From positions 1-29,359 of IMG/VR virus record IMGVR_UViG_3300044492_000105: a stretch of 29,359 nucleotides of DNA; one strand, written 5' to 3'. The notes below the pieces were generated by a model. The model ran no database searches, had not been told where the DNA came from, and saw only the letters and a program-made list of their open reading frames with translations. Shown here piece by piece: positions 1-29,359 of the stretch (position 1 is the first letter of the stretch; each line of letters starts with the position of its first letter). Source of the stretch: a virus. The position numbers and the translations under genes were made by a program.

Positions 1-1
1 G

Positions 2-133
2 GGCGAGGATCACGCCGTTGACGACATCCGCTACGCCTGCATGTCCCGGCCCTTCGGCGCAAGGGTCGAGGCCGACGAGGACCAGAACCCGCTGATGGTC
101 AGAAATGCTTTCAAGCTGGACGAACTCGCATAG
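2..133 (+). CDS. Terminase large subunit, C-terminal end (partial)
   Basis: Only the last 43 codons are in the window; the gene enters from the left and stops with TAG at 131-133. The visible protein contains GEDHAVDDIRYACMSRPF, the type of C-terminal segment seen in phage large terminases, where an acidic stretch (here E-D-H-x3-D-D) belongs to the RNase H-fold nuclease that cuts concatemeric DNA during packaging. A portal gene follows after one small gene, which is the usual terminase-portal order and supports the call. The ATPase domain and most of the nuclease lie outside the window, so completeness cannot be judged. Confidence 0.72.
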   Translation, partial: GEDHAVDDIRYACMSRPFGARVEADEDQNPLMVRNAFKLDELA

Positions 134-166
134 CGGGTGTAGGGCTCGAACACCCGGAGGATGCCG

Positions 167-514
167 ATGCCGGATCAGCAGCAGAACCACGACATGGCCG
201 CCGAGAACCGGTTGCGCGATGCGTTCGCGCAGTTGCTCTATCGCGGCAACGACCAAGCCGTGCCGATGGAGAACGTCTGGATGCAGCAGGGCCCGGCCCA
301 GTTCGCGAAAGGCGTCACTTCGGGCGAGGTGCTGGACCGCAACGAGACCCCGACCGACCCGACCACGGCGCTCCCCCAAAGACAGTTTGTCCCCGATCCC
401 CGCTTCGATTACCCGATGCATATGGGCGGCAAGCCTGCCGAGGATCAGGCCCCGTTCGGCGGTAAGGGCTCCTACATCCGCACCAAGCAGAAGTCCAAGA
501 AGGGCAAGGACTAG
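167..514 (+). CDS. Small virion-cluster protein of unknown function
   Basis: Unrecognised protein of 115 residues between terminase and portal. An in-frame ATG also exists at 161, but the ribosome binding site GGAGG (156-160) touches it directly; the ATG at 167 has a workable 6-base spacing, so 167 is preferred. The protein is hydrophilic, with a helical-looking, Gln/Asn-containing first half, a Pro/Asp-rich middle (VPDPRFDYPMHMGGKP) and a very basic tail (TKQKSKKGKD) that could bind nucleic acid or an acidic surface. There is no signal peptide or membrane segment. Its stop (TAG 512-514) abuts the portal start, so the two are probably translationally coupled. Position suggests a packaging or head-completion role, but this is inference only. 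Confidence 0.7.
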   Translation: MPDQQQNHDMAAENRLRDAFAQLLYRGNDQAVPMENVWMQQGPAQFAKGVTSGEVLDRNETPTDPTTALPQRQFVPDPRFDYPMHMGGKPAEDQAPFGGKGSYIRTKQKSKKGKD

Positions 515-2947
515 ATGGCCGAGACCACCTACTCCAAGGGCGACGATCTTCCGCAGGTAACACCCGCGAGCCCCGAGGCCGACCGCCCGGATCGCCCCGA
601 GGTCGCCGCGTCCGACGCGCAGGAAGTGGATACCAGTTTCTGGGAGAAAGCCCTCGCCGACGCCGAGCGTGCCGAAAAGGACTGGCGCACAAGGGGCCGC
701 GAGATCGTCCAGATTTACCGGGGCGATATCCCGATCACCCGCCCCAAGGCGGGCAAGACCGTAAGTTCGAGCAGGCAGGGGCAATCTTCCACGTTCAACA
801 TCCTCTACGCCAACACCGAAGTCATGCTTCCGGCGGCGTACTCCAAGCCGCCCGATCCGGTGGTTAGGAGCCGTTTCGTCAAGAAATCGGCGATGCCGCC
901 CATGCCCATGCCGATGATGCCCCCGGGCATGGGTGGTCCTCCGCCGGGAATGATGCCTCCTCCCGGAGCAGGCCCCCTGCCTCCGGGCGCGGGCCCCCCG
1001 GGTGAACCTTCCGCGTCGATGGGCCCCGGAGGCCCGGCGATGCCGCTGGCTCCACCCGGGGGCCCGATGCCCCCTCCACCGCAATCTCCGGGCGGCGTCC
1101 CCCTACCCCAGCCGTCGGGAGTAGGGCCTCCGCCGGGAGATGCCCCCGGTGGGGGCCCGCCCATGTCGCTCCCTCCGGGAGCTGGCGGGGCTCCGCCTTC
1201 ACCTCCGCCCGTGGGCCCGCAGACCGTCCCCCAACCGGCCCCCATGCCGCCCGGCATGCCGCGCCAGCAGGATATCGACACCGCCGCTGCCGTGATGGAG
1301 AAGGCGCTGGAGATCGTGGTGGCCGACGAGGCTTCGCATGAAGCGGTGAAAGCTGCCGTCAGGGACATGCTGTTGCCGGGGCGCGGGATTTGTCGCGTCC
1401 GCTGGAAGCCCGTGCTCAAGCAAATCCCGGTCGAGGACCCGATCATGGGAGGCCCGCTTGCGCACCCGGTGACCGGCGAGCCCCAGATGAAGGACGCGAA
1501 AATCTGGGAGACGGTCGATGATGAGTATGTGTTCTGGGAGGACATCCTCATCGACCCCGTGCGCCAGCACGGCGACGTCGAATGGATCGCGTTCCGGCAT
1601 CTGTTCGCTGAAAAAGCCCTTCTCTCGGAGTTCGGCGACAGCGAGAAACTGCAATCTTACCAGAAAGACGGCAAGTTATCGGAGCTGCTGAAATGGACCG
1701 AGGAGAGCGCGGCCAAGTCCCCCGTCGGTGGTGGCCCTTCGACAAAGGCGTCCGGAAAGCTCGACAGCGTTGTGCGGAAGGCGATGGTCTGGGAAATCTG
1801 GAACCGCTCGACCCGCGAAGTGCTCTGGATCATACGCGAAGGTGGCGGCTGCGCGTTGCGCGTCGATCCCGACGTTCTGGGCTTGGAGGGCTTCTACCCC
1901 ATTCCGAAGCCGATCTATGCCGTGGTCACGACCGAGACCATGATCCCGAAGGCGTTCTATGACCTGTACGCCCATCTCGCCGCCGATCTGGACGACACTT
2001 CTCGGCGTATCAGTGATCTTACGGCAAAAATCAAAGTCCGTGGCGGCTACAATGCGGCGAACGCGGACATTGCGAACCTTCTTACGGCTGATGACGGCAA
2101 GCTGCTGCCTGTGGACGGCGTCGATCTTATGTCTGGCGGCCTGCAAAATCACATCTGGCTTGTCCCGATACTTGAGTGGGTCAACGCGCTCAAAGAACTC
2201 TACATGAGCCGCGACCAGCAGAAGAACGCGATCTACGAGATCATCGGCATCGCCGACATCGTCCGGGGCGCAACCAACCCCTACGAAACCGCCACCGCGC
2301 AGCGCATGAAGGGCACGATCGGTGCCGGAAGAATGCAGGGCGTGCAGCAGTCCGTCGCGAACTTCGTAAGAGACCTGATGCGGCTGAAGTCCGACATCAT
2401 CGCCAAGAATTTCGATGCCGAGACGCTCACCCGCATGACCGGCGAGAACGTCACCCCTGACATCATGGACATCCTGCGCAACGATTTCTCGCGGATGTGC
2501 TCCATCAACATCGAGACCGACAGCACCGTGCAGGCCGACGAGGCCACCGAAAAAGAAGCCAACGCGCAGATCATGCAGGTGATCGGCGGCACGATGCAAG
2601 CCGCGCAGGGCCTGATGATGACCGGTATCCTGCCGCCGCCGATGATCCTCAACATGACCCTCGAAATGATCAAGATGCTGCTGCATCCGGTCCGCCACTC
2701 CAGAGGCGTGATCGACATGGTGGACGGCTATCAGGAGATGCTGGGGGCTTACATGAAGATGGACCCGACGGGTGCCATGATGCGGCCTCCCGCCCCGCCT
2801 CCCCCGGGACAGGGTGGAGGGCCCCCCGGAGCCCCGCCGGGCCCCTCCAGAGGCCAGAACGGCAAGGGACCTCCCAAACCCGCCCCGACCCAAGCCCCCG
2901 CACCGATGGGCGCGGGAGGGCCTCCGCCACCGCCCGGAGTGATGTGA
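515..2947 (+). CDS. Portal protein (podovirus type) with Pro/Gly/Met-rich insertion
   Basis: Dodecameric portals form the head vertex through which DNA is packaged and ejected. The 810-residue protein has the layout of short-tail phage portals: an N-terminal domain (about residues 38-125), then a core with VEWIAFRHLF, MIPKAFYDLY, and the long helical region around LEWVNALKELYMSRDQQKNA, IIGIADIVRGATNPYETATA and RMQGVQQSVANFVRDLMRLK. Size and place (after terminase, before scaffold and capsid) fit. Two regions are odd: residues about 127-250 are an almost pure Pro/Gly/Met/Ala stretch inserted between the N-terminal domain and the helix starting QQDIDTAAAV, and the last 55 or so residues have similar composition. 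These are probably disordered surface segments. The ATG directly follows the upstream TAG; AAGGA at 506-510 is the likely ribosome binding site. Confidence 0.88.
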   Translation: MAETTYSKGDDLPQVTPASPEADRPDRPEVAASDAQEVDTSFWEKALADAERAEKDWRTRGREIVQIYRGDIPITRPKAGKTVSSSRQGQSSTFNILYANTEVMLPAAYSKPPDPVVRSRFVKKSAMPPMPMPMMPPGMGGPPPGMMPPPGAGPLPPGAGPPGEPSASMGPGGPAMPLAPPGGPMPPPPQSPGGVPLPQPSGVGPPPGDAPGGGPPMSLPPGAGGAPPSPPPVGPQTVPQPAPMPPGMPRQQDIDTAAAVMEKALEIVVADEASHEAVKAAVRDMLLPGRGICRVRWKPVLKQIPVEDPIMGGPLAHPVTGEPQMKDAKIWETVDDEYVFWEDILIDPVRQHGDVEWIAFRHLFAEKALLSEFGDSEKLQSYQKDGKLSELLKWTEESAAKSPVGGGPSTKASGKLDSVVRKAMVWEIWNRSTREVLWIIREGGGCALRVDPDVLGLEGFYPIPKPIYAVVTTETMIPKAFYDLYAHLAADLDDTSRRISDLTAKIKVRGGYNAANADIANLLTADDGKLLPVDGVDLMSGGLQNHIWLVPILEWVNALKELYMSRDQQKNAIYEIIGIADIVRGATNPYETATAQRMKGTIGAGRMQGVQQSVANFVRDLMRLKSDIIAKNFDAETLTRMTGENVTPDIMDILRNDFSRMCSINIETDSTVQADEATEKEANAQIMQVIGGTMQAAQGLMMTGILPPPMILNMTLEMIKMLLHPVRHSRGVIDMVDGYQEMLGAYMKMDPTGAMMRPPAPPPPGQGGGPPGAPPGPSRGQNGKGPPKPAPTQAPAPMGAGGPPPPPGVM

Positions 2948-2948
2948 C

Positions 2949-3344
2949 ATGAGGCCCAAGCCCAAACCCAAGGCAGCCAAGATCGTCGCCAAGCGCGCTA
3001 TCCCGAAACCCAAGCCGAAGGAGAGACCGATGGTTGAAGTCAAGAAGCCCGATCCCGCCCCGCCGCCACCTGCCGTCAAGAGCCCGGCCCCGGCCAACAC
3101 CACCTACTCGCCCGACCCTGCCGCGCCGACCGCGTTCGCGGTGGTGCCGGAGGACATGCTGACCGAGCAGGAAAAGGACACCGCGAGCGAGGTCCCCGGC
3201 GTCGGCCCCGCCAGCGCCTCCGAGGTCTCTCCGGGCCCCGTCGAGACGATGGAGGACCTTGGGATAGGCCCCCGCACGCCCTACCCCGAGGGCTCCCCGC
3301 CGGTTGCCGCCGACGCTGCCGTGAAGAAGGACCCGACCCGATGA
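2949..3344 (+). CDS. Lys/Pro-rich small protein, unknown function
   Basis: A 131-residue protein, one base after the portal stop. The first 28 residues are highly basic (MRPKPKPKAAKIVAKR...), followed by Pro/Ala-rich disorder and an acidic segment with EDMLTEQEKDTASEV. GGAG at 2936-2939 serves the ATG at 2949. A second in-frame ATG at 3030 (protein MVEVKKPD...) has an even better AAGGAGAG site six bases upstream, so a 104-residue product lacking the basic head may also, or only, be made. No domain is recognised; predicted to be largely disordered. It overlaps the next gene by ATGA. Its place in the head cluster suggests a structural accessory, but function is unknown. Confidence 0.68.
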   Translation: MRPKPKPKAAKIVAKRAIPKPKPKERPMVEVKKPDPAPPPPAVKSPAPANTTYSPDPAAPTAFAVVPEDMLTEQEKDTASEVPGVGPASASEVSPGPVETMEDLGIGPRTPYPEGSPPVAADAAVKKDPTR

Positions 3345-3952
3345 GCATGGTCCGGTATCCTCTTCCCATCACCAACGCGATGCTGGCGAAGGCCAACATC
3401 CACGAGGGCAAGCCGCGTTACGACAGCGCCCCTAATGTCGCCGCCGACTGGCACGGCGGCGATTTCGGTCAGGACGTGGACATCGCGGAAGCGACCCAGT
3501 CCATCGCCAACTGCCACTCCGCCGCCGTCGGCACCGATTACGACCCGCAGCATCAGGAGGGCAAGGGCAAGAACATGACCCCGAAGCTCACCCCGCTCGC
3601 GGATATCGGCAAGGACTACGGGGCCTATAGCGGCAGCTCCTACCGCAGCGGACCGATCGAGCCCCGCGCGCCCTACCCGGACAAGACCTCGCCGCCCGTC
3701 GTGTCGGCGGTGAGCCCGAACTCGGGCCTCGCCGCAGGCGGCCTCGCCATCACGGTCACGGGCGCGGGCTTCACCGGGGCCACGGGTGTCACCATCGGCG
3801 GCACGCCCGCAACCGCCGTGGTCGTGGTGAACTCCTACACCATCACGGCAGTCACCCCGGCCAAAACGGCGGGCACCTACGACGTCCGCGTCACCACGCC
3901 CAACGGCACCAGCGCCATCGGCGGTGCCGCCGACAACTTCGTGTACGCATGA
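3341..3952 (+). CDS. Head-cluster protein with C-terminal IPT/TIG Ig-like domain
   Basis: A 203-residue protein starting in an ATGA overlap with the previous gene. Residues 1-115 are unrecognised (MSMVRYPLPITNAMLAKAN...). Residues about 118-203 read as one IPT/TIG immunoglobulin-like domain: PPVVSAVSPNSGLAAGG, then ITVTGAGFTGATGVTIGG, TPATAVVVVNSYTITAVTP and GTYDVRVTTPNGTS, the standard order of strands and Gly turns of that fold. Ig-like domains are often displayed on phage heads and tails, where they bind carbohydrates or the cell surface. Between portal and capsid genes, a head decoration or fibre role is likely but unproven. No signal peptide. Confidence 0.75.
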   Translation: MSMVRYPLPITNAMLAKANIHEGKPRYDSAPNVAADWHGGDFGQDVDIAEATQSIANCHSAAVGTDYDPQHQEGKGKNMTPKLTPLADIGKDYGAYSGSSYRSGPIEPRAPYPDKTSPPVVSAVSPNSGLAAGGLAITVTGAGFTGATGVTIGGTPATAVVVVNSYTITAVTPAKTAGTYDVRVTTPNGTSAIGGAADNFVYA

Positions 3953-4218
3953 GCGGATCGGCCAGACCGAACGACCAGATGCACCTGCCGGGCCTCGGCG
4001 TCCCCGTGGACCCGTGGACCGGCTTCGTGCTGAAGCCCGTCGTCACCGAACGCCTCAAGCGGCTCAAGGAGGCTGAGCGGGTTTTCCGCGCGGTCCTCCA
4101 CGAATTGGACGGAACCACCGAGGGCTCGATGCCGGGCAACCGCCAGATGGCGCTGGCTTTCACGGCGCTGGATCAAACACGGCTGTGGGCGGCGGCCTCG
4201 ATCATCGAGAGTAGCTGA
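3949..4218 (+). CDS. Acb2/Tad1 hairpin-family protein, candidate cyclic-nucleotide sponge
   Basis: An 89-residue protein overlapping the previous gene by ATGA. Residues about 38-87 are two predicted helices: RLKRLKEAERVFRAVLHEL, a short loop with PGNR, then ALAFTALDQTRLWAAASII. The second helix matches the Acb2/Tad1 hairpin pattern as I remember it (Arg, then Leu-Ala-x-Thr-x-Leu-Glu/Asp-x2-x-Met/Leu-Trp-Ala-x3-Ile). Characterised members of that family are about 90 residues and oligomerise to sequester cyclic di- and trinucleotides or gcADPR signals, blocking CBASS and Thoeris. The first 35 residues (HLPGLGVPVDPWTGFVLKP) are an extended Pro/Gly-rich arm. Finding it between virion genes is unusual. 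Family call is by motif memory, not by search; sponge activity is inference. Confidence 0.62.
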   Translation: MSGSARPNDQMHLPGLGVPVDPWTGFVLKPVVTERLKRLKEAERVFRAVLHELDGTTEGSMPGNRQMALAFTALDQTRLWAAASIIESS

Positions 4219-4220
4219 AG

Positions 4221-4508
4221 ATGCCGGTCTATGTCTTCTACGAGGGCCGCCTGATCGAGAAGCGATACAAGCCCTCGCAGCCCCAGCACGCGCGCAGCGA
4301 CCTCCCAGCGCCCGCCGTGCAGGGCTTCGAAGCCTACGCCAGCCCCATCGACGCGCGCACCATTTCGTCGCACCGCCAGCGCGACAGGGACTTGCATAAT
4401 TCCGGCAGCTACGACAAACGCGACACCCCCGCAGAGTTCAGGAGAGCCCAAGATGGCAGGCGAAAATTCGCAAAACGGAGCGCCGCCGAGCCTCCGCGAT
4501 ATAGCTGA
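4221..4508 (+). CDS. Small conserved-type phage protein, unknown function
   Basis: A 95-residue protein starting MPVYVFYEGRLIEKRY, an opening typical of small proteins found between portal and capsid genes in short-tail phages. The middle SPIDARTISSHRQRDRDLHN and the tail TPAEFRRAQDGRRKF are strongly basic and hydrophilic. It begins two bases after the previous stop with only a weak ribosome binding site, suggesting translational coupling. Its last 56 bases overlap the scaffold gene, which carries its own AGGAGAG signal inside this gene. No enzyme motif or membrane segment is visible, so no function is assigned. Confidence 0.68.
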   Translation: MPVYVFYEGRLIEKRYKPSQPQHARSDLPAPAVQGFEAYASPIDARTISSHRQRDRDLHNSGSYDKRDTPAEFRRAQDGRRKFAKRSAAEPPRYS

Positions 4509-5679
4509 GCAGGCCTACGACGATCTCGAAGAAGGTGCCGAGGCCCAAGCCTCCGAGGCCCCGTCCGAGGGCCCGGGCGAGGGCCCGGTCGAAGGGGCTG
4601 CCGAAGAAACCCTTGGACAAGACGACCGACCGCGCGATAAAAGCGGGCGTTGGGTGTCCAAATCGGAGGGTACCCAGCCGGGTGAAGCAATCGAGCCCCT
4701 CGATCCAGCCCCGAAACCAAAAATTGAAGTCCAGAAGCCGCCAACTGATCCAGCCGCTGCACAAGTAACACCCGCAGCGCGAAGCAATCAGGTCCCGGAG
4801 CACTGGAGCGCGGAAGACAAGGCGACGTTCGCCAAGCTGCCGAAAGAGGGCCAGCAATTCCTCCTGAAGCGGCACGGCGATATGGAAGCCGAGTTCACGC
4901 GCAAGTCACAGGCGAGTGCGGGAGCAGTCCAGTTCACGCAGGCGCTTGCGCCGGTCTTCAACGACCCGCAGATCGCGCAGTCGTTGAAAGCAGCGGGGGT
5001 TCATCCGGTTCAGGCGATCCAAGAATGGGCCTCGTGGCACAGGATGGGAACGTCGCCGAACCAAGAGGATAAATTCAAGCTGCTGGTAGGGCTGACGCAA
5101 CGCATGGGGCTGGACCCAGCGCGCATTTTCTCCGCTTTGAACCAGCCGCCGTCGGCGACTTCGATGGGTCTCTCGGAAGAGGACCTGAAGGACCCGGCGG
5201 TTAAATTCATCGCCGACCATCTCGGCAAGACGCAAAGCAAGCTCGACGCCATCGAGCGGAGCCAGCAGCAAAGAGAACAGCAGGAGCATCAGGCCCGTGC
5301 TGTCCAAGGTGTCAGGTATGCTAGGTCGAACATCGACGGTTTCGCGGACGAGAAGTCAAAGGACGGACGCCAGCTCCGCCCCCACTTCGACGCCGTGCTG
5401 CCGCTCATCATCGACATGTTCAAGGCCAATCCAAACAGGAACTTGGCCGAGGCCTACGACACCGCCTGCTGGGCTCACCCGGAAGTCAGGAAGCAACTGC
5501 TCGCGGCGGAACACTACCGCACGCAGTCGCAGTCTGACGTCGCCCGGGCCCGCATCGCGCAACGGGGCAACACGCGGGGGATCACCACCCCCGTCGCACG
5601 CCCCAACGGCGCGGACGGGCCCTCGAAGGGCAGCCTGCGGGATACGCTGGAGCGTTCTGCCGACGAGGTTGGTTTCTGA
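4453..5679 (+). CDS. Scaffolding protein
   Basis: The 408-residue product is placed directly before the major capsid gene and has the make-up of a capsid scaffold: an acidic disordered N-terminus (residues about 20-110), a conserved patch PEHWSAEDKATFAKLPKEG followed by LLKRHGDMEAEFTRK, a helical centre with a coiled-coil-like Gln/Glu stretch (ERSQQQREQQEHQ), and a basic helix-rich C-terminus that would bind the capsid protein. Scaffolds guide procapsid assembly and then leave or are degraded. The start ATG has AGGAGAG six bases upstream (4440-4446), inside the end of the preceding gene. The stop is 17 bases before the capsid start. Confidence 0.82.
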   Translation: MAGENSQNGAPPSLRDIAEQAYDDLEEGAEAQASEAPSEGPGEGPVEGAAEETLGQDDRPRDKSGRWVSKSEGTQPGEAIEPLDPAPKPKIEVQKPPTDPAAAQVTPAARSNQVPEHWSAEDKATFAKLPKEGQQFLLKRHGDMEAEFTRKSQASAGAVQFTQALAPVFNDPQIAQSLKAAGVHPVQAIQEWASWHRMGTSPNQEDKFKLLVGLTQRMGLDPARIFSALNQPPSATSMGLSEEDLKDPAVKFIADHLGKTQSKLDAIERSQQQREQQEHQARAVQGVRYARSNIDGFADEKSKDGRQLRPHFDAVLPLIIDMFKANPNRNLAEAYDTACWAHPEVRKQLLAAEHYRTQSQSDVARARIAQRGNTRGITTPVARPNGADGPSKGSLRDTLERSADEVGF

Positions 5680-5696
5680 CCTCATAGGAGTGCCAC

Positions 5697-6650
5697 ATGG
5701 CCGAACCTACCGTCACGCAACTCGTCGCGACCACGATCCAGAACTATCACAAGCAGTTCGCCGATAACGTCTCCAACTCGAATGCCGTGACGGCCCTTCT
5801 TCGCGAAGGCAACCGGGTTCGCGTCATCGAGGGAGGCCGCGCGATTGCCTGCCCGCTTACTTACGCAGAAGAGACCTTCGCGTGGTACCTCGGGACCGAA
5901 TTGCTTTCCCGGGCCACCAAGGAGACCATCTCCGAGGCTCACTACGACCCGGCGAACGCCGTGGCCTCAGTGACCCTCTCGGGCCCTGATCTGGCCAAGA
6001 ACCGCTCGCGAGAGCGCATCCTCAACCTTCTGGAAGGCAAGCTCGACAACGCCGAAGCCACCATGAAGAACAACATCACCAAAGCAGTCTACGGCGACGG
6101 TACCGTTGCAAAATCATTCGTGGGCCTCAAGGGCTTCGTCACCGCCGACGGCCTCGGCACCATCGGCGGCATCGACGCCGGGACGTGGACCTTCTGGAAG
6201 AACCAGTTCCAAGTGGTCGCCCGCGCCACGGGCCTTCAGTATCCCGCGCTCAAGGCGGGCATGAACGCGCTGTGGATGAAGCTGATCCGTGGCGCAGAAA
6301 AGCCCGACCTGATCGTCGCCGACGGCGAAATCTACTCCACTTACGAAAGTGGGCTTCAGGAGAACCAGCGGTACGCCGACGCGAAGCTCGGCGCGCTTGG
6401 TTTTGAAACCTTGAAGTACAAGACCGCGCCGCTGGTGTTCGACGGTGCTGCGACGGGTATCACCGGAGCCTACTACCTCAACACCAAGTACATGAAGTTC
6501 GAGATTTACTCGGGACGCAATTTCGAGGCCCTCGACCTTCCCGACCAGAGCCCCGACATGGACGCTGTCACCAAGCACATGGCGTTCATGGGAGCCCTGA
6601 CGCTGTCCAACCGCGCGATGCAGGGCAGGCTGACGGCTTCCGGCACCTGA
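5697..6650 (+). CDS. Major capsid protein
   Basis: A 317-residue protein with a good AGGAG site before ATG. It follows the scaffold gene and matches the HK97-fold capsid proteins of short-tail phages: N-terminal helix MAEPTVTQLVATTIQNYHKQ, an E-loop-like segment with IACPLTYAEETFAWYLG, a central region PALKAGMNALWMKLI and PDLIVADGEIYSTYESGLQE, and a C-terminal end TKYMKFEIYSGRNFEALDLP then MAFMGALTLSNRAMQGRL, which is the usual capsid ending (the protein notes that it names the last strands of the A domain). It would form the head shell. A terminator-like hairpin follows at 6659-6693, which fits a gene needing more transcript than its downstream neighbours. Confidence 0.88.
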   Translation: MAEPTVTQLVATTIQNYHKQFADNVSNSNAVTALLREGNRVRVIEGGRAIACPLTYAEETFAWYLGTELLSRATKETISEAHYDPANAVASVTLSGPDLAKNRSRERILNLLEGKLDNAEATMKNNITKAVYGDGTVAKSFVGLKGFVTADGLGTIGGIDAGTWTFWKNQFQVVARATGLQYPALKAGMNALWMKLIRGAEKPDLIVADGEIYSTYESGLQENQRYADAKLGALGFETLKYKTAPLVFDGAATGITGAYYLNTKYMKFEIYSGRNFEALDLPDQSPDMDAVTKHMAFMGALTLSNRAMQGRLTASGT

Positions 6651-6658
6651 TCTGCTGA

Positions 6659-6693
6659 ACGGCGGCGGCGTTCGGGGACGTCGTCGCCGTTTT
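6659..6693 (+). terminator. Terminator-like hairpin after the capsid gene
   Basis: A 12-base-pair stem (6659-6670 with 6679-6690, two G-T wobbles) encloses an 8-base loop TTCGGGGA and is followed by only four T residues (6690-6693). It lies nine bases after the capsid stop and would act as a partial Rho-independent terminator. All eight loop bases can pair with 6700-6707, see findings. Confidence 0.62.
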
Positions 6694-6717
6694 CCCCGCT
6701 CCCCGAACGGAGCATCT

Positions 6718-7269
6718 ATGTCTGACACCCCGACACTCGTTCGTTTTTCCTCCGGCTGGGAGCGCGACGGCAACGGCCCCGACGGGTTGCCGCTGTACCG
6801 CGAAACCATTCGCGTGCGGATGGATCGGCCTCCATACCTTGCACTTGAGCGCGAGGCCGACGAGACCGACATCGCCGACCATCCCGGGCCCTACGAGCTT
6901 TACCAGAAGACCTGCGGGGCCCGCAAAGCCATCGTCGGCTATCCGCTGGCGCTGTGGCCCGCCTGCCCGCCGCATATCTTCCAGATGTGCGCCGTGCGCG
7001 ACATTCACACCGTTGAACAGCTCGCCCAGCTCATGAGCAAAAAGCGGCGTGCCGAAGCCCTCAAGACCATGCCGCCCGAGATTGTCGAGATCGCCGATCG
7101 CGCTGTCACGATGATCGAGCTGCACGGCAAGGCGGGGCAGTACGAGAGCATCGTCACCGACCTGCAAAGCCAGCTCGACGCGGTGAAGGAACAGTTCGCC
7201 GAGGCGGTCTCCACCATCGCCGCGCAGAAGACCCTGATTGACGCCCTCCGATTGAAGGCTGCCGCATAA
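6718..7269 (+). CDS. Virion-cluster protein with C-terminal coiled coil, unknown function
   Basis: A 183-residue protein, first gene after the capsid terminator, with GGAG at 6709-6712. The N-terminal half (DGLPLYRETIRVRMDRPPYL, then a segment rich in Cys/Pro such as LWPACPPHIFQMC) is followed by a helical half. Residues about 145-180 (IVTDLQSQLDAVKEQFAEAV) have the heptad pattern of a coiled coil. It overlaps the gp4-like adaptor gene by one base (TAATG). Position between capsid and neck genes suggests a head or neck accessory; I recognise no family, so the role is open. Confidence 0.72.
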   Translation: MSDTPTLVRFSSGWERDGNGPDGLPLYRETIRVRMDRPPYLALEREADETDIADHPGPYELYQKTCGARKAIVGYPLALWPACPPHIFQMCAVRDIHTVEQLAQLMSKKRRAEALKTMPPEIVEIADRAVTMIELHGKAGQYESIVTDLQSQLDAVKEQFAEAVSTIAAQKTLIDALRLKAAA

Positions 7270-7691
7270 TGGCAAGACTGCTCACCATCGTCGATGCCGT
7301 GTCCGACGCTTCCTTGGAAATAGGGATCGTGCAACGGCCCGTGACGCTGGTGATCGGCACGGCGGATCAGGACATCGCGCAGATGACGGCCCTTCTTCAA
7401 AACGTGGCGGACGAACTGCTGCTTGACCCTCCCTACCGGGAGCAACTTGGCGACGGCAACTGGCTGATCGACACGGGCGGGACGGTCAGAAAGTCCCGGC
7501 CCACGTCGGACAGCGACCTCATCCTGTTCGATCCGCGCGTCGTCGTGAACGGCCTGAAGTACCGCTTCCTGAAGGCCAAAGGTCTCGAATATGGCGAGGA
7601 ACAGCGCGACTTCATCGTCAGGCTCAACAAGATCGCGGGCCGCAACGCGCCCGTGATCGACCTCAACGAAGACCCGGGGCGCGTGCAATGA
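7269..7691 (+). CDS. Head-to-tail adaptor (P22 gp4-like neck protein)
   Basis: At 140 residues this has the size and sequence pattern of the gp4-type packaged-DNA stabilisation proteins that bind the portal ring after packaging: IVDAVSDASLEIGI, ADQDIAQMTALLQNVADELL, a Trp-containing segment LGDGNWLIDTGG and a C-terminal part DLILFDPRVVVNGLKYRFLK with EQRDFIVRLNKIAGR. Upstream and downstream genes are capsid and gp10-like hub, the P22-like order. It starts in TAATG with the preceding stop and ends in an ATGA overlap with the next gene. Confidence 0.78.
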   Translation: MARLLTIVDAVSDASLEIGIVQRPVTLVIGTADQDIAQMTALLQNVADELLLDPPYREQLGDGNWLIDTGGTVRKSRPTSDSDLILFDPRVVVNGLKYRFLKAKGLEYGEEQRDFIVRLNKIAGRNAPVIDLNEDPGRVQ

Positions 7692-9277
7692 AGATGTTCC
7701 CCGCCGGAGCCTTGCCGCTCAAAAATCGCCGGGGTACGCCGACGCGGCTTCTCAACAAGGGTCGCCCGGCGGCGAAGGTCGCGCACTTCAGCGCGCCGCT
7801 GAAAGGGCTCTCCAAGTTTGCTGAACTCAGCGAGACCGACCCGATGCTGGCGTCGATCCTGACCAACTGGCTCCCGCTCGACGACCGCATTGCCGTGAGG
7901 CCCGGCTACATCAAGCTGGGGCAAATTGCTGCAAATACCCCGGTCTCGACGCTCGTGCCCTACTACGGCAGCGCCACGCATAAATTGGCGGCGGCCTCTG
8001 GCGGCAAGTTCTACGACACCGCAGGCGTCGTGATCGGGCCCGGGCCCTATGGCGGCGATGACTGGGCGTGGATTTCGTATAGCGACTTAGGTGCCACCGA
8101 TTACACCTTGATGGTCAACGGCCACGACGGCGTGGTCTCGTGGGACGGGACGACGTTCACCGCTGAAGTCATTACCGTCCCCACCGCCGAGACGTGGATC
8201 AACCCGCTGCGGTTCGATAAAGTTCTTTCGCACATGAACCGGCTGTGGTTCGCCGACAGCGACAACCTCGCGGTCTACTATCTCCCCATCGGCCAAAAAG
8301 CCGGGGCCGTCGAGCTGTTTCCGCTCGATGTGCTGTTCAAGCGCGGCGGTCACATCGAGGCCCTGCATACATGGTCGATGGACGGCGGCACCGGCCTCGA
8401 CGACGCGCTGGTGATCTTCTCCAGCAACGGCGAGGCGGTGATCTACAGCGGCGTTGACCCCGAAAGCGATTTCAAGCTGGTCGGCATCTTCCGCTTTGAC
8501 GCGCCGATGTCGCACAACAGCGTGCTGAACTTCGGCGGCGATCTCTATGTCATGATCGCGACGGGCCTCGTGCCGATGACGACACTCATTCGTGCCGAGG
8601 TGGAGAACCTCGGCAAGTCCGACATGAGTGTCATGGACGAGTTCCAGACCATCGCGAAGACCAACCGCGACAGCTTCGGGTGGCAGGTCATCCTCAACAG
8701 CCAGACCGGGCACGCGATCTGCAACATGCCGCTCAACAACGGCAAGTACCAGCAGATGGTACGGAAGATGCCGGGGCAAATCTGGGCGAAATGGTCTGAC
8801 ATTCCCGCGCGGTGCTGGGGCTGGCTCAACAACCATACTTATTTTGGCGATGATTTCGGCGGCATCTTTTTGGGTGGGACCGAGTATCTCAGCGACAACG
8901 GCAAGGCCATCGAGGCCGACGTGCGCTTCGCGTGGAGCGGCTACAAGAGCGTCGCCAAGAAACAGTTCAAGATGGTGCGGCTCTACACCCTGACCGACGG
9001 TCTGGTGCGGCCCTTCATCGACATGGAGGTGGACTACGACACCACCCGCCCGACCAACCAGCCCGAAGTGTCCACAGCACCTGCGGGCGATGCCGTCTGG
9101 GACGTCGCGATCTGGGACGTGGACTATTGGGCCCTCAACGCGGTGCCACGGCAAAACTGGCAGGGTGTCACGGGCCTCGGACGCGTGGGGGCTCCGCGCA
9201 TCCGCGCCAGCATCCTCGGCTGCACCTACGCGATAACGGGCATCGACGTGATCTACGAACCGGGAGGGCTGATGTGA
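7688..9277 (+). CDS. Tail hub / DNA stabilisation protein (P22 gp10-like)
   Basis: The 529-residue product follows the gp4-like adaptor by an ATGA overlap. It is rich in beta strands with Trp/Tyr/Gly turns (LVPYYGSATHKLAAASGGKF, YTLMVNGHDGVVSWDGTTF, HMNRLWFADSDNLAVYYLPI, DALVIFSSNGEAVIYSG), the repeating blades typical of gp10-type hub proteins that close the portal channel and hold tail appendages. Later segments with WSDIPARCWGWLNNHTYFG and RFAWSGYKSVAKKQFKMVRL fit the same family. A second in-frame ATG two codons on (7694) is an alternative start. In P22-like tails this protein carries fibre attachment sites, consistent with the fibre genes downstream. Confidence 0.8.
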   Translation: MKMFPAGALPLKNRRGTPTRLLNKGRPAAKVAHFSAPLKGLSKFAELSETDPMLASILTNWLPLDDRIAVRPGYIKLGQIAANTPVSTLVPYYGSATHKLAAASGGKFYDTAGVVIGPGPYGGDDWAWISYSDLGATDYTLMVNGHDGVVSWDGTTFTAEVITVPTAETWINPLRFDKVLSHMNRLWFADSDNLAVYYLPIGQKAGAVELFPLDVLFKRGGHIEALHTWSMDGGTGLDDALVIFSSNGEAVIYSGVDPESDFKLVGIFRFDAPMSHNSVLNFGGDLYVMIATGLVPMTTLIRAEVENLGKSDMSVMDEFQTIAKTNRDSFGWQVILNSQTGHAICNMPLNNGKYQQMVRKMPGQIWAKWSDIPARCWGWLNNHTYFGDDFGGIFLGGTEYLSDNGKAIEADVRFAWSGYKSVAKKQFKMVRLYTLTDGLVRPFIDMEVDYDTTRPTNQPEVSTAPAGDAVWDVAIWDVDYWALNAVPRQNWQGVTGLGRVGAPRIRASILGCTYAITGIDVIYEPGGLM

Positions 9278-9765
9278 AAATTCATTTCGGCGATCTCCCC
9301 GAGGACGCGCAGGCGATGCTGACGAACCACCTTCGCGTGGACTTCCGGCATTGCGACTTCAGGGCCCCGCGCTGGTTCTCGGCGTGGGCCCGTAATATCC
9401 ACGGCAATATAGCGGGCATCTTCGCCATCGAATTTCCGTTCTGGTTCGAGGGCCGCGTGACCATCATGGTGCTCGACCCCCGCTGCATGTCGCGAAGAGT
9501 GCTGCGCGCGATCTTCACGGCGGCTTTTACGCAGGCAAGGCGGCTTACCGCCGAAGTCGAGCCGGATAACCGCCGGGCCCTGCGGCAAGTGCAGCGGCTG
9601 GGATTTATTTACGAGGGCTATCGCCGTCTCGGGCTCGAAGGCTCGCGCGACACGCTTGTCTACGGCATGCTGAAGGACGACTGCAAATATCTCCCGGGCT
9701 ATAAGGGCCCGACCGTGATCGCCAACCCGACGTTGTCTGCCGACGTCTACGAGCGAGTACACTGA
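9274..9765 (+). CDS. GNAT-family N-acetyltransferase
   Basis: I place the start at GTG 9274, which overlaps the preceding stop (GTGA) and has GGGAGGG five bases upstream; the open frame upstream of it only overlaps the hub gene. The 163-residue protein has the GNAT ending LTAEVEPDNRRALRQVQRLG with FIYEGYRR, where the Asn-rich loop and following helix hold acetyl-CoA's pantetheine and the last strands shape the substrate site. It would transfer an acetyl group to an unknown amine. Small GNAT genes are frequent next to tail genes in short-tail phages; the target (a virion protein, a host protein or a defence factor) is not known. Confidence 0.75.
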   Translation: MKIHFGDLPEDAQAMLTNHLRVDFRHCDFRAPRWFSAWARNIHGNIAGIFAIEFPFWFEGRVTIMVLDPRCMSRRVLRAIFTAAFTQARRLTAEVEPDNRRALRQVQRLGFIYEGYRRLGLEGSRDTLVYGMLKDDCKYLPGYKGPTVIANPTLSADVYERVH

Positions 9766-10694
9766 TGGTCAGCCAACCCGATCCTCCCAACCCGTATGCG
9801 ACTGCTGCTGCGCAGAGTTCCGCGAGCCAAGCCGCGAGCCAGTTCAATACCGTCGGCAGCAACGCCAATGAAATAAATCCATACGGCACGGTGAGCTATC
9901 AGGCCATCGAGCAGGTCCCCGTCTACACCAACGGCCAAATCTCGGGTTACGCGCCGCGCTATCAGCGAACCACCACGCTTTCTCCCGACCAGCAGAAGCT
10001 CATGGGGCTCGAAACCCAGAGCAAGTACAATCTGGGAACGACGGCGGTCGAGCAGTCCGCGAAACTCCGCGACCACCTCGGCCAGAACATTGATACTTCG
10101 TCGTGGACGCCGTGGCAGACGGGGCTCCAGACGCAAAATACGCGGCAGGATCAGGGCCCGACGGATCGGGCTTCCATCGAAAAAGCGATGATGGATAGCT
10201 ACAACCGAAGCGTCGCGCCGTCGGAGAAGGCCCAAGAGGCGCAGATGGCGGCGCGCGGCCTCTCGCCCGGCGGCAAGGGCTACGGCAACTACATGATGCA
10301 GCGTGACGACAACCGTGCCGAAGCGGCCCGCCAAGCCTATCTCGGCTCCGGCAACGAGAGCCGCGCCGCCGAGGGGGCCTACAACGCCGCCGCGACGCAA
10401 CGCTACAACATGGATCAGTCGCTCGCGAACTACTACAACGCGCTGCGCGGCAGCCAGATGCAGGAGAGCTTCGCGACCCGCAACCAACCGATCAACGAGA
10501 TCACGGCTTTGATGAGCGGTTCGCAGGCGACCATTCCGCAGTTTCAGCCGTTCCAAGGCGCGCCGGTGCAGGCCCCGAACATCGCGCAGTACATCAACGA
10601 CAACTACAAGGCCCAGAGCAACGCGGCGTCGCAGACCAATGCAGGGCTCTTCGGGCTCGCGGGTGCGGGCGTCAAGGGCTACTTCGGCGCATAG
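9765..10694 (+). CDS. Probable virion-associated protein, Ala/Gln/Asn-rich
   Basis: A 309-residue protein starting in TGATG with the GNAT stop. Its opening (PPNPYATAAAQSSASQAASQ, then NEINPYGTVSYQ) and the phrase TTTLSPDQQKLMGLETQ match a recurrent protein seen between hub and ejection genes in short-tail phages. It is a Gln/Asn/Ala-rich helical protein with the segment MAARGLSPGGKGYGNYMMQR and ends in a Gly/Ala-rich hydrophobic tail (AGLFGLAGAGVKGYFGA). I regard it as an internal or tail-associated protein, possibly ejected with DNA. No catalytic motif is visible. Confidence 0.68.
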   Translation: MVSQPDPPNPYATAAAQSSASQAASQFNTVGSNANEINPYGTVSYQAIEQVPVYTNGQISGYAPRYQRTTTLSPDQQKLMGLETQSKYNLGTTAVEQSAKLRDHLGQNIDTSSWTPWQTGLQTQNTRQDQGPTDRASIEKAMMDSYNRSVAPSEKAQEAQMAARGLSPGGKGYGNYMMQRDDNRAEAARQAYLGSGNESRAAEGAYNAAATQRYNMDQSLANYYNALRGSQMQESFATRNQPINEITALMSGSQATIPQFQPFQGAPVQAPNIAQYINDNYKAQSNAASQTNAGLFGLAGAGVKGYFGA

Positions 10695-10705
10695 GAGATT
10701 GAGCC

Positions 10706-11113
10706 ATGAGTTCGAGCGGCGGCAGCTATCAGGGCCCGATAGCCTCTTCGGCGGGGCCCGCGATCCCGAACCTGCCCGTTGCAGGCGCGGACAGCACGAT
10801 CGGCGATCCCTTCAAGTACGGGAGATTTCAGAATTTCCTGCCGGATATCCAAGCCGAGGGCCGCAACCCCAGCGCCACGGGTTTAAGGCCCGACATGTTC
10901 ACTTATCGGGGCCCCGACGGGTCTTCGGGCCCGGGCCCCGGCATGGCGGCGGCTTCGAACGGCGGAGACGCCAATCTCAGCGGTCAAATCCAAGGGCTGC
11001 GCGATCAGTTGGCGCAGTTACAGGCGTCATCGCAGGCCAACAACGTGACATGGCCCGGCGGCGCGCAGCGGGTCGGCAACGACCCCATCGACACATGGAC
11101 GAACAGGAGCTGA
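10706..11113 (+). CDS. Small Gly/Ser-rich virion-cluster protein
   Basis: A 135-residue protein with GGAG upstream of ATG. It is Gly/Ser/Pro-rich and likely disordered (MSSSGGSYQGPIASSAGPAI, later GPDGSSGPGPGMAAASNGGD), with one helical stretch LSGQIQGLRDQLAQLQASSQ that could form a short coiled coil. Its end overlaps the start of the transglycosylase-like gene by 19 bases. No family recognised; the context is that of ejection proteins. Confidence 0.62.
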   Translation: MSSSGGSYQGPIASSAGPAIPNLPVAGADSTIGDPFKYGRFQNFLPDIQAEGRNPSATGLRPDMFTYRGPDGSSGPGPGMAAASNGGDANLSGQIQGLRDQLAQLQASSQANNVTWPGGAQRVGNDPIDTWTNRS

Positions 11114-11949
11114 TTTCGGTGGCCCAGCAATACGACCTGCCGCGCAAGAATAACCGGATCAACCTGCAAACCCCGGCGCAGCGGCCCTATGTGTCGAACG
11201 CCGTGCCGGTGCCGCCAGCGCAGCCGTCGGTGCCGCTGGCGACAAAGGGTGATCCGCGCGGCAAGATAGCGGTCATCCGCGCGGCGGCTGAAAAATACGG
11301 GGTCAACCCGGACGTCGCGGTGAAGGTGGCGAAGTCCGAGGGCTTGGCGCAGTTCTACGGCGACAACGGCGCGTCGGGCGGCGCGTTTCAACTCTTCACA
11401 AAAGGGGGCCTCGGCAACGAGTTCCAGAAAGAGACGGGACTTAATCCGCTCGACCAGAAAAACGAGGACGCCACCATCGACTACGCGATGAGGCGCGCGT
11501 CGCAGGACGGCTGGGGCGCGTGGTACGGCGCGGCGAAAGTCGGCGTCGGAAAGTACGACGGGATCAGCGGGAAAGCCACGCCGCTCGATCCGACGCCCAA
11601 TGTCGGCGGCGGCGAGGAAAGTTACAAAACGCCGTTGGTTGACCCCACCCCGAACGTTGGCAGTGGCGAGAGCGACTACAAGGCCGACACGCCTGACGAC
11701 GACAAGAAAGACAAAAAGAAGAAAACCAATTGGGGCGAAGCCGCTGGCGAGGGTCTGGAGAACGTCGGCAAGGCCTACGCCGCCGGGGCCAAGAGCGTAA
11801 AAGATGCTTCGAACTCAGGCCTCGTCCCCAACCCGGTCCTGCCGATACCTCAGGGCCCGGTGCCGATGTTCGACGCCAAGCGTGCCGAACTACAGCGGCA
11901 GCAACTGGCAATCGCGATGCAACGGCTCAATAGCGGAAGGTTAGGCTGA
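11095..11949 (+). CDS. Lytic transglycosylase-like virion protein
   Basis: The frame is open far upstream, but codons before 11095 only overlap the preceding gene, and MDEQELISVAQQYDLP is the first sensible start; it has no clear ribosome binding site and may be translated by coupling. Of 284 residues, about 55-150 resemble a lysozyme-like fold: VIRAAAEKYGVNPDVAVKVA, KSEGLAQF (Glu the likely catalytic acid), then GASGGAFQLF and the segment ATIDYAMRRASQDGWGAWYG, where a Gly-rich turn precedes an aromatic helix. The enzyme would open peptidoglycan locally during DNA entry. The C-terminal half is disordered, with a double DPTPNVG-type repeat and a Lys/Asp run (DDDKKDKKKKTN). Assignment is by motif, so moderate. 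Confidence 0.66.
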   Translation: MDEQELISVAQQYDLPRKNNRINLQTPAQRPYVSNAVPVPPAQPSVPLATKGDPRGKIAVIRAAAEKYGVNPDVAVKVAKSEGLAQFYGDNGASGGAFQLFTKGGLGNEFQKETGLNPLDQKNEDATIDYAMRRASQDGWGAWYGAAKVGVGKYDGISGKATPLDPTPNVGGGEESYKTPLVDPTPNVGSGESDYKADTPDDDKKDKKKKTNWGEAAGEGLENVGKAYAAGAKSVKDASNSGLVPNPVLPIPQGPVPMFDAKRAELQRQQLAIAMQRLNSGRLG

Positions 11950-13109
11950 TGGCGATCTTCGCATCGACGACCACGTCGGGCTACAGCGACCCGCTGAAGG
12001 CGTACTCGATCAAGGCGCTCGAACAGCGCCAGCGCGATATGTTGCAGCAGCAGACCCAGCAACCGCAGGCGTTCACGCCCGAGAACACGCAGACGCCGCT
12101 TCAGGGCCTCGCGCAGGTCGCCAATGTCGGCGTCGATGCTTTCCGGCAGCGGCGCACCGACGATGCCGTTGCCGCGCAAAAAGACGAACTATCGAAGCTG
12201 ATCGCGGGCACCCCTGCGGGGCAGGATTTGAGCCCGCAGGCGCAGGCGCGAATGGCTGTCATCGCGCCCGATATGTACAAGGAAGTGGTTTCGACCATCG
12301 CGGCGCGGCGTGCCCAGCAGGAGTTGTTCGCCCAGCAGGAGAAAACGCAGCAGGCCGGTTTCAAGCACGCCGACCAAGCCCAGATCGACGCGGAAAACCG
12401 TCTTCAGGCGCGGCCCACCGACGAGCCGCTCGTCACGCTGCGCCGGGCCTTCGACCGCAAGGAAATCAATCAGGAGGAATACGACGCCCGCAAGAAGAAC
12501 CTGCTCGCGCCGAAAGTGAACGAACAGAAGTTCGTCAAAGACCTGCAAGAGCAGAGTGTCGCCGGGCAGTCGCTGCTGGCTTCGCTGGACGAAGCGAAAG
12601 CCCTAACCGAACACCCCAAGGGTATCCACTCCGGGGGCGGCGCGGGCTTCATCCAAGGTGTCGGCGAGATGGTCCCGAAATCCTTGCAGGGCGTAGCCAG
12701 TGCCGCAGGGCTCGACCCGGAGACCGTGTCGAACACGCAGCGTTACAACCAGATCATGGGTGAGCAGGCGCTGGAGCTGCTGAACAAGATGAAAGGCGCG
12801 TCCTCGGATCGGGACGTTCAGGTCAACTTCAAGATCGTGAACGACCCGGCGGCCACGCTGGAGAACAAGCGAAAAGCCCTTGGCCGGATGCGCGACCGGA
12901 TCGCCACGCTTCTGGAGCTTCACAACAACACCATCAAGGAGGCGGGCGGCACGGTGCCGACGCTCTCGACGGCGGGCAGCGGCGGTGCGGCAACGCCTGC
13001 TGCAACGGGCGGGGGCGGAGACGCCAACGCTGAAGCCAAGGCATGGCTGGCCGCCAACCCCAACGATCCGCGCGCCGAGGCGGTGCGGAAGAAGCTGGGA
13101 GGCGGGTAA
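11949..13109 (+). CDS. Internal virion / ejection protein, helical
   Basis: A 386-residue protein starting in TGATG. It is mostly helical and Gln/Ala-rich (IKALEQRQRDMLQQQTQQPQ, TIAARRAQQELFAQQEKTQQ), with a conserved-looking centre HSGGGAGFIQGVGEMVPKSL, NTQRYNQIMGEQALELLNKM and KGASSDRDVQVNFKIVNDPA. This second part resembles a repeated feature of internal proteins of short-tail phages. The end is low-complexity Gly/Ala/Thr, then WLAANPNDPRAEAVRKKLGG. Between a transglycosylase-like protein and the following FDPDAF protein, a role in DNA ejection across the envelope is likely (inference). Confidence 0.68.
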   Translation: MAIFASTTTSGYSDPLKAYSIKALEQRQRDMLQQQTQQPQAFTPENTQTPLQGLAQVANVGVDAFRQRRTDDAVAAQKDELSKLIAGTPAGQDLSPQAQARMAVIAPDMYKEVVSTIAARRAQQELFAQQEKTQQAGFKHADQAQIDAENRLQARPTDEPLVTLRRAFDRKEINQEEYDARKKNLLAPKVNEQKFVKDLQEQSVAGQSLLASLDEAKALTEHPKGIHSGGGAGFIQGVGEMVPKSLQGVASAAGLDPETVSNTQRYNQIMGEQALELLNKMKGASSDRDVQVNFKIVNDPAATLENKRKALGRMRDRIATLLELHNNTIKEAGGTVPTLSTAGSGGAATPAATGGGGDANAEAKAWLAANPNDPRAEAVRKKLGGG

Positions 13110-14743
13110 TGGCTTTCGATCCCGACGCTTTTCTCAAGGGCTCTACCCCGGCGGCTACGGCGTTCGATCCGGATGCCTTCATCGAGGGCCCGAAGTCGAT
13201 CGGTCGCGCGGCCCAAGACCTGACCCCGGAGCAGGAGTACCGTCAGAAGCTGGTGCAACGAAAGCTGGAGACCGAAGGCGAGCCCGGCTACGGCTACCGC
13301 TTCAAGGACAATTTCACGATGGGCCTCAATCGCCCGATCAGCGGCGTGGCGGCGCTGCCCGGCGCGGATGCGCCCGAGGGTATTTCCGCTGGCGAGAAGT
13401 GGCGCGCGGGCGTCGGGGCCGAGGAAGACTACGCAAGGCGCGCTGACGCGAACACCAATCCCTATGCGGGTGCCGCCGTGGATATCCTCGGGGGCCTCGC
13501 CACCGGAGGGCCCGGCGCGGCGCTCTCCCGGAACGTGGGTAAGGTTGCCGTCGAGGCCCCGTCCAAGCTCGCCAAAATCGGCAGGTGGATGATGGGCAAC
13601 ATGGGTTCCGCCGGTATCGAAGGCGCGGCCCGGAACGCCGAAAGCGTGCCGAATGCGCTGGTGGGTGGCGGCGTGGGGCTCGTTACCGGCGGCGTGACCG
13701 GCGGCGTGGTCGGGGCCGGGGCGAAATACCTGCCCGGCGTGCGCGGGGCCCAGAAGGAAGTCAACGAAGCCGTTCGTGAAGGAGGCTCCAAGGGCCTCAA
13801 GGAAGAAGGCGGGCAGCTTTACCAGAAGCTCGATCAGGCAGGCATCAAGTTTAGCGGCAACGAGACCCCAAAGCTGGTAACGGACACCGCGCAGACGATG
13901 GCGAACAAGGGCTTCAACAAGGAGGTCCACAAGGAGCTGATCCCGGCGCTTGAACAGATCGGGGCCCTGAAGGGTCAGCCCGCGACGTGGACCCAGCTCC
14001 AGAACATCCGCACCCAGATCAGCGACGCAAAAGCCAGCGACGACAAGCGGGTGCGGAGGATGGCGGGGCACCTCGGCGACGTCTTGGATAACTTCGTGGA
14101 GACCGCCCGACCGACGCTGCCGCCTCGCAGCATCGGCATCAACGTCGGCGCGGAGAGCAAGACGGCCAGAGACCTATGGCGACGGGGCTCGCAGGCCGAG
14201 ACCGCCGAGTTTCTCGCTGAGAAGGGCATGCTCACAACCGCCGACACGACCAAAAAGCTGCGAACGAATTTCGGTGCGGAGCATGACAAGGCCCTTAACC
14301 CGAAACGCTTCAGCTCGTTCCAGAACGAGCCGACGAAGCTCGCGAAGATCGCGGAGATCGCCAAAGGCGACCCCCGACTGACGGGTGCCTCGGATTTCTT
14401 GAGTAAACAAGGCGGCAACCTTCTCAGCTTCGGCACCCTTGGTTTGGCAGGCGGCGGCGGGGCCCACTATTTCGGCAGCGACTACGGCAGTCCGATTGGC
14501 GTCGGCGGCGCGACTTCACTGGGGCTCGGGCTTCTCGCCAAGGGTGGGGCCCGTCAACTGAACAAGACGATCGCCAATCGCGGTGCGGCGCGCGTCGATG
14601 ATCTCGTTCGTAATATCACCACCGGCGCTACCGACCGGAACGTCATCAACACGCCGCGCGAGGCTCTCGCGAAAATCCTCGCGGCGGAGCAGGTGAAACG
14701 CGCCGGGGCCCGCTACAGCAGCAACTTCTTCGACAAGGAATAA
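13109..14743 (+). CDS. Large internal virion / ejection protein with FDPDAF repeats
   Basis: The start ATG at 13109 overlaps the previous stop (TAATG). The 544-residue protein opens with a duplicated motif, AFDPDAFLKG and AFDPDAFIEG, a tag common at the N-terminus of phage ejection proteins. Glycine-zipper stretches follow, such as VPNALVGGGVGLVTGGVTGG (residues about 180-210) and NLLSFGTLGLAGGGGAHYFG (about 445-475), which can insert in membranes. Helical regions and a conserved-looking patch WTQLQNIRTQISDAKASDDK lie between. I infer a protein ejected with DNA to form or line a trans-envelope path. No enzymatic domain is visible. Confidence 0.7.
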   Translation: MAFDPDAFLKGSTPAATAFDPDAFIEGPKSIGRAAQDLTPEQEYRQKLVQRKLETEGEPGYGYRFKDNFTMGLNRPISGVAALPGADAPEGISAGEKWRAGVGAEEDYARRADANTNPYAGAAVDILGGLATGGPGAALSRNVGKVAVEAPSKLAKIGRWMMGNMGSAGIEGAARNAESVPNALVGGGVGLVTGGVTGGVVGAGAKYLPGVRGAQKEVNEAVREGGSKGLKEEGGQLYQKLDQAGIKFSGNETPKLVTDTAQTMANKGFNKEVHKELIPALEQIGALKGQPATWTQLQNIRTQISDAKASDDKRVRRMAGHLGDVLDNFVETARPTLPPRSIGINVGAESKTARDLWRRGSQAETAEFLAEKGMLTTADTTKKLRTNFGAEHDKALNPKRFSSFQNEPTKLAKIAEIAKGDPRLTGASDFLSKQGGNLLSFGTLGLAGGGGAHYFGSDYGSPIGVGGATSLGLGLLAKGGARQLNKTIANRGAARVDDLVRNITTGATDRNVINTPREALAKILAAEQVKRAGARYSSNFFDKE

Positions 14744-14748
14744 AGCAC

Positions 14749-14997
14749 ATGGCAAAAACCACCGCCGACGTTCCCCCGCAGGTCGCATCCGAATATTCCA
14801 AGGCCCGAAGGCCCGAGGCAATATCCGAAGCAGACGCGAACGGCTACACCAAGACCAAGAAAATGCAGAAGGGCGCGAAGAGCCCCAGCCAATTCGGCCT
14901 GCCGAAGTCGCCCGGCAAGGGCATGCAGATGGGCGGCCCGCCGCCGATCCGGCTGCACGTCACGATGGTCAAGGACACTGACAAAGACAGGATGTAA
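14749..14997 (+). CDS. Small basic protein before the tail fibres
   Basis: An 82-residue protein five bases after the ejection protein's stop, with AAGGAA overlapping that gene's end as binding site. It is rich in Lys and Gly (NGYTKTKKMQKGAKSPSQFG, KSPGKGMQMGGPPP) and ends IRLHVTMVKDTDKDRM. No domain is recognised. Small basic proteins in this position might be fibre-assembly or structural accessories; nothing in the sequence decides it. Confidence 0.65.
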   Translation: MAKTTADVPPQVASEYSKARRPEAISEADANGYTKTKKMQKGAKSPSQFGLPKSPGKGMQMGGPPPIRLHVTMVKDTDKDRM

Positions 14998-15001
14998 ACC
15001 G

Positions 15002-16261
15002 ATGCCGTTCAACGGTTCAGGCGTTTTCCAGCGGGTCCGCAACTGGGTGGCCGACGCCACCGCTGGCGTCAAAATCCGCGCCGACTACCACGACAGCGAG
15101 GACGACGGCTTCGCGGCAGGGCTTTCCAACTGCATCACGAAAGACGGCCAGACCATCGTCACCCAGAACATCCCGATGAACAACAAGCGGATCACGGGCC
15201 TCGCCGACCCGATCAATCCGCAGGACGCGCTAACCAAGGCTTACGCCGATAGCGGCATCACCGGCAAGGTCGCCAAGGCTGGCGACAGCATGAGTGGCGA
15301 TCTGACGATCCAAAAAGACAACCCGACGCTACAGTTGGACAGCACGGCAGGGTCCTCCGGAGTATTTATCCGGGGGTCGTCCGCCACCAAGCAACGCTGG
15401 GCGATGCGCCTCGGCAACGGCGCGGTGGAAAGCGGGGCCAACGCCGGTTCGGATTTCGACCTGCTCAACATCGCCGACGACGGCACGACGCTAATCGGGA
15501 CAGCGTTGAGCTTCAGCCGCGCGACAGGGCTCGGCACCGTCAAAGGCTTGGCCGTCACCGACGCTACCCCCTCCACCACGCCCGCCACCGGGGCCTTGAC
15601 GGTCGCGGGCGGCATGGGCGTTGCGGGCACGCTCTGGGGCCACACCCTCGACGCCACCACCGCCATAAACTCGCAAGGCACCATGTCGGTAGGCTCTAAT
15701 TTTTCGGTTGGCGGTCAGGCGGACCTGCTGGGCGCGCTGAATGTCGGTTCCGGGCCCGGCGCTTTGAACGTGTTCGCCGCTGGCGGCGCGCGGCTACGCG
15801 GCGTCGTCGGCGCGGCCATTCCCGGCTCCAGTTGCGGGCTCGCCATCGCCTATGTCGGCGGCGGCACGCAGTACGGCATCTGCCTGAGGCCCCAGATCGA
15901 CGGCACGCCCGCGTTGCTATTCACCAACTCGGGCGAGGTGGCGGTCGGCCAGATCGCCTGCACCGCAAGCGCCACCTCCTACCTCACCACGTCGGACGAA
16001 CGCCTGAAGGAAGACCTTAGGGCTATCGACGCGGGCAGCGTCATCGACAAGATCGACGTCTATGATTTCGCGTGGAAGAAAACCGGCGAGCGGGCTTGTG
16101 GCGTGATCGCGCAGCAGGCGCAGGCGGCTTTCCCGGGGGCCATAAAATACACCGAAGAGCTGGATTGGTGGGGCGTTGACTACTCGAAATATGTCCCGCT
16201 GCTGCTGCAAGAGGTCAAGGCCCTGAGGGCCCGGGTGACTGAACTGGAAGGGGCAACCTGA
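15002..16261 (+). CDS. Tail fibre with C-terminal S74 self-cleaving chaperone domain
   Basis: The 419-residue fibre starts with a short tail-attachment-like region (residues 1-80, ending MNNKRITGLADPINPQDALT), a repeat-like region that includes GDSMSGDLTIQKDNPTLQLD, a Gly-rich beta region with TGALTVAGGMGVAGTLWGH, and a C-terminal S74 (intramolecular chaperone) domain. The chaperone begins TTSDERLKEDL; Ser331 and Lys336 are the expected Ser-Lys pair, with self-cleavage just before Ser331, releasing 89 residues after the fibre trimer folds. The end KALRARVTELEG is a coiled coil. It would bind the host surface. Its C-terminus is related to that of the fibre at 16876. Confidence 0.8.
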   Translation: MPFNGSGVFQRVRNWVADATAGVKIRADYHDSEDDGFAAGLSNCITKDGQTIVTQNIPMNNKRITGLADPINPQDALTKAYADSGITGKVAKAGDSMSGDLTIQKDNPTLQLDSTAGSSGVFIRGSSATKQRWAMRLGNGAVESGANAGSDFDLLNIADDGTTLIGTALSFSRATGLGTVKGLAVTDATPSTTPATGALTVAGGMGVAGTLWGHTLDATTAINSQGTMSVGSNFSVGGQADLLGALNVGSGPGALNVFAAGGARLRGVVGAAIPGSSCGLAIAYVGGGTQYGICLRPQIDGTPALLFTNSGEVAVGQIACTASATSYLTTSDERLKEDLRAIDAGSVIDKIDVYDFAWKKTGERACGVIAQQAQAAFPGAIKYTEELDWWGVDYSKYVPLLLQEVKALRARVTELEGAT

Positions 16262-16869
16262 TGCATCAGGCCATCATCCACGTCGATCCGACCGGGCCCT
16301 CCACGGTCGGCTTCGCGCAGGCGGCGGGGATGCCGGGGGATATCAAGTTCGACTTCAAGACGCAGGGCAACCTCGCCTACCCCGAAATCGCCAGCCTGTA
16401 CCCGCAGCTCATCCTGCGGCCCTTCACGAGGCCCGAGACCTACGCCTACGACATCGAGATCAACGACCCGGTAGGCGCTTCAGGGATTGCCGTGGTTCCC
16501 GGCGTCGTCATGAACGACCGCTTCAACGTGGAGGTTTACGCCCGGAACTCGACCGGGCAACCGCAGCGGATGCTGGCTTATGGCCGGGTGGACCTCAACG
16601 GCTACGCCTATGTCAGGTCCGGGCCACTGGGCCCGGCTTCCTTCCCGACGGGCCCCAGCGGGCCAGCGGGCCCCGTGGGTGCGACGGGCGCGCAGGGCCT
16701 TCCCGGAGACCCCGGCATGCGCGGATCGCGCTGGTACACCGCCGTAGGGCCCCCCAACATCACCGTGCCCGACGACCGGGTGGAGGGCGACATGTACCTC
16801 GACGAGAGCAATGGCGACGTCTACCGCTGGACGGCGGCGGCGGGGTGGTCGGCGTTCAAGGGAGCGTGA
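16261..16869 (+). CDS. Collagen-like tail appendage protein
   Basis: A 202-residue protein beginning at the base where the preceding stop ends (TGATG). Residues about 1-120 form an unrecognised domain (MHQAIIHVDPTGPSTVGFAQ; later YAYDIEINDPVGASGIAVVP), followed by about eight collagen Gly-X-Y triplets (GPSGPAGPVGATGAQGLPG, then DPGMRG) and a C-terminal domain with VEGDMYLDESNGDVYRW, a motif found in many fibre proteins. It sits between two S74 fibres and ends seven bases before a fibre with a longer collagen-like region. A trimeric fibre or fibre adaptor is likely. Confidence 0.72.
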   Translation: MHQAIIHVDPTGPSTVGFAQAAGMPGDIKFDFKTQGNLAYPEIASLYPQLILRPFTRPETYAYDIEINDPVGASGIAVVPGVVMNDRFNVEVYARNSTGQPQRMLAYGRVDLNGYAYVRSGPLGPASFPTGPSGPAGPVGATGAQGLPGDPGMRGSRWYTAVGPPNITVPDDRVEGDMYLDESNGDVYRWTAAAGWSAFKGA

Positions 16870-16875
16870 TCTTCC

Positions 16876-19062
16876 ATGTGGAGCGGCGAAACCAACATCC
16901 GGGGCCCGCAGGGCGTCAAGGGCGACCAAGGCGATCAGGGCCCGAAGGGTGACACTGGTCCGCAGGGCATCCAAGGCGAGACGGGTGCCGACAGCACCGT
17001 GCCGGGGCCCAAGGGCGACCAAGGCGACACAGGCCCTCAAGGTATCCAAGGCCCTCAGGGCATCCAAGGCGCGCAGGGCGAGCCCGGAGCCCCGGGTGCG
17101 CCCGGCAGCGGCGCGGGCGATGTGCTGGGGCCCGCAGGGGCAACCAACGACGACATCGCGCTGTTCAACGGTCCGACCGGAAAAGTCCTGAAAGACAGCG
17201 GCACGACGATAACCACCCTGCGGACGGAAGTGCGGCCCATCACGGCGGGCGGCACCGGCGCGAACAACGCGCACGATGCGATGATCGCGCTGTCGGGCGA
17301 GATCGCCAATCAGGGTCCAGTGACCAACTTCGACACCTTTCCGTTCGTGGCGGGATCGTTCTTCTCCAATCCCGGAGCAACCGCTGCGCCGACCGGCGGG
17401 ACGTTCATAGGTTTCTGCTACACCTACAGCACCTCGCCGGATTGGACCGTGTTGCATGCACGGGAGTTAGGCGCAGGTTCATTATATGTTCGTCAGAAGA
17501 ACGGCGGCGTTTGGGGTGCGTGGGCCTTGCAACCCGGCAGCACCGCCGACCTCGATGCCGCCTACGTCAATGTGACGGGCGACAATATGTCGGGGCTGCT
17601 GACGCTTGACGGCTCTACTTACGCTCCCGCGCTGCCATCACTCAAGGTCTACAAGAACGGCGCAAACGCTCCCATGCAGAGCATCCTGCTCTCCGCCAAC
17701 TACGTAGGCACAAACGACATCAACGCCATCGACTGGGATGTCAACCACAGCGGCATCGTAACCTGCCGGATCGGGCAGCAGCTTGATGCGTCCAATAGAC
17801 CGGACTTGGTGTTCTATACTTCAATTGCCTACAATACACCGGGTCGCGAGACGATGCGGTTATATGGGGCCGATGGGTCACTCGCGGTTGACGGCAACAT
17901 CTTCCCCGGTTCGGCCACGGTCCCCGGTTTCTACCTTGGAGCCTACGACGCCACGCATCCGATCATCGCTTTCGAGGGTGGTCACTACTTCATGTACGAC
18001 CAGACGGGGCACGCCCTCTCACTCTCGATGGGGTCCAACTACTACGTATGGGGCGAGACCAACGCACATATAGGCGTGCCCACCGCCTCTTCCTCTCCCA
18101 CCACGGGCGCGCTGACGGTCGCGGGCGGGGTGGGAATTGGCGGCGCTATCAACGCTGGCGGCAACGTAAGTGCGGGAAATGCGCCTGCTTGGGCTTCTTC
18201 CGCTTGGCCGTTTTCAGTCAAGTTAGCCGCTGACACGGTTCTCGGATTAAGTAACAGCGTTGCGGGTGCTGCCAACCTGAGCGTAATAAACGCCGTAGGG
18301 TCTAGCTACCAGACACTCAACCTGCCAAGCACTATCGCCTCCACCTCTCCCACCACGGGCGCGCTGACGGTCGCGGGCGGAGTGGGGATTAGCGGGGCGG
18401 TATTTGCAAGCTCGTTTGTGTCCACTGTTGTCTCCGCACCACTTACCGGCACCTACTACTTCGGCAATGGTACCGCCAAGTATCTGACCTATGACGGCGT
18501 AAACTTTAACTTTTTCGGTGGACCTCTCAACGTAGCGCCCGCCGCGCAGCCGACAAGCTCTGGCGGTGCTGCCTTCAGGATCGGGTTTACTGGCGGCGGA
18601 ACGCAGTACGGCATGACGCTGCGACCGCAGATTGACGGCACTCCGAACCTGCTGTTCGTCAATTCAAGTGACGTCGCTGTCGGTCAAATCTCCACGACCG
18701 CGAGCGCAACCAGCTACGTCACCACGTCCAGCCGCGAGTTGAAGGAAGACCTCAAGAGCTTCGATGCGGGCAACATCGTGGACAACACCAACGTCTATGA
18801 CTTCGCGTGGAAGTCTACCGGCGAGCGGGCCTATGGCGTGGTCGCGCAGGAGGCCAACGAGGTCTACCCGACCGCCGTGGTCAACAGCAAGATAAAGAAA
18901 ACGATCACGGCGGAAGGCAAGGCTGATGAGGAAGTTGTCGAGGACTTCTGGGGCGTGGACTACAGCAAGTACGTTCCGGTGCTGTTGCAGGAACTGAAAG
19001 CCCTACGCGAGCGCGTGCGTGATCTGGAGGGCAAGGTAGGCGTCGGAGCGCAGCCCGCATGA
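16876..19062 (+). CDS. Long tail fibre: collagen-like stalk, knob-like region, S74 chaperone
   Basis: A 728-residue fibre. Residues 9-78 are about 22 collagen Gly-X-Y triplets with one break (at DSTVP). Next comes DDIALFNGPTGKVLKDSG, a tail-fibre linker, then a region like the pyocin-knob type (VTNFDTFPFVAGSFF ... RQKNGGVWGAWALQPG, residues about 145-218), and beta-rich receptor-binding-like sequence. Two copies of a SPTTGALTVAGGVGI motif are encoded by 37-base repeats. The C-terminal S74 domain starts at Ser618 in TTSSRELKEDL, with Lys623 five residues on; the Asp usually after Ser is replaced by Ser. GAAG-type and lower-GC codons from about 17440 to 18600 suggest that the receptor-binding part is mosaic. 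Confidence 0.8.
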   Translation: MWSGETNIRGPQGVKGDQGDQGPKGDTGPQGIQGETGADSTVPGPKGDQGDTGPQGIQGPQGIQGAQGEPGAPGAPGSGAGDVLGPAGATNDDIALFNGPTGKVLKDSGTTITTLRTEVRPITAGGTGANNAHDAMIALSGEIANQGPVTNFDTFPFVAGSFFSNPGATAAPTGGTFIGFCYTYSTSPDWTVLHARELGAGSLYVRQKNGGVWGAWALQPGSTADLDAAYVNVTGDNMSGLLTLDGSTYAPALPSLKVYKNGANAPMQSILLSANYVGTNDINAIDWDVNHSGIVTCRIGQQLDASNRPDLVFYTSIAYNTPGRETMRLYGADGSLAVDGNIFPGSATVPGFYLGAYDATHPIIAFEGGHYFMYDQTGHALSLSMGSNYYVWGETNAHIGVPTASSSPTTGALTVAGGVGIGGAINAGGNVSAGNAPAWASSAWPFSVKLAADTVLGLSNSVAGAANLSVINAVGSSYQTLNLPSTIASTSPTTGALTVAGGVGISGAVFASSFVSTVVSAPLTGTYYFGNGTAKYLTYDGVNFNFFGGPLNVAPAAQPTSSGGAAFRIGFTGGGTQYGMTLRPQIDGTPNLLFVNSSDVAVGQISTTASATSYVTTSSRELKEDLKSFDAGNIVDNTNVYDFAWKSTGERAYGVVAQEANEVYPTAVVNSKIKKTITAEGKADEEVVEDFWGVDYSKYVPVLLQELKALRERVRDLEGKVGVGAQPA
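18092..18128 (+). repeat. 37-base direct repeat, copy 1 (within long tail fibre)
   Basis: This 37-base segment is identical to 18344-18380 by reading. It encodes the SPTTGALTVAGG-type motif. A diverged third copy lies in the other fibre near 15571-15618. Such repeats flank a receptor-binding segment of about 215 bases and could promote recombination between fibre modules. Confidence 0.75.
18344..18380 (+). repeat. 37-base direct repeat, copy 2 (within long tail fibre)
   Basis: Second identical copy of the repeat at 18092-18128, in the same reading frame and encoding the same fibre motif. The spacing of 252 bases start to start is a multiple of three, so loss or gain of the unit by recombination would keep the frame open. 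Confidence 0.75.
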
Positions 19063-19271
19063 TTATGCTGGTGATGATCGTGCTGCATTCGGGGTCTGGC
19101 ATTGCGCTGGACCTGAACCCGCAGACCATCACCAATTTGCGCAACCCGGACCCGAGCATTGGGGCCTTTAGCCCCAACGTGAAATGTCAGGTCAATATGC
19201 TCGACGGCAAGTATGTCACGGTGCAGGAGACGTGCGCGGAAGTACGCAGGCTGATGGAGACAACAAAATAG
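19059..19271 (+). CDS. Small exported or membrane-anchored protein
   Basis: A 70-residue protein starting in an ATGA overlap with the fibre stop. The first 17 residues (MIMLVMIVLHSGSGIAL) are hydrophobic and look like a signal sequence or anchor without the usual basic n-region. The rest, DLNPQTITNLRNPDPSIGAF and KCQVNMLDGKYVTVQETC, has two Cys that could form a disulfide in the periplasm. No family recognised. It heads a run of four tiny envelope-type genes after the fibres. Confidence 0.62.
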   Translation: MIMLVMIVLHSGSGIALDLNPQTITNLRNPDPSIGAFSPNVKCQVNMLDGKYVTVQETCAEVRRLMETTK

Positions 19272-19281
19272 GAGACGTCCG

Positions 19282-19458
19282 ATGGGTGCAGGCATATGGT
19301 TCTGGCTGATCTACGTCATCACGCTGATTTTCGGTGTCTGGGGCATGAACCCGTGGCGACCCTCCGGGGCCCCGTGGGCCCCGTTCGGGAGCTGGTTCAT
19401 CCTGTTTATCCTGATAGGCCTTCTGGGCCTTCACACGTTCGGCTCGCCGGTTCGCTGA
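19282..19458 (+). CDS. Small two-helix membrane protein, holin candidate
   Basis: A 58-residue protein with AGGAG at 19270-19274, seven bases before ATG. Two hydrophobic helices are clear: GIWFWLIYVITLIFGVWGM and SWFILFILIGLLGLHTF, joined by a short Pro/Arg loop (NPWRPSGAPWAPFG). Size and topology fit a small holin, but many phage membrane proteins look alike, and no endolysin gene adjoins it. It overlaps the next gene by TGATG. Confidence 0.6.
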   Translation: MGAGIWFWLIYVITLIFGVWGMNPWRPSGAPWAPFGSWFILFILIGLLGLHTFGSPVR

Positions 19459-19544
19459 TGTACGTCATGCAGTGGTGGGCGGTGCTGATCGCGGTTATAG
19501 TGGGCGTCCTCGCCGCGCTCGTCGCGCAAATGGTATGGGGGTGA
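19458..19544 (+). CDS. Tiny single-helix membrane protein
   Basis: Only 28 residues, one hydrophobic helix (WWAVLIAVIVGVLAALVAQM) after a short head MYVMQ. It starts inside the TGATG of the upstream gene and ends three bases before the lipoprotein gene, so it is part of the same translation-coupled series. An open frame continues upstream of this ATG, but that part only shadows the previous gene. Too short to assign a function; the coupling at both ends is the main reason to believe it is real. Confidence 0.45.
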   Translation: MYVMQWWAVLIAVIVGVLAALVAQMVWG

Positions 19545-19547
19545 AGC

Positions 19548-19724
19548 ATGTGGAAAGCCCTGATTATCGTGCTGCCGCTGGGCGGCTGCCTCACCACCGA
19601 CGACATGGCGATCCTCGACCGCTACCCCTCGCGCAGCGAGATCGCCGCACGCGACGCCGAGATGGCCTGCAAGGCGCAGGCGCGAACGATGGTGCAGATT
19701 TCGCGCTGCGAAGTAAGGAGATAG
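19548..19724 (+). CDS. Small lipoprotein, outer-spanin candidate
   Basis: A 58-residue protein with a G-rich binding site (19537-19541). Its start, MWKALIIVLPLGGCLTTDD, is a type II signal peptide with lipobox LGGC; Cys14 would be lipidated. The mature part of about 45 residues is charged (DRYPSRSEIAARDAEMACKA) and keeps two more Cys. Outer spanins (Rz1-like) are small phage lipoproteins in this size range, but they are normally Pro-rich and nested with an inner spanin, which I do not see. Other lipoprotein roles such as superinfection exclusion are equally possible. Confidence 0.6.
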   Translation: MWKALIIVLPLGGCLTTDDMAILDRYPSRSEIAARDAEMACKAQARTMVQISRCEVRR

Positions 19725-19728
19725 TTTC

Positions 19729-20820
19729 ATGGACCTCGCCAGCGGCTACTCCGACAGCTTCAACTACGGCAACGGCTACACGCCGCTGGCCAACAACGCC
19801 ATCAACAACAACAACGCGGCGTACAACGCCAATCAGGCCTACGCCAGCGGCGTCGGGTCCTATAATCCCTTCACCCAGAGCGGCGGCTTCGGGGCCCAGA
19901 CCGACTACTATTCGGGCCTCGGCGCGGCCTACGGGCGAGCGACCGGCGGCTTCAATGGCGGCGGCGGTAGTCCCTACAGTGGCGGCGGCATCGGCAGCGA
20001 CGCGGCCCGGGTGCCGGGCATGGACTACTTCTACCAAGAAATGGAAAACCTAGGCCGTGGCGGCATCGGCAGCGACGCGGGCCAGAGCCCCGGCCAGTAC
20101 CAGAACCCGGCGGTGGACTGGTCGAGATACATGACGCAGACGGTGGCCCCGCAGACCGGGGGCATCTCGAACCAGCAGCAAAACCCGTGGGGCACCTCGG
20201 CGGGCTACGACTACAACGAGCCGCAGACCTACGCGCCGAACCAGAGCGGCTGGGGCTCGACCCCGGCCAATCCCAGCATGGACAAGCTGCTGGGCTACAC
20301 CCCGAACACGCCCTATTCCGGCGGCGGCATCGGCAGCGATGCGGCCCGGGCCCCGGGCATGGATTATTTCTACCACGAACAGGCCCAGAACGCGCAGCGG
20401 GACCAGCTCGCCAACGCGATGGCCAGCTTCAACGACCGCTTCGGCAACCTGCCCGGCCAGCCCTACGGCCAAGGCTATTTCGACAACACTTTCGGTAGCG
20501 TGGCAAACACGGGCGGCACCAGCTTCGCGCCCTACAAGGGTAATACCTCCTACATGCCAGACCCGATGCAAGGTCAGCAACCAGTGCAGGGCGGCGGCGG
20601 CTTCGGGGCCTCAGGCTTCGGGCCCTATGGCGGCTCAAGCTACACGGGTCAGCCGGGATACGGTCTCGGGATCGGGCAGATCGGGCCCTCGGGTTCCAGT
20701 GTTTACGGCGGCGATCCGGCTTGGACCGGCGACCAGAACACAGGCGGCACGTCCTACGGCTACGGCGGCATGACCGGCGGTCCAGCCCGCCCGCTTGAGC
20801 CTTGGCTGAACGCAAGCTAA
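19729..20820 (+). CDS. Gly/Tyr/Asn/Gln-rich low-complexity virion-cluster protein
   Basis: A 363-residue protein with AAGGAGA seven bases before ATG. Almost the whole chain is Gly, Tyr, Asn, Gln, Ser and Pro, resembling prion-like or phase-separating sequence. A motif PYSGGGIGSDAAR followed by PGMDYFY occurs twice (encoded at 19972-20035 and 20311-20374), with a shorter third copy GGIGSDAG at 20056-20081. Only one charged helical segment is present (DQLANAMASFNDRFGNLPGQ). No domain recognised. A disordered structural protein, adhesive surface component or fibre-tip partner are all possible. Confidence 0.65.
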   Translation: MDLASGYSDSFNYGNGYTPLANNAINNNNAAYNANQAYASGVGSYNPFTQSGGFGAQTDYYSGLGAAYGRATGGFNGGGGSPYSGGGIGSDAARVPGMDYFYQEMENLGRGGIGSDAGQSPGQYQNPAVDWSRYMTQTVAPQTGGISNQQQNPWGTSAGYDYNEPQTYAPNQSGWGSTPANPSMDKLLGYTPNTPYSGGGIGSDAARAPGMDYFYHEQAQNAQRDQLANAMASFNDRFGNLPGQPYGQGYFDNTFGSVANTGGTSFAPYKGNTSYMPDPMQGQQPVQGGGGFGASGFGPYGGSSYTGQPGYGLGIGQIGPSGSSVYGGDPAWTGDQNTGGTSYGYGGMTGGPARPLEPWLNAS

Positions 20821-20832
20821 CGGAGAACCGAC

Positions 20833-21789
20833 ATGGCTAACGACGGCAACAACGACTATTCGGAAGAAATCCGCAGGCGCGATCAGCTTGCCGCCGGGGG
20901 CCAGCCCGACAGCGCGGCCCTCGACGCCCAGCTCATGGCGATGATGCAGGGACAGGGCGGCGGTGGCGGGCCCCCGTCTCAAGGCGGTGGAGGGCCCGAC
21001 TACCGGGCTATGTTCGCGCAGCAGATCGCCCAGCAGCAGATGGCGCAGCAGGCGCAGGCGGAACAGGCGAAGCAGTTCATGCCGCAACAGGCGCAACAGC
21101 CGATGCCGCAGGCGGGCGGCGGAGGTGGCGGAGGTGGCGGAGGTGGCGGCGGCGGTGGCTGGGGCGGCGGTTACGACCCCTCGTATTTCCAGCACGAGGT
21201 GGCGACCAACCCGCTGATGAATATACAGCGCACGCCGACAGGGTTTAACTACTACGGCAGCGGTCCCGGCGGCGAAGCCGTCGGCTACGGCTTCGGTCCC
21301 GGTGGCAGTGTCAGCCAGACTTCGGGCCCCAGCCAAGGCAACCCCAACGTCGGCAGCCCCAATGTCGGCAACCCCAATGTCGGCAACCCCAACGGCGTCT
21401 TTGGCGACCCCGCGAACATCTCTTCGCAGCAAGGCGTGGAAGCCGCCATTGCGATGAACCAAGCCATGAGCAACCTCGGCGTCAACGCGCCGGGGTTCTT
21501 CGGGGTGCAGGCTCCGAACGTGCAGAACAACTTCAACCCGACCGTGAACGACCCCTACGGGATCACCAACCCGATGAACATGGAAAACCCGTTCGACGGC
21601 TACATGAACTCTATGAACGCCATGAACGCGATGGGCTACGACAACAGCGGGAATGGTCTGGGAGGAAGTGTCGGCGGCCTCGGGGGCCTCGGCGGCGGCA
21701 GCATGGGCGGCGGCTACGGCTTCGGCATCGGCCCCGGCCCCGGCGGCGAAAACAGTGTTGGACCCGACGGCGGAGCCAGTCCATACTAG
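20833..21789 (+). CDS. Gly-rich low-complexity protein, last gene of the virion operon
   Basis: A 318-residue protein with GGAGA before ATG. After a charged start (NDGNNDYSEEIRRRDQLAAG) come Gln/Met-rich helices (QQIAQQQMAQQAQAEQAKQF), a run of 15 Gly then WGGG encoded by GGCGGAGGT-type triplet repeats (about 21112-21170), four tandem GNPNV-type repeats (15-base units, 21337-21396) and Asn/Met/Gly-rich sequence ending in a Gly-rich tail. Nothing identifies a domain. Together with the previous gene it resembles a pair of disordered virion or extracellular proteins. The terminator at 21819 follows. Confidence 0.65.
   Translation: MANDGNNDYSEEIRRRDQLAAGGQPDSAALDAQLMAMMQGQGGGGGPPSQGGGGPDYRAMFAQQIAQQQMAQQAQAEQAKQFMPQQAQQPMPQAGGGGGGGGGGGGGGGWGGGYDPSYFQHEVATNPLMNIQRTPTGFNYYGSGPGGEAVGYGFGPGGSVSQTSGPSQGNPNVGSPNVGNPNVGNPNGVFGDPANISSQQGVEAAIAMNQAMSNLGVNAPGFFGVQAPNVQNNFNPTVNDPYGITNPMNMENPFDGYMNSMNAMNAMGYDNSGNGLGGSVGGLGGLGGGSMGGGYGFGIGPGPGGENSVGPDGGASPY
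21337..21396 (+). repeat. Four tandem 15-base repeats (GNPNV-type)
   Basis: Consecutive units GGC-AAC-CCC-AAY-GTC with single changes, at 21337, 21352, 21367 and 21382, in frame in the Gly-rich protein gene. Copy number could vary between related phages. Confidence 0.75.
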
Positions 21790-21818
21790 GTCCCGGGTAA
21801 ATGGGTTAAACTGAAAAA

Positions 21819-21848
21819 GCCCCGCCATTTCTGGCGGGGCTCTTTTTT
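21819..21848 (+). terminator. Strong bidirectional Rho-independent terminator
   Basis: A perfect 9-base-pair stem (GCCCCGCCA at 21819-21827 with TGGCGGGGC at 21832-21840) closes a TTTC loop and is followed by TCTTTTTT. Five A residues precede the stem, so it also works on the other strand. It lies between the convergent ends of the virion operon (stop 21789) and the leftward operon (stop 21858). Confidence 0.92.
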
Positions 21849-21857
21849 GGCTGATCG

Positions 21858-22208
21858 CTATTCGGCGGCTTCCTCTACCGCCTTGAATGCGGCGGGGGCC
21901 TTCACCGGCAGTGTCAGTGGGGCGAGCCCCGTGAAGCATGCGGCGAACGCCAGATAGTTCATACCGTCAACATAGTGATCCAGCTTTCCCGGCGAAGCCT
22001 TCGACCGCAGCAGCTTGATGCTGGTCATGATGAGCGCGATGTCGCGCGCCGTGATCTCCTTGCCCAGCACCAGCGTCGCAATCGCGGCGGCTTCGCGGAA
22101 GTGCTGGTCGAGGGTGTCGGTGTTGTACTCGAGCCCCCGCGCGTTGATGAGTTCGAACGCATGGGTGAGCAGGTCGCCCGGACCGGGCCTCTCGTTGATC
22201 GCGGCCAT
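21858..22208 (-). CDS. DUF6378-like small phage protein
   Basis: A 116-residue protein, last gene of the leftward operon, starting in a TGATG overlap with the SSB gene. The centre, ATLVLGKEITARDIALIMTS then IKLLRSKASPGKLDHYVDGM and NYLAFAACF, fits the DUF6378 family I know from phages: a helical protein with the pattern D-x-A-x-x-M, K-x-x-R and W/H-x-D-x-x-x-Y. That family looks like an all-alpha MazG-type fold, but its reaction is not established. The last 25 residues are a disordered Ala-rich tail. Function is unassigned. Confidence 0.68.
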   Translation of the reverse strand: MAAINERPGPGDLLTHAFELINARGLEYNTDTLDQHFREAAAIATLVLGKEITARDIALIMTSIKLLRSKASPGKLDHYVDGMNYLAFAACFTGLAPLTLPVKAPAAFKAVEEAAE

Positions 22209-22747
22209 CAGAAGATATCCTCTTTCTCTTTGACTTCGCCGTCATCGAAGGCGGAGGAGGGAGAAGGACGTCCGTCGAGGCGCTGCCGCCCTTCGGACTG
22301 GATGATCTGGAGATGGTTCAGGCCAAAGGAGACGCCCTTGCGGCCCGTATGCGTCCAAGCAAACGGCACCACATTGGCGCGCACAAGCTGGCCGCTCCAG
22401 ACTTCGTCGGGCACCAGAATGTCCTGCCGGTTGGTATCGACCACGCCGGGCTTGTTTTTGGACCACGGTGAAATGTAGGTGTGCCCGGCATGGTAGCCGT
22501 CGTAGCTCTTCTCGCCTGCGTCGCGGAACGGCATGTTGACGCCCTTGAGCGCGACGTTATCGCCCCACTCTTTACGCGCAGCCGCTATGCAGGCGTCCTG
22601 AAGGGCCTTGTAGGCGGGGGACTTCTGCTGCGACGGATCGAAGATCAGCGAGCAGGAGTAAACCGAGGTGCCGCCTTCGGCGCGGGGCCGGGGGGAGAAA
22701 ATGTTAGCGAAGCTAAGGGTCGCATAGGGGGTATTGATGGCAGACAT
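22208..22747 (-). CDS. Single-stranded DNA-binding protein, Enc34/DUF2815 type
   Basis: The true start is ATG at 22747 (MSAINTPYATLSFANIFSPR) with GGGAG upstream; a TTG further out is in frame but would destroy that site. The 179-residue protein matches the phage Enc34 ssDNA-binding family: N-terminal TPYATLSFANIFSPRP, central KSPAYKALQDACIAAARKEW, and the C-terminal strands DEVWSGQLVRANVVPFAWTH then GVSFGLNHLQIIQ. An acidic end (AFDDGEVKEKEDIF) is the expected protein-interaction tail. It would coat ssDNA during replication and recombination. A possible separate promoter lies at 22808-22837. Confidence 0.8.
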   Translation of the reverse strand: MSAINTPYATLSFANIFSPRPRAEGGTSVYSCSLIFDPSQQKSPAYKALQDACIAAARKEWGDNVALKGVNMPFRDAGEKSYDGYHAGHTYISPWSKNKPGVVDTNRQDILVPDEVWSGQLVRANVVPFAWTHTGRKGVSFGLNHLQIIQSEGRQRLDGRPSPSSAFDDGEVKEKEDIF

Positions 22748-22807
22748 AATTTCAACTCCCAATCTAGTAACTGGTTGACATCGTTCGTCTATCTGGACGA
22801 CAGGGGT

Positions 22808-22837
22808 ACTTTACGCAGAAATCAACTCCCCTGTCAA
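22808..22837 (-). promoter_or_regulatory. Possible sigma70 promoter for the SSB gene
   Basis: On the minus strand, TTGACA (22832-22837) and TAAAGT (22808-22813) are separated by 18 bases. The -35 lies in the last codons of the upstream winged-helix gene. Its place just before the only gap (22748-22810) in the leftward operon fits a secondary promoter raising SSB levels. One element is a perfect match and the other only 4 of 6. Confidence 0.42.
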
Positions 22838-23116
22838 GAGCTGATTTTGCTGAAATTGCCAGCGGGGTATCCGGTACATATGCAAGCCGTTACCGTTGGG
22901 GATGCGCCGCCGCTCGACGATGTAGCCGCCGAATTTCTTTTTGCGGAGATCGCGCAGCCGTGCCGAGACGGAAGCCTCCGGGGCCCCCACCGCGAGGGAA
23001 AGCCGATGCAGCGTCCACCATTGTCCGTCGGACGTTTCGGCACGCACGGCGGCGAGTTGCCGACGAAGCCGGTCGCCGTCTAGTTTCTCGTCAAACGTAT
23101 TACCTCCGAAGGTCAT
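22811..23116 (-). CDS. Winged-helix DNA-binding protein
   Basis: A 101-residue protein overlapping the nuclease stop by ATGA. Residues about 15-75 have the pattern of a winged helix: DRLRRQLAAVRAETSDGQWW, TLHRLSLAVGAPEASVSARL (recognition helix) and RDLRKKKFGGYIVERRRIPN (wing). This type of protein is common near replication genes of Proteobacterial phages. It could regulate the operon or help replication initiation; no target site was identified. Confidence 0.7.
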   Translation of the reverse strand: MTFGGNTFDEKLDGDRLRRQLAAVRAETSDGQWWTLHRLSLAVGAPEASVSARLRDLRKKKFGGYIVERRRIPNGNGLHMYRIPRWQFQQNQLLTGELISA

Positions 23117-23859
23117 GGGAAAAGTCCTCCATCATCGAAAGCCGCTGCGGCATGGCCCTGATGCTTGTTGTTGAAGGCCGTGCACTCGGTCTTGCGGACG
23201 CACCAGCGGCAATGCACGCCCGCGTTCTCTGTGGTGTCGCCTGCCTTGATGCGCTGGACGGCGGGTACGACTGTTTGAGCCCGCCACGACTTCAACCCGC
23301 GCAGCGTCGTGACGTGCGAGCGCAGCGGCGTGCCCCCAGCGCGGGGCTGGCAGATGGTCAGGGTGACGCTGGTAGACGGGGCCTTTGCATCGACGTGATC
23401 CGCCAGCGCCAGCGCGTACAGTTTCAGTTGCGGCGTGTCAGGCTCGACGGCAACCCCCTTGCCGAATTTGAGATCGACGACGTGAAGCTCCCAGTGTTCG
23501 GTCTGGACGCCGCAGTCGAGGGTGCCCCAGACCATGTTGAAGGTCTGCGGGACGACGAGGCGTTTTTCGAGAAAGACCCGGGCCCCCGGTACCGCCATAA
23601 GGCTCTGGACGTGGGTCACGTAGGGATTGAGGGCCCGGCACATGCCGGGGCTCACGACGTACTCGTCGCCCTCGACGGTGACTTTGTCGGGCAGGAAGAT
23701 ATCTCCCTTCAGGGTCATCTCGGCAACCTGATGCGCCGCCGTGCCTTCTTTGGCGTATTTCGACGAAGGGCGGACCATGTCCTTCGTCATGGTGACGCTG
23801 GCGGGGCACGCCAGCCACATCGCGGCGGAAGACGGCGAACACGCAGCATGCTGCCCCAT
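23113..23859 (-). CDS. DUF2800 RecB/Cas4-like nuclease
   Basis: The 248-residue product (ATG at 23859) fits the DUF2800 family. HAACSPSSAAMWLACP and KEGTAAHQVAE open the protein, WGTLDC holds Asp115, and VVDLKFGKG supplies Asp129 and Lys131, together a PD-(D/E)XK-type active site. The C-terminal HCRWCVRKTEC with the early Cys18 could hold an iron-sulfur cluster as in Cas4/AddB-type nucleases (three or four Cys). It probably resects DNA ends for recombination with the SSB encoded downstream. Family membership is from motif memory; the reaction is inferred. Confidence 0.78.
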   Translation of the reverse strand: MGQHAACSPSSAAMWLACPASVTMTKDMVRPSSKYAKEGTAAHQVAEMTLKGDIFLPDKVTVEGDEYVVSPGMCRALNPYVTHVQSLMAVPGARVFLEKRLVVPQTFNMVWGTLDCGVQTEHWELHVVDLKFGKGVAVEPDTPQLKLYALALADHVDAKAPSTSVTLTICQPRAGGTPLRSHVTTLRGLKSWRAQTVVPAVQRIKAGDTTENAGVHCRWCVRKTECTAFNNKHQGHAAAAFDDGGLFP

Positions 23860-23905
23860 CAAAGCGCCCCCAGTTTCTTAATAGCGCAAACGCGCCGTCG
23901 GGCGC

Positions 23906-24256
23906 TCACCGGCACCTCCACGAACGCCCGCCGTTGGTTTCGACGCGGCGCTTGCCGTGGCGAGCGCAGATGTCGGCGACCGGCTTCATCTTCTCCAGTT
24001 GCGCTTCGGGCGTTGCCGCCACCGGCAGCGTCACCGTGACCCGCTCGGTCTTGACCGGGTTGGAGAAAGGCGTCTCGTTGGAGACATCGATCATGCGGTT
24101 GTTGCCGACCATCGAGTTGCCGTTGAGCTGGTAGGCCCGCTTGAGGGCCCAGATTTTATGCTCTTCGCTCGGGATCACCGGGAAGGCATAGGCGGTCTGG
24201 TCGTCCTCCGCGAAAGCGGGGGACGCCAGCAGGGCGAGGACTAGGAGGGCCCTCAC
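23906..24256 (-). CDS. Secreted or periplasmic protein, unknown function
   Basis: A 116-residue protein starting at GTG in a GTGA overlap with the upstream gene, with AAGGGGG as binding site. The first 17 residues, MRALLVLALLASPAFAEDD, are a textbook Sec signal peptide with an AFA cleavage site. The mature part (IPSEEHKIWALKRAYQLNGN ... VDICARHGKRR) is about 100 residues with two Cys and a basic end. It is odd among replication genes: an early exported phage protein might act on the envelope (superinfection exclusion, receptor masking), but no family is recognised. Confidence 0.65.
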   Translation of the reverse strand: MRALLVLALLASPAFAEDDQTAYAFPVIPSEEHKIWALKRAYQLNGNSMVGNNRMIDVSNETPFSNPVKTERVTVTLPVAATPEAQLEKMKPVADICARHGKRRVETNGGRSWRCR

Positions 24257-24852
24257 GTCAAAGCCCCCTTCGCGATCGCTTCGCTGATCGGGACGAAGGC
24301 GTCCGGGGGAAGCTCCCGGAAGCTCTTCGCGCCGTTGCCAAAGCGGGAGAGCAATTCGAACACTTCCGCCTGATGCCCGTTCGCGTAGGCGTCTTGCAGG
24401 TCCGCGATGGTCTTCTGGCGGATTTTGACCATTTCGGCAGGGTCCACCGGTTCGGCGGCCTTCGCCTTCGCCGCCTTGGGCGCGGGTTTGTCCACAGGGG
24501 CCTCGGCAGGGGCCGCTGCGGCGGCGGCTTTCGCCGCTTTGTTGGCGTCCCGCTTGGCGCGCATCTTCGCCATGCGCTCTTTCATCTCGGCTTTTTCCGG
24601 GGAGATATCCACGGGTTTATCCACCGGCTTGTCCACCGGCTTGTCCACAGGCAGATCATCCTCAAGCTCGCCGAAGACGTCAGGGCCCGGGCCCTGCATC
24701 GAGGCCCCCGGGATGTCCTTGAGTGCCGGACCGACGGATTTAAATTCGTCGATCTTCGTCGCTTGACGGCGCGACATGTTGGTGCTGGCGAGCAGGGCTT
24801 CCATCTGGGCGTAGATGTCGTGGATGCTTTCGCCTTCGAACGTGATCTTCAT
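24253..24852 (-). CDS. Linker-rich protein with VDKP repeats, unknown function
   Basis: A 199-residue protein. Residues 1-65 form a small N-terminal helical part (MKITFEGESIHDIYAQMEAL). Residues about 69-85 hold a VDKP repeat encoded by 12-base units (near 24609-24653), then a Lys/Ala-rich helix (MAKMRAKRDANKAAKAAAAA) and another VDKPAPKAAK linker. The C-terminal region, ADLQDAYANGHQAEVFELLS then FGNGAKSFRELPPDAF, resembles a domain I have seen in several phage replication-cluster proteins of unknown role. It overlaps both neighbours by ATGA or GTGA. Possibly a bridging or SSB-partner protein. Confidence 0.65.
   Translation of the reverse strand: MKITFEGESIHDIYAQMEALLASTNMSRRQATKIDEFKSVGPALKDIPGASMQGPGPDVFGELEDDLPVDKPVDKPVDKPVDISPEKAEMKERMAKMRAKRDANKAAKAAAAAAPAEAPVDKPAPKAAKAKAAEPVDPAEMVKIRQKTIADLQDAYANGHQAEVFELLSRFGNGAKSFRELPPDAFVPISEAIAKGALT
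24609..24653 (-). repeat. Tandem 12-base repeats encoding VDKP
   Basis: Nearly identical 12-base units (GTGGACAAGCCG type on the minus strand), four in a row, encode VDKP-VDKP-VDKP-VDI in the linker-rich protein. They likely arose by slippage and could vary in number. Confidence 0.7.
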
Positions 24853-25079
24853 TGCGTGTCTCCAATTATGGTTTCGGGGATTTTGGTGCGGGCGGCATTG
24901 ACGACGTTCTTGGTCTTGACCGCCATGACGCCCATCGACGGGGAGAATATCGACTTGTACTCCAGCACGTTGCGCAGATCATGCGGGGGCTCGCGGTCGA
25001 ACTGGACATAGTAGGAATGCTGCGGGTCGTTTGTCGTCACCTTGATGGTGAGCAGTTTGGGGTCTTTGGGTTCAGGCAC
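24849..25079 (-). CDS. Small protein after the helicase, unknown function
   Basis: I start this gene at GTG 25079 (VPEPKDPKLLTIKVTTNDPQ), where AAGGAG lies eight bases upstream; the longer open frame upstream only covers the helicase gene. The 76-residue product has mixed strands and a conserved-looking part SYYVQFDREPPHDLRNVLEY then FSPSMGVMAVKTKNVVNAAR. It overlaps the helicase stop by eight bases and the next gene by ATGA. No family is recognised; the coupling suggests a partner of the helicase or of the linker-rich protein. Confidence 0.58.
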   Translation of the reverse strand: MPEPKDPKLLTIKVTTNDPQHSYYVQFDREPPHDLRNVLEYKSIFSPSMGVMAVKTKNVVNAARTKIPETIIGDTQ

Positions 25080-26451
25080 TTTTTGCTTCTCCTTGCTGGT
25101 CGAACAGTTGGGTGAACTCGCGGGCCTTGCGGACCAAGAGGGAATTGATGAGGTCGTCAACGGTCCCGGCGGCGGAGAGCATCCGCGCCACCACGCCGTC
25201 TTTCTGGCCAATCCTGTGCACGCGGCACGCCGCTTGGGCGTTGTCCATCGGGGTCCACGAACTCTCGACGAAAATCACATCGGAGCACTTGCAGCGGGGC
25301 CCCACGAGCGTGATCGCGGTGCCTGCTGCCTGAATGTTGCCGATGAATACGCGGCACTTGGGATCAGTCAGGAACTTATCGACGGCCTGCTCACGCTCGC
25401 GGGGGTTGGTCTTGCCGGTCAGCACCGCCGGGGAAAAAGCGGCGAGGTTCTGGGACAAAGAGGCAATGACTTCGGCGTGGTGCGCGAACACCAGCACCTT
25501 GCGGTCAGGCGGCAGGTTTTCAAGCATATCAACGATATACTCGAAAGCCCCGCGCAGCTTCGCCATCCCCAGCATCCGCCGCAGCGACATCAGCGCGACG
25601 CTTTTGTCCAGCGAAGCGAGGGCGGCGGTGAGGACGTCGAGCCCTGCGGTCGCGCCCTTGTCGGCGAACAGGGTCGTGATGGTCTTCTCCAGCACCTCGA
25701 TGTCGTTGCCAGTCAGGGCGCTCTTGTCGAGCGGGATCGGGATTTGGTCCCAGAGGATCGGCGGCAGGTCCTTGAATACTTCCTCTTTTCGGACCCGATA
25801 CATGAAGGGGGCGATCAACGTCTTGAGTTGATCTAGGTTCTTCGAGCCTTCCACTACACGTATTGGCCGGGACTGCCCGAAATACTTGTGGCTAACCTTG
25901 CAGAACCTTTCCTCGTAGTCGGCGCGGGTCATCTTCATGCCCTGCGGCCAGCAGATCGAGAGCAGGGTGTAGAGGTCGCCCGCGTGGTTGCGCATGGGGG
26001 TGCCGGAGAGGGGGGTGATATCCCCCAGCTTCGGCGCGGCGCGGCGCAGGGCTTTCACCCGGTTGGTGTCCACGGCGTTGTAGGCATGGGCCTCGTCGAT
26101 CGCGGTCATGTCGAAGGGGACGCCGAGAATGAGCGCCGCCGGGATCGGGCCGTTGGTCTGGGACATGAGCCCGTGGGAAACGATGAAGAACTGCGCCGGG
26201 CGGGTTAGGTCCGAAGCCTTCTCGACGACGATGAACGTGGCCCCGGGGGCCCAGAGGCCGATTTCCCGTTTCCAGACCAGCTTTGCACTGGCGGGGCAGA
26301 GGATCAGGACCCGCCGGGCCCTGCGGACAAGGACCGCCTCGATAAAGGTCCTCGTCTTGCCGATGCCCATGTCGAGCGCCAGATAGGTCGGGACCTTCTC
26401 GGCGATGCGCATCGCGCCCGTGTGCTGGTGGGGAAAGAGGGGCTTGCTCAC
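25072..26451 (-). CDS. SNF2-family (superfamily 2) DEAD/DEAH-box helicase
   Basis: A 459-residue protein starting GTG at 26451, in a GTGA overlap with the small upstream gene. It has the motif series of an SF2 helicase: Q-motif-like FPHQ, Walker A LDMGIGKT (residues 26-33), motif Ia LILCPASAKLVWKRE, DEAH (119-122), SGTPMRN (about 149-155), and in the second lobe KVLVFAHHAEV, NIQAAGTAITLVG and ARG-rich motif VI QAACRVHRIGQ (Snf2 type). It would use ATP to move along or remodel DNA in replication or recombination. It is shorter than cellular Snf2 proteins, as phage versions usually are. Its ribosome binding site lies inside a predicted RNA hairpin. Confidence 0.88.
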   Translation of the reverse strand: MSKPLFPHQHTGAMRIAEKVPTYLALDMGIGKTRTFIEAVLVRRARRVLILCPASAKLVWKREIGLWAPGATFIVVEKASDLTRPAQFFIVSHGLMSQTNGPIPAALILGVPFDMTAIDEAHAYNAVDTNRVKALRRAAPKLGDITPLSGTPMRNHAGDLYTLLSICWPQGMKMTRADYEERFCKVSHKYFGQSRPIRVVEGSKNLDQLKTLIAPFMYRVRKEEVFKDLPPILWDQIPIPLDKSALTGNDIEVLEKTITTLFADKGATAGLDVLTAALASLDKSVALMSLRRMLGMAKLRGAFEYIVDMLENLPPDRKVLVFAHHAEVIASLSQNLAAFSPAVLTGKTNPREREQAVDKFLTDPKCRVFIGNIQAAGTAITLVGPRCKCSDVIFVESSWTPMDNAQAACRVHRIGQKDGVVARMLSAAGTVDDLINSLLVRKAREFTQLFDQQGEAKSA

Positions 26452-26585
26452 GGCGCTATTCTCCGCTGTTGCTCGTGCGCTATCCGCTGAGCTAGGAGCG
26501 CACGAATAGCGGAAAGTTCAACCCAACAAGCGAAAAGCATAATCGCGACGACCATCAGGCACATCAAGGATAAGGTGTTCGTCAC
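26448..26585 (-). CDS. Small single-helix membrane protein
   Basis: A 45-residue gene read on the minus strand from GTG 26585 directly after the upstream TAA (TAAGTG), with GGGGTG upstream. The residues TLSLMCLMVVAIMLFACWVE form one hydrophobic helix, followed by a basic Arg/Gln-rich tail (RALLAQRIAHEQQRRIAP). The stop TGA overlaps the helicase start GTG. Its 3' half carries the inverted repeat at 26454-26511. Too short to assign; coupling at both ends supports it. Confidence 0.5.
   Translation of the reverse strand: MTNTLSLMCLMVVAIMLFACWVELSAIRALLAQRIAHEQQRRIAP
26454..26511 (-). promoter_or_regulatory. Imperfect inverted repeat around the helicase ribosome binding site
   Basis: The right arm (AGCGCACGAATAGCG, 26497-26511) pairs with two left pieces, CGTGCGCT (26474-26481) and CGCTATT (26454-26460), with 13 unpaired bases between them (26461-26473) and a 15-base loop. 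In the leftward mRNA the helicase GGAG site is in that bulge and GTG lies just after the stem. Possible translation control. Confidence 0.45.
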
Positions 26586-26792
26586 TTAGTCACCCCGATG
26601 TTTCGACGAAGCCGGGGATGACTTTTGCTTTAGTCGATCCCAAACAAAAGCAAGAAATTGCCGCTTGAAGTTGAATGAATTGGCAATTTGATCGACGGCC
26701 CAATCTAGGCCGAGGAAAATACCGACCGAACCACACGCAGCCCACGCAGCAACCCCGGACCACCAAAGAAAGCTATCCATTGGTCCCGCCAT
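26586..26792 (-). CDS. Small membrane protein, unknown function
   Basis: A 68-residue protein. A hydrophobic helix (SFLWWSGVAAWAACGSVGIF) at residues 7-26 is followed by a short helical, basic end (FNFKRQFLAFVWDRLKQKSS). The ATG at 26792 overlaps the end of the upstream gene; a second ATG (26780) four codons on is possible. No clear ribosome binding site, so coupling is likely. With the next gene it forms a pair of small membrane proteins in front of the helicase. The pair could be early envelope or holin-type proteins; no evidence decides. Confidence 0.58.
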   Translation of the reverse strand: MAGPMDSFLWWSGVAAWAACGSVGIFLGLDWAVDQIANSFNFKRQFLAFVWDRLKQKSSPASSKHRGD

Positions 26793-26997
26793 TCTTTGAG
26801 GAAGCCGCCACGATTGAGAGATGTGGGCGCGTGACCGAGGTGGTGCGCGGCTTAACTTCCCTGATCTTCACCGGACCGTCCTGTTCATAGATGGCCGCAT
26901 AGTGCATGATTTCTTTCATGGCGGACTTTCGGTCGGCACAATCAACCGCGGCGACCAGCATCCCGTCTTGCCAAAGTTGAAATCTATACTGTGTCAT
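26773..26997 (-). CDS. Small conserved-type phage protein
   Basis: The frame is open further upstream, but the start is taken at ATG 26997 (MTQYRFQLWQDGMLVAAVDC), which overlaps the upstream stop by ATGA and has GGGGGA nine bases before it. The 74-residue protein begins with a strand and helix pattern QYRFQLWQDG then DRKSAMKEIMHYAAIYEQDG, a form seen in many tiny phage proteins of unknown role, and ends in a disordered Ser/Asn tail. Confidence 0.6.
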   Translation of the reverse strand: MTQYRFQLWQDGMLVAAVDCADRKSAMKEIMHYAAIYEQDGPVKIREVKPRTTSVTRPHLSIVAASSKNGGTNG

Positions 26998-27167
26998 TTG
27001 GCGGTCCCCCGATCCTGCGAAGGAAGCTGTGATGCGCGGCGCAGTTCTTCCATCTCTTCTTTGGTGTAATGCCCCTGCCATCGATCCTTGACCGGGCGTC
27101 GGGTCACGCAGTAGTCAGCGCAGAGGCCGTCGTATCCGCATCTGTCGCAGATGTAGTGGCCGCTCAT
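26994..27167 (-). CDS. Small four-cysteine zinc-finger-like protein
   Basis: A 57-residue gene, start ATG 27167 and stop TGA overlapping the next start. The protein begins MSGHYICDRCGYDGLCADYC: four Cys in a C-x2-C-x5-C-x3-C pattern, suitable for one zinc ion. The remainder (RRPVKDRWQGHYTKEEMEEL) is basic then helical. It is one of three adjacent small Cys-rich genes. DNA or RNA binding is possible, but no target is known. Confidence 0.62.
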   Translation of the reverse strand: MSGHYICDRCGYDGLCADYCVTRRPVKDRWQGHYTKEEMEELRRASQLPSQDRGTAK

Positions 27168-27355
27168 GTCGCGCCCTCCGTGGAGGTCACCGTGTAGCCG
27201 TTAGCTTCCAGTAACCGTTTGGCGTCGCGCAACGCCTTGTTAAGAGCGTTGGCTGCGGTCAATTCGTGCGACATCCGGCAGACGTGGCAGATCGAGTTGG
27301 GATCGGCCTTCTGATGGTTGCACGGCGAGGCCGCAGACAGACATCCATCAATCAT
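27164..27355 (-). CDS. Small Cys/His-rich protein with C-terminal helix
   Basis: The 63-residue protein starts at ATG 27355; the longer frame upstream overlaps the zinc-ribbon gene and is not used. It holds C-x6-C-x-H then, after nine residues, C-x2-C (CLSAASPCNH, ICHVCRMSHE), enough ligands for a zinc site, followed by a helix LNKALRDAKRLLEANGYTVT. It overlaps both neighbours by a few bases. No family recognised. Confidence 0.6.
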   Translation of the reverse strand: MIDGCLSAASPCNHQKADPNSICHVCRMSHELTAANALNKALRDAKRLLEANGYTVTSTEGAT

Positions 27356-27557
27356 GGCTGTTGCCCTCCGTTTCCTCGTTGAAGTCGTTGGCGGTGTTGA
27401 GACATCTGCGGCAGGTGATGGTGTATCCGCCGTCGGAGGGTTCCAGCCGCGCGTCACGATTGACCGGGAAGGTTACAACCGTGTGCCGGTAGCTGTTGCA
27501 GCGTTTGCACAGAATGCGGAACTTGGGGTTTCTGCCGTCGCTTTGCCCTTGGGTCAC
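27348..27557 (-). CDS. Small zinc-ribbon-like protein
   Basis: A 69-residue protein starting GTG 27557, in a GTGA overlap with the resolvase stop, with CGGAGA upstream. Two CxxC pairs (ILCKRCNS and ITCRRCLN) are separated by 29 residues of strand-like sequence (TVVTFPVNRDARLEPSDGGY), the layout of a zinc ribbon. The tail is acidic. Might bind nucleic acid or a partner enzyme such as the resolvase upstream. Confidence 0.65.
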   Translation of the reverse strand: MTQGQSDGRNPKFRILCKRCNSYRHTVVTFPVNRDARLEPSDGGYTITCRRCLNTANDFNEETEGNSHD

Positions 27558-28036
27558 GCGAAAATCTCCGGAGTGTTACGGCCCTGCGCGCCCCGCACCC
27601 AGTACCAGTCCCCTATCAGCAGGGCCTCGGCACGGTCGGCGTCCTTGTGCCGGTCGAGGTGGCGGTTGAGGCCCGGCCACTTCCGGATCGCCAGTTCCCG
27701 GCTGGGTTCCTTGTCCTTGCCCCGGAGCCCGTGAAAGGCTTTCCACTGGGTAGGGGCTACAAGCGTCAGCGGGAGCCTCAGGGCCCCGCAAACGCCGTGG
27801 ATGATGCCGACGCCCATGCCGAATTTAAACGTACTGGAGAGGCCCTGTAGGGGCATGGCGTGGACGTTCTCGACCACGGCATGTTCCACCTTCATGTCTT
27901 GGAGGGCGTGGGCGAAGGCGGTGCTGTCGAGCATCCCATTAACGGTTCTTATATCGTCCACGAATACGGGGGTACCGTCGTGAAAGACGGCAACCGCCGC
28001 GTGGACGGAACCGGGGTCGATGGCGGCGAAGATCAT
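27554..28036 (-). CDS. RuvC-like Holliday junction resolvase
   Basis: Start taken at ATG 28036 (ATGA overlap with the upstream stop); upstream codons of the frame are GC-rich shadow. The 160-residue protein has the RuvC arrangement: IFAAIDPGSVHAAVAVF with Asp7, AVVENVHAM with Glu56, the region SSTFKFGMGVGIIHGVCGAL, TQWKAFHGL and a last acidic cluster HKDADRAEALLIGDW (Asp132/Asp134). This RNase H-fold enzyme would cut Holliday junctions or branched DNA before packaging. It fits the recombination set with the DUF2800 nuclease, SSB and helicase. Confidence 0.82.
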   Translation of the reverse strand: MIFAAIDPGSVHAAVAVFHDGTPVFVDDIRTVNGMLDSTAFAHALQDMKVEHAVVENVHAMPLQGLSSTFKFGMGVGIIHGVCGALRLPLTLVAPTQWKAFHGLRGKDKEPSRELAIRKWPGLNRHLDRHKDADRAEALLIGDWYWVRGAQGRNTPEIFA

Positions 28037-28281
28037 TTGAGGGCCTCGCGTGCGATTTCGCCGACGCCCTCGACGACGTGGCGCATACAGCTTGCGGAGA
28101 CGGCGTCGAGCGTGATGCCGCCCGCCTCCAGCAGGGCACGGGCCTTTTTCAGGTCCGGTTCCGGGAAGATGTCGAGCGGGTAGGCTTCGGCCCAACTGGC
28201 GATCTGGTGCAGGGCCTGTTCCAGATCATCGACACGGGCGGCCATCGCAATGTAGGTTTCCGTGATCTCGTCGTCGGTCAT
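28033..28281 (-). CDS. Small acidic helical protein, unknown function
   Basis: An 82-residue protein from ATG 28281 (MTDDEITETYIAMAARVDDL), overlapping the HTH gene stop by ATGA and ending in an ATGA with the resolvase start. Two helical stretches (RVDDLEQALHQIASWAEAYP and LKKARALLEAGGITLDAVSA) and an acidic start are seen. No family recognised. The earlier part of the open frame overlaps the HTH gene and was excluded. Confidence 0.6.
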   Translation of the reverse strand: MTDDEITETYIAMAARVDDLEQALHQIASWAEAYPLDIFPEPDLKKARALLEAGGITLDAVSASCMRHVVEGVGEIAREALK

Positions 28282-28574
28282 TTGCGCTTCCGCCCCTTGT
28301 TGCCCTTGTTCAGCCGGAAGTCCCTGACGAGGGCGTCCATCGGGTTGTCGATCAGGCCCGCGTCTTGGGCGAGCGAAAACAGCGCCGGGGCCCAAGCCCC
28401 GGGAAGGCTGTTGCGCGTCACCCAGCCCTGAACGGTATCAGCGCCCGGCGGGAAGAACCCCTTGGACATGAGCTTCTCGGTCATGGGCCCCACGCCGCCA
28501 AGGCGCTCGATCATGTCCCGCACCTTCCAGACGGGCGGCACGGGGGTAAAGATGGTGCGGTCGCGTTTCGGCAT
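28278..28574 (-). CDS. Small helix-turn-helix-like protein
   Basis: A 98-residue protein with GGAGAA upstream (inside the previous gene's end). The middle DMIERLGGVGPMTEKLMSKG followed by DTVQGWVTRNSLPGAWAPAL resembles a Cro/YdaS-type helix-turn-helix, where the segment after VQGW is the recognition part and LPGAW is the usual turn before the last helix. A basic tail (NKGNKGRKRK) could contact DNA. It may be an early regulator; I see no matching operator. Confidence 0.6.
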   Translation of the reverse strand: MPKRDRTIFTPVPPVWKVRDMIERLGGVGPMTEKLMSKGFFPPGADTVQGWVTRNSLPGAWAPALFSLAQDAGLIDNPMDALVRDFRLNKGNKGRKRK

Positions 28575-28577
28575 TGC

Positions 28578-28850
28578 TCAGTTCTCCACTAGCTTGACGG
28601 TCTTGAAGCTGGTCTTTTTCAGGAAGGGGGCGACGACGGCCTCGCCAAAAGTCTCTTCGAGGGCTTTACGATCGAGCGTCTCGCGGGTGCCGGGGATGAT
28701 GTTGGCGGTGTACTGGTCGCCGTGCAGGTCCGCGCCTTCTTTCAGCAGGAGGTCGCGCAACTCGTCGGCACGGGTGGTGAGGATCTTGATCTCTTCACGC
28801 ACCGCCGAAAGCTCGTCGGCGGGGTGGATGTTGACTAGTTCCTTGGGCAT
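28578..28850 (-). CDS. Coiled-coil protein, first gene of the leftward operon
   Basis: A 90-residue protein from ATG 28850, with GGAGAAACCC directly before it. Residues about 13-45 (ELSAVREEIKILTTRADELR) are a coiled coil; the rest, DLHGDQYTANIIPGTRETLD and FGEAVVAPFLKKTSFKTVKL, fits a small phage protein type with a conserved R-x-T-L-D motif. The upstream codons in frame were excluded because they overlap the promoter. Role unknown; proteins of this type often sit at the start of early phage operons. Confidence 0.68.
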   Translation of the reverse strand: MPKELVNIHPADELSAVREEIKILTTRADELRDLLLKEGADLHGDQYTANIIPGTRETLDRKALEETFGEAVVAPFLKKTSFKTVKLVEN

Positions 28851-28876
28851 GGGTTTCTCCGTTATCGTCGACGGGG

Positions 28877-28904
28877 TTTGTAACACGAAAAAAGCGATAG
28901 TCAA
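28877..28904 (-). promoter_or_regulatory. Sigma70-like promoter for the leftward operon
   Basis: Minus strand: TTGACT (28899-28904), 16 bases, then TACAAA (28877-28882) preceded by TGT, an extended -10. It lies in the divergent gap (28851-28965) about 27 bases upstream of the first leftward start codon. The short inverted pair GGGGTT (28873-28878) and AACCCC (28903-28908) flanks it and might be an operator. Confidence 0.62.
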
Positions 28905-28965
28905 CCCCTTTGTTTCGGCGTAGGGTGATTGTCCGCCCAATCGAGGCGAGACACAGGAGCCGCCC

Positions 28966-29359
28966 ATGCCCAAGCCTACCCGCGATCTTCATTTTGATTT
29001 TGAAACCTACTGCGATCTCGATCTCAAGAAAGTCGGCGTGCATCGTTATGTGTACGATCCTTCGTTTCGCGTCCTATGCGTGGCGTGGAAACTCGACGGG
29101 CACGCGACGAAGTCGGCACGCCCTTACGCCAACGGCGGCTTGCCGATTGATCTGATAACGGCGCTGGCAAACCCCGACGTGCAGGGCCACGCCTTCAACG
29201 CTTCTTTTGAAACGGCGGTGCTGGAGCGGCTGGCGATCTTCGCCGCCAATCCCCTTAGCTGCACAATGCAAAGAGCATTGGCTTATGGGCTTCCCGGCAA
29301 CCTGTCCGGGGCGGCGCTGGCGCTGGGGCTCGCTCACCAAAAAGACGCGGCGGGGCATA
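28966..29359 (+). CDS. Family A DNA polymerase, N-terminal part (partial)
   Basis: Start ATG 28966 with CAGGAG eight bases upstream. The first 131 codons are in the window. HFDFETYCDLDLKKVGVHRY carries the Asp-x-Glu of a 3'-5' exonuclease motif I (Asp11, Glu13), and QGHAFNASFETAVLERL is the exo II-type region with the Asn/Phe pattern found in phage DNA polymerase I proteins. The polymerase palm motifs lie beyond the window end. It faces away from the leftward operon, and no convincing promoter of its own was found in the 115-base gap. Confidence 0.78.
   Translation, partial: MPKPTRDLHFDFETYCDLDLKKVGVHRYVYDPSFRVLCVAWKLDGHATKSARPYANGGLPIDLITALANPDVQGHAFNASFETAVLERLAIFAANPLSCTMQRALAYGLPGNLSGAALALGLAHQKDAAGH

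What the first reader, a model, noticed from the sequence alone, without database searches (positions are those of the whole stretch)
3949..4218. Acb2/Tad1-like cyclic-nucleotide sponge candidate in the head operon
The 89-residue protein has the helix-loop-helix with PGNR, then a Leu-Ala-x-Thr-x-Leu-Asp-x2-x-Leu-Trp-Ala pattern that I associate with the Acb2/Tad1 hairpin family. Known members bind CBASS or Thoeris signal nucleotides. Here the gene is coupled (ATGA) to an Ig-domain gene and lies before the scaffold, so it would be made late with the virion, or even be packaged. The N-terminal Pro/Gly-rich arm differs from the versions I know. That combination would be a new context for anti-CBASS activity.
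Basis: partly seen in the sequence, partly recalled or inferred. Interest (0 to 1): 0.82.

Follow-up and report, generated by a model that had tools for sequence, protein, structure and literature searches.

The report
Acb2/Tad1-hairpin gene in phage head operon
A small gene in the capsid-building operon of an uncultured phage encodes a helical-hairpin protein related to viral 'sponges' that mop up bacterial alarm nucleotides; the kinship is real, but it belongs to a distinct, untested branch with its own N-terminal arm, so the sponge function is likely but not shown.

Summary
The 89-aa protein matches Pfam PF24729 (Acb2/Tad1 hairpin) just over the curated cut-off (27.4 vs 27 bits); relatives reach 35.6 bits. 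An independent profile of known hairpin proteins scores 31 of 35 homologues above 7,035 shuffled or reversed controls. AlphaFold gives a confident two-helix hairpin; Foldseek ranks solved Acb2 first, though not significantly. The match misses the profile's start, where proven Acb2 proteins carry the nucleotide-stacking tyrosine; that position is not conserved here (Glu 8, His 7, aromatic 8, Gln 1 of 24). Arg65 and Thr72 of the shared hairpin are kept. A conserved N-terminal arm (RPNDQMxLPGLGVPVDPxTG) is specific to this branch. The gene sits before the scaffold in every close relative readable there (26 records plus the window); diverged forms sit there in more distant ones. Two relatives lacking it carry other PF24729 types, one in the same slot, one overlapping the terminase gene. 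That pattern favours a counter-defence role over a fixed head part. A cyclic-nucleotide sponge is my best reading (0.55). Ligand binding, oligomer and virion packaging are untested.

The parts
3949..4218 (+). Arm-plus-hairpin protein, 89 aa; PF24729 match residues 36-85; helices 30-54 and 65-88; N-terminal arm 6-25
3341..3952 (+). 203-aa protein with C-terminal IPT/TIG (Ig-like) domain, overlaps the hairpin gene by ATGA
2949..3344 (+). 131-aa proline-rich protein with conserved GIGPRTPYPxGxPP motif, same operon
4221..4508 (+). 95-aa conserved small protein directly downstream (2 bp gap); a homologue lies next to the scaffold in all relatives examined, also those without the hairpin
4453..5679 (+). 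putative scaffold, by position and conservation only; no family match
5697..6650 (+). major head protein (phrog_9953), the anchor used to find relatives
515..2947 (+). portal protein (phrog_12082)

Best explanation
A phage counter-defence protein of the Acb2/Tad1 hairpin superfamily. Inferred mechanism: the two-helix hairpin oligomerises, probably as a hexamer as in Acb2 and Tad1, and binds cyclic-nucleotide alarm signals without cutting them, so that CBASS or similar effectors are not switched on. The shared hairpin features (Arg at the start of helix 2, Thr72, Trp80) are kept while the tyrosine of the cyclic-dinucleotide pocket is not, so I predict a cyclic trinucleotide (cA3, cAAG) or another ligand rather than 3',3'-cGAMP. 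The gene would be made with the late head genes, when capsid protein accumulates. The conserved arm may add a branch-specific contact, to another subunit, a virion part or the ligand. Shown: fold prediction, homology, synteny, selection, gene replacement. Inferred: oligomer, ligand, timing, function.
For: PF24729 over cut-off for P0001 and for all seven long relatives tested, to 35.6 bits; 31 of 35 homologues match at E<=0.1. hhalign of the family against 13 known or PF24729 hairpin proteins: probability 96%, E 5e-9. Home-made profile: 31 of 35 real sequences above the best of 7,035 shuffled or reversed ones (P0001 18.1, best control 9.3). Foldseek: 8 of the top 9 PDB rows are T4 Vs.4 or Acb2, again first with a deeper alignment. 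Gene replacement: L116 has a different PF24729 protein (44.9 bits) in the very same slot, and G008, with an empty slot, has another PF24729 gene (44.3 bits) overlapping the terminase gene; the seven genomes with the arm type have one match each. Such swapping within one superfamily is what a counter-defence role predicts. R65 is kept in 32 of 35 and T72 in 29 of 35; T72 aligns with T4 Acb2 T68, whose change to Met lowers binding (PMC12657230).
Against: No binding data. The PF24729 match starts at profile position 13 and omits the segment holding T4 Y8 / PaMx33 Y11, where proven Acb2 proteins match from position 1; Y8A abolishes Acb2 function (PMC12657218, PMC12657230). The equivalent position is Phe here but Glu in 8 of 24 close relatives, and not aromatic in the diverged clade. 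The most conserved parts are the arm and the hairpin loop (pN/pS 0.08 and 0.13), not the helices. The gene is fixed in one place in every close relative, as a structural gene would be. PHROGs links it to phrog_1454 (unknown function), not phrog_717 of the proven Acb2 proteins.
Confidence: 0.55

Rival explanations
1. Head-assembly or internal virion protein: the hairpin domain was co-opted for capsid building, and the invariant arm docks on portal, scaffold or shell; no nucleotide is bound.
For: Fixed position between portal and scaffold in all close relatives; arm far more constrained than the helices; invariant His51 and Gly55 and near-invariant Met67 at the hairpin tip, which the known Acb2 proteins lack; tyrosine of the Acb2 pocket not kept.
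Against: Not needed for this head type: Mx8, BUCT555, ppBjS10J-1, 45A6 and ctMlz233 with homologous portal and head protein have no PF24729 gene, and G010 and G011 (head protein 80% identical) have none detected. Swapped for other hairpin types in L116 and G008.
Confidence: 0.25
2. Sponge with classical dinucleotide specificity (3',3'-cGAMP type), with F26 and arm residues such as W23 replacing the Tyr of T4 Acb2; specificity varies among relatives by changes at 26-34 and in helix 2.
For: VIA alignment pairs model 20-88 with T4 Vs.4 2-84, which puts F26 near Y8; aromatic residue or His at 26 in 15 of 24; K40 (T4 K23) is Lys or Arg in 21 of 24; variable linker and helix 2.
Against: Glu at 26 in 8 of 24, and both W23 and F26 lost in several relatives; fold scores are not significant for helical hairpins.
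Confidence: 0.15
3. Chance resemblance of a short amphipathic helical hairpin to the Acb2/Tad1 profile.
For: P0001 itself is only 0.4 bits over the Pfam cut-off; many helical hairpins give similar VIA Z.
Against: Homologues score higher, hhalign E 5e-9, shuffled and reversed controls far below.
Confidence: 0.03

Closest known systems
Acb2 (T4 Vs.4; Pseudomonas phage PaMx33/PaMx41 gp24), PF24729, phrog_717
   Same: Length (88-93 aa), C-terminal helical hairpin with a T-x-[LI]...WA-type second helix (W in T4), Arg at the start of helix 2 (as in PaMx33), Thr72 = T4 T68
   Different: No match to the first 12 profile positions with the stacking Tyr; 20-residue conserved arm instead of a short N-terminal helix; own invariant loop HxLDG...GSxPGxR; gene in the head operon, whereas T4 vs.4 and PaMx41 orf24 lie outside the head genes
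Tad1 (cbTad1 7uav, CmTad1 8kbb/8kbd)
   Same: Shares the C-terminal two-helix hairpin (VIA Z 5.3 over 47-48 residues)
   Different: No N-terminal four-strand beta domain; about 25-35 residues shorter
phrog_1454-type hairpin proteins of actinophages (e.g. Marshawn gp5, Sparky gp92); such proteins are called cyclic oligonucleotide sequestering by homology only
   Same: Closest PHROG; PGR-x-x-ALA-x-T-x-LE-x-x-x-x-WA helix
   Different: They keep the Fx[YFH]HP aromatic motif at the start and lack the arm
FNPS-type hairpin proteins (L116; Providencia phage PS3; Flavobacterium phages)
   Same: PF24729; the L116 copy occupies the same operon slot; the PS3 copy lies among internal virion protein genes
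   Different: No arm; no clear sequence similarity outside the hairpin

Membership tests
Pfam PF24729 Acb2/Tad1 hairpin | Score over the curated gathering cut-off (27 bits) | tested here: met
   27.4 bits for P0001; relatives 27.3-35.6 bits
Pfam PF24729 Acb2/Tad1 hairpin | Two antiparallel helices | tested here: met
   AlphaFold helices 30-54 and 65-88, block pLDDT about 85-95
Acb2 (phrog_717 / proven Acb2) | Full-length profile match including the N-terminal segment | tested here: not met
   P0001 matches positions 13-56 of 58; T4 and PaMx33 match 1-58; phrog_717 not hit by P0001
Acb2 | Stacking Tyr (T4 Y8 / PaMx33 Y11) of the dinucleotide pocket | tested here: inconclusive
   Phe26 in this protein by position, but Glu, His or Gln in 16 of 24 close relatives; alignment of this segment is uncertain
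Acb2 | Structural similarity to solved Acb2 | tested here: inconclusive
   Acb2 ranks first in Foldseek but E 1-3; VIA Z 6.5-6.7, rmsd 2.6-3.1 over 63-67 residues, tied with unrelated hairpins
Acb2 | Homohexamer | not testable with these tools
   only single chains can be predicted here
Acb2 / Tad1 | Binds cyclic oligonucleotides and blocks CBASS | not testable with these tools
   needs ITC or gel shift and a plaque assay
Tad1 | N-terminal antiparallel beta domain before the hairpin | tested here: not met
   no strand of 3 or more residues in either model; only about 28 residues precede helix 1; Tad1 anatomy from PMC12043709

The most novel reading that the evidence does not exclude
A head-operon hairpin branch whose arm anchors the sponge to the virion or procapsid, so that the phage brings or concentrates a trinucleotide sponge at the place where capsid triggers immunity; one of several interchangeable sponge types held by one phage lineage.
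Probability: 0.12. Interest if true: 0.85.

Novelty: new variant of a known kind. Interest (0 to 1): 0.52.

Why it matters
If it is a sponge, anti-CBASS proteins include a large uncharacterised branch built into the late head operon of environmental phages related in head genes to Myxococcus phage Mx8, with an altered ligand pocket and a new arm. The lineage also gives a natural experiment: three hairpin types exchanged in one phage group, which would let ligand specificity be mapped against sequence. If it is a head protein instead, Pfam-based calls of 'anti-CBASS' for hairpin proteins would need caution.

Tried and rejected
Chance resemblance: rejected by shuffle/reversal control and hhalign. 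Direct BLAST to PaMx33 Acb2: no significant similarity. Sequence search of PDB with the single sequence and an alignment found only designed helical proteins and other unrelated chains, no sponge. Fold search alone: Acb2 ranks first but unrelated hairpins tie on Z, so it was not used as proof. PADLOC and NCBIfam: no match for P0001. Host or prophage relatives: the one genome-contig hit (L145) looks like a chance match in a non-coding frame; no plasmid match; so the host is unknown. No sigma-70-like promoter between 2800 and 6800, which chance also gives; a separate early promoter for the gene is unsupported but not excluded. The original Acb2 structure papers (Huiting 2023, Cao 2024) are not held here, so exact ligand contacts, including any role for PaMx33 R67, were not verified.

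Full report
Observation. The ORF at 3949-4218 (+) encodes 89 residues, MSGSARPNDQMHLPGLGVPVDPWTGFVLKPVVTERLKRLKEAERVFRAVLHELDGTTEGSMPGNRQMALAFTALDQTRLWAAASIIESS. Its ATG overlaps the stop of the TIG-domain gene 3341-3952 as ATGA, and a 95-aa gene starts 2 bp after its stop. The operon runs portal (515-2947), 131-aa proline-rich protein, TIG protein, this gene, 95-aa protein, putative scaffold, major head protein.

Family. hmmscan gives one Pfam family, PF24729 Acb2/Tad1 hairpin, 27.4 bits against a cut-off of 27, residues 36-85 on profile positions 13-56. The single score is marginal, so I tested the family. Searches of viral contigs gave 19 loci by the protein family itself and 80 loci by the major head protein. 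Seven long relatives each hold one PF24729 match over the cut-off, 27.3 to 35.6 bits. Of 35 aligned homologues (A3), 31 match PF24729 at E<=0.1, best 1.2e-10. A profile-profile comparison with 13 hairpin proteins including T4 Vs.4 and PaMx33 Acb2 gives probability 96%, E 5e-9. A home-made profile of those 13 scores 31 of the 35 above all 7,035 shuffled or reversed versions (best control 9.3 bits; P0001 18.1). I regard homology as established.

Fold. With 6 and then 35 aligned sequences AlphaFold predicts helices 30-54 and 65-88 with high confidence and a poorly defined arm. VIA-align gives Z 6.5-6.7, rmsd 2.6-3.1 over 63-67 residues, tied with unrelated hairpins. This agrees with the family call but does not prove it. 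Viral models annotated 'Acb2/Tad1 hairpin domain-containing' take ranks 2 to 9 in BFVD, also without significant E-values.

What is different. Proven Acb2 proteins match PF24729 from position 1 (T4 71.4 bits, PaMx33 66.1); that first segment carries the Tyr whose loss abolishes function (T4 Y8; PMC12657218, PMC12657230). In this branch the segment is replaced by the arm RPNDQMxLPGLGVPVDPxTG. By structure alignment residue 26 falls near Y8, but among 24 close relatives it is Glu 8, His 7, Phe 5, Tyr 2, Trp 1, Gln 1. Kept are Arg65 (32 of 35; aligned by eye with PaMx33 R67), Thr72 (29 of 35; aligned with T4 T68, whose Met change lowers binding per PMC12657230) and Trp80 in the close clade. His51 and Gly55 are invariant in all 35. 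pN/pS among 12 close relatives is 0.08 for the arm, 0.13 for the loop, 0.30 for helix 1, 0.54 for helix 2 and 0.63 for the linker. PHROGs places the branch near phrog_1454, not phrog_717 of the proven Acb2 proteins. There is no beta domain as in Tad1.

Context and evolution. In the 26 distinct database records, plus the window, with a strong match (over 130 bits), the gene lies between the TIG gene and the 95-aa gene before the scaffold; these are all the relatives with a major head protein about 87% identical or more that show the region. In about 15 further loci (79-86%) a diverged form, often starting MxGPRD and ending SRRMSIAATxLE..ALMxARKAALE, sits at the same place. A smaller set has none there: L108, L109, L110 and L113 (near-identical), L116, L121, L122. 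L116 has in the same slot a 75-aa protein of another type (YRVGISFNPS...), PF24729 at 44.9 bits. G008, the genome of L110, has a third type (FEYHNP...) at 44.3 bits overlapping the start of the putative terminase gene. G010 and G011 have none detected, nor do Mx8, BUCT555, ppBjS10J-1, 45A6 and ctMlz233, which share portal and head protein. So the head does not need the protein, but the lineage mostly keeps one hairpin protein and exchanges types. I read this as selection for a counter-defence activity; it is inference.

Mechanism. Acb2 and Tad1 form hexamers and hold cyclic trinucleotides at the trimer interface and dinucleotides (or gcADPR) in separate pockets (review PMC12043709). The present branch keeps the hairpin shared by both and not the dinucleotide tyrosine; hence the prediction of a trinucleotide or other ligand. 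Late synthesis would coincide with capsid production; capsid mutations help acb2-deleted phage escape CBASS (PMC10419184) and the head protein triggers Thoeris (PMC12043709). The rival, a virion or assembly part docking through the arm, remains open at about 0.25.

Novelty. Hairpin genes near structural or packaging genes exist elsewhere: Marshawn gp5 before the terminase genes, Providencia phage PS3 among internal virion protein genes, G008 at the terminase. By contrast T4 vs.4 and PaMx41 orf24 lie outside the head genes. I found no paper naming PF24729. I therefore file it as a new variant of a known kind, with the function untested.

Noticed in passing
window 2949-3344 and relatives between portal and scaffold: A PYPxG motif (usually GIGPRTPYPxGxPP) recurs in small proteins of this stretch: 54 occurrences inside, 1 in all other forward ORFs of the same loci. 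Most are one orthologous gene, but several different proteins carry it, as if a shared docking motif.
   Followed up: partly
L116 4955-5182; G008 contig 32729-32947 (minus): Two other PF24729 types in the same phage lineage, one in the same operon slot and one overlapping the putative terminase gene.
   Followed up: partly
L128 4992-5189 (Providencia phage PS3): A PF24729-like protein (23.9 bits, under cut-off) lies between internal virion protein B and the internal core protein.
   Followed up: no
L108, L109, L110, L113, L121, L122 between portal and scaffold: This stretch is an insertion zone in relatives: a chitinase/lysozyme-like protein and short membrane-like proteins appear there, judged from the sequence only.
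   Followed up: no
window 8932-9765: Weak GNAT acetyltransferase match; Mx8, BUCT555 and ppBjS10J-1 also have an annotated acetyltransferase next to the tail genes.
   Followed up: no
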